Assembly (NCBI RefSeq): GCF_000242595.2
Contig: NC_017098.1
Location: 1,674,001 to 1,738,000 of the forward strand
Length of the DNA stretch: 64,000 nucleotides
Direction: 5' to 3'
From: Spirochaeta africana DSM 8902
GTDB taxonomy: Bacteria > Spirochaetota > Spirochaetia > DSM-27196 > DSM-8902
This document shows, piece after piece, positions 1-64,000 of the stretch (within the stretch, counting starts at the first letter, position 1; every line of letters begins with the position of its first letter). Made by a program: the position numbers and the translations under genes. The notes under the pieces were generated by a model. That model was not told where the DNA came from and searched no databases. It saw nothing but the letters and a program-made list of their open reading frames with translations.

Positions 1-111
1 TGACCAGTGCCATCATACTGCGTCCGTAGGTTACAATTACCCGTCCTGGTATTTCTTGCGTAGACTTCACCCCAGTATTCAAACCCTTTTACGACGATTT
101 TTCAATCGGTG

Positions 112-2232
112 TCAGAAGGTAAATCCGGTAAAGAACTGCGGATGCAGGCCGATTTCTCCCCACGGGGTAGCCAGATGTGCCGGATCTTCGCTGATGTGGT
201 AACGGGATTCCCGGACCGCCTGACCTGACAGACCGGGATCCCCGTAGATCGATGCCCCGGCATAAAACCCGAGCCGACCGAAATGTATCCCGGCCGATAT
301 TCGCAATACCGGAAACACCAGTGCCTCTCCCGGGGTAACCAGTGAACTGATTCTGTACTGGGTCTCGCTGCCGCGGGCTGCCCGGGCCACACTCAGGTCA
401 CTGTCGACTACAAATGGCCCCGGCAGGTTCACGCGCAGCCCGGCACCGGCCCCGATAATCAGATGATCCAGTTCGCGCCAGGAATCTTCCCGATCCAGTC
501 CAAGAAAAAAAAGGGAGTATACATGTCGGGTGCCATTACGCACGCCCAGCTTGATCAGTTCATCATCCTCGAACCAGATGGTAACGTCGTTGATGCCGTT
601 ATGGATGATGTTTATCAGGCCGATTGGAACCCCATACACGTCGTCAGCGACGTTCACCAGCCCGATCTGGGTCCCATAGACCGTGCCTGCCTGATTGAAC
701 AGTCCAATCTGCCCGCCGGTTACCTTGTCGCTGCGATTAAATGGTGCCGCCTGCACCCCGATTGTTCTGGCTGACTGGGTGTATATCCCCGATGCCTGCA
801 ACCCGACCGAGGTTCCGGCGATCACACTGTACAGACCGCTGACACTGATCCCCAGACTGTTCCCGCCAATGTCCTGAAATATGCCGCTGACGGCCATACC
901 ATGGCTGTTCCCGGCAATGGTGGCTGCAACCCCGCTGATCTGCAGCCCGGTATTGTTGCCGGAAAGTGAGCTATGAATGCCGCTCAGGTTGAAACCGGCA
1001 GTGTTGCGTACCCTGGATGATACCGCAGACAACCCCAGGTTGATATCCTGCGGATGCAGTTCCCCGATTGACCATTCCCACTCAAGGGGAGGGAACACCC
1101 CGGCAGCGAAGCGAAATCCCCCTGCTTCTTCCCCGGAACCTCGCAGCCGGGTTATCTCCCGTCGCATCGGCACGAGGTCACGCAAGGCTACCTCGGTTGT
1201 GCCGTGCCGCGCAACCTGAAAATCCCCCCGGAGGCTGGTGTTCTGTTCACTGATAATGATCTCATAGCTGCCTGGTGGCACGGCCAATATTCGGGCCGAA
1301 CTGCCGCTGGTGTGAAACTCGGATATGATATTGCCAGCAGCACTGCGGATCAGCACGCGTCCGGAAAGACCGGAGGCGAAGCGCAAGGCACCTTCGGGTC
1401 GCGAAATGTCGGTAAGGACAATATCGCCCGTGCCGGTCAGCTGGATATCATAGCTTGGATGCTGTGGTCCGGCCGTGGTACTGGAGGTCATCGCCAGTGT
1501 TTCGCGAAACGCGTAGTGATACAGTTCATTCAGGGTTACGCGTCCGCTTTGTGTAGTGTCGGCGGCGCCACGGAGTCCGGAAACAACGAAGTGGGTAAAG
1601 AATGAGGCCTGAATACGATCGGATTCCTGACTGGCCTCGCTGTCGCTACTGGATGTCAAAAACGCAAAACCGGTCATATCGGCTGACTCATCGGTCAAAA
1701 AGGGCTGCACCCGGTCGCCACCTTTCAGGCGGGTAAATGCACCAGATTCGCAGCCGTCTACGATCGCCACAGTTACATCTGCACCGACCCCCTGTATCAA
1801 TTCTCGCAGCTCACGATAGGGCAATCTGGAATCCCCAATCAGGAGCCCCTGATCATCCGAGTGGCCGCTGTAATAGAACACAAACTCCACCCGGCGCGCT
1901 GCTGGAGCGATGGATTCCACCCGTTCGGTCAGTCTCCTCAGATCCGAGCGAACCTGGTCTACCTCCGGATCGGCCAGGTAGTAGGTGTCAGCCGGTGCGA
2001 TGCTGCCAAGTTCATTCATCACCTGGGCCATGCGGCGGGCATCCTCGGCTGCCCAGCGCAGGGTCACCCGGGAGCGGCCGCCATCGTTCGCACCAATAAA
2101 CATGCCGATTCGCCGAACCGGAGCAGTCTGCGCACTGGCAACGGTAGTACAGACGATCGCCAATACCACCACCAGCAGAGTACGGAAACACCGAAAGGTG
2201 CGAAAGCTGTCGTGGAAGCGGTGTGCGTTCAT
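112..2232 (-). CDS. Secreted caspase-like (C14 family) protease with surface repeats
   Basis: This 706-aa protein begins with a signal peptide (hydrophobic residues about 18-34, ending VASAQ), so it should be exported. Residues about 40-270 form a caspase/metacaspase-type domain. The catalytic dyad is visible as His124 in YYSGHSDD and Cys161 in VDGCESGAF. Residues about 320-345 look like a small beta domain. Residues 412-545 hold about eight glycine-rich repeats of period 16 (GLxxSGI-type, later GQIGLFN/GLVN), resembling the surface repeats of Leptospira LA_2272-like proteins. The C-terminal ~130 residues are beta-rich and end in Phe (GFTF), as outer-membrane barrels do. The ATG overlaps the stop of the upstream membrane protein by 4 nt (ATGA), implying translational coupling in the sigma-factor operon. 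Protease activity is inferred from the motif; substrate and surface anchoring are unknown. Confidence 0.82.
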   Translation of the reverse strand: MNAHRFHDSFRTFRCFRTLLVVVLAIVCTTVASAQTAPVRRIGMFIGANDGGRSRVTLRWAAEDARRMAQVMNELGSIAPADTYYLADPEVDQVRSDLRRLTERVESIAPAARRVEFVFYYSGHSDDQGLLIGDSRLPYRELRELIQGVGADVTVAIVDGCESGAFTRLKGGDRVQPFLTDESADMTGFAFLTSSSDSEASQESDRIQASFFTHFVVSGLRGAADTTQSGRVTLNELYHYAFRETLAMTSSTTAGPQHPSYDIQLTGTGDIVLTDISRPEGALRFASGLSGRVLIRSAAGNIISEFHTSGSSARILAVPPGSYEIIISEQNTSLRGDFQVARHGTTEVALRDLVPMRREITRLRGSGEEAGGFRFAAGVFPPLEWEWSIGELHPQDINLGLSAVSSRVRNTAGFNLSGIHSSLSGNNTGLQISGVAATIAGNSHGMAVSGIFQDIGGNSLGISVSGLYSVIAGTSVGLQASGIYTQSARTIGVQAAPFNRSDKVTGGQIGLFNQAGTVYGTQIGLVNVADDVYGVPIGLINIIHNGINDVTIWFEDDELIKLGVRNGTRHVYSLFFLGLDREDSWRELDHLIIGAGAGLRVNLPGPFVVDSDLSVARAARGSETQYRISSLVTPGEALVFPVLRISAGIHFGRLGFYAGASIYGDPGLSGQAVRESRYHISEDPAHLATPWGEIGLHPQFFTGFTF

Positions 2233-3032
2233 GGGTTTTTCTCCAGAAAAAACCGCAACACCCCATCGGCAAATGGGGGCTCGGCATCCGGGCGCAGGCG
2301 GTTGGATTCGTCAAGATTATCCTTAATCCAGCGCAGTGCGGCCTGTACATCGAATTCATGGGCCGATGCAATAAAGATCAGCTGTTCATGTCGGGGTGCA
2401 TCATCAAGGCGGAAGGCATACGGCAGCAATATCTGACTGCCTGTCTCTATCTGTGGGCTGTCGAATATCCCGAAGGGATGATGCAGGGATATCGTGCCGC
2501 GCCCGTCAACCGATGCAATTATTCCATAGTCCGGACCGGCAGAGCGATACGCCAGCTGGATCTGCTCACCCTCACGCACCCGGTCTCCCGGCGAGAGTTG
2601 TTGCACATCACCATCCGGCTGCTGACGGAACACCTGCAGTCTGAGTTCGGCCCCCTTCAGTCGGATAACATCGCCATCTACATTGATACTGCCGCGCTGC
2701 TGCAGCGGCAGGACAAACAGCATCCCGATCAGGATCACACTGGCCGCGGCTGCAGCCAGCGCTGCGGCCCGAAATGTGGCAAGATTGAATATCCGGGCGT
2801 CACCTGGCTGACTATGCTCCTCTTCCTGCAGGCGTCGCTGCAGTCGTTCGGCAAACTCATGTGGCGGCATCCGGGAAAGGATGCGCTGGTTATCCTCTAA
2901 CATTTCACGGCGTTGATCGGGCGAAAGGGACGGTACATTATCCCGGAGGTTTCTGTCCTGTTCGTTCAGAAGCTGCTGTTCCTGCAGCAGTGAGGGGGTT
3001 TTTCCGGCAGATCTGGGGTCTCGCTTCATCAT
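2229..3032 (-). CDS. Membrane-anchored anti-sigma-like protein, DUF4384-like C-terminus
   Basis: This 267-aa protein has a charged cytoplasmic N-terminal ~85 residues, including an HEFAERLQRRLQEEE helix. One transmembrane segment follows (about 88-110, AAALAAAAASVILIGMLFVL), then an extracytoplasmic domain of ~155 residues. The outer domain (LxPGDRVREGEQIQLAYRS, then YGIIASVDGRGTISLHHPFG, then FDVQAAL) resembles DUF4384-type domains found next to ECF sigma factors and caspases. It sits directly after an ECF sigma gene, which is the classic anti-sigma position, and overlaps both neighbours by 4 nt or less. A second ATG at 3029 is better spaced from the GGGAGGA site than the first at 3032. No zinc-binding HxxxCxxC motif is visible, so the anti-sigma role is inferred from topology and context. 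Confidence 0.7.
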   Translation of the reverse strand: MMKRDPRSAGKTPSLLQEQQLLNEQDRNLRDNVPSLSPDQRREMLEDNQRILSRMPPHEFAERLQRRLQEEEHSQPGDARIFNLATFRAAALAAAAASVILIGMLFVLPLQQRGSINVDGDVIRLKGAELRLQVFRQQPDGDVQQLSPGDRVREGEQIQLAYRSAGPDYGIIASVDGRGTISLHHPFGIFDSPQIETGSQILLPYAFRLDDAPRHEQLIFIASAHEFDVQAALRWIKDNLDESNRLRPDAEPPFADGVLRFFLEKNP

Positions 3033-3511
3033 TCCTCCCGCAGCGCAAGGCTCGTGCTGCGCAATTTTCGCAACCGCTTGCGTATCCCGGAAACCGACAT
3101 CCCGACAAGCGCTGCGGTCTCCTCAAGGGTGAACCCGTCCAGGTAATGATACATTGCGATCAAACGGGTTGTATCATCCTCTACCGCAAACAACCGCTCC
3201 AGGAAATGCCCGGCCAGTACCGTCTCTTCGGCAGATTCATGGTCTCGCAACAGCTCTTCATGCAGTTCAGCATGTTGACCGCCGCGGCGTCGCTGGGCCC
3301 GCAGGATATTGAGGCAGGTGTTGGTGGCGATAGTGTAGAGCAAACTGGAGGGGCCGCGTGCATCAAGCCTGCTGCGCTTTCTCAGCAGCTGCATGAACAC
3401 ATCTTGGGCAGCATCGAAGGCAGCCTCTTCATTTCGAAGGATTGCCTTGCAGCGACGAACCACCATGGGACCGTACCTCCGGTACAACGCCTCTATCTCG
3501 GTTGTTTCCAT
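3029..3511 (-). CDS. ECF-type sigma-70 family RNA polymerase sigma factor
   Basis: This 160-aa protein has region 2 at about residues 10-75 (RRCKAILRNEEAAFDAAQDVF, then LLYTIATNTCLNILRAQRRR). Region 4 lies at about 105-155 (YHYLDGFTLEETAALVGMSV and SGIRKRLRKLRS, a helix-turn-helix). Length and lack of region 3 fit the ECF group. The METTEIEALYRR start is chosen because upstream codons in the same frame overlap the end of the Nudix gene and look non-coding. No good Shine-Dalgarno precedes this ATG. Instead a perfect TATAAT lies 11 nt upstream, straddling the Nudix stop, so a near-leaderless transcript is possible. Target genes are unknown; autoregulation of this operon would be typical. Confidence 0.88.
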   Translation of the reverse strand: METTEIEALYRRYGPMVVRRCKAILRNEEAAFDAAQDVFMQLLRKRSRLDARGPSSLLYTIATNTCLNILRAQRRRGGQHAELHEELLRDHESAEETVLAGHFLERLFAVEDDTTRLIAMYHYLDGFTLEETAALVGMSVSGIRKRLRKLRSTSLALREE

Positions 3512-3521
3512 ATGTCGGTAA

Positions 3522-4301
3522 TTATAACACCAATTCCAGGTATATCTGTTCCTTGAGAAGAGAAACCGCACGAAGATACGGTACCTGCAGGGTCGGGTAC
3601 AGAGAATCCCCGGGGGCGTGACTGGTCACTGCTGCACGGAACTCAGTCAACCCGGCCTGGCGGGCTATATCTGATAACAGCTGCAGATATGGCTGCTGGT
3701 CAGCGGCACGTTGCAGGGCAGCATAGCACCCCCGCAGATCCTGCAGTATCGCAGCGGCGGCCCGTGTATAACCGGGGGGGGAGGATGCGGCGGCTGTCTC
3801 CAGTCGGTGTGCCGCAGGCGAACCGCATACATGCACCGACTGCATCACCATCTGGTCACCATCAAACACGAACCCCGATTCGATATAGTTCCCTGCCAGG
3901 ACATGCGGCAGCCAGAGGATATCGTCTTCCCACATCTGGTCGTAGGGTATCCGGTCAACAGGGCACCAGAAGGGGTCGGCTTCATCGGTAGCGGCCGGAT
4001 CTCCCGAAAATGCCGATGCAATAAAGATCCTTCCCTCAAGCTGGTAACCGTCTGCAAAGATGAACCTGAGAGTGCCGTACTCCTCCAGTTGATGTGGGGT
4101 TACACAGACCTCTTCCTCGGTTTCGCGTATGGCAGTCTGGATCGGGAGTTCACCCGGCTCGCATTTGCCGCCAGGTGCGTTTATCTTGCCTGCACCCAAC
4201 CCGCGTTTTTTCCGGATAAGCAGTAGCTGCTCATCCGATCGAATAAAGCACAGTACGGCAAGATCGTGGGGGTTCCAGGTTGTAGTATCGAATTGTATCA
4301 C
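3522..4301 (-). CDS. Nudix hydrolase, MTH1 (8-oxo-dGTPase)-like, with C-terminal extension
   Basis: This 259-aa protein, read from a GTG start, matches the MTH1 pattern. It has KKRGLGAGKINAPGGKCEPGE leading into the Nudix box (G-x5-E-x7-RETEEEV), then MWEDDILWLPHVLAGNYIESG, the counterpart of the MTH1 MWPDD segment that reads the oxidised base. The usual Gly near the box end is Cys. About 95 extra residues follow the Nudix fold (Ala-rich, then a helical QQPYLQLLSDIARQAGL segment) that MTH1 lacks. Likely role is hydrolysis of oxidised purine nucleotides, but substrate is inferred. The frame remains open to 4586, but that upstream part lies antisense to a better gene. Only 10 nt separate its stop from the sigma-factor start, so it probably heads that operon. 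A weak promoter (TTGATC, 17 nt, TAGAGT) sits just upstream. Confidence 0.75.
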   Translation of the reverse strand: MIQFDTTTWNPHDLAVLCFIRSDEQLLLIRKKRGLGAGKINAPGGKCEPGELPIQTAIRETEEEVCVTPHQLEEYGTLRFIFADGYQLEGRIFIASAFSGDPAATDEADPFWCPVDRIPYDQMWEDDILWLPHVLAGNYIESGFVFDGDQMVMQSVHVCGSPAAHRLETAAASSPPGYTRAAAAILQDLRGCYAALQRAADQQPYLQLLSDIARQAGLTEFRAAVTSHAPGDSLYPTLQVPYLRAVSLLKEQIYLELVL

Positions 4302-4309
4302 AGTAAAAT
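4280..4309 (+). promoter_or_regulatory. Candidate promoter for the 88-aa gene
   Basis: TTGTAG at 4280-4285 and TAAAAT at 4304-4309 are separated by 18 nt. They sit over the first codons of the divergent Nudix gene, so the two genes have overlapping divergent promoters. No experimental support; consensus match is moderate. Confidence 0.4.
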
Positions 4310-4328
4310 GTACTCTAAAGGATGCGAT

Positions 4329-4595
4329 ATGAGTGATCAAGAGGTGATGGTACCTGAATGGATACGGGCGGCCCAGATGCTGATCGCTGAGGTATATGCC
4401 AGGCTGCAGCGCGAATCGGAACCGATGGAGTTTGTCGTACTGACCCCGGAGGAATACCGCCTGCTGCAAAACTATCGTGCTTCGGTAGGGGAGCTGGACA
4501 AGCCCGGGATGGATTATCTGGGTCAGTACCATCTGTTTGGCCGGGAGATACGAATCGGGCAGCGATCCGGAAACACGCTGCCGCAAGCAGAATAA
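4329..4595 (+). CDS. Small hypothetical protein (88 aa)
   Basis: I do not recognise a family. The ATG at 4329 follows a good AAAGGA ribosome site with 6-nt spacing, which is why I prefer it to the upstream in-frame ATG. The protein is mostly helical and charged (WIRAAQMLIAEVYARLQRES, then FVVLTPEEYRLLQNY), with no signal peptide or membrane segment. It is divergent from the Nudix/sigma/caspase operon, with start codons only 27 nt apart. Its stop lies in the A-tract of the tRNA-Asn terminator, which on this strand is followed by no T-run. The gene is supported by its ribosome site and promoter-like sequence; function is unknown. Confidence 0.6.
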   Translation: MSDQEVMVPEWIRAAQMLIAEVYARLQRESEPMEFVVLTPEEYRLLQNYRASVGELDKPGMDYLGQYHLFGREIRIGQRSGNTLPQAE

Positions 4596-4628
4596 AAAAA
4601 GCTGCCCGCGTTTATGACGGACAGCTTT
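4594..4628 (-). terminator. Rho-independent terminator of tRNA-Asn
   Basis: On the minus strand a hairpin with AAAGCTG/CAGCTTT arms (4598-4604 with 4622-4628, extended by CC/GG after one mismatch) is followed by a run of seven T (4594-4600 complement) directly downstream of the tRNA. Confidence 0.8.
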
Positions 4629-4629
4629 G

Positions 4630-4702
4630 CTCCCCCGGACAGACTCGAACTGCCGACCCAGTGGTTAACAGCCACTTGCTCTACCGACTGAGCTACAGGG
4701 GA
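4630..4702 (-). tRNA. tRNA-Asn (anticodon GTT)
   Basis: A 73-nt cloverleaf read on the minus strand. The acceptor is TCCCCTG paired with CGGGGGA with discriminator G, the D arm is GCTCAGTCGGTAGAGC, the anticodon loop is CTGTTAA (GTT), and the T arm contains TTCGAGT. CCA is not encoded. Confidence 0.95.
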
Positions 4703-4792
4703 ATGTGTTCATCGCTGATCGCGACGTTGGGCCAACTATAGCCAGAATACAGCAAATGGTCAACACCTTTTCCTGCAATTTTTGGCGCCGGA

Positions 4793-5107
4793 TTATCTGC
4801 CGACGGTAAAGGATTTCAGGTTCACGGCATGTGCGCCCGAACGTATCTGCAGCCACATTACGGTAATAATATCTCCGTCCTCGTTGGCAACCTCGGATGA
4901 GTTTTCTGCAGCACGGATATCCTCCCGATAGAACTCGTAGACCCCCTCGTCAGGATGGTAGGGGTAGGGCACCAGGATGATCTTGCGGGCATCGTAGGGA
5001 TGCATACGGGCGGTGCCATAGTATCCTACCGTGGGACCGCTGCTGCCCGCTGGGGAGCGCACCGGTGGATCGATGGGTGTTGCAGTCAGATAATGGGTAA
5101 TCGCCAT
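4793..5107 (-). CDS. Hypothetical protein (104 aa)
   Basis: I do not recognise a family. The start is supported by a strong GGAGGGAG site 6-13 nt before the ATG. The sequence has no signal peptide or membrane segment. It contains a Pro/Gly-rich N-terminus, then DARKIILVPYPYHPDEGVYE and a mixed alpha/beta pattern ending in SFTVGR. It lies on the same strand as the two genes upstream (54-nt gap) and ends before tRNA-Asn, so it may be the last gene of that small operon. Confidence 0.65.
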   Translation of the reverse strand: MAITHYLTATPIDPPVRSPAGSSGPTVGYYGTARMHPYDARKIILVPYPYHPDEGVYEFYREDIRAAENSSEVANEDGDIITVMWLQIRSGAHAVNLKSFTVGR

Positions 5108-5161
5108 GGAAACTCCCTCCTGCCTACAGTATGGGGGAGAACATGGCGTTTCGCAACCGCA

Positions 5162-5830
5162 TCAGACCGGATTTGCGTGCAGATCCGGGGTAAGCAGCTG
5201 CAGTGATACCAGACCTTGATCCGATTGCCGGATTACCGCAGCTGCCATGGTTCCGGCTGTCCCGGCTGCAGTTATATACAGATGACTGCCAGGGCGGCAG
5301 GTTATCTCCCGAACGGGGTCCGGGTACAACTCCGCCTGGTCAGCGCTGGTGTACCGCAGACGGCAGGGAATAAGCTCGATACCCGGCGGCAGCTCCGCAA
5401 TCGCCGGATACTCGGTTCCGGTCGTCTGGGCAGTGTCGCTGGCGGCTCCTGCAGACTGTCCGGCGATGAACTGCCGGATTGTGTTGCGCAAATCCGCCTC
5501 TGCAGAGACGAAGCCCGGACATTCGCCAGGTGTCAGGTATCCGTCTATCGACATGGACTCAGCCTTGCGTTTTTCGGTAACATGCAGCGGCGCATCCAGG
5601 ATCAGATAGAACAGCGCATCGGGGGTTTGTTCGCGCAGGATCATGTATAGCGCTTTCCAGTGACGAGGGAAATCATGCGCCGAGACCACCACTACATCGG
5701 GCTGTATCTCGGACAGATTATCCATTGCCTTGACTGCATGCTCATAATGGATGATCTGACCGCGATCCAACCCCAAACCGGCACAGTAGGCAAGATGATG
5801 TGCATGTGTAGTAAGCAGCAGCAGTCTCAT
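5162..5830 (-). CDS. Hypothetical protein with receiver-like N-terminal half (222 aa)
   Basis: The N-terminal ~120 residues show an alternating beta/alpha pattern (MRLLLLTTHAHH, then QPDVVVVSAHDFPRHWKAL, ALFYLILDAPL, SIDGYLTPGE) like a response-regulator or flavodoxin-like fold. A clear phosphoacceptor Asp in the usual position is not evident. The C-terminal ~90 residues look beta-rich (IELIPCRLRY, PGSHLYITAAGTAG), possibly PilZ-like, but I cannot confirm this. Its ATG overlaps the stop of the upstream exported protein by 4 nt (ATGA), so the two are translationally coupled. Function is unknown. Confidence 0.65.
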   Translation of the reverse strand: MRLLLLTTHAHHLAYCAGLGLDRGQIIHYEHAVKAMDNLSEIQPDVVVVSAHDFPRHWKALYMILREQTPDALFYLILDAPLHVTEKRKAESMSIDGYLTPGECPGFVSAEADLRNTIRQFIAGQSAGAASDTAQTTGTEYPAIAELPPGIELIPCRLRYTSADQAELYPDPVREITCRPGSHLYITAAGTAGTMAAAVIRQSDQGLVSLQLLTPDLHANPV

Positions 5831-6822
5831 TCTGTCCCCAGGTTCCGTACCGAGTAATCATAGACAACCCAGTGGCTGTCCAGTCGACGAAGGTAATAGG
5901 TATATTCCTTGATCTCTGTGTAGGTCGGAAAGGCGAAGCGTTTCTCCACTACCACACTCCCATCGGTCGGGGTGTATTCTGTCTGCAGCATCCGGAATGA
6001 TTGCGGAATCTGCAGGATTTCGTCCTCGGTTTCCTGTTGCCGCATAAGTTCCATATAGCGCTCGATCATCTCCGTTCGCTGCTGTGGAGATGAATTGCGA
6101 AACTGCCGTTCCAGCCGCGGATTGCGCAGCATAATACTTTCTACATCGAGGTACAGGAAGAATCGTTCCCATTGCTGACGCTGCCGCGATTCAACCAAAT
6201 GTTCAACGGTACGATCCGGTGAAAGATCCTGTCGCAGGAGCTGACTGCGCACCTCCTGCTCGGCGGCAACAATAGCTGCCTCAAGCTGTGCAGTCGGCGG
6301 ACGCAGGGTAAGTGTCAAACGGTTGGAACGCATACGTGTAGCCTGATCACCACCGCGACTGGACAGCATCGGGGTGAATACGGCCTGCAGCACATACACC
6401 CCAGGGGTGTCGATTTCCACATGCCGATCCAATCGCTCGATGAAGCTGTATTCCTCACCGGGCTCCAGCGAGATCTCCCGGAAAAATACCGGCTGATTCA
6501 TCGACTGGACATCGAGAAAACTGCGGCTGTGCGGAACAATGGTGTTTTCCGGGGTTCGCGCCTCGATCGCTACCGTAAACTGTCGATGATCAGCCAGGCG
6601 GAATCTCTGCTCTGTGGTACTGGTGTTTCGAATACTCACCCGCAGTTCGATATCACTGTCTACGGTGTAGATAGCTTGATTGTAATACCGGATGGAGATA
6701 TCCAGGCCATCAGGTTTGGTTGATTCAGCTGAAAGACCGGCAATCGCCGCAAAAAACCCGAAAAAGAGGATCAGCAGCGCCCTGTGAATTGAGTGATGTT
6801 TTATGTTACTATCTTTTTTCAT
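5827..6822 (-). CDS. Exported hypothetical protein (331 aa)
   Basis: The start MKKDSNIKHHS is chosen because a GGAG site precedes it and it opens a clear signal peptide (hydrophobic ALLILFFGFFAAIAGLSA, about residues 15-32). Residues about 40-160 look like an Ig/BsuPI-like beta-sandwich (ISIRYYNQAIYTVDSDIELRVSIRN, reworked from standard intracellular-inhibitor-like beta domains). The remainder is helical and acidic with a Gln/Arg-rich stretch, then a beta-rich end (EYTYYLRRLDSHWVVYDYSV). Likely periplasmic. It is divergent from mfd across 52 nt and coupled to the next gene downstream. No enzyme motif was seen and no specific function can be assigned. Confidence 0.7.
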   Translation of the reverse strand: MKKDSNIKHHSIHRALLILFFGFFAAIAGLSAESTKPDGLDISIRYYNQAIYTVDSDIELRVSIRNTSTTEQRFRLADHRQFTVAIEARTPENTIVPHSRSFLDVQSMNQPVFFREISLEPGEEYSFIERLDRHVEIDTPGVYVLQAVFTPMLSSRGGDQATRMRSNRLTLTLRPPTAQLEAAIVAAEQEVRSQLLRQDLSPDRTVEHLVESRQRQQWERFFLYLDVESIMLRNPRLERQFRNSSPQQRTEMIERYMELMRQQETEDEILQIPQSFRMLQTEYTPTDGSVVVEKRFAFPTYTEIKEYTYYLRRLDSHWVVYDYSVRNLGTE

Positions 6823-6874
6823 TACAGCTCCGCGCGTCACAGCGTATTCTTATTATATATGTCGGAAGTATCAC

Positions 6875-9800
6875 ATGAAAACATTATTGTTTGATGCCAT
6901 CAGTGCCCAACTGAAAGGAAACAGAAATATTACCCGGCTGGATACAGCCGTTCAGGAGTCCAGCAGCCCCTTGCAGGTCACCGGTCTGCAGGGAAGCTTT
7001 CTCACCTACTATCTGGCGCGCATGGTGCGCAACCGATCCCGGTCGGTGATGCTGGTAGTCCCCTCAGAGCGTGAGGTCGATGACACCGTTCGCGATCTGC
7101 AGGTACTTGGTGTCGAAGCGATATCGTTTCCCTGGTATGGTACCATGCCATATCATCCGGTGCCAGCTAATTCAGCGGCTCATGGGCAGCGCATGCGTGT
7201 TTTAACTGAACTGAGCCGTTCCCATGAAAGCAATGCCCCGTATGTATGCGTCACCTCGATGCGAGCAGCCATGGCCCCGGTACCCCCGGCTGCATGGATC
7301 CGGGATCACAGTTATACCCTGCAGGTCGGGCAAAACTTCGATCCGGTCACCGCCGCTAATCGGCTTGCCGAGTTCGATTACAGTCGGGTCAACAGGGTCA
7401 GTCTGCGTGGAGAGTACGCCCTGAGAGGAGAGGTTCTCGATGTATTCCCGCCGGGTGCCGAGCACGCAGTGCGGGTTGTGTTCGAGTTTGACACCATCGA
7501 GGACATCCGCCTGTTCGATCCCGCTACCCAAACCTCGGTTGGCAGGCAGTCAGCGATTTCATTCTATCCGGTCAGAGAGGTGCTCTGGGAGGATGAACGG
7601 CTTAACCTGCTTGAGCAGCGTCTGACAGAGCTTATGGAGTTTCCCGACAACGGAAAAACCCTGCTGGAGCACCTGAAAGAAACCCGCAGAATGGAACGTG
7701 AAGAGGTTTTCTTTCCCCTTTCGTTTCCCGATCCGCACAGCGTACTGGAGTACCCGGGCAGCGATACCCTGATCGTACTGGCGGAGTATGAGCGGCTGCA
7801 CAGTGCGGCTGACGGGATACTCAAGGAGTACGAAAGCCTGCACCGCAAAACCCGCACCGAGGGGAAGTTCCCCCTGCCGGAAAACCTGTTGTGCAGTTTT
7901 TCGCAGCTTGAGGAACGCCTGCCCCGGGTCCTGCGCGCCATTCTGTTGAATGGTACGCACACCCCGGATCTCCGGATCGCCTATGACGGCCCACGCTCCT
8001 TTTTTGGTAACATTGAATTCCTGCGCGAGGAACTGGAAAACCTGCAGCAAGGCGGATATCGAATCCTGGTAGGGGCAGAGTCGGAGATGCAGGCAGCCCG
8101 TATCCAGCACCTGCTGCAGGATGAAACAATAGCAGTACTGCCGCAAACCCTGCAGGGGGGCTTCACCCTGCCAGAGGCCAAACTGGCATTGCTGCAGGAA
8201 AACGAGATATTCGGGCGACGGAAGCGCACCCCTTCCAGCGTACAGAAAACCCCTTCACAGGCTATTGAGACATTTGTCGAGCTCGAACCCGGGGATCTGG
8301 TAGTTCATGTTAACTATGGCATCGGGCGATTCCGGGGAATCCAGCGAATTCGTGCCGGGGGCAACGAGCGCGACTATATCCACCTTGAGTATGCCGGGGA
8401 CGAATTTATTTACATTCCGATTGAACAGGTCAACCTGATCCAGCGCTACATCGGACAGCAGGGGAGTGCCCCACGGCTCGACAAGATCGGCGGAAAATCC
8501 TGGGAAAACAGAAAAAGCAAGGTGCGTCGCAGCGTAGAGGATCTGGCAGAGCGCCTGGTACAGCTGTACTCACGCCGCAAACAGGCTCGCGGATATGCAT
8601 TCCCGCCAGATACCGACTGGCAGCTTGAATTTGAAGCCTCTTTCCCGTATGAGGAAACCCTTGATCAGCTGCGCTGTATCGAGGAGGTAAAGGCCGACAT
8701 GGAACAGCCATCACCGATGGATCGTCTGGTCTGTGGTGATGTCGGATTCGGAAAAACCGAGATAGCCCTGCGCGCGGCCTTCAAGTCGGTAACCGCAGGC
8801 AAGCAGGTTGCCCTGTTGGCGCCAACTACCATCCTCGCCGAGCAGCATTTCGAAAACCTGGAGGAACGATTGGCCCGGTTCCCGATAAGAACCGGAATGC
8901 TGTCGAGATTTGTGACCCCGGCGCAGCAAAAGAAGGTTATTGCCGGGCTCAAATCGGGCGAGATCGATCTGGTGATCGGAACCCATAGAATACTCTCCAG
9001 GGATGTCGAGTTTCGGGATCTGGGACTGATTGTCGTGGATGAGGAGCAACGCTTCGGGGTTAAGCACAAGGAACGGCTCAAGGAGATGAAAACCACGGTT
9101 GACAGCCTGACGCTCTCGGCAACCCCGATACCGCGAACCCTGCACATGAGCCTCCTGAAAATTCGCGACATGTCGGTGCTACAGACGCCGCCCACCAATC
9201 GTATGCCGATTGAAACAGTGATACGAGAGTTCGACGAGGATATCGTTGCCGCCGCAATCCGCAAAGAGATCGAGCGCGGAGGACAGGTGTATTTTCTGCA
9301 TAATCGGGTAGAAACCCTGGAATATGTCCGAAAATTTATCGAAAAACTGGTACCCGAGGTTATGGTAGATGTTGCACATGGACAGATGACCGCCCATCAG
9401 CTGGAAGACATTATGCACCGCTTTATTCATGGCGCTTTTCAGGTGCTGGTGGCGACCAGCATCATCGAGAACGGTATCGATATCCCGAATGTCAACACCA
9501 TTATTATTGATCGCGCCGACAACTTCGGCATCAGCCAGCTATACCAGCTGCGCGGACGGGTAGGCCGGTCCGATCGCTCGGCCTATGCCTATCTGCTGTA
9601 CCCCGAGGATCGACCGCTGTCGGAGATTGCCATGAAGCGGCTGCAGGTCATCTCCGATCACACCGAGCTCGGATCCGGATTCAAGGTCGCGATGAAAGAC
9701 CTCGAGGTGCGTGGTGCCGGTAATCTGCTCGGGCCGCAGCAGAGCGGCGACATCCTCTCGGTCGGATTTGATCTCTACCTGCGGCTGCTGGATGAAGCGA

Positions 9801-10279
9801 TTCGTCGTCTGCAGTCCGAGGGCGACTACATCGAGGATCAGGAGGTGTATCTGGAGCTTGAATACACCGGGTTCATTCCGGATGAATACATCGATGATCC
9901 GATGGAGAAGATGGAGGTCTACAAGAAAATCGCCTCAATCAACACCGATACCGAACTGGCAACCGTCACCACCGAACTGGAAGACCGTTTCGGCCCGTTG
10001 CCGGACGAGGTGCACAGCCTGTTGTCGCTGGCGGAAATTCGGATTATCTGTCGCAGACTGCATATCTCCAGTCTGCGTGAACGTCGCGGACGGGTTACCA
10101 TCACCTTTGAGCGGGTGGCACACCTTGACGTGGACAAGGTGCTCGAGGCTATTCGGGTGAGTGGCGGCGCTATGCAGCTGGATCCGAAAAATCCCCAGAA
10201 CCTGGTGCTGCAGTCCGAATCGGTAGGACTGAAAGAAAAATCTGAATTTATTCGCGGGAAATTATCATCTCTGCTATAA
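6875..10279 (+). CDS. mfd: Transcription-repair coupling factor
   Basis: This ~1134-aa SF2 translocase displaces RNA polymerase stalled at DNA lesions and recruits UvrA. Visible in order are a UvrB-like N-terminal module (to ~residue 340), the RNAP-interacting domain near 468-530 (LEPGDLVVHVNYGIGRFRG), and Walker A at 621-628 (GDVGFGKT). The DEEQ box is at about 722, followed by ATPIPRTLHMSL, motif VI RGRVGRSDRS, and a C-terminal TRCF domain. The MKTLLFDAIS start has a GGAAG site about 7 nt upstream; the longer in-frame extension overlaps the divergent gene. Length fits the family (~1150). ptsP begins 10 nt after its stop. Confidence 0.97.
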   Translation: MKTLLFDAISAQLKGNRNITRLDTAVQESSSPLQVTGLQGSFLTYYLARMVRNRSRSVMLVVPSEREVDDTVRDLQVLGVEAISFPWYGTMPYHPVPANSAAHGQRMRVLTELSRSHESNAPYVCVTSMRAAMAPVPPAAWIRDHSYTLQVGQNFDPVTAANRLAEFDYSRVNRVSLRGEYALRGEVLDVFPPGAEHAVRVVFEFDTIEDIRLFDPATQTSVGRQSAISFYPVREVLWEDERLNLLEQRLTELMEFPDNGKTLLEHLKETRRMEREEVFFPLSFPDPHSVLEYPGSDTLIVLAEYERLHSAADGILKEYESLHRKTRTEGKFPLPENLLCSFSQLEERLPRVLRAILLNGTHTPDLRIAYDGPRSFFGNIEFLREELENLQQGGYRILVGAESEMQAARIQHLLQDETIAVLPQTLQGGFTLPEAKLALLQENEIFGRRKRTPSSVQKTPSQAIETFVELEPGDLVVHVNYGIGRFRGIQRIRAGGNERDYIHLEYAGDEFIYIPIEQVNLIQRYIGQQGSAPRLDKIGGKSWENRKSKVRRSVEDLAERLVQLYSRRKQARGYAFPPDTDWQLEFEASFPYEETLDQLRCIEEVKADMEQPSPMDRLVCGDVGFGKTEIALRAAFKSVTAGKQVALLAPTTILAEQHFENLEERLARFPIRTGMLSRFVTPAQQKKVIAGLKSGEIDLVIGTHRILSRDVEFRDLGLIVVDEEQRFGVKHKERLKEMKTTVDSLTLSATPIPRTLHMSLLKIRDMSVLQTPPTNRMPIETVIREFDEDIVAAAIRKEIERGGQVYFLHNRVETLEYVRKFIEKLVPEVMVDVAHGQMTAHQLEDIMHRFIHGAFQVLVATSIIENGIDIPNVNTIIIDRADNFGISQLYQLRGRVGRSDRSAYAYLLYPEDRPLSEIAMKRLQVISDHTELGSGFKVAMKDLEVRGAGNLLGPQQSGDILSVGFDLYLRLLDEAIRRLQSEGDYIEDQEVYLELEYTGFIPDEYIDDPMEKMEVYKKIASINTDTELATVTTELEDRFGPLPDEVHSLLSLAEIRIICRRLHISSLRERRGRVTITFERVAHLDVDKVLEAIRVSGGAMQLDPKNPQNLVLQSESVGLKEKSEFIRGKLSSLL

Positions 10280-10288
10280 TGAGGGCAA

Positions 10289-12553
10289 ATGGCAGTGCAT
10301 CGCAAGAATAACATCGATCTGGTTTGCTCAATTGCGGAACTCTCCGGGCTGTTCGAAAAACGGGCCAGCGTCGGCGGGTTTCTGCAGAACGTTGTCGACC
10401 TGGTAGCCCAGCATATGGAATCCGAGGTCTGTTCGATCTATCTCTACGACGAAGACACCGAGGAACTGGTGCTGCGCGCCAACCGCGGGTTGGCAATCGA
10501 TCACACCAGTGAGGTCCGCATGAAACTGGGGGAGGGGCTTTCCGGGTTAGCCCTGAAGGAATTGCGACCGATCAGGGTAGGACGAGCCAGCGCCAACCCG
10601 GCCTTTAAATCCTTTCCCCATGTGCATGAGGATGCCTTCAACGCCTTTCTGGCGGTGCCGATCAGACGTTCTCTCAAGCGTATCGGGGTAATCGTACTGC
10701 AGCACTCCCGTCCCGATTACTTTGATGCACACGATGCCAAGGCGCTGAGAGCCATAGCCAGTCAGCTGGCGACAACCCTGGAGAATGCTGAACTGATTAT
10801 GAAGATCCATGATCAGGGCAACGGCAGCGACAAACGACAGAATCGCGGGTTCCGGCGACTTCGTGGTATACCCAATTCAGACGGGATCGCCTTCGGTAAG
10901 GCGGTGGTGCTGGGGCATCGTGACGAGCTGTACGCAAGCATCGTAGAACAGGCTACTGAAAGTCATGACACCATAGAGGATTTCGACCGGTCGCTGCGTG
11001 AATCAGTCGACCAGCTGGAGTTTCTGCAGCGCGAGGTAACCCAGATTCTCAGCGATGTGGCAACCCTGATTTTTGATTCTCACCTGTTGATGCTGCAGGA
11101 TCCCGAGTTTACCGGGAAGATGCGGAGTGCAATCGAAGACGGAACCCCTGCAAGCCAGGCTATCATCGATGTTGTGCAGCAGTACGTAGCATTATTCGCC
11201 GGCAGCGGAAATCCGAGAGTTCAGGAAAAGGTCCAGGACATACAGGATCTGGGCTATCGGCTATTACATAATCTGGTGCAGGATATGCCGGAAAGCGGAT
11301 CCTATGCTGATCATGTAGTGATTGCCAGTGACCTGTATCCGTCGGAGCTGGTCAAGCTGCGGGCGCAGCGCGCCGAGGGATTACTGCTGGTGTCTTCTGG
11401 GGTAACCTCGCATATATCAATCCTGGCCAGATCACTGGGGCTGCCAATGGTGCTGTGCAAGGACGATGCAGCACTCGAGATCCCCAACGGCACCCGCATG
11501 ATTATCGACGGATTCGAGGGAAATATCTATATCGAGCCAACCAACGATATTACCCAGAAGTTCCAGCGCTTGCACTACGGTCTGCTGCACGCTGCCCATG
11601 AGGCTCGTGATGTTCCGTTGCGCACTACCACTGTAGATAATCAGCGGGTAATGGTGCAGGCCAACATCAATCTGATCAACGATGTGACCCCGGCAACCCA
11701 GTACAACGCCGAGGGGGTCGGACTGTATCGCAGCGAGTTCCCGTTTATTATCAGGAATCATTTTCCCTCGGAAGAGGAGCAATACCTTATCTATCAGCGA
11801 ATCCTGGAACCTATGAAGGATCATGAAGTGGTCCTGCGCACCCTTGATGTAGGAGGCGACAAACAGCTTTCACATCTGTCTGATATCGAACCTGACCCCA
11901 ATCCGTTTCTGGGTTTTCGCGGCATCCGCTTCAGCTTCGGTCATGAGGATGTATTCCGCGAACAGCTGCGGGCAATGGTTCGAGCCGGCCATCGGCGTAA
12001 ACTGGGGATCCTGTTCCCGATGATTTCCAGCCTGGATGAATTGTTAAAGGCTCGCGAGGTGCTCTCCGAGGTTCTGCAAGAGCTTGCTGATGAGGGGATT
12101 CAGCACAATCCCGCCCCGCGCGTCGGTGCCATGATCGAGGTGCCCTCGGCAGTTGATCTGGTGAGCGAACTGGCTGCATGCACAGATTTTCTTTCGATCG
12201 GTACCAACGATCTGGTCATGTATCTGCTGGCTGCCGATCGCACCAACGAACGGGTACAGGACATGCATAAAGCCCACCACCCGGCGGTACTGCGGGCGCT
12301 CAAGCGCATCGCCGATGGCGTTGGAAACCGCATATCCACGGTTTCCGTCTGTGGCGGTGCCGGTGCTGATCCCTGGATGATACCCTTTCTACTGGGAATC
12401 GGGATTCGCAAGTTCAGCGTGGAGCCTCGTCAGATTCCGGTGGTCAAAGACTTGATCAGCAAGATGACCATCCGTGAATCACGCCGCCTGGTATCGAAGC
12501 TGTTGTCCATGAAGACCGTGGCAGAGGTTGAGTCATACCTGGGAACCTCCTGA
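10289..12553 (+). CDS. ptsP: GAF-domain phosphoenolpyruvate-protein phosphotransferase (EI-Ntr)
   Basis: A cytoplasmic enzyme I paralogue that takes phosphate from PEP and passes it to an HPr-like carrier. An N-terminal GAF domain (about 15-165, CSIYLYDEDTEELVL, FLAVPIRR) is followed by the EI N-terminal helical domain. The phosphohistidine segment is SSGVTSHISILARS with His375 as the active residue. The C-terminal PEP-utilising barrel includes VGLYRSEFPF, LRTLDVGGDK, PFLGFRGIR and LSIGTNDLVMYLLAADRTN, with the active Cys in VSVCGGAGAD. 754 aa is normal for PtsP. The ATG follows a GAGGG site. No PTS partner genes are adjacent, so the recipient is unknown. Confidence 0.95.
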   Translation: MAVHRKNNIDLVCSIAELSGLFEKRASVGGFLQNVVDLVAQHMESEVCSIYLYDEDTEELVLRANRGLAIDHTSEVRMKLGEGLSGLALKELRPIRVGRASANPAFKSFPHVHEDAFNAFLAVPIRRSLKRIGVIVLQHSRPDYFDAHDAKALRAIASQLATTLENAELIMKIHDQGNGSDKRQNRGFRRLRGIPNSDGIAFGKAVVLGHRDELYASIVEQATESHDTIEDFDRSLRESVDQLEFLQREVTQILSDVATLIFDSHLLMLQDPEFTGKMRSAIEDGTPASQAIIDVVQQYVALFAGSGNPRVQEKVQDIQDLGYRLLHNLVQDMPESGSYADHVVIASDLYPSELVKLRAQRAEGLLLVSSGVTSHISILARSLGLPMVLCKDDAALEIPNGTRMIIDGFEGNIYIEPTNDITQKFQRLHYGLLHAAHEARDVPLRTTTVDNQRVMVQANINLINDVTPATQYNAEGVGLYRSEFPFIIRNHFPSEEEQYLIYQRILEPMKDHEVVLRTLDVGGDKQLSHLSDIEPDPNPFLGFRGIRFSFGHEDVFREQLRAMVRAGHRRKLGILFPMISSLDELLKAREVLSEVLQELADEGIQHNPAPRVGAMIEVPSAVDLVSELAACTDFLSIGTNDLVMYLLAADRTNERVQDMHKAHHPAVLRALKRIADGVGNRISTVSVCGGAGADPWMIPFLLGIGIRKFSVEPRQIPVVKDLISKMTIRESRRLVSKLLSMKTVAEVESYLGTS

Positions 12554-12608
12554 GCAGGCAGGGTTCACCCCGTGTACATTCCTGTCGTTTCCGGGCTATG
12601 GTGAGGGC

Positions 12609-13277
12609 ATGACCCACATCAAGAGCTATGTCATTCGTCAGGCACGTATGAGCGACAGCCAGCGCCGCCATCTCGAGGAACATCTGCATAAGTATCGTCT
12701 TGATTACCGACCCGATGACCGCAGCCTCGGCGGAATATTGCCGTCCGCCTGCCCGGTCGTTGTCGAGATCGGTTTCGGGATGGGGGATGCGACAGCTGAA
12801 CTCGCCCTGGCAGATCCCGAAACACTGTTTATCGGCATAGAGGTTCATCGACCGGGCATTGGCAAACTGGTTCGTGCAATCGAGGAATCAGATATTCACA
12901 ACATCCGCATCATCCAGCACGATGCGGTCGAGGTACTGCGAGATATGGTTCCCCCGGACAGTCTGGATGGCATCCATGTGTTTTTTCCGGACCCCTGGCA
13001 AAAAAAGCGACATCATAAGCGTCGTCTGCTGCAGGCTGGCTTCGTTCATGAAGCAGCAGCAAGACTGAAGCCGGGCGGGTATCTCTATGCAGTTACCGAC
13101 TGGGAAGACTACGCCGAGCAGATACTGCAGGTCTGCAGTCATGAACCCCTGCTGGAAAACCAGGCGGACGGCTTCCATCCACCGCTCTCCTGGCGACCGA
13201 ACACCGCCTTCGAACGTAAAGGGCTGGAAAAGGATCACCGCATCCGCGAGGTATTCTTTCGCAAAAAGCGCCCCTGA
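12609..13277 (+). CDS. trmB: tRNA (guanine-N7-)-methyltransferase
   Basis: TrmB makes m7G46 in the variable loop of tRNAs using S-adenosylmethionine. The 222-aa protein shows the SAM-binding segment VVEIGFGMGDATAELA and the family signature IHVFFPDPWQKKRHHKRRL. It ends with LKPGGYLYAVTDWEDYAEQIL. The ATG at 12609 follows GAGGG and gives the usual N-terminus; an upstream in-frame start would add 27 residues overlapping ptsP. Its last codons lie within the hairpin that terminates the convergent EF-G-like gene. Confidence 0.95.
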   Translation: MTHIKSYVIRQARMSDSQRRHLEEHLHKYRLDYRPDDRSLGGILPSACPVVVEIGFGMGDATAELALADPETLFIGIEVHRPGIGKLVRAIEESDIHNIRIIQHDAVEVLRDMVPPDSLDGIHVFFPDPWQKKRHHKRRLLQAGFVHEAAARLKPGGYLYAVTDWEDYAEQILQVCSHEPLLENQADGFHPPLSWRPNTAFERKGLEKDHRIREVFFRKKRP

Positions 13278-13292
13278 ATCCTCAAGGGCGCT
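13263..13292 (-). terminator. Terminator of the EF-G operon, embedded in the trmB 3' end
   Basis: On the minus strand AGCGCCC and GGGCGCT arms (13286-13292 and 13267-13273) enclose a 12-nt loop and are followed by TTTTT (13263-13267 complement). The trmB stop codon lies in the loop, so one hairpin serves the convergent junction. Confidence 0.7.
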
Positions 13293-13327
13293 GACACAGA
13301 ATCCGCTGCGATCCGGGCTGTGATATT

Positions 13328-15400
13328 TTAATCCTGGGTGGTGTTTCCGGCGGCCATCACCTCATCAGCCTGACGCCCCGTAAGATGGTCGTAGTGACTG
13401 AATGAAAGCTCGAATGCACCGGTGCCGGATGTGATCGAACGCAGATCTACCGAGTAGCGCAGCAACTCGGCCTGCGGCACCTTGGCATCGACCTCTACGA
13501 TGTTGCCGCCAAGGCTTTCCTGTCCCTGTACCCGACCTCGTTTCGAGCTCAGATCCGACAGCACGTCGCCCAGATATTGTTCATCGATAAATACCCGCAG
13601 GTCCATTATCGGTTCCAGCAGAATACTGCCGGCTTTTTGCATAGCCTCGCGCAATGCGCCACGCGCAGCGATCTTGAACGCCATCTCCGAGGAGTCGACC
13701 GGATGCTCTTTGCCGTCCACGACCTTGGCCTCGATATCTACCACCGGGTATCCAGCCAGAATGCCGCTTTCCATTCCCTCGATAATCCCTTTCTCTACAC
13801 CGGGCAGGTATCCCTTGGAGATTGAACCCCCATGAATGGCATTGACAAAACTGAACTGCTCACCACGCGGCAGGGGAGCGATCTCCAGTACTACCCGTGC
13901 AAACTGTCCATGTCCACCGGTTTGCTTCTTGTGAGAGTATTCTGCGGCAGCCTGTTTGGTGATTGTTTCACGATAGGCCACCTTCGGGGTGGCGGTGGTG
14001 TAGGCAATCTTGTTCTTTTTGAGGGCTCTTTCAAATATGATATTGAAATGCAGCTCTCCCATGCCCTTGATAACGGTTTCCTTGGTCTCGGGATTGAACT
14101 CGATCGTGAATGTCTTGTCTTCCTCGGCAGCACGATGCAGGAGTTGTGACAGCTTGTCCATATCCCCCTTGTTCTCGGCGGTAAGTGCAGCGGTGTAGGT
14201 GGGCTGTGGCAGCTGCAGCGGCACAAAGTGGATAACCTTTGCCGGATCACAGAACGCATCATTGGTATGCGCCGACTCGATCTTGGCAAGGACCCCGATA
14301 TCTCCGGCACTCAATGCATCCACCTCCTCAAGGCTTTTACCCTGAGCAATGAATATTTTGGACACCCGTTCTTTCTTGTGCTCCCGATAATTATAGATCT
14401 CCATGTCGGGCTTCAACACACCGGTTACCACCTTCACATACGAAAGCTTGCCGGAGAATTGATCTATGATTGTCTTGAAATTCAGACAGGAGAGTGGTGC
14501 TGAGGGGTCAATTTTGATGGGATATTCGTTCTCGTCGTCATCCAGGGCCCGTTCATCGATACCGGTCGGTGAGGGAGCTGCTATCGACAGAAAATCCAGG
14601 AATGGCTCAAACCCGGAACCCTGGATTGCGGAGCCGCACAGTACCGGCACCAGACGATTGGTACGCAGCCCCTCGGTCAATCCAAGCTTGACCTCCTCGA
14701 TGGTCAGATCCTCGGTTTCCAGGTACTTCTGCAGCAGCTGATCATCACCCTCGGCGGCGTACTCTACCAGATTACGGTGGAATTCCTCGACAATCTCCTT
14801 GTAGGAATCGGGGATAGGCATCGGTTTCTCTGACTTCCCATCGCTCGGAATTGCATATGCCTGCATGTTGATAAGGTTAATAACCCCTTCATACGAATCG
14901 GCCTGCCCCATCGGAATGGTAACCGGGATAAAGGTGGTATCGAATCGGGACTGCAGATCCTCCAGGGTTGCCCGGAAATCAGCACCATCCTTGTCCATCT
15001 TGTTGATAAATACCATCCGTGGCATTCGGCGTTGTTCCAGCCTGCGCCACAGCTTGATGGTTTCGATCTCGACACCGGACTTGGCACCAACCGTGATCAG
15101 GGCGGACTCAGCCGCCCGGAACGAGGCAACCACCTCACCGACAAAATCCGCAGCACCGGGGGTGTCCAGCAGATTGATCTTGTAGTCCTGCCAGAAGATG
15201 TGGGCGATCGAGGTGTGGATCGAGATACCGTGCTGGATCTCTTCCTCGCTGTAGTCGCTGACGGTTTTACCGGTTTCTACAGCAGCAGGTGAGTCGATCA
15301 GACCATCGATGTACAGCAGCTGCTCGACAAACGAGGTCTTGCCTGTGCCCCCATGGCCAACAACGGCAATGTTGCGAATCATCTCGGTGGAATAGCTCAT
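13328..15400 (-). CDS. Elongation factor G-like GTPase lacking the catalytic His
   Basis: This 690-aa protein has the five-domain EF-G architecture. It belongs to the divergent EF-G-like group recognised by GHGGTGKT (residues 15-22) in place of AHIDAGKT. The switch II motif reads DTPGAADF where canonical EF-G has DTPGHVDF, so the His that positions the hydrolytic water is Ala. NKMD for guanine recognition is present. Domains III-V are intact (FNPETKETVIKGMGELH, then GSILLEPIMDLRVF and RGRVQGQESLGG). It starts at an ATG with an AGGAG site and lies 94 nt downstream of another EF-G gene. It probably acts on ribosomes in a non-canonical way; the exact step is unknown for this family. Confidence 0.85.
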   Translation of the reverse strand: MSYSTEMIRNIAVVGHGGTGKTSFVEQLLYIDGLIDSPAAVETGKTVSDYSEEEIQHGISIHTSIAHIFWQDYKINLLDTPGAADFVGEVVASFRAAESALITVGAKSGVEIETIKLWRRLEQRRMPRMVFINKMDKDGADFRATLEDLQSRFDTTFIPVTIPMGQADSYEGVINLINMQAYAIPSDGKSEKPMPIPDSYKEIVEEFHRNLVEYAAEGDDQLLQKYLETEDLTIEEVKLGLTEGLRTNRLVPVLCGSAIQGSGFEPFLDFLSIAAPSPTGIDERALDDDENEYPIKIDPSAPLSCLNFKTIIDQFSGKLSYVKVVTGVLKPDMEIYNYREHKKERVSKIFIAQGKSLEEVDALSAGDIGVLAKIESAHTNDAFCDPAKVIHFVPLQLPQPTYTAALTAENKGDMDKLSQLLHRAAEEDKTFTIEFNPETKETVIKGMGELHFNIIFERALKKNKIAYTTATPKVAYRETITKQAAAEYSHKKQTGGHGQFARVVLEIAPLPRGEQFSFVNAIHGGSISKGYLPGVEKGIIEGMESGILAGYPVVDIEAKVVDGKEHPVDSSEMAFKIAARGALREAMQKAGSILLEPIMDLRVFIDEQYLGDVLSDLSSKRGRVQGQESLGGNIVEVDAKVPQAELLRYSVDLRSITSGTGAFELSFSHYDHLTGRQADEVMAAGNTTQD

Positions 15401-15494
15401 ACCTTATCTCCTCATTACGTGGGGTGGGTACTCACTATCTTAGGTGCGGTCTTTTCAGGCTGTCAAGGAAATACTGAGCGATGTTCCCGGGGGC

Positions 15495-17522
15495 TCAGGA
15501 ATCTTCGCTCTTTTGGGCGAAGTGGCTGAATTCCATGGCAAATACCCCGCGTCCCTGGGTTGTACTGCGCAGACTGGTGCTGTAGCCGAACAGCTTGCGC
15601 AAGGGTGCCGTCGCGCGAATATGTTCGATTGCACCCCGAGCATCTACGCTGGTAACGACCCCGCCGCGCATGGTTACCCCGCCGATCACATCTCCCATAA
15701 ACTCCGAAGGCACCATAATATCGACCTTCATGATTGGTTCCAGAAGCTGCGGTCCGGCAGCACGCACCGCGTTGTCCAGCCCCATCGAGGCGGCTGCCTC
15801 GCAGGCGAAGGTAGAGGTGCGTTCCGGGTCGTACTCGATGCCGGTCACGGTGACCCCTACATCGATCATCGGGTAGCCCATCAGCACCCCGCCGGAGAAG
15901 GAACCGGTTATGCCTTCTTCGACAGCCTCGAATATCTCTTTGGGTATTTCCTGATTTTTTACGGTGCAGGTATAGGTGTTACCACTGCCGCGACTCAGGG
16001 GTTCCAGCTGCAGGGTAATAGCAGCGTAGTTATCCTTGCCGCCGACAACGCGGTCGAATACCTCGGTATGCACCGCACTGGCAGATATTGACTCCCGGTA
16101 GGTCACCTGCGGATTCCCGATCCGTGCGTCCACCCCGAAATCATCCTTTATGCGGGTAACCATTACATCAAGATGCAGTTCGCCCATGCCGGAGATAATC
16201 ATCTGCCCGGTATCCTCGTCTTCCCGATAGAAGAATGTAGGATCTTCCCGTGACAACAAGGCCAGGATCTCTTTCAGTTTGTCTCGATCACCCATGGTTT
16301 TCGGCTCGATGGCAATAGAAATAACCGGTTCGGGAAAATGCATCGGCTCCAGGATAACCGGATAGCCCTCGCTCCCGATGGTGTCGCCGGTCTGGGAAAA
16401 CTTCAACCCGATTGCAACCCCGATCTCGCCAGCATGCAGTGCATCGACTGCCTCGGAACGATTGGCGTGCATGCGCAACAAGCGGTGGATACGCTCCTTG
16501 CGACCTTTGTCGATATTGGTGTAGGCCTTACCTTTCTCGATCTTCCCGGTGTAAACCCGGACAAAACTGTAGGTGCCGGCCTCGCGGTCGGTCTGCAGCT
16601 TGAAAACCAGCGCCAGTGGTGGGGCCTCCAGATCGTGTTCGATCTCGACCTCGGCATCCTTTTTCTTGTGATGCCCATGGATAGCCGGCACCTGATCCGG
16701 TGCCGGCAGATATCTGATCACCGCATCCAGCAACGGCTGGACACCGACATTGCGCAGAGATGCCCCACAAAGAACCGGAACCGCCTGTTTGTTCAGGGTA
16801 AGCCGTCGCAGCTCGGCATGGATGTCCTCAGGCTTCAGATCACCCTCCTCAAGATAGCGCTCGGTCAGCTCCTCGGATTGTGAGGTTACCACATCAAGCA
16901 GCTGTTCATAGGCCTCTCTGGCAACGTCTTGCAGTGCTTCACGGATCGGCTCCCGGCGCACCTCTTTCCCGCCACCAGCGGCATCCCAGTGCAGTTCCTG
17001 CCGGGCGATAATATCAATTACCCCCGCGAAATCACTCTCGGCTCCAATCGGGAGCTGTACCGGTACCGGCTCTGCATGCAGCTTAGTGCGCATCTCATGC
17101 AGCACCGCCTGAAAATCGGCGCCTGTCCTGTCCATCTTGTTGATATATGCAATACGAGGAATGTGGTAGGTATCCGCCTGATGCCATACCGTCTCTGACT
17201 GAGGTTCCACACCGCCGACTGCGCAGAAAATGGCGACTGCACCATCGAGCACCCGCAGACTTCGTTCAACCTCGGCGGTGAAATCGACATGCCCCGGGGT
17301 ATCAATAATGTTAATCTGATGATCCTGCCAGAAACAGGTGGTCGCCGCACTGGTAATGGTGATGCCGCGGTTCTGTTCCTGTGTCATCCAGTCCATGGTT
17401 GCGGTACCATCGTCAACTGATCCCAGTCGGTGGCTTTTACCGGTGTAGTACAGAATACGCTCGGTGGTTGTGGTCTTGCCTGCATCAATGTGAGCCATAA
17501 TTCCAATGTTGCGCATGTTCAT
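15495..17522 (-). CDS. Elongation factor G paralogue, spirochaete EF-G2-like
   Basis: This 675-aa translational GTPase has canonical motifs: AHIDAGKT (10-17), a switch I region [25 protein letters not shown] with the catalytic His, and NKMD. The shortened length and details such as [19 protein letters not shown] and [13 protein letters not shown] resemble, from memory, the Borrelia BB_0691-type EF-G2. That protein has been reported to work with RRF in ribosome recycling rather than translocation. A housekeeping translocase would then be encoded elsewhere. The start has a GGAG site 8 nt upstream. Assignment between the EF-G subfamilies is inferred and would be settled by a tree. Confidence 0.85.
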
Positions 17523-17540
17523 AGCATTCTCCGTGGCCCG

Positions 17541-17549
17541 AGTGTAGCA
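17541..17549 (-). promoter_or_regulatory. Extended -10 promoter candidate for the EF-G genes
   Basis: On the minus strand TGCTACACT forms an extended -10 element about 20 nt before the EF-G ATG. No clear -35 is visible. Confidence 0.4.
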
Positions 17550-17605
17550 TACCTGGACGAGGGAAGGAAAGACATCTGACTCCGCAAAAAAATCGCTGTC
17601 TGCTC

Positions 17606-17634
17606 TTGACGGAAAACCGGCCTCATGATAAAGT
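17606..17634 (+). promoter_or_regulatory. Sigma-70 promoter of tRNA-Val
   Basis: TTGACG at 17606-17611 and TAAAGT at 17629-17634 are separated by exactly 17 nt, 12 nt ahead of the tRNA 5' end. Confidence 0.75.
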
Positions 17635-17646
17635 CCGTTCTCGTTG

Positions 17647-17719
17647 GGGCGGTTAGCTCAGTTGGGAGAGCGCCTGCCTTACAAGCAGGATGTCGGGGGT
17701 TCAAGTCCCTCACCGCCCA
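17647..17719 (+). tRNA. tRNA-Val (anticodon TAC)
   Basis: A 73-nt cloverleaf. The acceptor is GGGCGGT paired with ACCGCCC with discriminator A, the D arm is GCTCAGTTGGGAGAGC, the anticodon loop is CTTACAA (TAC), and the T arm contains TTCAAGT. CCA is not encoded. Confidence 0.95.
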
Positions 17720-17728
17720 ATATCACAG

Positions 17729-17751
17729 GCTGCCTTCGGGCAGCTTTTTTT
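17729..17751 (+). terminator. Terminator of tRNA-Val
   Basis: GCTGCC-TTCG-GGCAGC stem with a stable UUCG tetraloop is followed by seven T, 9 nt downstream of the tRNA. Confidence 0.92.
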
Positions 17752-17888
17752 ATGTGCTGGTGTGATGTACTTACACCATGTATCCACCCACTTCCGGTCA
17801 GCAGATCTGCCGAACTCCTGTCATGTCCGGACACCCGTCTTGCTCATCACCATACGAATCACCTATTATCCAGTCAGGAGCGAGAACT

Positions 17889-18860
17889 GTGCTGCCAGTT
17901 ATTCTGCATCTATTCTTACTTGTTGCCGGCCTGCTCGGATTATACCTTGGCGCAGAAATGCTTGTGCGCGGTGCGGTTGCCGGGGCCTCGCGACTGGGGA
18001 TATCCCGACTTGCAATCGGCCTGACCGTCGTAGCCTTTGGCACATCTGCACCCGAGATGTTTGTAAGTGTGGTGTCATCCTTGCAGGGGCGCGCATCGCT
18101 GTCGCTCGGCAATGTATTAGGCAGCAACATTATCAACATCGCACTGGTGCTGGGGCTGCTGGCGCTCTGGCTACCAATTCATGCCCAACAACAGCTCAAA
18201 CGCTTTGATATACCGTGTATGCTGGTGTCCTACGGCGTACTGCTGGCGGTTGTACAGTTTCCTCGTGGTACCACCTCGCTGCCGGGGATTACCCGTCCCG
18301 AAGGAATCCTGCTGATCGCTCTCCTGATCCTGTATCTGGTCATTGCCTACCGCACCCGCCGGGATAAAAGCGATACACATGATGCGCACACAGTTCCAGA
18401 GATTCGTTCTTCCTCGGCTGGTATGATTGCCTGGGGTGTACTGGCCGGAATTCTGCTGCTCGGGATTGGCAGCGAACTGGTAGTCAGCGCAGCGGTATGG
18501 TTTACCGGAAATGTGCTGATGCTGTCGGAGCGTTCTGCCGGTATACTGATACTGGCCTTTGCTACCAGTCTGCCAGAGCTGGTCACCAGCCTGGCAGCCC
18601 TGCGCAAGGGAGAAACCGATATCTCCCTCGGCAATATTATTGGCAGCAACATATTCAATTCACTCGGGGTGCTTGGACTGGCTGCAACGGTTCGACCGCT
18701 CTCCGGTATAGAACCGGGATTTCCGGCCGACATTATCATGATGTTTGCGGTAAGTCTTCTACTGTGGTTTTTTCTGTCACTTCGCCGCGGGTTGAGCAAG
18801 AGCGGCGGCTTGATTATGCTGGTTTTGCTGGCTGGCTATGTATACAGGTGGCTATTATAG
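17889..18860 (+). CDS. Ca2+/cation antiporter, CaCA (YrbG-like) family
   Basis: This ~323-aa inner-membrane sodium/calcium-type exchanger has about ten transmembrane segments and the two inverted alpha-repeats of the family. These are GTSAPEMFVSVVSSL with SLGNVLGSNIINI in the first half, and ATSLPELVTSLAALRKGETD with SLGNIIGSNIFN in the second. The acidic Glu in each repeat is present. I choose the GTG start at 17889 because an AGGAGCGAG ribosome site lies just upstream and translation opens straight into the first membrane helix. The earlier in-frame ATG adds a Pro/Ser-rich non-family stretch. It lies alone between the tRNA terminator and the methyltransferase. Confidence 0.9.
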   Translation: MLPVILHLFLLVAGLLGLYLGAEMLVRGAVAGASRLGISRLAIGLTVVAFGTSAPEMFVSVVSSLQGRASLSLGNVLGSNIINIALVLGLLALWLPIHAQQQLKRFDIPCMLVSYGVLLAVVQFPRGTTSLPGITRPEGILLIALLILYLVIAYRTRRDKSDTHDAHTVPEIRSSSAGMIAWGVLAGILLLGIGSELVVSAAVWFTGNVLMLSERSAGILILAFATSLPELVTSLAALRKGETDISLGNIIGSNIFNSLGVLGLAATVRPLSGIEPGFPADIIMMFAVSLLLWFFLSLRRGLSKSGGLIMLVLLAGYVYRWLL

Positions 18861-18904
18861 GCCGTCCCGTACCTGTACCGCTTCACCTGGCAAAAGGATG
18901 AATT

Positions 18905-20119
18905 ATGAAGATACTGCAGGGATCCTTTCCTCTTCAGGTTGTGCCCTTGCCACAGTTTGCCGAACTGGCACTGCGGGAAGTCGAGTCGCTTGGCGTGGCA
19001 AAACCCCGTATTGAAGGCAGCATAATAACCGGATATACCGACTGGGAAGCTGCGTATCGCTGCATCTACCAGGCACGTCTGGCAATGCGGGTTCTGGCGC
19101 CGCTGACCCGAACATCGATCCGGACCAAGGATGAGCTGTATGCAGCTGCAGCTGCGATCGAGTGGGGGAGGCTTATTACCCCCGACACCACTTTTGCGGT
19201 GGATGTGCAGGGGCAGCATGCAGAGTTTTCCCGGCTCGGCTATGCGGCACTGGTAGTCAAGGATGCGGTTGTTGATCGCTGCCGTACCGCAGATGGTGTC
19301 CGCCCGTCGGTGGACACCGCCAATCCTGATCTGCGCATTCACCTGTATCTGAGTGACAGAGGCAGTTCAGTGCTTTCTCTCGACATTGGCCATGGCAGCC
19401 TGCACAGGCGTGGTTATCGATCAGTCGAGGCACCCGCACCCTTGAACGAGGTGTTGGCGGCCTCAATACTGGAATATGCCGGATACGCTCCTCGCCGGCC
19501 GCTGCTGGATCCATTCTGTGGATATGGCACCATTCTGATGGAGGCTGCGATGCGTCTGCTGGCTGTGCCGGCAGGATATTTTCGCACCCCGGCATTCCAG
19601 CCCGACCCCGACTGGGGCAATCCCGTTGCCTGGCAGCGGGTGCGATCGAGCGCCCTGGAGCAGATGGACCGGCGCTGTCAACAGGCAGAGCGCAGCATCC
19701 GGGAGCCCGTGCTGTTTGGCGGCGACATCGACGAAGCGGCTGTACATAGTGCGGAGCGAACCCTGCAGCGACTGCCGCTTGGGGGGATAATCTCCAGTTT
19801 TGAGGTGCGCGACGCTATGCAGCTCATCTGTCCGCGATCGGATATTCCCGGCCTGGTGGTTACCAATCCTCCCTATGACGAGCGGGTCAAGACACCGGAT
19901 ACAGCAGGGCTGTACCGCGGTTTTTCGCTGCAGGCCAAGCAGGTGCTGCCGGACTGGAGTGTGCACGTGGTGACCGGAAGCGAGACCGGGGCCAAGGCGT
20001 TTGCCCTGCGCACACGCAACAAGCTGCAGGTCTATAATGGTCAGCTCAGATGCACCCTGTTGTCAGCAGACATCTTACCACCCAAAAAACTGACTATACC
20101 CCGCAAGGAGCACCCATGA
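18905..20119 (+). CDS. THUMP-domain class I RNA methyltransferase (RlmL/YcbY N-half-like)
   Basis: A SAM-dependent N2-guanine RNA methyltransferase of the RlmL/Trm14 type, 404 aa. The N-terminal ~55 residues and THUMP domain (to ~165) are followed by LNEVLAASIL. The SAM motif is at ~200 (LLDPFCGYGTILMEAA). The catalytic NPPY motif is at about 320 (VVTNPPYDERVKTPDTAGLY). Target is most likely 23S rRNA but could be tRNA; neighbours do not decide it. The ATG is 44 nt after the exchanger stop. Its stop overlaps the start of the aminopeptidase gene (ATGA). Confidence 0.88.
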   Translation: MKILQGSFPLQVVPLPQFAELALREVESLGVAKPRIEGSIITGYTDWEAAYRCIYQARLAMRVLAPLTRTSIRTKDELYAAAAAIEWGRLITPDTTFAVDVQGQHAEFSRLGYAALVVKDAVVDRCRTADGVRPSVDTANPDLRIHLYLSDRGSSVLSLDIGHGSLHRRGYRSVEAPAPLNEVLAASILEYAGYAPRRPLLDPFCGYGTILMEAAMRLLAVPAGYFRTPAFQPDPDWGNPVAWQRVRSSALEQMDRRCQQAERSIREPVLFGGDIDEAAVHSAERTLQRLPLGGIISSFEVRDAMQLICPRSDIPGLVVTNPPYDERVKTPDTAGLYRGFSLQAKQVLPDWSVHVVTGSETGAKAFALRTRNKLQVYNGQLRCTLLSADILPPKKLTIPRKEHP

Positions 20120-21438
20120 CGCATACCTCAGAAACAGCTGCACAGAAGCTGAGAGAGTTTCTCGATTCTGCTGCAACCCCGTACCACGTACAGCGGCAGC
20201 TTGCTTCGCGGCTTCAGCAACAGGGTGCAGTACAGCTCAGCGAAACCGATGAATGGGATCTGTCCCCCGGCCAGCTGTATTTCCTGACACGTAACGAGTC
20301 AGCGGTTATCGTATTCCGTACTGGCCGGCAGCCGCCGTCCCGACATGGCTTTCGGATAATCGGGGCGCATACCGACAGCCCGGCACTGAAACTGAAGCTG
20401 TCTGCAACTGCCTCCTCCCATTCTAAGGATATTGGGCTGCCCACGGTGCCGGTAGAGGTATACGGGGCACCACTGCTCTATACCTGGTTTGATCGCAGCC
20501 TGGGGATTGCCGGCAGGATTACCACCACAGACGGCGCAGGAATTTCGACACAGATTGTTACCCTGCCACATGCCGGGGCCGTGGTCCCAAGCCTTGCGAT
20601 CCATCTTGATCGCACGGTGAATGACGGTTTTGCACCGAATCCGCATTCGCATATGCGGGCGGTTCTGGGCAGTGCACTGCCTGCCGGTGTCGGCTCACCT
20701 GGCGAGCTCGTGGCGCGTGCGATCGGCTGTACAGACGATTGGCCGCTGCCTGAGCATGAACTGTTTCTGTATGATCCGCAGCCGGCCGTAATCACCGGCC
20801 TGGATTCGGGGTTGATTCAGTCCGGCAGGATAGATAATGCCGCGGGCTGCTACACCACAATCGAGGCGCTGTTAAACTCACCAGTCGGTGATCACACCCA
20901 GGTAGGGGTATTTTTCGATGCGGAGGAAATCGGCAGCCGTACCACTGCAGGCGCTGATTCCGGTTTTCTGGTGAGTGTGCTTCAGCGAATTGTCGCCATT
21001 ATCGAACCCCATGAGCCCCAGGCCTGGTTTCGTGCTGCTGCTGCATCCCGAATGGTTTCCAACGATGGTGCGCATGCGGTGCACCCCAGCCGCCCGGAAC
21101 GTCATGACAGCGATTTCAGTCCGCGCCTGAACGGCGGTCCGGTTATCAAGCTGAGCGCGGCTTACCGGTATGCCAGCACCGGGATTACCGCTCGCGAGTT
21201 CCGCAGTCTGGCGGAGTCTGCCGGTGTTGCCTGCCAATATCTCGTCAATCGGGCTGATATTCCAGCGGGTTCTACTATTGGTCCCTTTGCCGCGGCGCAA
21301 ACCGGCATTCCAACCGTAGATGTCGGGCTGCCGATGCTGGCCATGCACTCAATCCGTGAAACTGCAGGCCTTGCCGATATCGAAGCCCTGACACGCGTGC
21401 TGCAGGCGTTCCTCAAGCAGGAGACGCATTTTTCCTGA
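20116..21438 (+). CDS. apeB: M18 family metallo-aminopeptidase
   Basis: This 440-aa cytosolic aspartyl-type aminopeptidase of family M18 uses two zinc ions. Signatures in order are GAHTDSPALKLK (metal His/Asp), QSGRIDNAAGCYTT, VGVFFDAEEIGSRTTAGADS (catalytic Glu and metal Glu), SNDGAHAVHP, and a C-terminal DVGLPMLAMHSIRE carrying the last metal His. The ATG at 20116 has AAGGAG 5 nt upstream, supporting it over an earlier in-frame ATG inside the methyltransferase gene. Length fits the family (~430). Translation is coupled to the preceding gene by the 4-nt overlap. Confidence 0.93.
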   Translation: MTHTSETAAQKLREFLDSAATPYHVQRQLASRLQQQGAVQLSETDEWDLSPGQLYFLTRNESAVIVFRTGRQPPSRHGFRIIGAHTDSPALKLKLSATASSHSKDIGLPTVPVEVYGAPLLYTWFDRSLGIAGRITTTDGAGISTQIVTLPHAGAVVPSLAIHLDRTVNDGFAPNPHSHMRAVLGSALPAGVGSPGELVARAIGCTDDWPLPEHELFLYDPQPAVITGLDSGLIQSGRIDNAAGCYTTIEALLNSPVGDHTQVGVFFDAEEIGSRTTAGADSGFLVSVLQRIVAIIEPHEPQAWFRAAAASRMVSNDGAHAVHPSRPERHDSDFSPRLNGGPVIKLSAAYRYASTGITAREFRSLAESAGVACQYLVNRADIPAGSTIGPFAAAQTGIPTVDVGLPMLAMHSIRETAGLADIEALTRVLQAFLKQETHFS

Positions 21439-21520
21439 ACTTGCGCGGCTACAGAGAGCAAGATGCTACTGGCAGATCGCATGTATTAGTGATACACTAT
21501 CCTCAAGGAAGGGAGCAAAA

Positions 21521-22264
21521 ATGCACCGGTTACCTTTTACAGACAACTACACCCTCAGGCCGAATGAGGTAGATGTCGAGCACCTGTTACGACTGAGCAG
21601 TCTCGCCGATATGTTTCAGAACAGTGCATGGCGCAGTGCCGATGTTCTGGGCTTCGGCTTCCACGACTTGACCAGCCAGGGGCTGGCCTGGGTCCTGTCC
21701 CGTATGCAGATTACGCTCGACTCTTATCCGGACTGGGGTGAAACCGTGCAGCTGGATACCTGGCCAAAGCGTACCGATCGTCTGTTTGCCCTGCGTGATT
21801 TCGAGCTGTACAGCCAGAGCGACAAGAGTGAGCCGGTGGTTCGTGCCAGCAGCGCATGGCTCTTGATAGATCTGAAAACCCGACGCCCCCGCCGACTGGA
21901 ATCCCTCGAGTCGGCCATGCCGTCACTGGACCGTGACGCCATTGAAGCAACACCGGTCAAACTGAGTTGCCCGGATTCGATGCCGCTGCATAACGTGGTG
22001 CAGGTGCGCCGAAGCAACCTCGATATGAACTATCACACCAACAATGCTGCCTATATCGCCTGGATCGAGGATTGTATCCCGATGGAGATGTACCAGCATC
22101 GCCGCATTCACGAACTGACCGTTAACTTTGTCGGCGAGTCATTCATTGGTGACCAGCTGACCATCGAGTATCAGCTGGATCAGAATCATATGAATGGTCG
22201 TATCTGCAATCAGAAAAAACAGGATGTAGTCCTGTTCAGTGCAGGACTGTCGACACGTACATAA
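21521..22264 (+). CDS. Acyl-ACP thioesterase (FatA/FatB family)
   Basis: This 247-aa double hotdog-fold enzyme releases fatty acids from acyl carrier protein. Features include the N-terminal YTLRPNEVDVEHLLRLSSLADMF hotdog helix, GLAWVLSRMQITLDSYPDWG and LDTWPKRTDRLFALRDFEL. The active-site segment VRRSNLDMNYHTNNAAYIAW follows, carrying the Asn and His of the catalytic network. The ribosome site AAGGGAG is 5-11 nt before the ATG. Likely cytosolic, setting chain length of released fatty acids; preferred chain length cannot be read from sequence. It is followed after 14 nt by a small gene. Confidence 0.88.
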   Translation: MHRLPFTDNYTLRPNEVDVEHLLRLSSLADMFQNSAWRSADVLGFGFHDLTSQGLAWVLSRMQITLDSYPDWGETVQLDTWPKRTDRLFALRDFELYSQSDKSEPVVRASSAWLLIDLKTRRPRRLESLESAMPSLDRDAIEATPVKLSCPDSMPLHNVVQVRRSNLDMNYHTNNAAYIAWIEDCIPMEMYQHRRIHELTVNFVGESFIGDQLTIEYQLDQNHMNGRICNQKKQDVVLFSAGLSTRT

Positions 22265-22278
22265 ACAAGGAGTACCGC

Positions 22279-22497
22279 ATGGACGACAAGGGAATTGATC
22301 TTCTGAAGCAGCTTATCAGTACAATCGAAGGCGCTCCGTACCCGCATACCCAGAAAAGCGAGCTGTACAGTATCTGGCATGAGCATGCACTCAACATAGC
22401 TACCGACGCATTAAGTTACGTCAACAGCCACCAGAAACATCGCAAGGATCGCCTGCCGCAGTCAATTCAGGATGAGACCGGATTGAATCTTTCCTGA
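22279..22497 (+). CDS. Small hypothetical protein (72 aa)
   Basis: No family recognised. An AAGGAG site with 6-nt spacing gives strong start support, and the gene begins 14 nt after the thioesterase stop, so the pair is probably co-transcribed. The product is soluble and helical (GIDLLKQLISTIEGAPYPH, then SIWHEHALNIATDALSYVN), with several His and no membrane segment or signal peptide. Confidence 0.7.
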   Translation: MDDKGIDLLKQLISTIEGAPYPHTQKSELYSIWHEHALNIATDALSYVNSHQKHRKDRLPQSIQDETGLNLS

Positions 22498-22550
22498 AAA
22501 TTCTACACTAATATACGCACTATCTGTTCTCGCAAGGAGGCATGCACCTG

Positions 22551-23294
22551 ATGTACAATGAACTGCTGTGGGTGGTGATGATAGCCGCCAACTTTCTGAT
22601 CATCCTGGCGCTGTACCGCTGGTTGGGGCAGATCGGTATCCTGTTATGGATACCGATTGCGGTAATCCTGGCGAATATCCAGGTAATCAAAGCAGTGGAG
22701 CTGTTCGGGTTCAATGCAACCCTGGGAAACATTCTCTACGGTACTACCTTTCTGGTTACGGACATTCTGTCGGAAAATCACGGGAAACGCTCGGCCAGGC
22801 TCGCGGTTTATATCGGCTTTATTGCCTTGATTGCCGCAACCGTCTTGATGAATCTGGCACTGCTGTTTGTGCCAGCCGCCGAGGACTTCAGTCAGGAAAG
22901 CCTGCAAACAATTTTCTCCCTGCTGCCCAGGATTACCCTTGCCAGCCTTCTGGCCTACAGCATGAGTCAGCTGCATGATGTCTGGGCGTTTCATCTCTGG
23001 CGCAAACGCTTTCCTGCCAAGCGGGCACTATGGATTCGAAATCTGGCCAGCACCGGAATCAGTCAGGCGCTTGACTCGCTGGTTTTCACCACCGTAGCCT
23101 TTTACGGGGTGTTCAGCATATCGGTATTCTGGGATATAGTGCTTACCACCTATTTCCTGAAACTGATTGTGGCATTCCTGGATACACCTATGGTGTATAT
23201 GGCTCAGCGCTGGCATGATAACCCTGAACTGCGTCGACAATGGCAGCGACGAACATCAATGCTGGGTGTCGCAGAGATAGAGGAGGAACAATGA
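22551..23294 (+). CDS. Queuosine precursor transporter, VUT (YhhQ) family
   Basis: This ~247-aa inner-membrane importer has about six transmembrane helices and the VUT signature around VTDILSENHGKRSARLAVYIGF. It also has LASLLAYSMSQLHDVWAFHLW and NLASTGISQALDSLVFTTVAFYG. The family imports 7-deazaguanine queuosine precursors. AAGGAGG at 22534-22540 lies only 1 nt from the ATG at 22542 but 10 nt from the ATG at 22551, so I prefer the latter. Its stop overlaps the start of the ROK kinase (ATGA). No preQ1 riboswitch is evident in the short leader. Confidence 0.88.
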   Translation: MYNELLWVVMIAANFLIILALYRWLGQIGILLWIPIAVILANIQVIKAVELFGFNATLGNILYGTTFLVTDILSENHGKRSARLAVYIGFIALIAATVLMNLALLFVPAAEDFSQESLQTIFSLLPRITLASLLAYSMSQLHDVWAFHLWRKRFPAKRALWIRNLASTGISQALDSLVFTTVAFYGVFSISVFWDIVLTTYFLKLIVAFLDTPMVYMAQRWHDNPELRRQWQRRTSMLGVAEIEEEQ

Positions 23295-24187
23295 TTGCTG
23301 GAATTGAAGCAGGGGGCACAAAGTTTGTCTGTGCAGTTGCACTGGATCCCCAGACCATCCTTGAGGAGATACGGTTCCCTACCACCACTCCCGAGGAGAC
23401 AATTGCCAAGGCGCTGAATTTTTTTATGGAGATGCAGGAGGTCCACGGACCGATCACCTCGCTGGGGGTCGGCTCCTTCGGTCCGATTGATCCGAACCCC
23501 GGATCACCCACCTACGGGATGATCACCTCGACCCCCAAGCCACATTGGGAGAATATCGACATCATTGGTGTGCTTAAGGAAAGCATGGATATACCGATGG
23601 GATTCGATACCGATGTCAACGGTGCAGCCCTCGGGGAGTATCTTTGGGGAGCAGGGCAGGGCCTTGATGTGGTGCTGTATCTCACCATCGGTACCGGCGT
23701 TGGCGGCGGTGTGGTGGTGCACGGAAAACCGGTGCATGGGCTCACCCATCCGGAGATGGGGCATATCGCTATTCCCCGGGGTGATGACCGTGACAGTTTT
23801 GCCGGGGTCTGTCCGTATCACGGTGACTGTGTCGAGGGCCTGGTCAGTGGGCCGGCTATCGCTGCCAGAGCGGGCAGACCAGGACAGGATATTCCGGCAG
23901 AAGATCCCGGCTGGGATACGGTGGCAGATTATATTGCCCAGGCACTCTGCACCTATATCTGCGTGCTTTCCCCCAACAGGATTATCGTCGGCGGCGGTGT
24001 GCTGGGTCAGGAGCATCTGCTTGAGCGGGTGCGCTCACTGGTCCTGAAAAAGCTGAATGGCTACATTCGACATCCCTTCCTTACCCCGGAGGGTATCAGC
24101 CAGTATATTGTCGCTCCTGGCCTGGGTACCAAAAGCGGGGTAATCGGTGCTTTCGCACTTGGTCTTCGCGCGGCTCGGGAAAGCTGA
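23291..24187 (+). CDS. ROK family sugar kinase (fructokinase-like)
   Basis: This 298-aa cytosolic kinase opens with the ATP phosphate-1 motif MIAGIEAGGTKFVCAV. It has GFDTDVNGAALGEYLWGAGQG with the catalytic Asp, then LTIGTGVGGGVVVHGKPVHG. The zinc-binding ROK signature is HPEMGHIAIPRGD, CPYHGDCVEGLVSGPAI. This arrangement matches Bacillus-type fructokinase (GmuE/ScrK), so fructose is the likely substrate, an inference. The start follows AGGAGGAA and overlaps the transporter stop. The longer in-frame version starting at 23240 would run inside the transporter gene. Confidence 0.9.
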   Translation: MIAGIEAGGTKFVCAVALDPQTILEEIRFPTTTPEETIAKALNFFMEMQEVHGPITSLGVGSFGPIDPNPGSPTYGMITSTPKPHWENIDIIGVLKESMDIPMGFDTDVNGAALGEYLWGAGQGLDVVLYLTIGTGVGGGVVVHGKPVHGLTHPEMGHIAIPRGDDRDSFAGVCPYHGDCVEGLVSGPAIAARAGRPGQDIPAEDPGWDTVADYIAQALCTYICVLSPNRIIVGGGVLGQEHLLERVRSLVLKKLNGYIRHPFLTPEGISQYIVAPGLGTKSGVIGAFALGLRAARES

Positions 24188-24201
24188 GGAAAAAGGAACA
24201 C

Positions 24202-24235
24202 GGGGCATCGCTGAACCTGACGGTCACGGTGCCCC
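24202..24235. terminator. Hairpin between convergent ROK kinase and membrane-protein genes
   Basis: GGGGCA/TGCCCC arms, extended by CG/CG after one mismatch, enclose about a 16-nt loop. The minus-strand 3' side is T-rich (GTGTTCCTTTTT); the plus side is not. Confidence 0.5.
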
Positions 24236-24244
24236 ATTGCATGG

Positions 24245-25027
24245 TTATTCCTTCCAGGGGAAAAACATACCCTTCAGGGTTCGCTTGCCTACCTTGCGTC
24301 TGTCATCCTGGAGCACCGCCCGCCAGGGAATCCGGGAGGCTTTCGCATCCGGGTTTTCTTCCAGATAGTCGTATTTTTTGAGCCTGAGCTGTCCGGCTCC
24401 CTGCAGCAGCAATACTACCCCGAATATCCCGGGGAACATATAAGCAGTCAGTTCCGATACTATTACTGCTGCAGTAAGCAGAATAAACAGAAACAGGGAA
24501 AATCCGGGGTTGTCCAACGCGACCAGCAGACTTTTTTTCCAGGTCTTCAGAAATCCGTCGCCCATCCGGCAGTGAATCGGAAAGAAGTACTGGGCTGTCA
24601 TTACCCAGAACACCCCTACCCAGAACAGTACCGCAACCGCGGCATATCCCGGCATGTTTTCCATCCCCAGATAGAACGGCACCGCATTGCGCAGCAGCAG
24701 GAATACAACTGCATTGGATAGGACAAACAGGATGGAAATCCCGAGCTTGGATTTCGCACCACGAAAAAACTCCGACCCGCCCCATGGCTGGTACTCTGCC
24801 GACAGCCATGTCGTATGAACCACACCGGCAAAAAGAAACAGCATAACCAGTATACCAACCGCGAACACCCCGAGACCGAAAGCTGGCGGCAGGCCCGCTC
24901 CAGCCATCCAGCCGGGCAGTGAGAACGGCAATACCAGAACGGTGATGGACAATGCATTCAGCAGCAGAAGCTTGAGAATCGAGTCCCACATGTCGAAGAA
25001 CCACTTTTTAAGCGTGAATAATAGCAT
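24245..25027 (-). CDS. Multi-pass membrane protein, spirochaete hypothetical (260 aa)
   Basis: The protein has about five or six hydrophobic helices: LLLLNALSITVLVLPFSL, GLGVFAVGILVMLFLFAGVV, LGISILFVLSNAVVFLLL, VAVLFWVGVFWVMT, FSLFLFILLTAAVIVSEL and FGVVLLLQG. It ends in a basic cytoplasmic tail (KRTLKGMFFPWKE). A YesL-like pattern is possible but I cannot assign a family. The start MLLFTLKKWFFDMWDS is chosen because it places the first helix near the N-terminus. Its ribosome site is weak, so the true start could be the GTG a few codons earlier. It lies downstream of the esterase gene on the same strand. Confidence 0.65.
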   Translation of the reverse strand: MLLFTLKKWFFDMWDSILKLLLLNALSITVLVLPFSLPGWMAGAGLPPAFGLGVFAVGILVMLFLFAGVVHTTWLSAEYQPWGGSEFFRGAKSKLGISILFVLSNAVVFLLLRNAVPFYLGMENMPGYAAVAVLFWVGVFWVMTAQYFFPIHCRMGDGFLKTWKKSLLVALDNPGFSLFLFILLTAAVIVSELTAYMFPGIFGVVLLLQGAGQLRLKKYDYLEENPDAKASRIPWRAVLQDDRRKVGKRTLKGMFFPWKE

Positions 25028-25086
25028 AGGATTCACATGATACCCTACAGAAGGTATTTGGAAAAGCCGACCGATGTCAGCGGCGG

Positions 25087-25863
25087 CTAATTCTCCTCTG
25101 CCAAAAACCAGCTGCATACCTCTCGCGCTACCAGCTCCCGCTGGATATCGTTGGTTACCACATGCGGACTGCTTTCGAGCCGCAATATCCGATGATGCGA
25201 ACTGCCGATTTTCCGGTCAATGATATCTGCTGCCTTCAGGGGAACCACGCCGTCCCGTTCGGAAACTATGGTAAGTGTCGGGGCCGTTATCAACGGGAGC
25301 ATGCGCCTGGCGTAGCGCTGCAGGGAATATACCTGACCAGCCCCCCAGACCTGCTGCCACTCCCAGTATTCAGGCTCCAGCAGTTTGATGTTCGGGTCAT
25401 CGTTGTTCGACTCATATGGCTGTCGATACCGGGACACCACCGAACCCAGAAACGGGGTCAAGGGCATCAGACGGTTATATACGGCCACGGCAGGCGCGGC
25501 CAATGCAACCTTTTCCGGTTTGAACATTCCACTCAGAATGATGCTCAACAGCCCACCCATCGACAGTCCGGCGATATATACCTGCTCAAAGCGGCGTTCA
25601 AGCTCAAGATACTCGTCTACGACCCGTCGCAGCCAGAAATGCTTGCCGGTACGACGGAAGTCTGCAAAGGAGGTTCCATGTCCCGGCAGGCGGGGTATGG
25701 ATACCGTAAACCCCTGGCTGTTCAGCTGGGTTCCAAGATATACCATGTCATACGGAGTACCGGTAAAGCCATGTATCAACAGTACCGCCCGTTCATTGCC
25801 GGGAAAGAAACGACTGACAGCTGCTGGATTGACCCGCTGTTCATTGGTTAGTTCAAGTTTCAT
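25087..25863 (-). CDS. Alpha/beta hydrolase, carboxylesterase/monoglyceride lipase type
   Basis: This 258-aa soluble enzyme has the oxyanion motif HGFTGTPYDMVYLG and nucleophile Ser in GLSMGG. The catalytic Asp is in SERDGVVP and the His in SSPHVVTND near the C-terminus. This is the arrangement of Est30-type thermostable carboxylesterases and bacterial monoacylglycerol lipases. The start MKLELTNEQ is preferred over an in-frame ATG 11 codons earlier because the family begins here. Substrate is not determinable. Same strand as the CCA-type gene upstream, with a 75-nt gap. Confidence 0.88.
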   Translation of the reverse strand: MKLELTNEQRVNPAAVSRFFPGNERAVLLIHGFTGTPYDMVYLGTQLNSQGFTVSIPRLPGHGTSFADFRRTGKHFWLRRVVDEYLELERRFEQVYIAGLSMGGLLSIILSGMFKPEKVALAAPAVAVYNRLMPLTPFLGSVVSRYRQPYESNNDDPNIKLLEPEYWEWQQVWGAGQVYSLQRYARRMLPLITAPTLTIVSERDGVVPLKAADIIDRKIGSSHHRILRLESSPHVVTNDIQRELVAREVCSWFLAEEN

Positions 25864-25938
25864 GTTCACAGTATAGATTGAGTTGCCGGAATTCACCAGA
25901 TCAAGATGGTCGTCATGATCACATCGATTGGTGGGGTG

Positions 25939-27228
25939 TCAGAAGCTGCCTGCCCATTCGCGGGCATATGCCAGCAGGGTCCCGGGTGTGTTGTCCTCCG
26001 GACAATCCACAATCCGCTGCAGCAGGCTGGAAAGACACCGGCCGACCCAGGGGCCGGGGGGGCGATCCAGTATCCGTGCCAGTTCCGTCCCGTTCACTGC
26101 CAGGTCGGCAGGGGAGTAGGCAATACCACGGTCCGACTCTGTGTGCAGCAGTTCACACATTTTCCGGCTTGCTGTCGGCAATCCCAGCAGGCGGCGATAG
26201 TGCTGCACCAGCAGGTAATCTGCCTTTTGCAGACAATGCAGATAGCGACGGGCCGGGACGATATCGGCGGTCTCCGGAACATCTGCAAGAATTGCTCTCA
26301 GGGTGTGCAGTAAAACCGACACATCCCGGCGCGAGTAGCGACGTTCATTCAGAAAGCGGTGGAGCTCGTTCACACGCTTCTGGTCCTTCTGTACGGCGAT
26401 TGCCAGCAGGGTGGCAAATCGCCACTCCCACAGGGCCCCGGGATTCTCAGCGGCTGGATTCGGAGCTGTCTCGAAGCCTTGGCATACCGGCCGCAGTACA
26501 TCTGTATCCGTCAGGATATCAGGAACCACCGTATCGAGTATGCGGATCTGTGCGGCATAAAGAACAGCTTCTCCAGCATAGCTGCCGGAAAGGAGCTTGA
26601 TCCATTCATCACGGATGCGTTCAGCAGCGATGGCCCGAACCCCGGCAGCCTCCTCCTGCATGGCGGCAGCAGTTGCCGGTTCAATGTTGAATCCAAGCCG
26701 GGCGGAAAACCTCAGGGCACGCCATATCCGCAGGGCATCCTCCCGGAACCGTTGCTGAGGGGTGCCAATAGCCCGGATGGTCCTGCTGTCAAGGTCCTGC
26801 AACCCCCCGGTCTCGTCTATAACCTGGCAATCAGGAAGTGCAATCGCCAGGGCATTTATGGTAAAGTCTCGTCGCTGCAGATCATCAGCCAGGCTCCGGG
26901 TAAAGCTGACCGAGTCGGGCCGACGCCGGTCGCTGTACTCACCATCCACGCGGTAGGTAGTCACCTCGATACTGTGTTTATGAAAGCGTACGGTAACGGT
27001 GCCGTGCTGTATGCCAGTCGGGATCACCGAGGGAAACAGTTGCATAACCTGTTCCGGTTCGGCATCGGTAGCAAAATCAAAATCACCTGGCTCATCGCCC
27101 AACACAATATCCCGGATAGCGCCACCGACCAGCACAGCCTGGAAACCGGCGTCGCCGAACTCCTGTGAAAACCGGAAAAAGACCGAAGGGATCTTCTGCG
27201 CAATGTACTCGGGGGCAGTCTGTAACAT
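25939..27228 (-). CDS. CCA-adding enzyme/poly(A) polymerase family nucleotidyltransferase
   Basis: This 429-aa class II nucleotidyltransferase has VLVGGAIRDIVLG and the catalytic GDFDFATDA pair of Asp. It also has VTTYRVDGEYSDRRRPD and the motif RRDFTINALAI, followed by the RNA-binding signature RFREDALRIWRALRFSARLGF and a C-terminal HD-like helical region. It most likely adds or repairs the CCA tail of tRNA, which fits the tRNA genes here lacking encoded CCA. A poly(A) polymerase role cannot be excluded from sequence. The MLQTAPEYI start is the family start; upstream codons run into the flaB terminator. Confidence 0.88.
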   Translation of the reverse strand: MLQTAPEYIAQKIPSVFFRFSQEFGDAGFQAVLVGGAIRDIVLGDEPGDFDFATDAEPEQVMQLFPSVIPTGIQHGTVTVRFHKHSIEVTTYRVDGEYSDRRRPDSVSFTRSLADDLQRRDFTINALAIALPDCQVIDETGGLQDLDSRTIRAIGTPQQRFREDALRIWRALRFSARLGFNIEPATAAAMQEEAAGVRAIAAERIRDEWIKLLSGSYAGEAVLYAAQIRILDTVVPDILTDTDVLRPVCQGFETAPNPAAENPGALWEWRFATLLAIAVQKDQKRVNELHRFLNERRYSRRDVSVLLHTLRAILADVPETADIVPARRYLHCLQKADYLLVQHYRRLLGLPTASRKMCELLHTESDRGIAYSPADLAVNGTELARILDRPPGPWVGRCLSSLLQRIVDCPEDNTPGTLLAYAREWAGSF

Positions 27229-27253
27229 CAGATCAGCATACCGGAAGCCTGTC

Positions 27254-27285
27254 CAAAAAAAAAGAGGGCGTACACGCCCTCTTTT
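27254..27285 (-). terminator. Terminator of flaB
   Basis: On the minus strand an 11-bp stem (AAAAGAGGGCG/CGCCCTCTTTT) with a TGTA loop is followed by nine T, 20 nt past the flaB stop. The downstream CCA-type gene starts 26 nt beyond. Confidence 0.93.
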
Positions 27286-27305
27286 CCTCGAAAACAAGCA
27301 GCATG

Positions 27306-28178
27306 TTACTGCAGCAGCTGCAGTACACCCTGTGTCCGCTGGTTGGCCTGGGCCAGCATTGCGGTAGAGCTCTGAGACAGAATCTGATTTTTGGTGTACT
27401 CGACACTCTGCTCAGCCATATCCGCATCACGAATCCGTGATTCGGCGGCCTGCAGGTTTTCGGCACCAACGTTCAGACCCTGACGGGCATATTCCAGACG
27501 GTTCTGGTATGCACCCAGGTCAGCGCGCTGTTTGTTAACGATCTGCAGAGCATTGTCCAGCACGCCGATAGCCGAGTTAGCCTTTTCCGGAGTGGAGAGA
27601 CTGATAAAGCTGGCGGTGTGTGGCAATCCACTTGGGCTCTGGATCCCCAATCCCTGTGCGCTCATGGTACCGATATGGACACGCTCGCGCTGGTCCATGT
27701 TGGCGCCGATATGAAACCACATGCTTGCGGTTACCACATTGGTGCCGGTTTCTCGGGCAAAGCGACCGGTGAGCAGATTCATCCCGTTGAACTGCGCGTG
27801 AGAAGCTATGCGGTTGACTTCATCTACCAGCTGGGAAACCTCGACCTGAATCTGCATTCGGTCCTCCGAGGAGTAGATACCGTTCGATGCCTGTACGGCA
27901 AGCTCACGGATCCGCTGGATGATGTCCTGGCTCTGCTGCAGATAGCCTTCGGCTGTCTGAATCAGCGAGATACCGTCGGCAGCATTGCGCTCGGCCTGGT
28001 TCAAGCCGCGGATCTGGGCGCGCATCTTTTCCGATACCGCCAGACCTGAGGCGTCGTCCCCGGCGCGATTGATTCGCAATCCCGATGACAGTTTTTCCAT
28101 GTCTTTCTCAACCGCCTGGGTGTTCAGGCCGTTCTGACGTTGGGCGAACATTGCGCTCATGTTGTGATTGATGATCAT
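27306..28178 (-). CDS. flaB: Flagellin core protein
   Basis: This 290-aa periplasmic flagellar filament core protein has the conserved flagellin N-terminus [15 protein letters not shown], then [20 protein letters not shown] and [20 protein letters not shown]. The C-terminal D0 segment includes [19 protein letters not shown] and ends TQGVLQLLQ. The short, low-complexity centre and FlaB-like ends are typical of spirochaete FlaB. There is no signal peptide, as expected for type III export. A strong AAGGAGG site precedes the ATG. Upstream are a sigma-28 promoter and a leader hairpin, and downstream a strong terminator, so it is probably monocistronic. Confidence 0.97.
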
Positions 28179-28202
28179 GGTAATCCTCCTTGATCGTGCC
28201 CC

Positions 28203-28220
28203 GGGAACATCCGTGTTCCC
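28203..28220 (-). promoter_or_regulatory. flaB leader hairpin with CsrA-like GGA site
   Basis: In the flaB mRNA leader GGGAACA and TGTTCCC form a 7-bp stem with a CGGA loop. The segment ACACGGAUGU matches 9 of 10 positions of the core CsrA consensus ACARGGAUGU, with GGA in the loop. A second GGA lies in the Shine-Dalgarno AAGGAGGA about 11 nt further on. The layout recalls the two-site leaders of Bacillus hag and Borrelia flaB. CsrA binding is inferred. Confidence 0.6.
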
Positions 28221-28256
28221 GTTTTTAAGATTTCTCGTACGAGGAATCCACCTTGA

Positions 28257-28283
28257 ATATCGGTTGCCTACGCGATCACTTTA
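28257..28283 (-). promoter_or_regulatory. Sigma-28 (FliA) promoter of flaB
   Basis: On the minus strand TAAAGTGA (28276-28283) and ACCGATAT (28257-28264) are 11 nt apart. The consensus is TAAAGTTT-N11-GCCGATAA. Located ~80 nt upstream of the flaB ATG. Confidence 0.88.
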
Positions 28284-28313
28284 GTTTCAAACGGAAAAAG
28301 ACGAGCATATAGC

Positions 28314-28937
28314 ATGCATGCAGTGATTTTCATTGGTGGTGAGTATCCCGATACCGATTCGGTACAGCAGATCTGTCAACGGGCCGACCTGGTGATAGCC
28401 GCAGATTCCGGTTATCTGAACGCCCGGTCCTGCCATGTCCCGGTTGATCTGTTGATCGGCGATATGGACTCGATAGGACTGTCAGAATCCGAGCTGCCAG
28501 GGGATCTTGAGGTGCAGCGGTTCCCGCGAAACAAGGATTTCACCGATACCGAACTTGCCATTCAGCAGGCACGCAAGCGCGGTGCCGAGCAGGTTATCCT
28601 CATCGGTGGCGGGGGAGGGCGGCTGGATCACCTGCTGGGTATCTACTCCCTGTTTCAACGTACCCACCCGCCGGATTCCTGGCATTCGTCTCACGGAAGT
28701 GCCTGCCTGGCAACGACCGAGTTCCGGCGGCGACTGGGGGCCGGAACCGTTCTGTCGGTATTCCCGCTGGGGAACAAGCCGGTCAAGCTGCGCTCAACCG
28801 GCTTGCACTGGCCGCTTGATTCATTACACTGGGAGTTGGGTGATGCCGGGATATCCAATATATCTACGATTGACGAGGTGGTTATAACCGTAGAATCCGG
28901 CATGGCTCTGGTCGTTTTGCCGACAAAGGAAGGATGA
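28314..28937 (+). CDS. thiN: Thiamine pyrophosphokinase
   Basis: This 207-aa enzyme transfers pyrophosphate from ATP to thiamine. Diagnostic segments are DLVIAADSGYLNAR, DLLIGDMDSIG, RFPRNKDFTDTELAI, LIGGGGGRLDHLLG and the C-terminal GISNISTIDEVVITVESGMALV. It is about the usual length. It diverges from flaB, with its start 31 nt beyond the flaB -35 element. The next gene's ATG begins immediately after its stop. No TPP riboswitch is visible. Confidence 0.9.
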   Translation: MHAVIFIGGEYPDTDSVQQICQRADLVIAADSGYLNARSCHVPVDLLIGDMDSIGLSESELPGDLEVQRFPRNKDFTDTELAIQQARKRGAEQVILIGGGGGRLDHLLGIYSLFQRTHPPDSWHSSHGSACLATTEFRRRLGAGTVLSVFPLGNKPVKLRSTGLHWPLDSLHWELGDAGISNISTIDEVVITVESGMALVVLPTKEG

Positions 28938-30626
28938 ATGTCCGCTGACAGCGTGTTTGGACAGCTTACCCGCTCACTCTCGCCTGATGAACGCGAGGTA
29001 CTGCTCGAACGAATCCAGAACTCTCTGAATCTCAAACCCGGCAGTTCATCTTCTATCGTACGAAAATCAGAGGATGACCTGCAGCGACGCAAACGGATTC
29101 AGGCAGATATGGTCAGATCCGGACTGGGCACACAGTTCAAGCTCTGGCTTACCTCGCTGTTTTCTACCCGTACCGCCGAAGAACGGTTTACCCAGCTCAA
29201 AACCCAGCAGCAGTTGCGTTATATCCGCCAGATAGACCGGGATCTGATCGACGATACCGGTGAATATATCGGCGCCGCGCTGGCACGCCAGGTTGCCGGT
29301 TTGAGTCGACAGGCTGCCAAACTCAAACCATTTTTTGAAGAGACCTGGGCCGATGAGCAGCAGGTGGCGGGGTTTGCCTCCGAGCTGGCTGCGGAGCATA
29401 TCCCCGGCGCCCGGAAACATCTCTTTGACTTCATCACCCGTGAACAGCTTGCTGCCGAGTTCCAGCGCAAGAAGCAGGGTGATGCCAGCCTCCCGACCAT
29501 AAAAAATGCGATCAAGAGCTATCTGGCAGATGTGCACCCCGGGATCTATGAACAGGTCGCGGAAGAGCTTGCGCCGTTGTACTATCTGCGCGAAGCGGTA
29601 CAGTTTCCCTATGAAAACTTTCTCGGTTACTTTCGCGGCAAGGAAGGGTTCCATGGAGCTCGATTCCAGACCATCCGGGAAATGCTCGAGGAGCTGTACA
29701 GTGCCGCCTATATCGCGACACGCTGGAAGGAAAAGTCACGGGTATCTGCGGTAATAACCGGCGGGTCAGACAAAACAGCCCAGCAGATTCATGATTTCTC
29801 GCGGTCAGTCAGTGATTTTTTTCTCGGGATTCCCCTCGCCGAGATAATCAAGGTAGGCTGCATGGACCCGTACTACCGGTTCATGATCTATGTGCCGCGA
29901 ATAGATATTCGCCGGTTTTTGCGTGCCTATTTACATCTTCAACTCATGCAGGAATACGATGCGGTAATCCATGAAATCCAGATCGAGGTACTGCGGACGC
30001 AGATTGTCCGGCTCATAGATGATTCATGGAGAAATCCCTTGCGATACATGCTGCCGTATCAGTTCAGCGACAGTCAGGGGCTCGGACTTCCGGTGCTGCG
30101 AAGGGTATACAGCCTCGGCCTCTACTATCATTACGTAAAATATCTGTTTGGCCGGCGACATGAGTCATACGCGCTCATGATTTCCCGAGCCCAGACCCGA
30201 CGCATTCGGCAGACCAGCAGTGACATGCTGATAGTGCTGTCCAATATCGATGATATTGCTGACAGAATCGAGCGATTGAACCACTCACTTTCACCGGAAT
30301 CATCAGACGGAGAAGAGATACGTCGATTACGGGCTACCCTCCGGCATGATGCCGGGCTGCAGCGGCAGTACCGTGCCCAGTTGAGCCAGATGGATCGTGT
30401 AGCCCAGGAGCTGTCCAACCGGGCTACGGAAAACCTGATCAGCCTGCGTGACCAGTTCGTATCGTTTGCCAAACGCCTCAGCGAGGACCGACAGAACACC
30501 AGGCATGCCCTGGAGACCGAGGCAGACTGGCTCACCGGCTTTATTGATGGACTGCAGCTGATAGCCGCTGTGGAGGATGAAAACCCGGATCAGGTTGCCC
30601 AGGGGTTGAGAACCCTGAACAGCTGA
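28938..30626 (+). CDS. Spirochaete conserved protein, DUF5312-like (562 aa)
   Basis: A large soluble, helical protein without signal peptide or membrane segments. It begins MSADSVFGQLTRSLSPDERE and resembles, from memory, DUF5312 proteins found in spirochaetes. Segments include QFPYENFLGYFRGKEG, VSDFFLGIPLAEIIKVGCMDPYYR and YMLPYQFSDSQGLGLPVLRR. A coiled-coil region lies at about residues 420-530. The ATG immediately follows the thiN stop with AAGGAAGG upstream, so it is co-transcribed with thiN. Biochemical function is unknown. Confidence 0.75.
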   Translation: MSADSVFGQLTRSLSPDEREVLLERIQNSLNLKPGSSSSIVRKSEDDLQRRKRIQADMVRSGLGTQFKLWLTSLFSTRTAEERFTQLKTQQQLRYIRQIDRDLIDDTGEYIGAALARQVAGLSRQAAKLKPFFEETWADEQQVAGFASELAAEHIPGARKHLFDFITREQLAAEFQRKKQGDASLPTIKNAIKSYLADVHPGIYEQVAEELAPLYYLREAVQFPYENFLGYFRGKEGFHGARFQTIREMLEELYSAAYIATRWKEKSRVSAVITGGSDKTAQQIHDFSRSVSDFFLGIPLAEIIKVGCMDPYYRFMIYVPRIDIRRFLRAYLHLQLMQEYDAVIHEIQIEVLRTQIVRLIDDSWRNPLRYMLPYQFSDSQGLGLPVLRRVYSLGLYYHYVKYLFGRRHESYALMISRAQTRRIRQTSSDMLIVLSNIDDIADRIERLNHSLSPESSDGEEIRRLRATLRHDAGLQRQYRAQLSQMDRVAQELSNRATENLISLRDQFVSFAKRLSEDRQNTRHALETEADWLTGFIDGLQLIAAVEDENPDQVAQGLRTLNS

Positions 30627-30660
30627 CTGCCCGGCTGGCTGCGCCCTGTGTCTGTCTGAT

Positions 30661-30681
30661 TCTGCAGGGTTATCCTGCAGA
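30661..30681. terminator. Hairpin between convergent genes
   Basis: TCTGCAGG-GTTAT-CCTGCAGA forms an 8-bp perfect stem in the 84-nt gap between the DUF5312-like gene and the SPFH-like gene. No T-run follows on either strand, so a terminator role is uncertain. Confidence 0.35.
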
Positions 30682-30710
30682 TGCGGTATCGCCCACGGCG
30701 TCGGCCAGGG

Positions 30711-31568
30711 TTACTGCAATCCACCCTCAAGGATTTCGCCCATTCGATTGAGTCGCAATGGATCGGTCTGATTCTGTGCCGAAAGGGTAAAATACTCCAG
30801 AAGCAGCGGGTATTCGGTGATCACCTGCCCATAGGTCCGCAATGCTTCAAGCTGTCGTTCCGCGATCAGCTCCTCGAACAGCGCCATTGCGTTGGCCTGT
30901 TGTATCGCCTCTCTGCGAGAGTTCATCATCTCCTGGTACAGGGATCTCCCGGACACATACAGCTGTATGTCAGGCACTTGCAGCTCAACAACAGCCAGGT
31001 TGCGCACACGGGCCTGCGTAACCTGACTGTTCACCTCATCCACCATCCCTGCCGACAGGCTCAGGGCAGTCGGTTGCGTAACGGTGTCGTCATCCAGAGT
31101 TCTTAAACGATCCATCAGCAGCTGTTCTACCGCACGTCGTATCTCACCAGCCAGGCTTGCGTGTAACCGTTCAATATCGTCAGGCAGGATGTTGCGCTCT
31201 GAGGCAATAGTCGGAAGGGCGTTCGGCTCGACACTCCATTCCAGGTCGATCTCGATCAAATAGGAAAAGTCAGGCTCTCCGTCCAGGTAGCGGGCGTAAT
31301 GACGAGCCGACGGAAGCTCACCGCGAATCGTGAGCATTTCCTGCTGAACCTCGATGTGGTACTGATGCAGGGTAACATTGGTGGGGAGTAACCGTTCCCA
31401 GTGCCAGGCAAAGCTGCCCGGCTCAAGAACCTCGGTATCCCAGCCACCGGTCTTGGAAAAAACTACGCCGTAATGCATCGGCTCCAACAGAAATGTAGTC
31501 CACCCCAGAAAAAAGACGGTAGCCCCAAGCATGGCCAGCAAAATAAGTGTTACCGCAAATTTTCGCAT
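30711..31568 (-). CDS. Membrane-anchored SPFH/band 7-like protein (285 aa)
   Basis: A single N-terminal membrane segment (AVTLILLAMLGATVFFLGWTTFL) is followed by an extracytoplasmic domain beginning EPMHYGVVFSKTGGWDTEVL. This pattern is SPFH/HflC-like, including YLIEIDLEWSV. A helical C-terminal part follows (SRREAIQQANAMALFEEL). Strong GGAGGTGG ribosome site. Unlike HflK/HflC it has no visible partner gene nearby. It ends convergently with the DUF5312-like gene. Family assignment is moderate; function is unknown. Confidence 0.65.
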   Translation of the reverse strand: MRKFAVTLILLAMLGATVFFLGWTTFLLEPMHYGVVFSKTGGWDTEVLEPGSFAWHWERLLPTNVTLHQYHIEVQQEMLTIRGELPSARHYARYLDGEPDFSYLIEIDLEWSVEPNALPTIASERNILPDDIERLHASLAGEIRRAVEQLLMDRLRTLDDDTVTQPTALSLSAGMVDEVNSQVTQARVRNLAVVELQVPDIQLYVSGRSLYQEMMNSRREAIQQANAMALFEELIAERQLEALRTYGQVITEYPLLLEYFTLSAQNQTDPLRLNRMGEILEGGLQ

Positions 31569-31633
31569 ACCACCTCCAGTGTTGTTGCGATACTACTTCA
31601 CATAGTAAGCTGAACCCTCTACTATTACAACCG

Positions 31634-31978
31634 ATGCCGTTGTTATCGACCGGACACACACTGGAAAGCCTCGCTGCACGGATTGCCTTTACCTCGCTGG
31701 GGTGTGCTGCAACTGCTACCATCCTGTATATCTTTGGCAGTTTTCAGGGTATTACCGATGCAGGACTCATTATCCTGCTGCAGATCATCGGCTGGTCCGC
31801 CGGTGTTACCGTCTGGATGACGTTCTACAGTTCGGCAGTTCTGATTGTACTGCGGTTTACCGGCAGGGAAACCGGGATCACCGGGCGCATGCTGAGAAAC
31901 CTGCTGCAGGCGACTTTCTCACTGCTGCTGTTTGTGCTGCAAAGCTATATTTTGCTGATGACCAACAACGGCCTATGA
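31634..31978 (+). CDS. Small membrane protein (114 aa)
   Basis: Three hydrophobic segments are visible (IAFTSLGCAATATILYIFG, GLIILLQIIGWSAGVTVWM, then LLQATFSLLLFVLQSYILLM). No family recognised. The start at 31634 (MPLLSTGHTL) is chosen as the last good ATG ahead of the first helix. No Shine-Dalgarno is visible, so the start is uncertain. It ends 20 nt before aroH, suggesting co-transcription. Confidence 0.55.
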   Translation: MPLLSTGHTLESLAARIAFTSLGCAATATILYIFGSFQGITDAGLIILLQIIGWSAGVTVWMTFYSSAVLIVLRFTGRETGITGRMLRNLLQATFSLLLFVLQSYILLMTNNGL

Positions 31979-31998
31979 CTATGACAGAAGAGGGTATC

Positions 31999-32373
31999 AT
32001 GAAAGACAACAACAGTTCCTCCACAATCCATGCGGTACGGGGTGCGGTACAGCTGCCGAAAGACAGCATCATGGCAATGCGCGACGGTGTCACCGAACTC
32101 ATTCCGGCTCTTTGCAAGGCCAACGGGATATCCGAACCGGACATCGTCAGCATTCAGTTTACCCAGACCGATGATCTGACTGCTGCCAATCCGGCCCGTG
32201 AACTTCGCAGTATCGGCTTTGCATCCACCCCACTATTCTGTGCCGCCGAGCCTCTTTACCCGGATTACTTGCCGCGTACGGTACGTGTGCTGCTTACATT
32301 TCGCGGCAGTGCTGAACACGCACCACAGTCGGTATATCTTGGCGGTGCACGGGTACTGCGCAGTGACACATGA
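31999..32373 (+). CDS. aroH: Chorismate mutase, AroH type
   Basis: This 124-aa monofunctional enzyme converts chorismate to prephenate for Phe/Tyr synthesis. It follows the Bacillus AroH fold: HAVRGAVQLPKDS, SIQFTQTDDLTAANPARELR, PLFCAAEPLYPDYLPRTVRVLLTF and VYLGGARVLR. The catalytic Arg in AVRGA and the later Arg in RTVRVL are present. The ATG at 31999 follows AGAGGG with 5-nt spacing; an in-frame ATG at 31981 lacks one. It overlaps the start of the aminopeptidase gene by 11 nt. No other aromatic-pathway gene is adjacent. Confidence 0.85.
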   Translation: MKDNNSSSTIHAVRGAVQLPKDSIMAMRDGVTELIPALCKANGISEPDIVSIQFTQTDDLTAANPARELRSIGFASTPLFCAAEPLYPDYLPRTVRVLLTFRGSAEHAPQSVYLGGARVLRSDT

Positions 32374-33175
32374 GAGCCCGACACTGCATCCTGCTCCAGA
32401 ACAGGCAGCTCGAGGCGCGCGGCTGCTGGCTGAGGTGTTTCAGCAGCTTCGTTCGCAGCTGGTAATCGGGAATACCGGTACGGGAGTAGAGCAGTGGTGT
32501 GTAGAATATATTCGCCAGCATCGCGGCAGTCCCTCGCTGCGTGGGTACAATGGTTTTCCAGCCCGGATCTGTGTGAATCGCAACGAGGTTGCTGCCCATG
32601 GGGTTCCCGACGGGGTGCCGTTTTCACCAGGTGACATCGTTACCGTCGATATAGTTATTGAATATATGGGCTGGAAGATCGATTCGGCCTGGAGCTACGG
32701 GATACCACCAGTCCCTGGCGAACAACAGCGCCTGATTAACAGCGCCTGGCAGGCCTCGCTGCTTCCGCTGATAGCGCGTATGCGGCCCGATCCCGGGCGC
32801 CACGCCGCAGAACTGCTGCAGCATCTGCTTTCGGAATCCGGAATGCGGGCATGTGACGGGCTGGCAGGCCATGCCATCGGACGCGAGCTGCATATGCCCC
32901 CCAGAATTCCCTATGATCCGCGCATTTGCAGCATCCCCAGCGGCAGCCCCCAGCAGCCATTTGTGTTCTGCTGGGAACCGGTTCTCACCCCCGGCAGCAG
33001 TTCCCTGGTACAGCAGCCGGACGGCAGTTTTATTACTGCCGACGGATCACCAACAGCTCAATTCGAACACATGTTTCGTTGTGACTCCCGGCAGGGGATC
33101 CGACTGCTGAACCTGCAGCCAGCTCAGATTTACGCACAGCGGGATGCTGTTCTCCGGGCTCGCCCCCCATGGTAA
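32363..33175 (+). CDS. map: Methionine aminopeptidase, type I
   Basis: This 270-aa enzyme removes the initiator Met from nascent proteins using two metal ions. Ligands are visible: VTVDIVIEYMGWKIDSAW (two Asp), GLAGHAIGREL (His), FCWEPVL (Glu) and AQFEHMF (Glu). The substrate His is in EVAAHGVPD. The canonical GHGIG and TIEP motifs are slightly degenerate (GHAIG, CWEP), so activity could differ; another map copy may exist elsewhere. GTG at 32363 is chosen as the only sensible start; it overlaps aroH and has a poor ribosome site, consistent with translational coupling. Confidence 0.85.
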   Translation: MTHESPTLHPAPEQAARGARLLAEVFQQLRSQLVIGNTGTGVEQWCVEYIRQHRGSPSLRGYNGFPARICVNRNEVAAHGVPDGVPFSPGDIVTVDIVIEYMGWKIDSAWSYGIPPVPGEQQRLINSAWQASLLPLIARMRPDPGRHAAELLQHLLSESGMRACDGLAGHAIGRELHMPPRIPYDPRICSIPSGSPQQPFVFCWEPVLTPGSSSLVQQPDGSFITADGSPTAQFEHMFRCDSRQGIRLLNLQPAQIYAQRDAVLRARPPW

Positions 33176-33202
33176 TGCACGCCCGGCTTTTCCCATATAC
33201 CC

Positions 33203-33232
33203 TTGACTTTCTTTCTGCCAATGCGCTACTAT
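33203..33232 (+). promoter_or_regulatory. Promoter of tRNA-Thr
   Basis: TTGACT (33203-33208) and TACTAT (33227-33232) are 18 nt apart, 14 nt ahead of the tRNA. Confidence 0.7.
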
Positions 33233-33246
33233 GCGCCTCGTTCGAT

Positions 33247-33320
33247 GCCGTCTTAGCTCAGCTGGCCAGAGCACGTGACTTGTAATCTCGGGGTCGTCGG
33301 TTCGAATCCGACAGACGGCT
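33247..33320 (+). tRNA. tRNA-Thr (anticodon TGT)
   Basis: A 74-nt cloverleaf. The acceptor is GCCGTCT paired with AGACGGC with discriminator T, the anticodon loop is CTTGTAA, and the T arm is GTCGG-TTCGAAT-CCGAC. The anticodon stem CGTGA/TCTCG contains a central T-T mismatch (positions 29/41). Confidence 0.92.
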
Positions 33321-33344
33321 TTGTGCTTTTCTGCACAAATCATA

Positions 33345-33374
33345 TTGACACGCGGAAATCCGCTGTGCTACTAT
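33345..33374 (+). promoter_or_regulatory. Promoter of tRNA-Tyr
   Basis: Perfect TTGACA (33345-33350) and TACTAT (33369-33374) are 18 nt apart, 11 nt before the tRNA. This tRNA thus has its own promoter in addition to any readthrough from tRNA-Thr. Confidence 0.8.
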
Positions 33375-33385
33375 CCGTTTCGAAC

Positions 33386-33467
33386 GGGGAGATGCCCGAG
33401 CGGCCAAAGGGAGCAGACTGTAAATCTGCCGGCGTAGCCTTCGCAGGTTCGAATCCTGCTCTCCCCA
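33386..33467 (+). tRNA. tRNA-Tyr (anticodon GTA)
   Basis: An 82-nt class II tRNA. The acceptor is GGGGAGA paired with TCTCCCC with discriminator A, the anticodon loop is CTGTAAA, a long variable arm (CCGGCGTAGCCTTCG region) is present, and the T arm contains GGTTCGAATCC. Confidence 0.95.
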
Positions 33468-33471
33468 ATCC

Positions 33472-33507
33472 GGTTTCCATACACTACGTATGGAAACCTT
33501 TTTTTTT
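33472..33507 (+). terminator. Terminator of the tRNA-Tyr unit
   Basis: An 11-bp perfect stem GGTTTCCATAC/GTATGGAAACC with an ACTAC loop is followed by a run of about ten T. Confidence 0.94.
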
Positions 33508-33555
33508 GCCATGTAATGTACTATAGTAGGGCGATACAATAGCTATGGTGGTTTC

Positions 33556-34017
33556 ATGAAAGACTTCTATCAACACGGTCTGCAGTTTGGCTGCACCCAG
33601 TGCCATGCCTGCTGTCGCGGTGAACCGGGATATGTTATGCTGTCTCACCGTGATATCGAACAGCTCGCCACGCATCTCTGCCTCCCGACACGACAGTTCC
33701 TGCTGCAGTACTGCAGGCCGGTGGAGCGCTATCAGGGGGTGTTTATCAGCCTGATCGAGAAGCCGAATTATGACTGCATTTTCTGGGACGAGGGCTGCAC
33801 CGTTTACCAGGCCAGACCTTTCCAGTGCAGCTCATATCCCTTTTGGGGATTTATCGTGAATAGCGAGGAATCATGGAAGCACGAGCAGTCATCCTGCCCC
33901 GGTATTGGCAGGGGCAAGCTGCATAGTGCCGAACACATCCGGGCACTGCTGGACCAGCGTTCACGTGAGCAGTATGCGCAGTGGAGTGAGTATTTTTCGG
34001 CGGAGGAGACTGGATGA
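33556..34017 (+). CDS. YkgJ-family cysteine cluster protein
   Basis: This 153-aa soluble protein has the N-terminal cysteine cluster FGCTQCHACCRGEPG and later Cys in CIFWDEGCTVYQARPFQCSSYP. This is the UPF0153/YkgJ zinc- or iron-chelating pattern. Family members are suspected metal-binding proteins without a firm function. The ATG is preceded by GGTGG, and its stop overlaps the following MBL-fold gene (ATGA), implying a two-gene unit. Confidence 0.85.
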   Translation: MKDFYQHGLQFGCTQCHACCRGEPGYVMLSHRDIEQLATHLCLPTRQFLLQYCRPVERYQGVFISLIEKPNYDCIFWDEGCTVYQARPFQCSSYPFWGFIVNSEESWKHEQSSCPGIGRGKLHSAEHIRALLDQRSREQYAQWSEYFSAEETG

Positions 34018-34964
34018 AGATTCGCATCTGGGGTGCACGAGGCAGCCATCCAAAACCGCATACACCACAACAGATTCGCAGCAAGATCTCGGCAGTGGTT
34101 CAGCGCATTCAGGCCAGGGATGTAGCCTCAGCCGAGGCGCGTGAGGCATTTCTTGCCCGGCTGCCGGAGTGGCTGTTTGGCGGTTATGCCGGCAACACAG
34201 CCTGCATCTCGATACAGCTTGAGTCCGGTCCGCAGATCGTGTTTGATGCCGGCACCGGTATTACCGAATATTGGAGCGCCCTGCAGCAGGCCGGTACACC
34301 GCTACCGTCGGAATATCATATCTTTTTCTCTCATTACCATTATGATCATATCCAGGGATTTCCCTTTTTCGTGCCGGCCTACATCCCGGGCAACCGGCTT
34401 CATCTGTACAGTCCCCAGGCAAATCTGGAACAGACACTGCGCGACCAGATGCAGCATCCCATGTTTCCGGTCACCATCCAGGACAAAATGCTCGCCGATA
34501 TCAGTTTTCACCAACTGAAACCGCGAGGCAGTGTTGCGGTGGCTCAACATCGCATCGACTGGGTGCCGCTCAATCACCCTGGCGGTTCCTTTGGCTATCT
34601 GATTGAGCACAACGGCATCAGGGTTCTGTATGCAACCGATGTAGATATCGGGGCTGATTATTATCAGCGAAGCGAAGAAAATCGACGGTTCTTTGAAAAT
34701 CTTGATGCAATAATTCTTGATACCCAGTATACATTGGATGAAGCCTTGCAGAAACACGATTGGGGCCACACATCCTATGTGCATGGCGTGGATTTCGCAC
34801 TGCATTGGGGTATAAAACACCTGTATATGTTCCACCATGAACCGAGTTACGATGATCAGCAGCTGTACATCAACCAGAAAGCGGCTCGTGATTACGCTCG
34901 CTCGATCGGTGGCGGCGAGCTGAAGATCAATCTCGCCCGGGAGGGTGAAGCAATCGAGGTGTAA
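34014..34964 (+). CDS. MBL-fold metallohydrolase
   Basis: This 316-aa protein begins MKIRIWGARGSHP and carries the metallo-beta-lactamase motif SHYHYDHIQGFPFF (HxHxDH). It also has LNHPGGSFGYLIE, YATDVDIG and a C-terminal MFHHEPSYDDQQL with metal-binding His/Asp. This arrangement resembles PhnP/phosphodiesterase-like MBL proteins found near spirochaete and delta-proteobacterial signalling genes. Substrate cannot be assigned. Its start overlaps the YkgJ-like stop by 4 nt. Confidence 0.85.
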   Translation: MKIRIWGARGSHPKPHTPQQIRSKISAVVQRIQARDVASAEAREAFLARLPEWLFGGYAGNTACISIQLESGPQIVFDAGTGITEYWSALQQAGTPLPSEYHIFFSHYHYDHIQGFPFFVPAYIPGNRLHLYSPQANLEQTLRDQMQHPMFPVTIQDKMLADISFHQLKPRGSVAVAQHRIDWVPLNHPGGSFGYLIEHNGIRVLYATDVDIGADYYQRSEENRRFFENLDAIILDTQYTLDEALQKHDWGHTSYVHGVDFALHWGIKHLYMFHHEPSYDDQQLYINQKAARDYARSIGGGELKINLAREGEAIEV

Positions 34965-34984
34965 GCACACGTGAGGCGTATTGC

Positions 34985-35164
34985 ATGGATTTTTTGTTAA
35001 AAGATCGTTACGTTCTGGCGGCGTATATGTTATTTCGTCAGCATGAGGAAGAACTCGATCCGATACAGTGTCAACTGTACAGCGAACTGCAACGGAGCAT
35101 TTTCCGGGGAATGACCCTGGAGGAGGTAGAAAAAATTGAAACAATCTACGCAGATTTTTCTTGA
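34985..35164 (+). CDS. Small hypothetical protein (59 aa)
   Basis: An ORF starting MDFLLKDRYVLAAYMLFRQH with a GTGAGG site about 8 nt upstream. It is acidic and amphipathic (ELDPIQCQLYSELQRSIF, then MTLEEVEKIETIYADFS). It begins 20 nt after the MBL-fold gene, and its end overlaps the start of the large OmpA-family gene by 29 nt. The AGGAGG site of that gene lies inside it, suggesting coupling. Codon use looks coding; no family recognised. Confidence 0.6.
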   Translation: MDFLLKDRYVLAAYMLFRQHEEELDPIQCQLYSELQRSIFRGMTLEEVEKIETIYADFS

Positions 35165-38100
35165 GCGCAGCATGCGGGTTATTGCAGTGCTTTTACTGGC
35201 ACTGCTGCCGCTGTCGCTTTCGGGCCAGTACAATCCCCCGACCGGGGCCAACGAACTCGACCGACTGCTAAGCCCGCGTCTGCTGGCAACCGGGCCGTTC
35301 GGTTTGATCGACGAATACCCCTCTGCCAGTGTGATTAATCCGGCTGCCGGTGCCCCGCTGCAGCGAACCTTCCTTGATTTTTCCTATCTGACCGGTGTCG
35401 ATTTTTCCAGCGGTGGTGCGGATTTCGGTGCGCATATCCTGAATCTTGGCGGTTCCTATTCCACACCTGCCGGCGTGGTGAGCGGTAGTCTGCAGGCTGC
35501 GTTTGCCGAAATGGATATGTTCACGGTTGGAAACATTGGTCGCCTGAATGCCGCCTTTGCCAAAACCCTGTATGATACGATTGATGTCGGTGCCGGTGTA
35601 CAGCTCTCTACCGGATACGGTGATCGCTGGGACGGGGGAGCCGCCCTCAGCCTTGGCTATATACACCGTATAGAAGACCGTATCGGATTGAACAATGCCC
35701 GCTACGGCATCTCGATTGCGGGTTTGGGCAAATGGTTTCGCGGCTACGATGCACTTTCGCCATACCCGTCGCCATTCACCCCGGCTGCAGAGTTTGCGTT
35801 TTCTCCTGCCGAGGGGGATCAGCTCAAGCTTGATGTCTATGCCCAGATGTCGGCTCCCTCATTCCGGAATCTTCGCGGTCACATCGGCACAGAGCTTACA
35901 ATCCGTGATCGTCTGAGCCTGCAAACCGGCCTTGGACTCGATCTGCATGAGGTGCTGAATAATGGTGGAGATGTAGGGCGGTATCTTCCCAGCATCGGGT
36001 TGAATGTCCGTATCCCGATGGCCTTGCCCGACGACAGCAATGGGGTTGTCGCCGCCCAGGGCTGGAATCAGAGCGAGTTGAATGTACGAACTGCAGCAGC
36101 GCCAATGCCGGGAGAAAGCTGGGTGTTTGCCGCCGGGGTCAATGCAGCCCTCGGGGTGATTGACCGTACCCCACCGCGGATTGAGGCTGATGTTGCTGAT
36201 CGCGTATACATCTCGCCCAATAATGACGGGATACAGGATTATCTGGAATTTCCCGTCGAGATAACCGATGAGCGCTATGTGATGGGGTACCGACTGATTG
36301 TTCGTGACGCCGATGGTGAGACGGTACGCCTGATTGAAAACGCCGACCAGCGTCCCGATAGTGAAGGTGTCCGAAATGTTATTGACCGCCTGCTTGAGGT
36401 GACCACCGGCATCCCGGTCCCGGAAACCCTTCGGTGGGATGGCCGAACCGATGCCGGAGCACGCGCTGATGATGGCGAGTATACCTTTCAGATTGAAGCC
36501 TGGGACGACAACAACAACCTTGGCAGTTCGGTGCTCCGCACCGTGGTAGTAGACACCCTGCCGCCCCAGCTGACGCTGGATCCGCCACAGGGGGATGCAC
36601 GAATATTCTCGCCCAGCGAAGACAGCCTGCAGAATACCGTCGCATTCGGCCAATCCGGCAGCCAGGAAGATCTGTGGCGCGGGGTTATCCTCGACGCCCA
36701 GGATCAGGTTGTGCGCAGCTATGAATGGCAAGACTCGGCACCAGAAGATTTTGAGTGGGACGGATTCAATAATGATGGCGAGATTGTACCCGACGGGGTA
36801 TACAGTTATCGTATCACCAGCCGCGACCGTGCCGGCAACAGTACCGAGAAATCGGTAGCCAATATTATTGTAAACACCGAGCCAACCCCGGTCAGTATTA
36901 CTATCAGCCGCTCGATTTTTTCACCGAACGATAATGGGATCCACGATACGATTCGATTGCTGCCGGAGATCGGCAACACCAGCGGTATTCGTGACTGGAG
37001 TATTACGGTGTTTGACAGTCGTGGGGCTGCAGTCAGAACCTACCGTGATGTCGGGGTTCCCCGATCAACCGGAATATTATTTGATGGGCGTAACAACAGC
37101 GGACAACGGCTGCCAGAGGGGCGTTATCGAGCCGAACTGGTGGTAAATTACCGCAATGGAAACCGTCCGACTGCCTTCAGTCCGGATTTTGTTATCGATG
37201 TAACCCCTCCTGCGGCCACCGTTTCAGCAGAACACGCAATATTTTCGCCGAACAACAGCGGGGTGCGCGATACCCAGATTCTGTATCAGGAAACCAGCCA
37301 GGAGGAAGAATGGGTCGGCATTCTGAGGGATCGCAACGGGCGTACCGTACGCGAGTTTGTCTGGCACGGAACCGCCGCCGCACAGTTTGAATGGGATGGA
37401 CGCACATCAAGCGGAGAACTGGCAAGGGATGGCATCTACAGCTATCAGCTGACCGCAACCGACCGCGCCGGCAACACCGGAGAGTCAAACATCGTTGAGT
37501 TTGAACTCAACACCGAAGAGACTCCGGTGCTGGTTACTACCAATTACGATGCCTTCAGCCCGACAGGGCAGGGACATAAAGACACCATCTCGATCATTCC
37601 GAATCTTGCCAAGGATGATGACATCGAGTACTTCCGCTTTGAGATCCTGCGTGCCGATGATCAGCAGGTTGTGCGTACCGTCACCGGCAGTGGAACCCTG
37701 CGTGAGCCCTTTGTGTGGGATGGACGCAACCAGGACGGGCTGCCGTCTGCCGATGGCGGCTACACTGCACAACTCGAGATTCTCTACCTGAACGGCAATC
37801 TGGAACAGGCGCGCACCGATGTCTTTATCCTGGACACCGAACCGCCGCAGGCCGAAATAGCCGCTGATTTTCTGTTGTTCAGCCCTGACGGAGACGGGCG
37901 TCGGGATGAGATCCCGATTACCCAGCGAAATCTTACCGATGACTACTGGATCGGGAGTATCGTCAACGCCGCCGGAGAAACGGTCATCGAGTTCCGCTGG
38001 GGAACTGATCTGCAAGACTTTACCTGGGATGGCCGTGACGCGGAAGGCAACCTTGTTGCCGATGGTGTCTACAAGTATCAGGTGCGCTCCGAAGACGAGG

Positions 38101-39194
38101 CTGGCAACCGCACGGAGTACAGTATAACCGACATCACGGTCGATACCCGTCCAACCTCGGTGTTTGCAACGGTTGAATACCCGGCAATCGCACCCAACCT
38201 CGAGGGTACCCGGGCCGAGCAACGCATCAACACCTTTGTCAATCTGACCGATGGTGCAGATCGCTGGGAGCTGCAGATTCTGGATGCGGACGAACAGATT
38301 GTCAGAACATTCTCGGGCACCGATGTGCGCAGCTCCGCCAGCCTGAGCTGGGATGGGCGCACCGAGGACGGAGAAATCATCGAGGGCCGCTTCCGGGCGC
38401 GATTCATTGTAGACTACGAAAAAGGCAATCGTCCGACAGCCCGAACCCGTGAGTTCCTGGTGGATACCACCCCGCCCAGCGCAGATATTGTACTGGATCC
38501 GGTCCCGTTCTCGCCCGACAATGATGGTATCGACGATGAGCTTTCAATTGCACTGAATCTTGAGGATGCCAGCGGGATTGCCGACTGGCGGTTCGAGATC
38601 CGTGATCGCAACAATCGCCCGTTCCATATTATCGAGGGTTCCGGCGCACCGGGGCGAACCCTGACCTGGGATGGCCGGTCATCTATTACCGGCGAACTGG
38701 TAATCTCTGCCGAGGACTATCCCTACGAGTTCACCGTCAGTGACGTTCTTGGGAATACCGCGGTGTACACCGGGGTTATACCAATCGATATCCTGGTGAT
38801 TCGCGATGGTGATCGTCTGAAGGTACAGATCCCCTCGATCACCTTTGCCGCCAACAGCCCCGAACTGCTCGTAGACCCGGACACCGAGGTCGGAGCCAAG
38901 AATCGTGCAATCGTAGAGCGTCTGGTCGAGATTTTTACCCGGTACAATGCCTACAGTATTCAGGTCGAGGGACACGCGGTAAACCTTACTCAGACGGCAC
39001 GTGAGGAACGTGAGGAGCTGCAGCCGCTCAGCCTGGCTCGGGCACAGTCGGTGCGCCAGGCCTTAATCGACGGTGGGTTGAGTTCAAACCGGATTACCGC
39101 TGTAGGGCGCGGTGGCATGGAGCCGATCGTGCCCCATACCGACGAGGACGAGCGCTGGAAGAACCGCCGTGTCGAGTTTATCCTGATTCGCTGA
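35136..39194 (+). CDS. Giant exported protein: porin-like N-terminus, FlgD-Ig repeats, OmpA C-terminus
   Basis: This 1352-aa protein is probably a cell-envelope protein. A signal peptide (MRVIAVLLLALLPLSLSGQY, residues 13-32) leads to a beta-rich region to ~340 resembling spirochaete outer-membrane barrel proteins (FLDFSYLTGVDFSSGG, then SLQTGLGLDLHEV). Residues about 348-1220 hold eight FlgD-Ig-like repeats marked by FSPNxDGxxD and WDGR motifs. The C-terminal ~115 residues are an OmpA peptidoglycan-binding domain (ITFAANSPELLVD, LSLARAQSVRQAL, KNRRVEFILIR). The TTG start at 35136 has AGGAGGT 9 nt upstream; an ATG at 35172 is the alternative. The stop overlaps the dnaG start. It could link the outer membrane to the cell wall. 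Confidence 0.85.
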   Translation: MKQSTQIFLERSMRVIAVLLLALLPLSLSGQYNPPTGANELDRLLSPRLLATGPFGLIDEYPSASVINPAAGAPLQRTFLDFSYLTGVDFSSGGADFGAHILNLGGSYSTPAGVVSGSLQAAFAEMDMFTVGNIGRLNAAFAKTLYDTIDVGAGVQLSTGYGDRWDGGAALSLGYIHRIEDRIGLNNARYGISIAGLGKWFRGYDALSPYPSPFTPAAEFAFSPAEGDQLKLDVYAQMSAPSFRNLRGHIGTELTIRDRLSLQTGLGLDLHEVLNNGGDVGRYLPSIGLNVRIPMALPDDSNGVVAAQGWNQSELNVRTAAAPMPGESWVFAAGVNAALGVIDRTPPRIEADVADRVYISPNNDGIQDYLEFPVEITDERYVMGYRLIVRDADGETVRLIENADQRPDSEGVRNVIDRLLEVTTGIPVPETLRWDGRTDAGARADDGEYTFQIEAWDDNNNLGSSVLRTVVVDTLPPQLTLDPPQGDARIFSPSEDSLQNTVAFGQSGSQEDLWRGVILDAQDQVVRSYEWQDSAPEDFEWDGFNNDGEIVPDGVYSYRITSRDRAGNSTEKSVANIIVNTEPTPVSITISRSIFSPNDNGIHDTIRLLPEIGNTSGIRDWSITVFDSRGAAVRTYRDVGVPRSTGILFDGRNNSGQRLPEGRYRAELVVNYRNGNRPTAFSPDFVIDVTPPAATVSAEHAIFSPNNSGVRDTQILYQETSQEEEWVGILRDRNGRTVREFVWHGTAAAQFEWDGRTSSGELARDGIYSYQLTATDRAGNTGESNIVEFELNTEETPVLVTTNYDAFSPTGQGHKDTISIIPNLAKDDDIEYFRFEILRADDQQVVRTVTGSGTLREPFVWDGRNQDGLPSADGGYTAQLEILYLNGNLEQARTDVFILDTEPPQAEIAADFLLFSPDGDGRRDEIPITQRNLTDDYWIGSIVNAAGETVIEFRWGTDLQDFTWDGRDAEGNLVADGVYKYQVRSEDEAGNRTEYSITDITVDTRPTSVFATVEYPAIAPNLEGTRAEQRINTFVNLTDGADRWELQILDADEQIVRTFSGTDVRSSASLSWDGRTEDGEIIEGRFRARFIVDYEKGNRPTARTREFLVDTTPPSADIVLDPVPFSPDNDGIDDELSIALNLEDASGIADWRFEIRDRNNRPFHIIEGSGAPGRTLTWDGRSSITGELVISAEDYPYEFTVSDVLGNTAVYTGVIPIDILVIRDGDRLKVQIPSITFAANSPELLVDPDTEVGAKNRAIVERLVEIFTRYNAYSIQVEGHAVNLTQTAREEREELQPLSLARAQSVRQALIDGGLSSNRITAVGRGGMEPIVPHTDEDERWKNRRVEFILIR
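36180..38790 (+). repeat. Eight tandem FlgD-Ig-like coding repeats in two alternating types
   Basis: Each ~105-residue unit has FSPNNDG-like start, a WDGR turn and a closing GN. Units alternate: even ones end DRAGN/DEAGN/DVLGN after DGxYxYxxxxxD, odd ones end YRNGN/YLNGN/YEKGN after EGRYxAxLxVxY. The basic duplication unit therefore looks like a pair of domains. Confidence 0.75.
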
Positions 39195-40975
39195 TGGCGA
39201 TTCCGCAGCACGTTATAGAGGAAGTTACCAGGCGACTGGACATAGTCGAGCTTGTCAGTGACTATGTCCAGCTGTCACGGAAGGGAAACCGTTTCTGGGG
39301 GTTATCACCGTTCAAAACGGAGAAAACCCCCAGTTTCTCGGTCGACCCTGACAAACAGCTGTATTACTGTTTCTCTACCCAGCAAGGCGGCACCGCCATC
39401 ACATTCTATATGCAGATGGAGGGACTGGCCTTTCCCCAGGCAATTGAGCGTTTGGCAGAACGCGTCGGGGTAGCCCTGGAACATAAGGAGCTGACAGCAG
39501 CCGAGAAACGTCGTGCAGCACTGTTTGAACTCTATGATCGGGTCACCAACAGTTTTGCGCATATCTTCAACAACAGCGACCAGGCTGCTGTAGCGCGCCG
39601 CTACATGGCAGACCGGGGTTTTTCCGCCGAAGTACTCCAGCAGTTTGCGATCGGTTTTTGTCCTGCCGATCCCTTCTGGCTTTACGATTTTTTACAGAAA
39701 AAGGGGTATTCACCCGAGCTTTTGAGCCACAGCGGTCTGTTTACCCGCAAGAATCCACGACGCGCCCTGTTTGCCGGTCGCATCATGTTTGCCATCAGAA
39801 ACGAGACCGGGCGCGTGGTTGCGTTTGGCGGTCGCAGCCTGCAGGATGACGGCCCGAAATACATCAACTCGCCAGAAACAGATCTCTACTCCAAAAGTCG
39901 CATCCTGTATGGTTTCTGGGAGGCGCGACAATCGATACGTTCACGCAAGAACTTTATCGTGGTAGAAGGCTACATGGATCTGCTGGCAATGCACCAGGGC
40001 GGTTATACTCACGCCATTGCACCACTTGGCACGGCATTTACCGAAGACCATGCCCGGTTATTGTCGCGTTTTGCCGAAGAGGCCGTGCTGGCATTTGACA
40101 GCGATGCCGCCGGCTACAAGGCTGCGTTGCGAACCGCACAGCTGTGCGAGAAAAACGGCCTGATTGCCAAGGCATTGCTGCTCCCCGAGGGCGCCGACCC
40201 TGCCGATCTTTTGGAGAAGGGAGGTTTACATGGTCTGCGGAATAGTGTATCTTCTCCGGTACATGTACTCGAGTACCTATATGCGTATATCTCCTCCCAT
40301 ATCGATTCAGGTTCGGTCGATAGAACCTACAGAATCATCCGCGAGCTCGCCCCGTATCTGTCCGGCATACGTTCTGCCGTACAGCGTGAGGCGAGCTTTA
40401 CCTTTTTGGGAGAGAAACTCGGCATAGATCCCCAGGCAATTCGCAGCGATGTAGCGGGAAATGCACCGAATAGTGCATCCAGAAAGCCCGCGGTACCAGA
40501 CCGGAAGGTCAGGCAGCCGGGTATATCGCCGGAATTGTTTCTCGGGATCGCAGCGGTGGCGAATCCGGATACGTACCCGTTCATCCGCCGTAATGTAGAG
40601 ATAGATGCTCTGCAGGATGAACAGGCACGTGAGCTGTTCATTGCACTGGAAGACAGCTACCGCCGCGGCGATGCAGCCGCAGCCGACATAGTCGAACGCA
40701 TTGAGGACGATACCCTCAAGCAGGTGGTTTTACAGCGACTGGCAGGGAGTGAGTACACTTTTGCGGACGATACGCCGATAAAAGAGGCAGTCCAACGTAT
40801 ACGGGAACGTAATGTACGTATGCGAAAAAATTATCTGCAGCAGGAACTGCAGAATATCAAGGGCACGGATATCGAGTCCATTGATCAACAAAACGAGATC
40901 ATGGCCGAGATTATCCACCTGGATACTATTTTGCGCGATGTAAGGGAAAGTGCTGATGAAGGAAATGCAAAATGA
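39194..40975 (+). CDS. dnaG: DNA primase with degenerate zinc-binding domain
   Basis: This 593-aa replicative primase lays down RNA primers with DnaB. The N-terminal domain keeps the fold signature [20 protein letters not shown] and YYCF, but the CHC2 ligands are mostly lost. Ser38 and Lys41 stand where Cys and His are expected, and Thr62 replaces the last Cys; only Cys59 remains. The TOPRIM core is intact ([28 protein letters not shown]), and a helicase-binding C-terminal region follows. The ATG overlaps the upstream stop (TGATG), and rpoD starts inside the last 20 nt, giving the classic dnaG-rpoD macromolecular-synthesis pair. Confidence 0.95.
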
Positions 40976-42728
40976 TCCTGCGCTGGAGAAATTGCTGGAA
41001 TATGCCAAAAAGCGGCAGGTCATTAGCTATGACGAGATAACTGATTTTCTTCCCGAAGAGGTTGTGAATTCCGATAAAATGGATGATGTCATCGCGCTGC
41101 TGGGCAAGAACAACATCCGGCTGGAGGACGAAGACGACGCCGCCGAGGATGACGACGACAAGGAAGAGCAGGAACAGGACGAAGAGGAAGACGATACTGA
41201 TTCCAGCGCCCAGGATGCTGCCAAGCGTAGAATCGTATACAGCGACAAGGACTCGGCGGTAGACGATCCGATTCGGCTGTATCTGCGGGAAATCGGGCGG
41301 GAAAATCTGCTGACAGCGGAGCAGGAGGTCGAGCTATCCAAAAAAATGGAGGATGGCGAGAACATCATCAAGAATGTTATAAAACATTCCGGTATGGTGA
41401 TCCCCGAGCTGTCACGGCTTGCCGAAAAAGCATTTTCCAAGCAGGATCCCAAGGAACTCAACCTCTCCAAGAAGGAGATCTCCGAGTACCTTGCCGAACG
41501 ACGACGCCTGACTACCTTTTATCGGGAGGTGCTGCGAGAAATTCTGCCGGATCTTCGCACCTACATTGACGGCAAGCAGCAGCTGGTGCAGAAAGGTGAG
41601 CCCCTGGACAGCAATCCCGAGCTTACCAAGATCCGTGGGGTTATTCTGCAGAAGGTAGAGGACATCGAGTTTCATCAGCAGGAAATCCTGCTGTTTTCGG
41701 ACCGTTTTATATCGGTGTCTTCGAAGATCAGACAGTTCCAGCGCGAAGAGGATCGCATCGAAAAGCGCCTGCGGGTTGACAACATGCGAGAACTGCGGGC
41801 ACTGGGACGAGGTCTTGCCAATCCGACACAGAAACTGCGTATAGAGGAAGAGCTGGGACTCACCGCTGATTCCATCAAGGATCAGATCCGCCAGTTTCAG
41901 ATTACCGACAAGAAACTGAAGGCGTTCGAGGTGGAGTTCGAATCCTCTACCGAAGAAATCCTGCGCATGTCAGAAGAAATCGTGCGCGGCAAAACCATGA
42001 TGCAAAGTGCCAAGGATCGCCTTATCAAGGCCAACCTCCGGCTGGTGGTCAGTATTGCCAAAAAGTACACCAACCGCGGACTGCATTTCTTTGATCTTGT
42101 CCAGGAAGGCAATATCGGGCTCATCAAGGCAGTTGAAAAGTTTGAGTATCGCAAGGGATACAAGTTTTCCACCTATGCAACCTGGTGGATTCGACAGGCG
42201 ATCACCCGTTCGATATCCGATCAGGCCCGCACCATTCGCGTTCCGGTTCACATGATCGAGCAGATCAACAAGGTAGTGCGTGAGTCACGCCAACTGATGC
42301 AGATGCTCGGACGGGAACCAAACGACGAGGAAATTGCTGATCGACTCGGCTGGTCGGTCAGCCGGGTAAAATCGGTTAAGAATGTGGCGCGTGAACCGAT
42401 CTCGCTGGAAACACCGATCGGCGAGGAAGAAGACAGTCTGCTGGGAGATTTCATCGAAGACAAGGATGTCGAGAACCCGGCGCACCAGACAGCCTTTACC
42501 CTGCTGCAGGAACAGCTGCGGGGGGTGCTCTCAACATTGCCGCCTCGTGAACAAGAGGTTCTGAAGATGCGGTTCGGACTGGTGGATGGCTACAGCCTGA
42601 CGCTGGAAGAGGTAGGGCTGTACTTCAATGTTACCCGGGAACGGATCCGGCAGATCGAGGCCAAGGCATTGCGTCGGCTGCGACATCCGCGTCGCAGCCG
42701 CAAACTGAAAGACTATTTGGACAACTAA
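40956..42728 (+). CDS. rpoD: Primary RNA polymerase sigma factor (sigma-70)
   Basis: The ~590-aa housekeeping sigma factor has a region 1.1-like helical start ([20 protein letters not shown]) and an unusually acidic linker at residues 57-80. Region 1.2 is [20 protein letters not shown], region 2 is [20 protein letters not shown] followed by [19 protein letters not shown], and regions 3 and 4 end [20 protein letters not shown]. Start: ATG at 40956 follows AAGGG with better spacing than GTG 40950 or ATG 40965. It overlaps dnaG by 20 nt. The -35/-10 promoters in this window fit its standard specificity. Confidence 0.97.
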
Positions 42729-42767
42729 TATTCATGAATCATACAAGTGGGTGGACCAGGAGGCAGC

Positions 42768-43769
42768 ATGCTACAGGAAACATTTGAAAAGCTTCGCGAA
42801 CTGCAGGAGATTATTGCAGAAAAGTTCGCTATAGAGGCTGAAATACAGGAGATACCGAAAACGCTCTCTACCAAGACAGACGTACTTCAGCGGATGAAGC
42901 GCTCGTTCATCGAGCGTAATGAAAAGTATGAGTCTACTCGAAAGCATCTGGCTGACCTGCGCGTCCGTCTGAGTGAGGCCGAGGCGGCAAGAGAAAAATA
43001 CGAGCAGCAGATGGATCTGATCAAGACGCAGCGCGAGTATGAAGCCCTGGACAAGGAAATACGAGAAGCCTCGGATCGGGAACAGAACCTCCGCCGCGAA
43101 ATACAGCGAGAAGAACGCGCACTGGAAGAAGTGCAAGCCGTACTGTCCCGTGAAGAATCCATGATCCAGGATCAGGAAAAGGACCTTGAGGTTGAGCAGG
43201 AACGAATCCGCGAGCAGCAAGGGGATAAAGAAGCTACCCTGAAGGCTCTGCTGAAAAAGGAACATGCAATAACCCCGGATCTGGACGATGACCTTATCTT
43301 CAAGTTTGAGCGCATCATCCGCAGCAAGGAAGGCGTTGGTATTGTTCCGATCAAGAAGGGCACCTGCTCCGGCTGCCATATGATGCTGCCAAATCAACTG
43401 GTCAACGACGTTCGTTCAGGTGAGCACATCCATAACTGTCCCTACTGCAGCCGAATTCTTTTCTGGTTTGAGAATGTAGAGGGCGATATCCTTGGCGATG
43501 ATGCTGGCGGTCTGGTTGATCTGATGGAAAACGAGTTTGATGATGATACCGAGGGTCACGACCTGCTGGACGATTCCCTGCTGGACGAAGAAGAACTCGA
43601 TATCATGGATGACGGTGATGACACCATTACCGATGAGGAAGAGGATCTTGAAGACTCACTTATCGATGATGATGAAGAGGACGAACCGCTGGATGAGGAC
43701 GGCGATGATTTCGAAGACGACGATGTCGAAGAAGATGACGATGATATAGATGAGGATGAAGAGGAGTAG
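42768..43769 (+). CDS. Coiled-coil zinc-ribbon protein (DUF164/CT398-like) with highly acidic tail
   Basis: This 333-aa protein has a long N-terminal coiled coil (about 1-170). A zinc ribbon follows, with CxxC pairs in GTCSGCHMM and HNCPYCSR (about 200-235), as in DUF164/CT398-like proteins. The last 85 residues are extraordinarily acidic: about 54 are Asp or Glu. The start MLQETFEKL has AGGAGG 4 nt upstream. It sits between rpoD and the RNase P RNA gene, the same place as in Treponema as I recall it. Family members are of uncertain function, possibly linked to flagellar or secretion export or to nucleic-acid mimicry. Confidence 0.85.
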   Translation: MLQETFEKLRELQEIIAEKFAIEAEIQEIPKTLSTKTDVLQRMKRSFIERNEKYESTRKHLADLRVRLSEAEAAREKYEQQMDLIKTQREYEALDKEIREASDREQNLRREIQREERALEEVQAVLSREESMIQDQEKDLEVEQERIREQQGDKEATLKALLKKEHAITPDLDDDLIFKFERIIRSKEGVGIVPIKKGTCSGCHMMLPNQLVNDVRSGEHIHNCPYCSRILFWFENVEGDILGDDAGGLVDLMENEFDDDTEGHDLLDDSLLDEEELDIMDDGDDTITDEEEDLEDSLIDDDEEDEPLDEDGDDFEDDDVEEDDDDIDEDEEE

Positions 43770-43781
43770 CGAATTCCGCTC

Positions 43782-44139
43782 ACAGGGCTATGGGTGTCGG
43801 GCCGTGCCGTCGCCAGCCTGCTGGCTGGAGGAAAGTCCGGGCTTCGCAGAGCACAGCACCGGGTAGTTCCCGGGCGCATCTCCGGATGCGACAGAGAGTG
43901 CCACAGAAAATATACCGCCGCTTTGCGGTAAGGGTGAAATGGTGAGGTAAGAGCTCACCGGGAAACCGGCAACGGTTTCTGTCCTGGTAAACCTTGCTGG
44001 AAGCAAAATTAAGCAGTGGATTCGGCTGCTCGCCGGGTATCCGCGGGTAAATTGCTGGACCCTGCAGGCAACTGCAGGGCTAGATTGATGACGGCAGTAA
44101 ACAGAACCCGGCTTACCGGCCCGATTTCCATAGCCCTGT
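43782..44139 (+). ncRNA. rnpB: RNase P RNA, bacterial type A
   Basis: A ~358-nt RNA with the terminal P1 helix ACAGGGCTATGG/CCATAGCCCTGT and conserved core segments GAGGAAAGTCCGGGC, ACAGAGAGTGCCACAGAAA, GTAAGAGCTCACCG and CAGTAAACAGAACCCGGCTTA. It is the catalytic subunit that matures tRNA 5' ends. It begins 12 nt after the zinc-ribbon gene stop and may be transcribed from the same unit. Confidence 0.96.
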
Positions 44140-44156
44140 CGGCCGGCTTGATTATA

Positions 44157-44185
44157 TTGACTTTTTCCTATTGATATCATCTAAT
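44157..44185 (+). promoter_or_regulatory. Promoter of the TPR-mreBCD-pbp2-rodA operon
   Basis: TTGACT (44157-44162) and TCTAAT (44180-44185) are 17 nt apart, directly after rnpB and 14 nt before the first ATG. Confidence 0.65.
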
Positions 44186-44199
44186 GAGGCGTGCGATCG

Positions 44200-45141
44200 A
44201 TGAAGTATACCCGAAACAGATTCCAGTCAAAATCGAAGCGCGCGGCATCCTTTCGTTATCTGGCACCCATCATTGTACTGACTCTCGGTGTCGGTGTCGT
44301 GGCCTGGCTCCTGTACAACACCTCTTTTTCGCTCAGCTCATTCGGCCTGAGCCGGGACAAGGAACAGATTATTGCCTTGTGGCATGATCATGAATTCGCA
44401 GCCGCCTATGATCACAGTCAGACCGCCCTGTCACAAACCCCGCTGGATACTGATTACCTGGTGTTAAACGGATTTGCCGGCTTCTATCATGGCATTGAAC
44501 AGCCTGATCAATCTGACGCCCACCTCGTTCTTGAGCAGTCGGTGCAGTCACTGCGGCGTGCCGTACTGTTGACCCCGTCGCAGTACCATCCGGAGCTCCA
44601 CTATGTACTGGGAAAGGCATACTTCCATCGCGGCCAGTTCTATTATGATGCCGCAATCAGGCATCTGACCCAGGCACATGAGCTGGATTATGCAGCCGAT
44701 GACCTGTTCGAATATATAGGACTGGCTGCTACACGACTGGAGCAGTTTGACACCGGGGTAACCTGGCTGACTAAAGCACTGGAGAAACGTTTTACACCGC
44801 TTCTGAGCCTTAATCTTGCCGAGGCCCTTTTTCAAGCCGGGCGATATACTGAGGCGGTAACCTATGCAGAACAGACGGTTGCCGCTGCCGATGATCAATT
44901 GCTGATCACCGAGGCCAGCCTGCTGGTGGGAAAGTCGCGTCTGGAACAGGAAGATTTTGATGGTGCAATCCGGCATTTTTCTGATATGATAGCTGAAGGA
45001 AAAGATGTCGCTGAGGTCAGGTACTGGCTCGGCGAAACCTATTACCAAAAAGGGGAGCCCATACAGGCACGGGCAGAATGGCGCGAGGCTGTGCGACTGG
45101 ACTCGCAGCATGCCCCGGCAGCAGAACGTTTGCAGGGGTAG
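44200..45141 (+). CDS. Membrane-anchored TPR protein
   Basis: This 313-aa protein has a basic N-terminus and one membrane helix (YLAPIIVLTLGVGVVAWLLY, about 20-40). About five tetratricopeptide repeats follow (for example SLNLAEALFQAGRYTEAVTYAEQTV and VRYWLGETYYQKGEPIQARAEWREAV). The ATG at 44200 is preceded by GAGG about 10 nt upstream; an in-frame GTG lies three codons earlier. It leads the rod-shape operon 36 nt before mreB, so a role as a scaffold in elongasome assembly is plausible but unproven. Confidence 0.85.
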   Translation: MKYTRNRFQSKSKRAASFRYLAPIIVLTLGVGVVAWLLYNTSFSLSSFGLSRDKEQIIALWHDHEFAAAYDHSQTALSQTPLDTDYLVLNGFAGFYHGIEQPDQSDAHLVLEQSVQSLRRAVLLTPSQYHPELHYVLGKAYFHRGQFYYDAAIRHLTQAHELDYAADDLFEYIGLAATRLEQFDTGVTWLTKALEKRFTPLLSLNLAEALFQAGRYTEAVTYAEQTVAAADDQLLITEASLLVGKSRLEQEDFDGAIRHFSDMIAEGKDVAEVRYWLGETYYQKGEPIQARAEWREAVRLDSQHAPAAERLQG

Positions 45142-45177
45142 GGCCCAAAACATACCGGAATCAGGGAGAAGGACAGA

Positions 45178-46200
45178 ATGAGTGCATTTTCAACAGATAT
45201 TGGGATAGATTTGGGTACCTGCAATACGCTGATCTATGTGCGTGGCAAGGGCATTATGGCAAATGAACCATCGGTAGTGGCCGTCGAGCGCGGCACCAAA
45301 CGGGTAGTAGCCGTTGGCGATGACGCCAAACGCATGCTCTGGCGAACCCCGGGCGATATTATCGCCATTCGACCGCTGCGTGACGGTGTTATTGCCGATC
45401 TCGAGACAACAGAAAAGATGATCCGCTATTTCATCTCCAAGGTTATCCCGCGACGCTGGTTCGTAAAACCACGAATGGTAATCGGCGTTCCGTCCTGCAT
45501 AACCGAGGTCGAGCGACGAGCGGTAGAAGAAAGCGCCTATAAGGCAGGCGCGCGCGAGGTAAAGGTTATCGAAGAATCATTGGCATCGGCCATTGGCGCT
45601 AATATCCCGATCTTTGAACCTGCCGGGCATATGGTGTGCGATATCGGCGGTGGTACCAGTGAGATCTCTGTTATATCCCTTGGCGGTATGGTTGTCAGCA
45701 ACTCGATCCGCCTGGGAGGTGACGAGTTCGATGAATCGATCATCAAATATGTGCGCTCGGTGCATAATCTTATCATCGGTGAACAGACAGCCGAAAACCT
45801 TAAAATGACTATCGGAAACGCGACCCCTGACAGCAAGCTGGAGAAGATGGAAATCAAGGGGACCGATGCAATAACCGGTCTGCCGCGTCGCCTCGAGATA
45901 GACAGTGTAGAGGTGCGGGAAGCGATTCAGGAGCCGATCACTGCTGTTATCGAGGAAATAAAGCGCACCCTGGGGCAAACCCCACCCGAGCTTGCAGCGG
46001 ATATCGTTGAGCGGGGGATTGTTATGACTGGCGGCGGCTCACTTCTGAAAGGTCTGGACACACTGATCGCGAATGAAACCGGTGTGCCAGCATTCAAGGC
46101 AGAGGATCCCATGAACTGTGTAGCTATGGGAGCAGGTATGTATTTCAGCCATCTCCGCGGTGCAAATGCGAACAGAAGCATATACAACTCAATCAAATAA
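45178..46200 (+). CDS. mreB: Rod shape-determining protein MreB
   Basis: This 340-aa actin-like ATPase forms membrane-associated filaments that position the elongation machinery. Actin-fold signatures are [17 protein letters not shown] (phosphate 1), [18 protein letters not shown] and [19 protein letters not shown] (phosphate 2). The adenosine motif follows as [15 protein letters not shown]. The ATG is preceded by AGGGAGAAGGA. It overlaps mreC by 35 nt. Length is typical. Confidence 0.97.
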
Positions 46201-47032
46201 AAAGACCATTGCGGTCTTTGTCGGCCTGATGATCCTGGGGCTTGTCGGCATGCTGCTGGATGGACGTTCGGCAGCAGACAGCCTGCAGAGCGGTGGCGTA
46301 ACCGTGTTCGGCGGACTGCAGCGGAGTACCGCTGCAGTTGGCGCCTTCTTTTCCGAGACCGTCGCGTCTATCCATGAACTGAGCCGTCTGCGGGAACAAT
46401 ACGATATGCTGGCCGAACGTCTCCATGGTATGGAAGAAAACATGGCAGACATCGAAGAGCTGTATCGTGAAAACCAGCGGCTGCGTGAGGCACTGCAGTT
46501 TTCTTCGGTCCTGCAGTATCAGAATGAACCGGCTCAGATAATCGCCAAGGATCCTGGCAACCTCTTCGGCACCCTTAGCATTAACAAGGGTGCTGCTCAC
46601 GGTTTGCGACCTGGAGATCCGGTGATCGCCATCCAGGATGGTCGTCAGGGGTTAGTAGGGCGCATAATGCAAACCGGACGATTTACCTCGATTGTCCAGC
46701 CAATGTTTGATACCCGATCCCATGTCGCTGCCCGACTGCAGGAGACCCGTCTGGAGGGCATAGTCAGCGGGACCGGCAGGCCCGACAGCCCGCTCCAGCT
46801 GCAATTCATTCCCCAGCGTGCGCGCAGCGATCTGCGTACCGGGGATGTCGTGGTGACCTCCGGGATGAGTCAGATCTTTCCCCCGGGAATCCTCGTAGGT
46901 ACCATCGTGTCGATGCAGGCAATGCCGTACGAAAGCAGCCTGACTATCGAGCTCGGGCCGATTATTGATTTCAATCGACTTGAGCTTGTATACGTACTCA
47001 CCGGAACCAACAGCGATGGAGGGGAGTCTTGA
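46166..47032 (+). CDS. mreC: Rod shape-determining protein MreC
   Basis: This ~288-aa bitopic protein has one N-terminal membrane segment ([21 protein letters not shown]). A coiled coil ([20 protein letters not shown]) follows, then the paired beta-barrel periplasmic domain ([39 protein letters not shown]). The periplasmic domain links MreB to PBP2. Start: ATG 46166 or the GTG two codons earlier, both within mreB and poorly served by a ribosome site, consistent with coupling. Overlaps mreD. Confidence 0.93.
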
Positions 47033-47535
47033 TCACCCGTATTCTGCTAAACACCATTGTTCTTGCCCTTATCGTGTTTGTAATGACTACCTGGGGCAAC
47101 ATAATCGAGCTTGGCGGTATCAAACCGGATATTGTGCTGATTGTTGTTGTCTGGATGGCTTTGCATCAGGGTGCATACACCAGCCAGATATCCGGGGCAA
47201 TGGCCGGGGGCATCGAAGATTTTCTGAGTCTCGCACCGTTCGGATTTCATCTGACAGCACGAACCCTCCTTGGATTCTTGACAGGATCAGTACGGGAGTT
47301 TGTCGGACTCGACCGCCTGGTGATGCCGGTGTTATTTACCCTGGCTGCTTTCGGTATCCAGGCAGTATGGCTTACCATGGTAAGCGCAATCTTTTCGATT
47401 GATACCGCGCGGGCACCACTATTCAGTCTGGCTTTTCTGTATGGCGCGCTGTACACTGCTGCACTGGCCCCGGCGATATTTCTGGCTGCCGACGGGATTC
47501 GTGCTGGCGCACGACGTTTTCGGGGGCGATTCTGA
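47029..47535 (+). CDS. mreD: Rod shape-determining protein MreD
   Basis: This 168-aa inner-membrane protein has five or six hydrophobic helices (ILLNTIVLALIVFVMTTWG, IVLIVVVWMALHQGAYTSQI, VMPVLFTLAAFGIQAVWLT, FLYGALYTAALAPAIFLA). It is called mainly by its place between mreC and PBP2 and its hydrophobic profile. It starts at TTG 47029 with GGAGGGGAG upstream and overlaps the mreC stop. The loop GGIEDFLSLAPFGFHLTAR matches MreD style. Confidence 0.88.
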   Translation: MITRILLNTIVLALIVFVMTTWGNIIELGGIKPDIVLIVVVWMALHQGAYTSQISGAMAGGIEDFLSLAPFGFHLTARTLLGFLTGSVREFVGLDRLVMPVLFTLAAFGIQAVWLTMVSAIFSIDTARAPLFSLAFLYGALYTAALAPAIFLAADGIRAGARRFRGRF

Positions 47536-49406
47536 TGAACAGTTCGGTTGATCGCGCACATTCACCGATCACCAGCAAGTTCAGAACTATCATTGTTCTG
47601 GTAATCTTTCTTGCGATTACCCTTGTCTATGCACTGCATCTGTTTTCGATGCAGGTAGTGGATCAATATGTATATTTAAGCCGGGCAGAGGTCACTACCC
47701 GTCGCAGTTCGCCGATCCCGGCCAAGCGCGGAGAGATATACGATCGCAGCTATTCCGAACCCTTGGCCGGGAACGCGTTGGCGTTTGCGGTTGATTTTAC
47801 CCCTGCCGATGCCCCGAACAGCGAAATACCGCGCATACTTTCCGAGCTTGCGCGGTTACTTGATGTCTCCGAGGACAGTCTGCACCGCCGGGTCCCGACG
47901 CGGGCCTATAACTCCTATAACTCGATCGAACTGGCCGGTAACGTGAACTATCGTACTATTGTCCAGCTGTCGGAGACCATTCAGCAATTCCCCGGGGTCA
48001 ACTTCTACAGCCGCCCGATACGGCATTATCCGCATGGCAGCAGCATGGCCCATGTGCTGGGCTTTGTAGGAGAAATAACCCCCGAGGAGCTGCAGATACT
48101 TTTTAACCAGGGATATACCGCGCAGTCGATTATCGGCAAGGCTGGAATCGAACGGCAGTATGATTCCTGGCTCCAGGGGAAAGACGGCAGGCGCTATCGA
48201 CGGGTAGACGCTCAGGGACGACAGGTTCCTGATCCGACTATCGAGGATGTACCACCGGAGCTTGGTCACAACCTGGTGCTGTCAATCGATGCCAGAATTC
48301 AGGAGCTCGCAGTCAATGCACTCGGTTCTCGCACGGGGTCTGCCGTGGTGCTCAAGCCTTCCACCGGCGAGATTCTCGCGATGGCTTCGTATCCAAGCTT
48401 TGACCCGACCGCGTTTATCGGCCGCGACTCCCAGCAGGTTATTGCCCGACTGTCGCGAGATGCGCGCGCACCCTTTATTAACCGCGCAGCCCAGGCTGCC
48501 GGTTCACCGGCATCTACATTCAAGATCCTGCTGACTGCAGCTGCACTGGAAGAGCAGGTAATCGGATTGAACGAAACGATAAATACCCGCCTGTACTATC
48601 AGATCGGTAACCGCAGGGTGGGGGAGCATGGCGCCAGCTGGCGCGTGAGCGGGTTTGGCCCGATAAACCTGCCGCAGGCCCTTACACACAGTTCCAACTA
48701 CTTTTACGCCAAGCTGGGCCATGAGTACCTCGGCCCTGATATAATCATAGACTATGCCCAGCGGTTCGGTTTCGGCAGCCAAACAGGTATCGACCTTCCC
48801 ATTGAAACAGCCGGACTGCTGCCTGATCGCGACTGGAAACGCCGTACCACCGGCGAGCCCTGGGTTGGCGGTGATACCGTTAATCTTTCACTTGGTCAGG
48901 GCTTTATCGAAACAACACCCCTGCAGCTGGCGAATATGATAGCCCTTATCGTAAACGATGGTATTGTATACACCCCGCATCTGCTCAAGGAGATCCGGGA
49001 TCAGGAAACCGGGCGGCTTGTTGAACGTCGTATACCCAGCATATCCCGAACCGTGCAGCTCTCGGACGAAACCTTCCAGACTACACGCGAGGCAATGCGC
49101 AAGGTTGTTAGCGACGGCAGCACCAGCTCGCTCTTTATCACCCCAAACCTGGAGGTAGCCGGAAAAACCGGTACCGGCGAGGTGGGGCTCGAGGATCAAT
49201 GGCACTCCTGGTTTGCCGCTTACGCCCCCTACGAAACTGATGACCCGGATGAGCAGGTGGTTGTGGTGGTCTGGGTTGATGCATCGAATGAATGGGAATG
49301 GTGGGCACCCAAAGCCGCCAGCATTATCTTCCATGGTATTTTTAATGATTTCACCTATAGCGAAACTATTGAGGATCTGGTTCGTAGACGAGCCTGGTTC
49401 CTGTAA
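47535..49406 (+). CDS. mrdA: Penicillin-binding protein 2 (elongation transpeptidase)
   Basis: This 623-aa class B PBP crosslinks peptidoglycan during elongation. An N-terminal membrane anchor (IIVLVIFLAITLVYALHLFS) is followed by the pedestal domain (PAKRGEIYDRSY, YPHGSSMAHVLGFVGEIT). The transpeptidase motifs are SxxK in SPASTFK with Ser327 as nucleophile, SSN in THSSNYFYAKLG and KTG in AGKTGTGE. ATG overlaps the mreD stop (TGATG). 623 aa is typical. Works with RodA encoded directly downstream. Confidence 0.96.
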   Translation: MNSSVDRAHSPITSKFRTIIVLVIFLAITLVYALHLFSMQVVDQYVYLSRAEVTTRRSSPIPAKRGEIYDRSYSEPLAGNALAFAVDFTPADAPNSEIPRILSELARLLDVSEDSLHRRVPTRAYNSYNSIELAGNVNYRTIVQLSETIQQFPGVNFYSRPIRHYPHGSSMAHVLGFVGEITPEELQILFNQGYTAQSIIGKAGIERQYDSWLQGKDGRRYRRVDAQGRQVPDPTIEDVPPELGHNLVLSIDARIQELAVNALGSRTGSAVVLKPSTGEILAMASYPSFDPTAFIGRDSQQVIARLSRDARAPFINRAAQAAGSPASTFKILLTAAALEEQVIGLNETINTRLYYQIGNRRVGEHGASWRVSGFGPINLPQALTHSSNYFYAKLGHEYLGPDIIIDYAQRFGFGSQTGIDLPIETAGLLPDRDWKRRTTGEPWVGGDTVNLSLGQGFIETTPLQLANMIALIVNDGIVYTPHLLKEIRDQETGRLVERRIPSISRTVQLSDETFQTTREAMRKVVSDGSTSSLFITPNLEVAGKTGTGEVGLEDQWHSWFAAYAPYETDDPDEQVVVVVWVDASNEWEWWAPKAASIIFHGIFNDFTYSETIEDLVRRRAWFL

Positions 49407-49418
49407 CAGGATACATGC

Positions 49419-50744
49419 ATGAGAGATCTACAGATGCGGTCCGGCGGCAAATTTTCCATCGATTTTCCGATACTTGCAGCTACCTTGATGCTGTGCGGCA
49501 TCGGAATCATGTTTATATACTCCAGCAGTGTAACCGCAACCGGTGAGCTCCGTTCCCAGGAATATCTTCGGCAGATATTCTGGTTGATTCCTGGTCTCAT
49601 AATGATGGTGGCAGTCGCGCTTACCGACTATAAGTACTATCAGGACTTTGCTCTGTATATTTTTGGCGGCATGCTGGTTCTGCTGGTGCTGACCTTGTTT
49701 TTCGGCCAGGTTGTCTTCGGTGGCCGTCGCTGGCTCGGAATTATGGGGGTCGGATTCCAGCCTTCGGAGTTTGCCAAGATCGCCTACATCATCTTTCTGG
49801 CCCTGGTGGTGGATCGTAATCGGGTGCGCCTGCATAACCCGATTTTTCTCTCGGTGCTGTTTTTCATCACCCTTGTCCCGGTCGGTTTGATACTGGTCCA
49901 ACCAGACCTGGGGACTGCCACCGTTTTTATACCGATTTTTATTGTGGTGATTTTTATTGCCGGCGCAAATCTCTGGTTCATCGCATTTCTGGTCGGGGTA
50001 ATTGTCTCGTCCATGTTTTTTGCCATGCTGCCAGCCTGGATGGAGTTCGTAGTACAGCGGGATATTCCAATAATCCTGACCCTCCAAACACCATCTCACG
50101 CCGCGCTGCTCGCGATTGCAGCCTACATCATTGCCGCGGCATCAGCAGTGGGGTACTTTTTGTTACATCGACGCTGGTTCATTCCCGGGGCTTTCCTGGG
50201 TGTCGTGCTGGGAACAGGTATACTTGGCGGGCTGGCGGCCTCCCGTATCCTGCGTGAATACCAGATGATGCGTCTGGTAGTTTTTATGAATCCAAATATT
50301 GATCCGCGTGGCGCCGGTTGGAATATAATCCAGTCCTTGACCGCAGTCGGCTCTGGCGGGTTGACCGGGAAGGGTTTCCTGTTGGGAACCCATAGTCATT
50401 ACCAGTACATCCCGCAGCAAACAACCGACTTTATCTTTTCGATCATAGCCGAGGAATGGGGCTTTCTTGGCTCCCTGTTCCTTTTCAGCCTGTTTATGGT
50501 AATCCTGTTCAGGGGTGCGATTATAATGCGAAGAGCCAAGGACGGCTTTGGTGCCTACATCTGTGCTGGCATAATAGCCATGTTCTTTTATCATTTCATG
50601 ATTAATATCGGTATGGCGATCGGCATGATGCCAATCACCGGACTCCCGTTGTTTTTCATCTCCTACGGCGGCAGCTCACTCTGGACAGGACTGATCTCGA
50701 TCGGATTGCTGCAGAGTGTTTATCGACATCGTTACACCTTCTGA
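49419..50744 (+). CDS. rodA: Peptidoglycan glycosyltransferase RodA (SEDS)
   Basis: This 441-aa polytopic SEDS-family polymerase has about ten helices. It shows the family segments GRRWLGIMGVGFQPSEFAKI, VQPDLGTATVFIPIFI, TDFIFSIIAEEWGF and SYGGSSLWTGLISIGLL, with the catalytic Asp in QPDLG. About 60-80 residues longer than E. coli RodA, mostly an extra hydrophobic stretch around residues 190-270. It begins 12 nt after PBP2 and ends the operon. No clear terminator was found; an IS element lies 104 nt downstream. Confidence 0.95.
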   Translation: MRDLQMRSGGKFSIDFPILAATLMLCGIGIMFIYSSSVTATGELRSQEYLRQIFWLIPGLIMMVAVALTDYKYYQDFALYIFGGMLVLLVLTLFFGQVVFGGRRWLGIMGVGFQPSEFAKIAYIIFLALVVDRNRVRLHNPIFLSVLFFITLVPVGLILVQPDLGTATVFIPIFIVVIFIAGANLWFIAFLVGVIVSSMFFAMLPAWMEFVVQRDIPIILTLQTPSHAALLAIAAYIIAAASAVGYFLLHRRWFIPGAFLGVVLGTGILGGLAASRILREYQMMRLVVFMNPNIDPRGAGWNIIQSLTAVGSGGLTGKGFLLGTHSHYQYIPQQTTDFIFSIIAEEWGFLGSLFLFSLFMVILFRGAIIMRRAKDGFGAYICAGIIAMFFYHFMINIGMAIGMMPITGLPLFFISYGGSSLWTGLISIGLLQSVYRHRYTF

Positions 50745-50840
50745 TTCCGAGGTGGCTTAACATAACCCTGGTAGACAGAATATCTATTATAAGAAGTAAA
50801 AAATCCGTGGTTTGGGCGATGTGTTGCTCCGCAGCCGATA

Positions 50841-50848
50841 TCCTCCCA
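50841..50848. repeat. Left target-site duplication of the IS element
   Basis: TCCTCCCA directly abuts the left inverted repeat and is repeated at 52190-52197 on the other side. Confidence 0.85.
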
Positions 50849-50876
50849 GGTAGTGTCAAATATCTTGCGCAAATTC
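50849..50876. repeat. IS left terminal inverted repeat
   Basis: Matches the inverted right end in 19 of the inner 20 positions, with the outer ten less conserved. Confidence 0.8.
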
Positions 50877-50903
50877 AGCGTCCATCAATCTGTGACCCTG
50901 CTG

Positions 50904-52085
50904 TTATGATGCCTGATGATCGTGATCGTACTCGATCATCAGATCCATATTCAGATATTTCCGTTCACTCCATGTTGAGTTCGAGATGTGGCGCAGTCGT
51001 GCTGCAACCAGCATCAGTGCTGACTCACCATCAGGGAACGAACCGATTACACGTGTCCTCCTTCTGATTTCTCGCATGATTCTTTCAAGCCCGTTATTGG
51101 TCCTGATCCGTTTCCAGTGTTCGACCGGGAAATAATAATACGAGAAGGTTTCTAATGCACCTTCTCGAACGATCTCCGCTGCTTTGGACAATTTCATTTC
51201 AATCAGTTTCTTCGCAATCTGGTCTTTCTTTCGGACTGCCTCTTCCAGGTTTTCCTGGGCATGAATGGCCTTCAACATGGTTGCAACAGCTTTGACTTTT
51301 CCCTGCGGAACAAAGCTGAATACATTGCGGTAAAAATGCACTACGCACCGCTGCCACCGGGAATCAGGAAAAAACTCTGGTATCGCTTCTACCAATCCCA
51401 GAGACTTGTCAGAGATAAACATCTCCACTGTTTCCAGTCCCCGGCCTTTCAAATAGCGGAGAAATCGCTGCCAGCTGTCTTTGTCTTCCTTGGTGCCTTC
51501 GGCAACCCCGATTATCTCCCTGAAACCATCCTGATTAACGCCTATGGCTACCAGAACGGATACATTGCGTACTTCACCAGCCCAGGATCGTTTCATCCAG
51601 ATGCCATCAAGGTAGACATAGGTGTAGCGCTGCTTCAACGGCAGGTTGCGCCATTTTTCAATTTCTTCGTAGATTTTCTTATTGAGGTTGCTGATAGTTC
51701 CTGGTGAGACCTTGGCACCCCAAAGGGCTTCGGTGATATCCTCGACACGTCTGACAGAAACGCCAGCCAAGTACATCTCTACCATTGCCTCCTCAACAGA
51801 GATCTCGCGTCGCTTATACCGTTCAATAATGGCAGTTTCAAACGTCACCTTCTTCAGCTTGGGAACCTGCAGATTCACTTCGCCTGCTTTCGTTAGCAGT
51901 TTCCTATCATAATGTCCGGCACGATACCCCGTTCGCTCAGAGCTGCGCTCATGTTTTTGCGCATTACACAGCTGTTCTGCTTCTGCCTCCAGCATAGCGT
52001 TCAAGGTTTCCTCCACCGTCTCCCTGACAAAATTACCCAAATGGTCTTTGACTTCCTGCTCGTTTATCTCGATAATCTTACCCAT
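50904..52085 (-). CDS. IS256-family transposase
   Basis: This 393-aa mutator-type DDE transposase shows the domain order of IS256: an N-terminal DNA-binding part, then YVYLDGIWMKRSW with the first catalytic Asp and MFISDKSLGLVEAIPEFFPD with the second. The conserved WQRCVVHFYRNV (C/H) motif is present. The catalytic Glu is in NNGLERIMREIRRRTRVIG. Full length and uninterrupted, so probably active. ATG has a GGAGGA site 5-10 nt upstream. Confidence 0.95.
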   Translation of the reverse strand: MGKIIEINEQEVKDHLGNFVRETVEETLNAMLEAEAEQLCNAQKHERSSERTGYRAGHYDRKLLTKAGEVNLQVPKLKKVTFETAIIERYKRREISVEEAMVEMYLAGVSVRRVEDITEALWGAKVSPGTISNLNKKIYEEIEKWRNLPLKQRYTYVYLDGIWMKRSWAGEVRNVSVLVAIGVNQDGFREIIGVAEGTKEDKDSWQRFLRYLKGRGLETVEMFISDKSLGLVEAIPEFFPDSRWQRCVVHFYRNVFSFVPQGKVKAVATMLKAIHAQENLEEAVRKKDQIAKKLIEMKLSKAAEIVREGALETFSYYYFPVEHWKRIRTNNGLERIMREIRRRTRVIGSFPDGESALMLVAARLRHISNSTWSERKYLNMDLMIEYDHDHQAS

Positions 52086-52161
52086 GGGGTCCTCCTTCTG
52101 ACTTGGTTTGGGTCGTACTTAATCAATCGTCAGATTGAGGACTTTCTTTTTATCGAAACTT

Positions 52162-52189
52162 GAAATTGCGCAAGATATTATACGTTATC
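52162..52189. repeat. IS right terminal inverted repeat
   Basis: Inverted match of the left end; ends immediately before the right TCCTCCCA. Confidence 0.8.
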
Positions 52190-52197
52190 TCCTCCCA
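52190..52197. repeat. Right target-site duplication of the IS element
   Basis: TCCTCCCA, identical to 50841-50848. Confidence 0.85.
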
Positions 52198-52225
52198 TCG
52201 CTGTCTTGGTGTCCGTACAGGCTTT

Positions 52226-52510
52226 CTATTCGTCCCGCTGTGCCATAACCTTCAGTAGCACTACGGTCGTGATGGTTGCGGTAATCAAAGGCGGATACAC
52301 GTTCACATTCTGCAGCGATGCCAAGGCGTCAAACAGTCCCTGTAAGCTTGTGTACACAATGCCCCCCGCAAATGAGGCAACCAGGGCCACAAAAAACACG
52401 CTGATCAATCTTCCATGCAGTTCCTTGGGATTGATTATTGCCACGGCTATGGTAATTATCAGGCTGATGGCGGTATAGATCAGGGCTACCAGAATGTATT
52501 GATTCAACAT
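52226..52510 (-). CDS. Small membrane protein (94 aa)
   Basis: Three hydrophobic segments (ILVALIYTAISLIITIAVAI, LISVFFVALVASFAGGIVY, PPLITATITTVVLLKVM) with short loops. No family recognised. A clean AAAGGAAA ribosome site precedes the ATG. It is the last gene of the long recA-led cluster, 31 nt after the lipoprotein gene. Its 3' side lies 29 nt from the right duplication of the IS element, so its original terminator may have been separated from it. Confidence 0.6.
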   Translation of the reverse strand: MLNQYILVALIYTAISLIITIAVAIINPKELHGRLISVFFVALVASFAGGIVYTSLQGLFDALASLQNVNVYPPLITATITTVVLLKVMAQRDE

Positions 52511-52541
52511 ATTATTTCCTTTTTTTGGTAATGTCTGATTG

Positions 52542-53276
52542 TCATTCGACGATTGTTATATCATCTACAGCATACAGATTTGCCGCGCTTACCTGCGGGG
52601 ACACTATCGGACTGTAGATACTCCGTACATCAGGGGTTATCCCGTAGGCCGTTACCACGATACCCAGCCGCAGGTCGATGCTCCCGGAGTCTCGGGCATT
52701 ATTGATTGCTGAGCGAACAGCCGAACTGTAGTCGGATGCCAGTATCTGATTGTCATCGTCGAACACGATATCGTCATACAGCTGGAATGCCGAGCCGGTT
52801 TCCTGGAATCGCCGCAGCTCGTTTATGGTGGGATCATTGTCATTGTCACGATCGGGGGTGTACAATGTAAGAATCACCCTGCCGTCATCGTCTTCGATGC
52901 TGAAGTCGCTCTGGGCAGTTATCGGGATCGTAGGTGCCCCTCCCCGCGAGACATCCCGAAAGCGGAAGAACCCGCGGTTATTCAACAGGTTTTCGCTGAT
53001 CACCGCATCCTCAAGGGCCTGAATATCCTGATCGAATACAGTGCCGGTTTTTGTGTACCACTTGTAATAGATATTGTAGCCCTGAAACCCCGGGTTGCTT
53101 TGCGAAGTATGCCGGAAATAGTACAGCAGGTCATCCGGAACACTGATGCTGCTGCGGAATTCCGGGGGCTCGAGGATAGGCACCGTAGTCATAAGCCCGC
53201 AGCCAGCCAGCAGCAGGATACTGCCGGCTATAGCTGCAGCACGCACGTAGCGGGGAAACAGCTCAATCCGGAACAT
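52542..53276 (-). CDS. Putative lipoprotein (244 aa)
   Basis: A signal sequence ends in the lipobox LLLAGC (Cys about residue 26), so the protein is likely lipid-anchored. The rest is beta-rich and Asp-rich (SVPDDLLYYFRHTSQ, then TLYTPDRDNDNDPTINEL). No enzyme motif or family is recognised. It begins inside the last codons of the cyclase gene (overlap 14 nt), indicating translational coupling. A lipoprotein tied to a CHASE2 cyclase could sense or relay envelope signals, an inference from context only. Confidence 0.7.
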   Translation of the reverse strand: MFRIELFPRYVRAAAIAGSILLLAGCGLMTTVPILEPPEFRSSISVPDDLLYYFRHTSQSNPGFQGYNIYYKWYTKTGTVFDQDIQALEDAVISENLLNNRGFFRFRDVSRGGAPTIPITAQSDFSIEDDDGRVILTLYTPDRDNDNDPTINELRRFQETGSAFQLYDDIVFDDDNQILASDYSSAVRSAINNARDSGSIDLRLGIVVTAYGITPDVRSIYSPIVSPQVSAANLYAVDDITIVE

Positions 53277-55626
53277 CAAGCAGCTCGTAGATAAGCACCG
53301 GCTTGTTTTTACCTTTTACCCGGATATTGTCAAGCTCACGTGCAATTACATGATCCTTTACCAGGCCATAGGTATACTCACTGATTATGATCTGCGTCCG
53401 GTACTGTTTGTTGGTGCCTTCCAGACGGGCCCCGAGATTTACGTTATCCCCCATAAGGGTATAGTTCATACGTCCAAGCGACCCCATATTGCCAACTGTC
53501 ATTATCCCGGAATTTATCCCGATACCGATGGATATGCGCTTTTCCGGCGGCCACTGGGCATTCAGTTCTTCCAGGGCCTGGATTTGTTTTACCGCGCAGC
53601 GGCATGCCTTGATGGCGTGATCTGCCTGGGGCAGCGGCGCTCCCCAGAAACACATGATCTCGTCACCAACGTATTTGTCCAGGGTTCCCTGGAATTCAAG
53701 GATGATGTCGGTCATAGCAGTCAGATACTGATTCAGATGATTTACCAGCTCCTGTGGGGTCATGGATTCCGACAGCGTGGTAAATCCGCGTATATCCGAA
53801 AACAGAACGGTAAGCTCGCGATCTACCCCGCCAAGTTCAGGCGGATTTTCCAGAATCTGGTTAACCACCTGTGGACTTACATAGCGACCGAACATATCCC
53901 TGATCCGTCGCTTGTCACGTTCCTCGGTCATGACCCGGTAGACTACGATGGACAGAAAAGTCAGGAAGATACCGATTGCCGGGGGACTGAATGCAAAGAT
54001 GAGATTGAAACTATCGAAAACCGTGGTCACCGCCAGAAACAACCCTACAATGCCGGCCAGTACGATCCCCATTGACCACAAGGTCGACAGTCGCGAGGAC
54101 ACCCATGCGGTAAGCATTGTAAGCGCCAGCAGCACCATCAGGTTATGCCAGAACGATACCGGATGGAGGAAGTTATCCATCAGAATGGTGTTCAGGGCGT
54201 TCGCGTGCATCTCTACCCCGTACATCATACCGAATGGCGTTGCCTGTTCATCGTCTGCCATACCGGTAGCAAAGGCACCAGCCATAACTATCTTGTTTTC
54301 CAACGCCATGGTAGCGGGCCAGGTATAGGGGTCAGGACCGGTTATACGTGAGGCATAGCCAGCATATGAGCGCACCGGGAAGGTCTGAATTCCTTGTGCG
54401 GATGAACTTGAACGTGGCCCGACATAGTTGATCAGCATCTGTCCATGTGCGTCTATCGGTATTCGAAGTTCATCGACCTGACGGTAGCGGGCCTCCCGGG
54501 TAAGTTCACCATCACGATTATAGCGCGGCGGGCGATCCATTACCTGGAAAGGCTGCCAGGAGTCCTCGGCGGGAACATACATCTGCGGTTCCCGAATCAG
54601 GATATGGCTGCCAAGAACAACCTCGATGTCGTGAATACCGACATTCATATACTCGAGTGCCAGCGACAGCGTTATAGACGGAACAAAATGATCCTGAAAC
54701 AGCCGGATACGGTATGAACTGCTGCCGTCTTCACGGGTATATGGTGCGCCGCGTTCTTCCAGGGAATCGAGCAGCTGCTGTCCGCCCTGCTCGGTCAGCG
54801 GCAGTTCGATGGTATGTTGCTCACCAAATCTGTCCAGCCAGGCAAGCCGCTGATACTGCAGCAGATCAACCGACTGATCCTGTAACAGTTCATGGATATC
54901 GTACAGGGCGACCACTTCAGAGATCTTGGCTACCAGGGGCTGCCGTCGGAAAACCTCGTCATTGTCAGCAATAAAGTTGGCATGCCCATAGCCACGCACG
55001 GCATTTCCGTACGGGATCAGGGGAGCCTCGACTCCTTGAAACGACAGCATGTTCTGCCAGTCACCGGAGACATCGGTTATGGTTCCAGCGGTATTCTGCA
55101 GTGCGTGTTGGCGACGAAAGAAGGTCTGGTAGTCCTGGGTGCGCGGGGGGTCAAAGGTGAGCACGTTTTCCAGAAACACCCGTCCGCTTTGCCGCATGCT
55201 GTGCACCAGCATAGCGTCGTCAGTAGGATTGGACGCCGGTTCGGAAAAGAAAAAGTCAAGAAACAGGGCTCGTTCCCGTGCGTCCTGGTTCTGTATACGT
55301 GCCAGATTATTCACGAAGTTGCCGTGGATACGGCGGTCAAACGGCCAGCGCCCGAAACGATTCAGGGCGTTGTTGTCGACCCCGATTATCAGAATATCCG
55401 GATGTACGTTAGGATTCTGTGCGCGAAAGGTAACCCCCTCGCGCACGCTACCCGCCGCATCGAAGCGATACCGCCAGTGAAAATGAGCATCCAGGACCAT
55501 GGTTTCCAGCCTGGAGACCAGCGGTGTGAACTGAAGCAGGAGAACCAGCAGACACACACCTGCAGCTATCACAAACGAAAACCAGCGCGTGCTGAACAGT
55601 TCATTCCCGCGGCGTCGCATCGACAT
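53263..55626 (-). CDS. CHASE2-domain class III adenylate/guanylate cyclase
   Basis: This 787-aa membrane protein starts with one helix (FSFVIAAGVCLLVLLLQF), then a ~360-residue extracytoplasmic CHASE2 sensor (HPDILIIGVDNNALNRFGRW). Three helices (LMVLLALTMLTAWV, MGIVLAGIVGLFLAV, LIFAFSPPAIGIFLTFL) precede a C-terminal class III cyclase domain. Metal-binding Asp611 (LFSDIRGFTT) and Asp655 (KYVGDEIMCFWGAP) and the transition-state pair Asn730/Arg734 (NVNLGARLE) are all present, so it should be active. The substrate-binding Lys precedes GDE, favouring ATP. It should make cAMP in response to an envelope signal. Strong GGAGGAG start. Confidence 0.93.
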   Translation of the reverse strand: MSMRRRGNELFSTRWFSFVIAAGVCLLVLLLQFTPLVSRLETMVLDAHFHWRYRFDAAGSVREGVTFRAQNPNVHPDILIIGVDNNALNRFGRWPFDRRIHGNFVNNLARIQNQDARERALFLDFFFSEPASNPTDDAMLVHSMRQSGRVFLENVLTFDPPRTQDYQTFFRRQHALQNTAGTITDVSGDWQNMLSFQGVEAPLIPYGNAVRGYGHANFIADNDEVFRRQPLVAKISEVVALYDIHELLQDQSVDLLQYQRLAWLDRFGEQHTIELPLTEQGGQQLLDSLEERGAPYTREDGSSSYRIRLFQDHFVPSITLSLALEYMNVGIHDIEVVLGSHILIREPQMYVPAEDSWQPFQVMDRPPRYNRDGELTREARYRQVDELRIPIDAHGQMLINYVGPRSSSSAQGIQTFPVRSYAGYASRITGPDPYTWPATMALENKIVMAGAFATGMADDEQATPFGMMYGVEMHANALNTILMDNFLHPVSFWHNLMVLLALTMLTAWVSSRLSTLWSMGIVLAGIVGLFLAVTTVFDSFNLIFAFSPPAIGIFLTFLSIVVYRVMTEERDKRRIRDMFGRYVSPQVVNQILENPPELGGVDRELTVLFSDIRGFTTLSESMTPQELVNHLNQYLTAMTDIILEFQGTLDKYVGDEIMCFWGAPLPQADHAIKACRCAVKQIQALEELNAQWPPEKRISIGIGINSGIMTVGNMGSLGRMNYTLMGDNVNLGARLEGTNKQYRTQIIISEYTYGLVKDHVIARELDNIRVKGKNKPVLIYELLDVPD

Positions 55627-55657
55627 GTGTTCTCCTCCCCGGTAGTAGTATAACCCG

Positions 55658-56344
55658 TTATTCCACGGTGCGCAGATGAATTATGCGTGACTCGGCCAGA
55701 TTAGCCCAATCACTGTCCGGATATGCATCGATCAGATCTTCGTAGTGCGCGATAGCAGCCTGAAGATCACGATCTTCATTCAGCCGCCCGAGTGCAAACT
55801 GGGCCCGCGGGGCTTCCGGTGAACGGTCAGCAAAACGCTGCAACAGTTCCTGGTAGGCCTCCAGAGCCGCATCAGTGTCTCCAGCGGCCTCGAATGCCAC
55901 CGCTGCATTCATGGCACTCAACGGTGCGAGATGACTGTCTGCCGAGCCAGCAAGGCCGGAAAAAATCCCGGCGGCTTCGGCATAGTTCTGTTCCGCAAAC
56001 GAGATCTGTCCATAGAGAAACTCAGCCAGCTCAGCTGCATACATACCGCTGAATCGGTCGGTGGCTTCATTGTACGCACTCATGAACTGCTCCCGGAACA
56101 TCCCGGCTTCGTCATCGCCCGCCTGCAGCCACTGCTGATAGCTCTGGTTCAGCTGTACCGCAATCTCGGCGGATGCCTCGATACGGGACTGACGAACATG
56201 CTGAATGGTAAACCCGGCAATAACTGCCGCTACGATTACAATCCCGACAACGATAAACACCGTGCGGAAACGGCTGATAAAATGCATTACGGTTTCTGCG
56301 ACCGATGGCTTTTCCTGCTGATGTACATGCATTTGCTTGCTCAT
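55658..56344 (-). CDS. YfgM-like TPR membrane protein
   Basis: This 228-aa protein has a cytoplasmic N-terminal ~27 residues, a membrane helix (FRTVFIVVGIVIVAAVIAGFTI) and a periplasmic helical/TPR domain. Repeats are visible (EFLYGQISFAEQNYAEAAGIF, then APRAQFALGRLNEDRDLQAAI). The topology matches YfgM/AncB-like periplasmic chaperone partners of the secretory machinery. Gaps to both neighbours are small (31 and 15 nt), so it belongs to the same transcript as the sigma-54 activator and cyclase. Confidence 0.8.
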   Translation of the reverse strand: MSKQMHVHQQEKPSVAETVMHFISRFRTVFIVVGIVIVAAVIAGFTIQHVRQSRIEASAEIAVQLNQSYQQWLQAGDDEAGMFREQFMSAYNEATDRFSGMYAAELAEFLYGQISFAEQNYAEAAGIFSGLAGSADSHLAPLSAMNAAVAFEAAGDTDAALEAYQELLQRFADRSPEAPRAQFALGRLNEDRDLQAAIAHYEDLIDAYPDSDWANLAESRIIHLRTVE

Positions 56345-56359
56345 AATTAATCCTGCCTA

Positions 56360-57865
56360 TCAACGTGATATATCCAGCTCTTTAAGAAGCCGGGAGAGAT
56401 ATGTTCGCTGGATATCCAGCTTTCGTGCTGCCTGGGTCTGATTCCAGCCGCACTGTCGTAGTGTACTTTCAATAAAATGTTTTTTAAAGAGGTTAACAGC
56501 ATCTTTTAGATTGTGCCCGGGGTATTCATGGGATCGTTCACTGGAGGAGGCTGCCAGCAGAAGATCCTGACTGCCTATGTCCCGTTCACGACACAGGACA
56601 ACGGCACGCTCAATCGTGTTCTCCAGTTCGCGTACATTCCCGGGCCAGGAGTACGACAGCAGGGTTTCCATTGCATCAGAGGAGAACCCGGCGATCTGCT
56701 TTTTTGTCTCACGGTTGAATTTATCCAGGAAGTACAGCGCCAGTGCCGGGATATCGTCCTTTCGGTCCCGCAAAGCAGGAATCTCGATCGGCAACACATT
56801 CAACCGGTAGTACAGATCGGTCCGGAAACTGCCGTGCCGTACCGCCTCCTCAAGGTTGCGGTTGGTGGCGGCGATAATCCGGATATCCACGTATACCGAC
56901 TGGGAGCCCCCGACCTTCTCGAACACCTTGTGCTGGATGACGCGGAGCATCTTGGCCTGTACATTCAGCGGCAACTCCCCGATCTCGTCCAGAAAGATGG
57001 TGCCGCCGTCGGCAAGCTCGAACTTGCCACGCCTTTCCTGGTGAGCATCTGTAAAGGCACCCTTCACATGGCCAAACAGCTCACTTTCCAGAATAGCTTC
57101 GGGAAGCGCGGCACAGTTCACGCGGATAAGCGGACTGCCGGCACGCCGGCTGCGGAGATGGATCTGCTCGGCAATCAGTTCCTTACCGACGCCGCTTTCA
57201 CCAAGGATAAGCACCGAAGAGTCTGTCGGGGCGACCTTGTCGACCAGCGACAGCCGTTCCTGCATGGCACGACTTTCTGCTATAAGGGTGTGAAATTCCG
57301 ATTGTGAGGCCCGGCTCTGCAGTTGCTGAATCTTGCTGCGGGCCTGCTCCATGGAGCGGGAGTTCTGAATCGCCAGGGCTGCCTGGTTGGAGAATATCTC
57401 CACCCAGTACAGATCCTCCTGGCTGAACCGGCTACCGTCCCGCTTGTTGATTATCTCGACTACCCCCACACAGGTGTTTTTTATCCGCATGGGAACCGCG
57501 AGGATGGCCTTGGTAACAAAACCGACCTGCTTGCTGATATCGCTAAAGAAGCGTGGGTCTTCGTCTACATCGTTTACAATAAGGCTGCGGTTGTTCTCGG
57601 CAACCCAGCCGGCGATACCCTCGCCGGGGTTCAAAGAGAAACGCTGCACCTCGGGTCCTTTAGACCCGAGGGCAACCTCGAAATACAAACGATTGTTTTC
57701 CGGATTAACCAGAAGGAGGGAGGCAGCCTCCCCGTCCGCCAGCCGGTTCGCACTTTCTACAATGCGATTCAGCAAGGCGGACGAGCTGCTGTAGTCCGAA
57801 TTGATCAGTTGGTTTATCTCGATAAAGGTTTCGAAGCGCCCCTGATCAATACTCGAAAAATCCAT
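56360..57865 (-). CDS. GAF-domain sigma-54-dependent transcriptional activator
   Basis: This 501-aa protein has an N-terminal GAF sensor (about 15-165), then an AAA+ domain with Walker A GESGVGKE (222-229). The sigma-54 contact loop reads GAFTDA at 269-274 instead of the usual GAFTGA. Walker B is GGTIFLDEIGE and the arginine-finger region RTDLYYRLNVLPIEIP. A C-terminal Fis-type helix-turn-helix follows (QTQAARKLDIQRTYLSRLLKE). It resembles NifA/NorR-type regulators, controlled by a small ligand or redox signal. No -24/-12 promoter was found in this window, so targets are unknown. Confidence 0.93.
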   Translation of the reverse strand: MDFSSIDQGRFETFIEINQLINSDYSSSSALLNRIVESANRLADGEAASLLLVNPENNRLYFEVALGSKGPEVQRFSLNPGEGIAGWVAENNRSLIVNDVDEDPRFFSDISKQVGFVTKAILAVPMRIKNTCVGVVEIINKRDGSRFSQEDLYWVEIFSNQAALAIQNSRSMEQARSKIQQLQSRASQSEFHTLIAESRAMQERLSLVDKVAPTDSSVLILGESGVGKELIAEQIHLRSRRAGSPLIRVNCAALPEAILESELFGHVKGAFTDAHQERRGKFELADGGTIFLDEIGELPLNVQAKMLRVIQHKVFEKVGGSQSVYVDIRIIAATNRNLEEAVRHGSFRTDLYYRLNVLPIEIPALRDRKDDIPALALYFLDKFNRETKKQIAGFSSDAMETLLSYSWPGNVRELENTIERAVVLCRERDIGSQDLLLAASSSERSHEYPGHNLKDAVNLFKKHFIESTLRQCGWNQTQAARKLDIQRTYLSRLLKELDISR

Positions 57866-57889
57866 AATTCCTTGTCGGAGGCAGCAATG

Positions 57890-59593
57890 CTACTCCTCCG
57901 ATTCGTTCTTCTTCAGCAGATCCCCGAGGGTAACCGTACCTTCGTTCGAATCGTCATGGATATACTTCTGCATTTCCTTCTGCTGGCGTTTGCGCTCCAG
58001 CTCTCGGATAGACAGAGACAGTTTCTGACGACCGGGGCTCAGTTCGGTGATAACCGCATCGAGCTTGTCGCCAACATTGTACTTGGTGAGGGCCTCTTCA
58101 AAGGTTCCCTGGCGCGGATCGATCAGCTGACTCTTGTTGATCAGGCCTTCAATACCACCCTGGACGCGAACAAACACGCCGAAATCGGTAACATTGGTAA
58201 CCTCACCAGAAATAATGCTGCCCTCGCCATAGGCGGTCTTGAGACTCTTCCAGGGGTCTTCCTCGAGCTGTTTCAGTCCGACACGGATGTTATGGGTCTC
58301 CGGATCAATCTGGGTCACCATACATTCGATTTCTTCACCCTCGGTAAGGACTGCGCCCGGGTTCTTGTACTTCTTGGTCCAGGAGAGGTCATCAACATGC
58401 AGGAAAGCATCAATTCCCTCTTCCAGTTCGATGAATGCCCCGGAATTGGTGATCTTCTTGACCTTCTTGGTCATACGCATGCCCGGGGTGTATTTCTCGA
58501 CCATGTCGTCCCAGGGGTTCGGCTGAACCTGCTTGAGACCAAGTGAAACCTTGCCTTCGTGCAGGTCGTAATCCAGAATCATCACATCAACATCATCGCC
58601 GATGTTCAGCACCTCGCTTGGATGACTGATTCGTTTAACCCAGGACATCTCGGAGATGTGCGCCAGGCCCTCGATACCGCCCTCGATTTCAATGAATGCA
58701 CCGAAATCGGTAAGCTTGGTAACCTTGCCCTTAACCACCTGGTCGATCTTGTAGCGATCCTCGAAACTGTCCCAGGGATTTTCTGTCATGTCCTTGAGAC
58801 TGAGGTTGATCTTCTGGTTTTCATGATCCAGACGCACTACCTTCAGGGTAAGTGTCTGGCCCTTTTTGACGTAGTCCTTCGGTCGGGTCACGTGACCCCA
58901 GCTCATGTCGTTGATGTGCAGCAGACCATCGAATCCACCAAGGTCAATAAATGCACCGAACGAGGTAAAGGATTTTACGGCACCCTGAACATTGTCACCT
59001 ACATGTACATGCAGGAAGAACTCATTCTTCTTGCGCTGCACCTCTTCCTCGAGCCAATTACGGCGAGAGAGGATAATGTTGACGCGATTATCGCTGTACA
59101 GACGCTCAACATAAAACTTGCTGGTCATGCCGACATATTCTTCGGGGTTGTCAATGCGGTGCAGATCCATCTTGGAGATCGGATTGAATCCCTTGATGCC
59201 GCCAGGCATCCGGATTTCGAACCCGCCCTTAACGCTGCGGGCAACCTTGCCCTCAACCGGCTCACGATCGGTAAACGCCTGCTTGATCTTCTTCCAGAAG
59301 ACACGCTCGTCGGCCTTGCGCTTGGAAACCACCAGTGGCTCCATGCGGGCAAGTACAACCTCGACCTCGCCTCCGACCTCCGGAAGCTCGTCGAACTCAT
59401 CTACCGGTATCTTGCCTTCCGACTTGTACCCTATATCAACAAAAACGAATTCAGGTGTGACCTGAATGACATGACCGGAAACCAGCTGTCCAACTTCCAA
59501 CTCATCCAGGGACTTAAGGTATTGTTCCTGTAACTCCTCTTGCAGCTGCTGCGACTTGGACATGGTCTCTCCGTTCGGCTCTTTACTTGGCAT
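57890..59593 (-). CDS. rpsA: 30S ribosomal protein S1
   Basis: This 567-aa protein has six S1 RNA-binding domains. Typical strands include GQLVSGHVIQVTPEFVFVDI, VKSFTSFGAFIDLGGFDGLL, VTKLTDFGAFIEIEGGIEGL, VKKITNSGAFIELEEGIDAF and VTNVTDFGVFVRVQGGIEGL. It recruits mRNA to the 30S subunit. Start either ATG 59593 or the internal ATG 59563, which has the better GGAGAG site. It follows cmk after 19 nt; in Treponema pallidum cmk and rpsA are fused, as I recall, whereas here they are separate genes. Confidence 0.95.
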   Translation of the reverse strand: MPSKEPNGETMSKSQQLQEELQEQYLKSLDELEVGQLVSGHVIQVTPEFVFVDIGYKSEGKIPVDEFDELPEVGGEVEVVLARMEPLVVSKRKADERVFWKKIKQAFTDREPVEGKVARSVKGGFEIRMPGGIKGFNPISKMDLHRIDNPEEYVGMTSKFYVERLYSDNRVNIILSRRNWLEEEVQRKKNEFFLHVHVGDNVQGAVKSFTSFGAFIDLGGFDGLLHINDMSWGHVTRPKDYVKKGQTLTLKVVRLDHENQKINLSLKDMTENPWDSFEDRYKIDQVVKGKVTKLTDFGAFIEIEGGIEGLAHISEMSWVKRISHPSEVLNIGDDVDVMILDYDLHEGKVSLGLKQVQPNPWDDMVEKYTPGMRMTKKVKKITNSGAFIELEEGIDAFLHVDDLSWTKKYKNPGAVLTEGEEIECMVTQIDPETHNIRVGLKQLEEDPWKSLKTAYGEGSIISGEVTNVTDFGVFVRVQGGIEGLINKSQLIDPRQGTFEEALTKYNVGDKLDAVITELSPGRQKLSLSIRELERKRQQKEMQKYIHDDSNEGTVTLGDLLKKNESEE

Positions 59594-59612
59594 ATATCCC
59601 TGTAACTCCTAA

Positions 59613-60254
59613 TTAATATGTATGTCTCTGGATTATTTCCATCACTCTTGCACAAACTTCCTGTATGGTCAAGTCCGAGGTGTCCAAATAGACAGCATCG
59701 TCGGATTGCACCAGCGCCCCGACCGGTTTCGTGCGGTCAATATGGTCACGTTCAGCAATTGACTGCCGGATCTCCTCAAGGGAAAGTCGGCTGGTGCCCT
59801 GCTGAAACCGGCGGTCTGCCCGGGCATCGATGGTCGCATCCAGGAATATCTTTACTTCGGCATCGGGAAACACGACGGTAGTCATGTCGCGGCCCTCGAC
59901 AACTATACCGGTATGCGATGCGATCTTTCTGAGCACCGCGTTTACGATGTCGCGCACCTCCGGGATCCGGGAAATCTGGGCCACGCAGGCGTCAACCTCA
60001 TCGGTTCGCAGCTCGTCATCGGCTTCCTGCCCGTCAAGCAGGGTCTTGCCAGCAGAAAAATCAATCGTGTGCTCCCGCGCACACTGCAACACGTGCTCAT
60101 GGTGCTGTGGATCAATGTCCTGCCTGAGCGCCAGCAGCGCGACAGCTCGATACAGGTTACCGCTGTTCACATAATACAGCTCACTGCGCTCGGCAATAAA
60201 GCGGGCTATGGTACTCTTGCCGGTTCCGGCAGGTCCATCAATTGCGACTACCAC
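59613..60254 (-). CDS. cmk: Cytidylate kinase
   Basis: This 213-aa enzyme phosphorylates CMP and dCMP. P-loop IDGPAGTGKST is at the N-terminus, followed by YVNSGNLYRAVALLAL and VVEGRDMTTVVFPDAEVKIFLDA. The LID is seen around RADRRFQQGT, and the family end YLDTSDLTIQEVC is present. It overlaps the upstream pseudouridine synthase by 17 nt and precedes rpsA, a common arrangement. Confidence 0.95.
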   Translation of the reverse strand: MVVAIDGPAGTGKSTIARFIAERSELYYVNSGNLYRAVALLALRQDIDPQHHEHVLQCAREHTIDFSAGKTLLDGQEADDELRTDEVDACVAQISRIPEVRDIVNAVLRKIASHTGIVVEGRDMTTVVFPDAEVKIFLDATIDARADRRFQQGTSRLSLEEIRQSIAERDHIDRTKPVGALVQSDDAVYLDTSDLTIQEVCARVMEIIQRHTY

Positions 60255-60975
60255 GATTCCTCCCGGTTTTCATTAATTCTTTTACTTCATGCGGTTTCAG
60301 GCTCCGCCAGTGACCGGGATGCAGCCCTTTGGAGACTATCGGACCAATGCGCAGCCGGTGTACCCGGCTAACAGCGATGTTCGCTGCCGCAAATACATTC
60401 CGTATTTCCCGGTTCTTTCCCTCGTTCAGAACCAGATACACGGCTCGATCATGCTTGATGGTGTACCTGATAAGGTTGTAGCGACCACCTTCGAACGGTA
60501 TACCGGATTTTTTCCAGCGCTCAAGCAGTTCAACCGGTATCGGGCGTTTGGTTTCCACCAGATACTCCTTCTCCACCTGCGATGACGGGTGACTGACCAC
60601 CTTGGCAAACTCACCGTCATTGGTAACCAGAATCAATCCGCTTGACAGAAAGTCCAGTCGACCGACAGTAAACAGTCGTTCGGTAAAGCTCTGTTTCAGC
60701 AGATCCATCAGCAGTGGTCGCTTGTCCGGGTCATAGTTGCTGCACAGCATGCCACGGGGCTTGTGAACCGCCAGATACACCTTCCGTTCTTCATGGCGTA
60801 CCGGGCGCCCGTCTACCGACACCGTGTCTTCGGGACCGACCTTGACCCCCATGGTTCGGATCACTGTCCCGTTTACCTGCACCCTTCCCTGCGCAATAAT
60901 ATCCTCACACTTGCGGCGAGAGGCTATGCCTGCACGTGCCAGATACACCTGCAGCCGAATATTCTTGTCATCCAT
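60238..60975 (-). CDS. 23S rRNA pseudouridine synthase, RluB/RsuA family
   Basis: This 245-aa enzyme has an N-terminal S4 RNA-binding domain (LQVYLARAGIASRRKCEDII). A catalytic domain follows with Asp in FTVGRLDFLSSGLILVTNDG and the later KHDRAVYLVLNEGKNREIR. It most resembles RluB (U2605 of 23S rRNA), though RsuA specificity is possible. The ATG at 60975 overlaps scpB by 8 nt; scpB-rluB-cmk is a common bacterial order and supports the call. Confidence 0.92.
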   Translation of the reverse strand: MDDKNIRLQVYLARAGIASRRKCEDIIAQGRVQVNGTVIRTMGVKVGPEDTVSVDGRPVRHEERKVYLAVHKPRGMLCSNYDPDKRPLLMDLLKQSFTERLFTVGRLDFLSSGLILVTNDGEFAKVVSHPSSQVEKEYLVETKRPIPVELLERWKKSGIPFEGGRYNLIRYTIKHDRAVYLVLNEGKNREIRNVFAAANIAVSRVHRLRIGPIVSKGLHPGHWRSLKPHEVKELMKTGRNRGSRN

Positions 60976-61507
60976 TAAGTTCAAACCGTTCCTTGTCTAT
61001 ATCTTCCAGTTTAGGCAACTCTGACAGGCTCGAAAGCCGAAAGAGTTTGAGAAACTCCCGCGTCGTGCCGTACAGGACCGGCCTTCCAGGGGCCTCTTTC
61101 CGCCCTGTCTCGCGGATCAGACTACGCTGCAGCAGCAGCTTGATCATCCCGTCGCTGGAAACCCCGCGAATATTTTCTATCTCAGCCTTGGTAATCGGCT
61201 GGGAGTACGCAATAATTGACAGGGTTTCCATGGCGGCACGCGACAGCTTGTTTTCGTTTTTCTTTCCGTAGTGGTCCTTCAGGACCTCCCAGAATTCCTG
61301 TTTTGGTGCGAATGCATACCCCTCACCCACATGCACAATCTCGAGTCCGAACTGCGGATCGGCATACTTCTCCTGCAGCTGCTCCATAGCCGCACGCAGT
61401 ACATCCTTGGAAAGCCCGCCAACCCTGGCAAGCTTGTCCAGGCCGACCGGTTCACCTTCGAGAAAGAGTATAGCTTCTATGATTGCTGCTTCGGTATTCA
61501 GATTCAT
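60968..61507 (-). CDS. scpB: Segregation and condensation protein B
   Basis: This 179-aa winged-helix kleisin partner binds ScpA and Smc to condense chromosomes. Typical segments are IIEAILFLEGEPVGLDKLARV, LSRAAMETLSIIAYSQPITK and the hallmark AEIENIRGVSSDGMIKLLLQR, then GRPVLYGTTREFL. It overlaps scpA by 4 nt. Dimeric partner of the adjacent scpA product. Confidence 0.95.
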   Translation of the reverse strand: MNLNTEAAIIEAILFLEGEPVGLDKLARVGGLSKDVLRAAMEQLQEKYADPQFGLEIVHVGEGYAFAPKQEFWEVLKDHYGKKNENKLSRAAMETLSIIAYSQPITKAEIENIRGVSSDGMIKLLLQRSLIRETGRKEAPGRPVLYGTTREFLKLFRLSSLSELPKLEDIDKERFELNG

Positions 61508-62292
61508 CCCTCCGTATCCTGACTCTCCTGATCACCCGATCCCTCTTCGGTATCGGTCAGTGATCTGTTTTGTTTGCGTATCTGAATATCGCCGAACATC
61601 CGGTTCTGATAGATCGCAATGCGACGGGATTTAACCGACTCCAGCACCGCAAGGAAGGCACAGACAACCTCCATCACCGAGGCACGCCGTACAATCAGGT
61701 CGGTAAACAGAAACTCGTCACGGCTTTCCAGCAGTTCCCCAATCAGGGTGATCTTCTCGTTGATCGAAACCTCTTCGTACAGATCCAGAATACGTTCAGG
61801 CGTAAGATTGGAAATAACCGAGGTGAATGTCTGCAGCAGTTCCCAGACATCCAGGGGCTCCCACATGTCTTCCTGCTTGTCAAACGGCAATGCCGGCTGA
61901 CGCCGTTTGCGCTCAATTGACCACTCGTTTTCCTGTTCCTGCTGGCTCATTATACGGGACAGCTTCTTGAATTTCTGATACTCGATCAGGCGCTCCACCA
62001 GCTCCCGGCGGGGATCCTCGAACTCTTCTTCAAGATCGTCCTCGATTGGAAGCAGCATGCGCGATTTGATGTACAGCAGGGTTGCTGCCAGAACATAGAA
62101 TTCCGTTATGTTGTCCAGATCGATTCGGGTGGCCAGGTCAAGAAACTGCAGGTACTGCTCGGTTATTTCTGCAACCGGAATATCATAGATATTCACTTCG
62201 TTCTTTTTAATGAGAAACAGCAGGAGGTCCAGCGGTCCTTCAAAATCCCTTAGCCGGAAACGATGCAGTGATTCCGCTTCGTGTGCTTCCAT
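61504..62292 (-). CDS. scpA: Segregation and condensation protein A (kleisin)
   Basis: This 262-aa protein links the two Smc heads. The N-terminal kleisin signature is [21 protein letters not shown], followed by EFYVLAATLLYIKSRMLLP; the C-terminal winged helix includes ASVMEVVCAFLAVLESVK. An acidic linker (EDDLEEEFEDPRREL) lies between. The ATG at 62292 follows GGGAGA; the longer in-frame version runs antisense-free but into folK and lacks the family start. It overlaps the folK 3' end by 53 nt. Confidence 0.95.
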   Translation of the reverse strand: MEAHEAESLHRFRLRDFEGPLDLLLFLIKKNEVNIYDIPVAEITEQYLQFLDLATRIDLDNITEFYVLAATLLYIKSRMLLPIEDDLEEEFEDPRRELVERLIEYQKFKKLSRIMSQQEQENEWSIERKRRQPALPFDKQEDMWEPLDVWELLQTFTSVISNLTPERILDLYEEVSINEKITLIGELLESRDEFLFTDLIVRRASVMEVVCAFLAVLESVKSRRIAIYQNRMFGDIQIRKQNRSLTDTEEGSGDQESQDTEG

Positions 62293-62827
62293 GGGTCTCC
62301 CGATTATACGGGTAGATACCGAGGGAGTAAATACCCTGCCCGGCAAGATTTGCAAGATATTCAGCCACAGGGGTACCGGTACGGGGGTCCTGTGCGGCCG
62401 GCCACAGCTCCAGCAGCGGCACCAATGCAAATGCGCGCAGATGCATCCGTGGATGGGGCACGGTCACCTCCGGGGTGTAAACTTTTTCCGACCCGTACAG
62501 CAGCAGATCGATATCCAGGATACGCGGGCCATTGGGCATCTTCCGTATCCGCCCGGCCTGCTGTTCCAGCTGCAGCAACTGCCGAAGCAGCTGCTGCACC
62601 CCGAGCCTGCTCCAGCCAACAAAGGCCCAGTTCAGAAAATCCGGTTGGTCGCTGTATCCCTGCGGGGCAGTCCGATAGACCTGAGAACAACGCAGATCCA
62701 TAAAGTGCGACGGGAGTGCCCTGCTGAGCCAGCCGAATGCCTGCCAGGTGCCCGGCAGATTGCCGCCGACACTGCAGGCCACCTGCACCCGGCTCTCCGG
62801 ATCACTGGCGTCAGAACAGTTCGTCAT
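62240..62827 (-). CDS. folK: 2-amino-4-hydroxy-6-hydroxymethyldihydropteridine diphosphokinase
   Basis: HPPK adds pyrophosphate to the pterin in folate synthesis. The 195-aa protein shows [33 protein letters not shown] and the HPPK signature [34 protein letters not shown] follows. It starts (ATG 62827, or GTG one codon earlier) within the recA stop region and its last ~17 codons overlap scpA. The final ~30 residues ([20 protein letters not shown]) are probably unstructured. No other folate gene is in view. Confidence 0.92.
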
Positions 62828-63971
62828 CACTCACTTCGAGCGGTGATTCGGCTGTCTGGGCAGCAGCCTTGTCTTTCAGGCCGGATTTTGCCGTTGTATC
62901 TTTGTCGGTTTCCGCATCCTTTATGGCATCCGAGGGTTTCGGGAAGATGACCTCACGCAGCTTGGCATCGATTTCTGCATAGAGATCTGGATTGGACTCA
63001 AGGTATTCCTTGGCATTTTCCCGCCCCTGACCTATTCTGTCCTCCCCATAGGAGTACCAGCTGCCTGCTTTCTTGATGATATCGTACTTGACGGCGCCAT
63101 CGAGCAGACTGCCCGAGGCCGAAATGCCCTTGCCAAACATGATCTCCATCTCGCATTTGCGAAATGGGGGTGCCACCTTGTTCTTGACAACCTTGACCCG
63201 AACCTTGTTCCCGATAGCATCATCAGCGCCCTTCGAGATGGTTTCGATGCGGCGAACCTCGAGGCGCACCGAACTGTAGAACTTGAGGGCCTTACCGCCG
63301 GTGGTGGTTTCGGGATTGCCGAACATTACCCCGATCTTCATACGGATCTGGTTGATAAAGATAATGCATGTCCCGGAGCGATTGATTGATCCGGTAAGCT
63401 TTCGCAGCGCCTGGCTCATCAAACGCGCCTGCAGACCGACATGGCTGTCACCCATCTCCCCTTCTATCTCTGCCTGCGGGGTAAGCGCCGCCACCGAGTC
63501 AATAACGATCAGGTCAACCGCACCGGATCGAACCAGCGACTCGGCGATTTCCAGTGCCTGTTCACCGTTGTCCGGCTGAGATACCCACAGCTCCTCGGTA
63601 TTGACCCCGAGATTCTTGGCATACACCGGATCCAGGGCATGTTCAGCGTCAATAAACGCTGCAATGCCGCCTGCCCGCTGAGCCTCGGCTATGGCATGCA
63701 GCGCCAGGGTCGTTTTGCCTGATGATTCGGGGCCGTAGACCTCGACAACCCGCCCCTTGGGATAGCCACCGATGCCAAGCGCCTCGTCCAGGAGGATGGA
63801 ACCGCTGCCGATACTGCCGATCTGGATGTTGCGATTCTCGTCGTTCAGCTGCATCAAGGCACCCTTGCCGTACTGCTTTTCTATCTGCAGTCGGGCGGCT
63901 TCCAGAGCCTTGTTCTTCTCCTCAGAGGAAAACTGTGATCCGTCTATGGTAGTCTTTTCCCGCTTAGCCAT
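62811..63971 (-). CDS. recA: Recombinase RecA
   Basis: This 386-aa recombinase has Walker A GPESSGKT (80-87), [20 protein letters not shown], and loop L1/L2 regions in [20 protein letters not shown] and [20 protein letters not shown]. The acidic C-terminal tail ([10 protein letters not shown]) is typical. The ATG has GGAGAGGAG upstream. It overlaps folK and leads a run of twelve genes on the minus strand. Only 29 nt upstream are visible and show no LexA operator, so its SOS control cannot be judged here. Confidence 0.98.
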
Positions 63972-64000
63972 GATTTACTCCTCTCCTACTGCCTATATAT

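Follow-up and report, generated by a model that had tools for sequence, protein, structure and literature searches.

A sigma factor, anti-sigma-like protein and caspase-like protein as a predicted autoregulated cassette next to a Nudix gene in Spirochaeta africana

Four genes lie head to tail on one strand at this locus, and the original prediction read them as a single stress circuit headed by a Nudix enzyme. The question is whether all four belong together, or whether a functional unit merely has a close neighbour here. The window, that is, the whole 64-kb stretch of DNA that was analysed, is part of a complete genome of 3,285,855 bp. All four genes were found, in the predicted arrangement, and they are accompanied by a promoter candidate:

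3522..4301, minus strand: MTH1-like Nudix hydrolase, 259 aa from an uncertain GTG start at 4301; core about residues 4-157, C-terminal extension 158-259
3523..3554, minus strand: predicted autoregulated ECF promoter, AAGGAACA-N16-GTGTTATA (-35 / -10), from a held-out weight matrix (PWM) and motif conservation
3029..3511, minus strand: ECF sigma factor, about 160 aa from ATG 3511
2229..3032, minus strand: anti-sigma-like membrane protein, 267 aa
112..2232, minus strand: caspase-like (Peptidase_C14) protein, 706 aa

The spacing is as tight as had been claimed (10 nt or less, or overlapping). The gap between the Nudix and sigma genes is 10 nt on the same strand, and there are 4-nt overlaps (ATGA) at the sigma/anti-sigma and anti-sigma/caspase junctions. 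The most likely start of the sigma gene is ATG 3511, which agrees with the aligned starts of its relatives; GTG 3571 is also in frame.

To see which of these genes stay together, we compared the locus with those of relatives. Relatives of the anti-sigma-like protein were found in 37 of the 148 genomes of the class. In all of the relatives' loci that were fetched, the sigma gene lies upstream of the anti-sigma gene, and the caspase gene lies downstream in all but one, where the contig ends. Furthermore, a profile search of genome contigs, for which the spirochaete alignment was used, found 381 relatives, and most of the best 80 of these 381 loci carry sigma, anti-sigma and caspase genes in that order. 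Among these best 80, the cassette occurs in Spirochaetota, Myxococcota, Fibrobacterota, Vicinamibacteria and others, so that clusters of sigma, DUF4384 and caspase genes do exist in other genomes, as had been supposed. Several formally unscored loci also hold all three matches; the distance rule passed over them, as stop-to-stop ORFs are long in GC-rich DNA. In a few myxobacterial loci (L211, L222 and L233), no match to a linked caspase was found.

ECF-type promoters have a GGAAC-like -35 element and a short -10 element. We found that the motif GGTAACA-N16-GTGTTA is shared upstream of the sigma gene. The exact dyad occurs in 12 loci, whereas shuffles gave 3 at most. With a weight matrix from which this genome had been left out, the site at 3554-3523 scored 18.6; none of 2000 shuffles scored as high, and it is the best held-out score of the whole window. 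In a wider set that includes other phyla and partly overlaps the training loci of the matrix (some are from the same genomes), 59 of 72 loci scored at least 13, and the shuffle means were about 2-4. In loci with a lead OMP gene before sigma (L130-L132, L077 and L080), the motif sits upstream of that gene instead; therefore, it marks the operon start. Here, it lies at the very end of the Nudix ORF, within the final 33 bases, and its -10 element overlaps the stop codon of that ORF (TAA, 3524-3522). On these grounds, the cassette is predicted to be transcribed from its own sigma-dependent, autoregulated promoter. The co-occurrence across phyla and the shared promoter support the earlier view that the sigma factor, the membrane anti-sigma-like protein and the exported caspase belong together, and we think it very probable that these three make up an ancient unit that regulates itself and that occurs in several phyla without the Nudix gene.

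The sigma protein scored 67.8 with TIGR02937 (cut-off 42.9) and was also above the cut-offs of Sigma70_r2 and Sigma70_ECF, and its region 4 matches were weaker (Sigma70_r4_2, 22.7, below 25.7). Its matches are those of an ECF sigma factor, with predicted Sigma-70 regions 2 and 4 and without region 3. The neighbouring membrane protein matched DUF4384 with 25.8 bits, just below the cut-off of 27. Its model has a single TM helix (residues 84-107), which is preceded by predicted cytoplasmic helices (14-21, 27-30, 38-54 and 57-73), and a DUF4384-like beta-sandwich (131-265) placed in the periplasm. The linker between the TM helix and the beta-sandwich, modelled with low confidence, carries R124-x-K126-G127; K126 is present in 81 of 81 aligned sequences and G127 in 80 of 81. 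The cytoplasmic part gave no match above cut-off to a curated anti-sigma family, a Foldseek search with the protein gave no match at E <= 0.001, and its profile gave no match in the PDB. From its sequence, we infer that this protein may bind and hold the sigma factor as a putative anti-sigma.

The caspase-like protein matched Peptidase_C14 in Pfam with 36.9 bits, above the cut-off. A signal peptide (about 1-35) is followed by the caspase domain (39-275) with H124, C161 and D159, a beta-sandwich (about 281-356), a disordered linker (about 359-396) and a strand-rich C-terminal part (about 399-706), which resembles LA_2272 repeats and outer-membrane (OM) barrels and ends in GFTF. The intact His124/Cys161 dyad of the original prediction is confirmed by its conservation: all 27 spirochaete relatives have both residues, and in a wider aligned set H124 is present in 77 of 77 rows and C161 in 76 of 77, with D159 near-invariant. 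In the AlphaFold model (mean pLDDT 83), the best Foldseek matches of the N-terminal part were caspase-6, legumain and caspase-8. The C-terminal part matched OmpA, NspA, PagP and OmpX, each weakly (E 0.02-0.2), and it also matched NCBIfam NF047436 (LA_2272-type) above the cut-off. The modelled caspase fold and the His-Cys dyad fit a Peptidase_C14/orthocaspase member, and the models indicate an N-terminal caspase fold joined to a C-terminal outer-membrane barrel. The D-x-C motif is typical of Arg/Lys-specific Peptidase_C14 members, and D159-x-C161 is consistent with predicted cleavage after Arg or Lys. In classical outer-membrane barrels, both termini are on the periplasmic side. Because of this, the modelled caspase domain probably faces the periplasm and not the outside of the cell. 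Deployment of the protease at the cell surface, as had been suggested, is thus unproven, since a barrel-like C-terminus would usually leave the caspase in the periplasm.

The same promoter type may point to other genes under this sigma factor. The exact pattern G.AACA-N17-TGTTA occurs at four sites in the genome, and three of them score well:

Strong site 1: the cassette promoter
Strong site 2, C1:1235110: exported 183-aa OM-protein-like gene
Strong site 3, C1:2648650: TonB-dependent-receptor-like gene at C1:2646145-2648637

The last of these genes encodes the only homologue here (41% over 840 aa) of the protein that follows the caspase elsewhere. The caspase gene is directly followed by a homologue of this receptor in L252, L236 and L225; in L238, L216 and L209, the match is weaker. 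Thus, promoter and gene order, two independent lines, indicate the same TonB-receptor gene. Genome-wide, the counts of the exact motif are not above those of a reversed-pattern control. A large regulon was therefore rejected for this genome; only sites that are among the strongest and also well placed can be trusted, so a small regulon is claimed. Our best reading of the sites is a regulon made up of the predicted OM-tethered caspase and OM proteins.

In our overall reading, which we hold to be highly likely, the locus encodes an ECF system that senses the envelope and regulates itself; its regulon would comprise the OM-tethered caspase and OM proteins. The sigma factor would be held at the inner membrane by the single-pass anti-sigma, and the periplasmic beta-sandwich of the latter would sense an envelope condition. 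Once released, the sigma factor would transcribe its own operon (positive autoregulation) and at least one unlinked OM gene, the TonB-dependent-receptor-like one. The exported caspase would be anchored by its C-terminal barrel in the outer membrane, most likely facing the periplasm, and would cleave envelope proteins after Arg or Lys. As for the oxidative damage that had been proposed as a trigger, nothing was found that points to oxidative stress.

The caspase might also act at the input of the system. As an OM-tethered site-1 protease, it would cut the anti-sigma linker near R124-x-K126-G127 and free the sigma factor, by analogy with DegS acting on RseA, and the freed sigma factor would feed back positively on its own operon. 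Such a route of envelope signalling across phyla would fit the strict pairing of anti-sigma and caspase, the near-invariant D159-x-C161, which is a metacaspase-like basic-P1 signature, and the conservation of K126 and G127 within a low-confidence linker. However, R124 is not invariant, and the xKG motif is kept in three myxobacterial loci (Corallococcus and Archangium) without a linked caspase and may be structural. Because the motif persists there, we keep the cleavage site as a rival only, and we regard this route as unlikely.

Somewhat more doubtful still is FecIR-like signalling, in which a TonB-receptor-like OM protein or the barrel would sense an external ligand and contact the periplasmic domain of the anti-sigma. 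The composition of sigma, anti-sigma and OM receptor argues for it, as do the receptor genes that immediately follow the caspase gene in several genomes, and the shared predicted promoter here. However, the receptor is unlinked to the cassette in most spirochaete loci, and a Pfam search of the anti-sigma gave no FecR match at E <= 1.

Beside the autoregulated envelope-sensing cassette that we prefer, the Nudix gene is best seen as a bystander from a separate conserved neighbourhood, outside the design of the cassette. Judged by its sequence, its product is an MTH1-like hydrolase. It matched PF00293 in Pfam (E = 2e-16, 60.4 bits), its nearest solved structures are MTH1/NUDT1 (8e-26), and it has the intact Nudix box of the MTH1/MutT group, with the catalytic Glu residues, by reading, in GKCEPGELPIQTAIRETEEE. 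The gene was found in 111 of the 148 class genomes, whereas the cassette, counted by its anti-sigma relatives, was found in 37; within the order, the gene is near-universal (42 of 46 genomes), and the cassette is present in 11 of 46. Its usual neighbours in the order are a small divergent ORF (4266-4595 in the window), an H+-pyrophosphatase, a sigma-70-type factor and a LysM/M23 peptidase. Only in this genome and in genus g9 of another family, f6 (loci L062, L127, L128, L129 and L134) is it close to the cassette within the order, and in g9 an opposite-strand TPR-GAF-GGDEF gene of about 2.2 kb separates it from sigma. Among the best 80 cross-phylum loci, only four g9-type records have a linked Nudix gene. 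It abuts the cassette here because the intervening genes are absent. In the caspase tree, this genome groups with f6 and f2 (97/97 support). Therefore, Nudix gene and cassette may have shared an ancestral location, with either loss of the GGDEF gene here or its insertion in g9 as a possible later step.

Residues from about 158 to 259 of the Nudix protein have no counterpart among relatives, and a Pfam search of this extension gave no match. Its codon use resembles that of coding sequence, and it looks like a recent, lineage-specific addition. We also asked whether it derives from the intervening GGDEF gene and rejected this, since there was no credible tblastn match; the single significant one was an ORF that runs antisense across the sigma gene. 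No strong terminator was found between the Nudix and sigma genes in this genome. Since the two genes are 10 nt apart on one strand, co-transcription by read-through is possible, and selection might retain the arrangement.

That all four genes form one stress operon, in which the Nudix enzyme cleans oxidised nucleotides under shared regulation, is nevertheless very improbable: the short same-strand gap fits it, and so do the g9 genomes (G146, G176, G177, G178 and G179) in which sigma or the entire cassette follows Nudix at a distance of about 2 kb, but the opposite-strand GGDEF gene intervenes there, Nudix is unlinked elsewhere and present in many genomes without the cassette, and the cassette has a conserved promoter at its own start, downstream of the Nudix start. 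The same observations speak against the Nudix gene as head of the circuit. Of the proposed four-gene order, the sigma/anti-sigma/caspase part holds across relatives and the Nudix part does not, and the original prediction had itself named a random occurrence of Nudix beside sigma in relatives as evidence against it, which is essentially what we found.

The cassette resembles RpoE-RseA and SigW-RsiW in that an ECF sigma factor precedes a protein that crosses the membrane once and has a short helical part in the cytoplasm, under a predicted autoregulated promoter with a GGAAC/GGTAAC-type -35 element. Unlike those systems, it has a DUF4384-like periplasmic beta-sandwich and a caspase-barrel protein as a fixed third gene, and its cytoplasmic part, unlike that of class I anti-sigmas, is without a curated family match above cut-off. 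The caspase fold, His-Cys dyad and D-x-C motif are shared with orthocaspases and metacaspases; in contrast to the known ones, this caspase is predicted to be exported, is fused to an OM-barrel-like C-terminus and lies within an ECF operon. That C-terminus has the same short glycine-rich strand repeats as Leptospira LA_2272-type surface-repeat proteins (NF047436), but here they are fused behind a caspase domain. In addition, a free-standing LA_2272-type homologue adjoins the cassette in genome G018 (L063:9130-10347). The Nudix core is closest to solved MTH1, as in MTH1/NUDT1 8-oxo-dGTP hydrolases, but it carries an extension of about 100 aa and its genomic context is unrelated to MTH1 biology.

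In the portion of PMC3501461 available to us, sigma factors are a mere example among the operon neighbours of metacaspases, and no such cassette is described. A literature search on DUF4384 with caspase and sigma, with a coverage that the main ECF classification lies outside of, found no description of the cassette either. Thus, the component families are known, and the sigma/anti-sigma/caspase cassette itself is without description in the literature searched.

With the Nudix adjacency seen as a side effect of genome rearrangement, a misleading reading of the locus in terms of oxidative stress falls away. Caspase-like proteases are widespread in bacteria, yet they rarely come with a defined regulatory circuit. 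Here, the promoter, the regulator pair, the predicted cell location and the co-regulated OM receptor would give such a protease a role in envelope physiology that is concrete and can be tested. Myxococcus xanthus, which carries the cassette, is genetically tractable.

Outer-membrane (OM)-protein-like genes were found to stand first in the sigma operon at several loci (L numbers), and the promoter motif lay 5′ of the lead gene in most of them.

L130:5206-5916, L131:6480-7196, L132:8051-8785, L074:9041-9640, L077:4336-4950 and L080:3773-4387, related OM-protein-like first genes

In addition, the barrel/repeat domain at the caspase C-terminus has a stand-alone homologue at L063:9130-10347, oriented divergently from the sigma gene.

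Among exact promoter sites in the source genome, the top score (20.4) belonged to G000:C1:1235110 (whole-genome coordinate; L168, L259). The gene downstream encodes an exported 183-aa OM-protein-like product of unknown family, and an rpoZ-like reading frame lies 3′ of this gene. A promoter-like site at G000:C1:3249302 (L176; score 19.8), 9 bases upstream of a TetR-like regulator gene, may be a chance occurrence.

The C-terminal extension of the Nudix protein (~100 aa, window 3522-3830) showed coding-like codon use, and a search for its relatives found none. A tRNA-Asn (gtt) gene (window 4629-4702, minus strand) is followed by a terminator-like hairpin.

Furthermore, a strong cassette-type promoter was assigned to one receptor gene.

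G000:C1:2646145-2648637 (L257, L258), TonB-dependent-receptor-like gene

The caspase gene is directly 5′ of homologues of this receptor gene in L252, L236 and L225.

Follow-up and report, generated by a model that had tools for sequence, protein, structure and literature searches.

In the present study, we found that the DUF164 zinc-ribbon protein of Spirochaeta africana DSM 8902 carries a long acidic C-terminal tail, which is almost certainly a real feature with its charge under selection. The conservation of this negative tail suggests that it functions within the transcription or RNA machinery, and not that it is a side effect of salt. DUF164 proteins are widespread and the family is already known; the present member has a charge-selected tail, predicted to be disordered, and is locked between a sigma gene and RNase P RNA. 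As far as the literature searched allows us to judge, the long charge-selected tail, the motif at a fixed distance behind the ribbon, and the neighborhood locked across the class are new here, and none of the open-access papers among the matches listed concerned an acidic tail in DUF164.

Fold and zinc ribbon of the DUF164 protein

The gene occupies positions 42768..43769 (+) of the window, by which we mean the whole 64,000-nucleotide stretch of DNA that was analyzed, and encodes 333 aa from an ATG, with an alternative start of the ORF at the GTG at 42747. Its assignment to DUF164 (Zn_ribbon_9) is based on the ORF list, Pfam, the core of the AlphaFold model, and PDB matches. PF02591 matched over its full length at aa 199-231 of 333 (43362..43460, +; E 9e-15, 54.9 bits against a cut-off of 29.1), which corresponds to the C4 ribbon with two CxxC motifs that characterizes the family, and the four cysteines (200, 203, 224, and 227) were invariant in a 13-row alignment. 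A Pfam scan of the 333-aa protein returned nothing besides Zn_ribbon_9/DUF164, and no delta domain. AlphaFold2, run with 47 rows, confidently modeled the zinc ribbon and a long antiparallel coiled-coil hairpin with helices at aa 2-82 and 88-168 (42771..43271, +; pLDDT about 85-98). The best Foldseek match was 4ilo (CT398; E 1.2e-10, TM 0.83 on the target), followed by 3na7 (HP0958) and by 5y06 and 5y05 (MSMEG_4306), which places the N-terminal coiled coil and the overall fold with those of solved DUF164 members; at E <=0.001, there were no matches other than these three proteins. The hairpin and the C4 ribbon are shared with HP0958 (FlgZ), CT398, and MSMEG_4306, as well as with BB0713 of Borrelia. 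The core is itself acidic, with a net charge of about -9.

The difference from the solved relatives lies behind the ribbon. CT398 (257 residues) and HP0958 (256 residues) were matched up to residues 237 and 234, respectively, and therefore end about 20 residues past the ribbon, whereas the S. africana protein has about 100 extra residues there, 58% of which are acidic, with a motif 14 residues in. A position close to the C-terminus is the usual architecture for the ribbon, not a criterion of the family, and has been described for all 349 DUF164 members held by Pfam in 2011 (PMC3372290), whereas the ribbon of the present protein ends at residue 231 of 333.

Composition and rarity of the acidic tail

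The tail spans aa 233-333 (43464..43766, +) and contains 59 Asp or Glu among its 101 residues and no Lys or Arg. AlphaFold2 gave it a pLDDT of about 48-56 (in blocks of ten) without secondary structure, and it is predicted to be disordered. The translation confirmed the count made in the initial annotation, in which 54 of the last 85 residues were Asp or Glu (33 Asp and 21 Glu, with no Lys or Arg); the corresponding stretch, 43515-43769, keeps the reading frame and has the stop codon as its last three letters. A simple DNA repeat expansion appears improbable as its origin, the codons being a mixture of GAT, GAC, GAA, and GAG. A Ser-rich antisense ORF at 43556-43879 (-) was read as a shadow of these GAN codons.

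The tail had also been called extreme, and the genome bears this out. Among 234 ORFs from 304 kb (50 in the window and 184 in 12 samples of 20 kb, with genes called by a longest-ORF heuristic), the next most acidic C-terminal 85 residues held 24 Asp/Glu versus 54 here, the mean being 11.3 for the 50 ORFs of the window, DUF164 included, and 9.7 for the 184 sampled ORFs. When the whole 3.29-Mb genome was scanned for twelve Asp/Glu codons in a row with up to two mismatches, seven matches were obtained in four genes, namely rpoD (in the linker), the DUF164 gene, nusA, and a 743-aa ORF, while the reversed control pattern gave 0 matches in the same genome.

Tail length and acidity among relatives

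The tail was initially presented as unlike the family. The members from outside the class that we saw do end 3-25 residues past the ribbon, but all 37 members measured from the order have a tail, as do most of the other class loci examined, usually in a shorter form, and the tail is not a peculiarity of one genome. The comparison of tail lengths across homologues that had been proposed as a check gave 82-130 aa in the order (37 measured) and 7-138 aa in the other class loci examined. A DUF164 match was present in 39 of 46 genomes of the order and in all 20 of those with a completeness of 90% or more and a contamination of 5% or less; two of the 39 (G011 and G044) are split over contigs and were left out of the measurements, and the remaining 37 tails are 51-70% acidic with at most two Lys or Arg. 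Tails from 73 loci of other orders, taken from the relatives search and from rows hand-picked among the matches listed to spread families, were 18-138 aa long (median 48) and 31-68% acidic. Among the best 80 of 552 named loci, tails measured 7-14 aa in six and at least 75 aa in 27, with two of the named-locus tails (L153 and L157) running off the contig. In family f26, which we take to be Borreliaceae, the four tails read (from 13 tails read among 30 loci, on one strand and with strict cysteines) are 20-21 aa long, contain 3-5 acidic residues, and end in or just after G[GS]LADL.

A quickly built protein tree, in which many forks are weak, requires the label "long" (a tail of at least 75 aa, a cut of our own choosing) to have been gained or lost 5 times, and supported branches force at least 4 of these changes; one of the changes rests on a 79-aa tail. 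In this tree, the S. africana protein did not group with the remaining members of the order, whose clade includes G059 of another order (branch support 89). At G056:C24:8486-9559, two DUF164 matches were found in one 408-aa open stretch, perhaps as the result of an insertion or an assembly error.

Selection on the charge of the tail

Across 13 pairs of close relatives, 819 of the 860 acidic residues in the tail were kept acidic (4.8% lost versus 3.5% in the core), even though the tail is otherwise the faster-evolving part, with 258 of 1391 residues differing versus 184 of 3010 in the core and a faster rate in 12 of the 13 pairs; for this reason, we consider the charge to be selected. The tail also holds 75 of the 85 gap columns in these pairs. 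Exchange between Asp and Glu amounted to 14.3% in the tail and 4.8% in the core, with transversions at the fourfold sites of the core reaching 23.4%. In the tail, codon positions 1 and 2 changed at 0.08 and 0.06, as compared with 0.40 at core fourfold sites. Based on these rates, the charge is kept while Asp and Glu replace each other at roughly 0.6 times the neutral rate.

Selection on the structure of the tail mRNA was also considered, and none was seen in the 22 tails folded, whose folding energies were similar to those of synonymous shuffles (mean z -0.25, sd 0.97). A compensating basic core was another candidate, and core basicity showed no correlation with tail acidity across 153 proteins (Spearman -0.03, p 0.69, kinship ignored). 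Since the core is acidic and gains no basicity with increasing acidity of the tail, a simple clamp of the tail on its own core is unsupported.

A motif at a fixed distance behind the ribbon

A pattern search placed the motif GGLVDL at aa 247-252 (43506..43523, +); its form in the class is mostly G-[SG]-L-[AS]-D-L, and an acidic stretch of variable length comes after it. With the pattern G-(x)-[LFM]-[ASVTLMI]-[DE]-[LFVIM], which was written and widened after the sequences had been seen, the motif was detected in 118 of 153 distinct proteins at a median of 17 residues past the ribbon (IQR 16-18, range 14-24; 14 in the present protein), whereas shuffled tails yielded it in a mean of 3.1 and a maximum of 9 of 153. 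The same pattern did not find it in 35 of the 153 proteins, among them those of families f31 and f36 and the shortest tails. Docking of the motif on the protein's own core was rejected as a candidate, as the motif was unplaced in both AlphaFold models; in that of a short-tailed protein, pLDDT was <50 at residues 237-253 and 256-261, with only a three-residue helix there.

Conservation of the rpoD-DUF164-rnpB neighborhood

The primary sigma factor gene rpoD (40965..42728, +; listed as an ORF from the GTG at 40950), identified by Pfam through sigma-70 regions 1.1, 1.2, 2, 3, and 4, lies directly upstream, and together with the PF02591 match it substantiates the earlier description of a DUF164-type zinc-ribbon protein beside rpoD. 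The ORF upstream of rpoD was assigned to dnaG, DNA primase (39194..40975, +), by its sequence and by the arrangement dnaG-rpoD-DUF164 (PMC3372290). On the other side, 24 nt past the DUF164 stop codon, is rnpB, the RNase P RNA of bacterial class A (43794..44131, +; RF00010, 277.5 bits). The acidic insert previously noticed in RpoD is real, with 22 Asp/Glu in the 40 residues from aa 40, and corresponds, from its composition, the Pfam matches, and the Asp/Glu-run scan, to the linker between regions 1.1 and 1.2 (41121..41207, +). This linker is acidic in many primary sigma factors, and we therefore take that of S. africana to be ordinary.

Over the class loci examined, the order rpoD-DUF164-rnpB is nearly invariant. 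In a set that contains some genomes twice, the C-terminus of RpoD was located upstream of DUF164 on the same strand at all 185 loci that include 500 nt or more of upstream sequence (median distance 30 nt), and an rnpB match was located within 900 nt downstream on the same strand at 183 of 186 loci. The exceptions were L079, in which rnpB was reported on the other strand right past the stop codon, and L108 and L208, with none within the stretch examined. Estimated from the match to the rnpB of the window, the distance from the stop codon to the start of rnpB was up to 60 nt for 154 of the 183 loci, up to 120 nt for 173, and at most 323 nt. Rfam measurements at 30 loci, which contain one genome twice (L023 and L137), gave a distance of -3 to 57 nt for 28 loci and of 84 and 116 nt for the other two, and in another Rfam scan 19 of 20 loci had an RF00010 match, the exception being L230, which is of another class. 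This tight spacing indicates that rnpB is co-transcribed with the DUF164 gene or that its promoter overlaps it. The link to rpoD in 12 spirochaete species and the position of rnpB beside DUF164 in Borrelia have been described previously, and both rpoD and dnaG have been reported to adjoin DUF164 in several bacterial groups (PMC3372290); the near-invariance over the class loci was measured here.

The position of rnpB directly behind DUF164 leaves little room for a separate promoter in most of the class loci examined. At most of the 30 loci, the best promoter match was no better than those in two-base block shuffles (lowest p 0.01, 0.045, and 0.055). In L028, a weak promoter-like pair before rnpB, TTGTCG-17-TAGACT, overlaps the codons of the DLVD motif and was no better than shuffles; a similar arrangement was seen by eye in L161.

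Possible function of the tail

In a 2011 study, the functions of DUF164 proteins were called virtually unknown (PMC3372290). BB0713 of Borrelia, which has the same architecture, has since been reported to sediment in RNA polymerase subunit fractions, to anneal RNA, displace strands, and moderately unwind a terminator, and to antiterminate in E. coli (PMC13285594). Since the tails of f26 are short and barely acidic, these published activities probably need no long acidic tail. The Waddlia homologue of CT398 binds heparin, gave 835 ChIP peaks, and pulls down RpoD, a pull-down that was unconfirmed by a second method and is perhaps indirect according to its authors (PMC6426960). HP0958 prevents the rapid turnover of RpoN (PMC3372290), and the present protein may be linked to RpoN in the manner of HP0958 and CT398; the co-occurrence of rpoN is uninformative in this respect because the gene is present in 57 of 61 genomes.

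Nucleic-acid mimicry or the binding of basic partners is the best-supported class of explanation for the tail, whose role is putative. Within this class, we tentatively prefer a polymerase-associated RNA chaperone in which the disordered acidic tail would mimic nucleic acid and thereby speed release. The core of zinc ribbon and coiled coil would touch nascent RNA as well as either the polymerase or its primary sigma factor, and a partner would be docked by the short motif behind the ribbon. The polyanionic tail would rival RNA or DNA in occupying basic surfaces, whether those of the core or those of RNA polymerase, as a result of which RNA would be released and the factor or polymerase would turn over; we infer every one of these steps. 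The identity of two of the other three acidic-run genes, RpoD and NusA, argues weakly for this explanation, weakly because acidic segments are known in NusA and in primary sigma factors, and because runs also occur in unrelated proteins. Such segments have been described in E. coli NusA (PMC7171158). Against it stand the acidic, uncompensated core, the apparent activity of short-tailed relatives, and the tails of only 7-14 aa in six of the best 80 named loci; the fast evolution of the tail and its gaps would also fit a loosely constrained bristle.

Three known systems resemble this arrangement. RNA polymerase delta (RpoE of Bacillus) similarly combines a folded N-terminal part with a disordered acidic C-terminal region of similar length, namely residues 91-173 with a net charge of -47 (PMC7749165), and is linked to RNA polymerase, as is putatively the DUF164 protein. 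The latter shares with delta the long acidic C-terminal region, predicted in this case to be disordered, but the folds are unrelated, with a coiled coil and zinc ribbon in one and a sigma1.1-like domain in the other; no sigma1.1-like N-terminal domain was found in the Pfam or fold matches, and the protein is not a member of the delta family. In Hfq, a disordered, variable, and acidic C-terminus is likewise attached to an RNA chaperone, a role that is putative for DUF164, and its acidic tip has been proposed as a nucleic-acid mimic (PMC5606850); Hfq differs in having an Sm core with a short acidic tip, whereas the DUF164 core is acidic overall and its whole tail is charged. NusA carries an acidic C-terminal segment on a polymerase-bound RNA-binding factor, and in E. 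coli the acidic C-terminal repeats autoinhibit RNA binding (PMC7171158), but E. coli AR2 is a folded domain while the DUF164 tail is predicted to be unfolded.

If the tail clears RNA or DNA from the polymerase, spirochaetes would have independently evolved a delta-like recycling device. The more specific proposal, in which DUF164 would be an undescribed RNA-polymerase-associated spirochaete factor tied to the primary sigma factor by its operon, with a tail that clears nucleic acid, and hence a convergent counterpart of delta with an unrelated fold, appears unlikely to us in this full form. The tail and the motif represent clean deletion targets for testing the recycling idea, and the tails of 7 to 138 residues constitute a natural series for the role of acidic disordered tails.

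Among the alternatives to such a chaperone, a solubility tail or entropic bristle, by which a polyanion would keep a coiled-coil protein soluble without any specific partner, its length drifting while its charge is kept, seems to us doubtful. It agrees with the range of lengths from 7 to 138 aa, which changed several times, with residues that drift under a constant charge, with the faster evolution of the tail than of the core in 12 of 13 pairs and its share of the gaps, and with a core that, judging from BB0713, seems functional in short-tailed lineages. However, a motif at a fixed distance from the ribbon exceeds the needs of solubility, and none of the 233 other sampled ORFs, among which coiled-coil proteins were not taken as a class, has a comparable C-terminus. 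It is somewhat less probable that the motif and the acidic stretch recruit one basic protein without nucleic-acid mimicry, the candidates for which would be a polymerase surface, the RNase P protein, a ribosomal protein, or a helicase. The fixed distance of the motif in 118 of the 153 proteins, its position right at the C-terminus in the four proteins read from f26, and the nearly invariant rpoD and rnpB neighborhood would be expected from such recruitment, but the motif was not found in 35 of the 153, including f31, f36, and the shortest tails, and is left unplaced by AlphaFold.

An adaptation to salt or alkali, in which the tail would reflect halophilic or haloalkaliphilic life and not the function of the protein, is improbable. 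The most uniformly long tails do occur in the order that holds Salinispira, Alkalispirochaeta, and many MAGs with soda-lake-sediment isolate names, whose habitat is presumed from these, but the order is one lineage and thus provides no independent cases. Furthermore, the median pI was 5.73 for the 50 ORFs and 5.98 for the 184 ORFs of S. africana, from which the proteome, assessed without a salt-in yardstick genome, does not look like that of a salt-in halophile and shows no acid shift; the values for Salinispira and G052 were 5.64 and 5.69. The initial annotation had named, as the case against a special tail, one that was equally acidic in all halophilic relatives through general proteome acidity. 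The first half of this holds, in that relatives do have the tail and with equal acidity, while the second does not, and with a median pI of about 5.7-6.0 and only four genes with Asp/Glu runs genome-wide, we rejected general proteome acidity as its source. Among the best 80 of 552 loci, moreover, tails of 29 aa in Marispirochaeta and 33 aa in Thalassospirochaeta, whose names presumably point to the sea, stand against one of 77 aa in the MAG Go_SlDig, whose name we take to hint at a sludge digester, and one of 47 aa with 27 acidic residues in Breznakiella, a gut isolate. It is very improbable that the GA-rich codons act as DNA or RNA before rnpB, in the form of a promoter, insulator, or processing leader for RNase P RNA with the peptide as a by-product, since, for all the closeness of rnpB to the stop codon in 28 of the 30 Rfam-measured loci, much the same spacing accompanies tails of 7 to 138 aa, promoter matches are no better than block shuffles at most loci, the 22 tail mRNAs fold like synonymous shuffles, and codon positions 1 and 2 are constrained.

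Other proteins with acidic runs

Two of the acidic-run genes of S. africana are located outside the window. In NusA (G000:C1:1761037-1761113, -, L247), an acidic insert separates C-terminal repeats that match HHH_5 and RNA_pol_A_CTD, and the 743-aa ORF near G000:C1 1638828 (-, L242) consists of 38% Asp/Glu and has no Pfam match. Ten further genomes were scanned, and the places found were inspected by eye in part, with several of those in G052 left out. The acidic run of NusA was also present in G001, G014, G002, and G356, other runs occurred in proteins resembling ClpA, galactokinase, FtsK, and ClpP, and those inspected in G052 resembled shadows in other reading frames. With the reversed control pattern, 14 matches arose in G008 and none in the other nine genomes. 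In two genomes of the same class, at G209:C1:868800 and G214:C1:708902 (L287 and L289), short ORFs of 112 and 117 aa from stop to stop are composed largely of Asp and Glu with Phe and Tyr.
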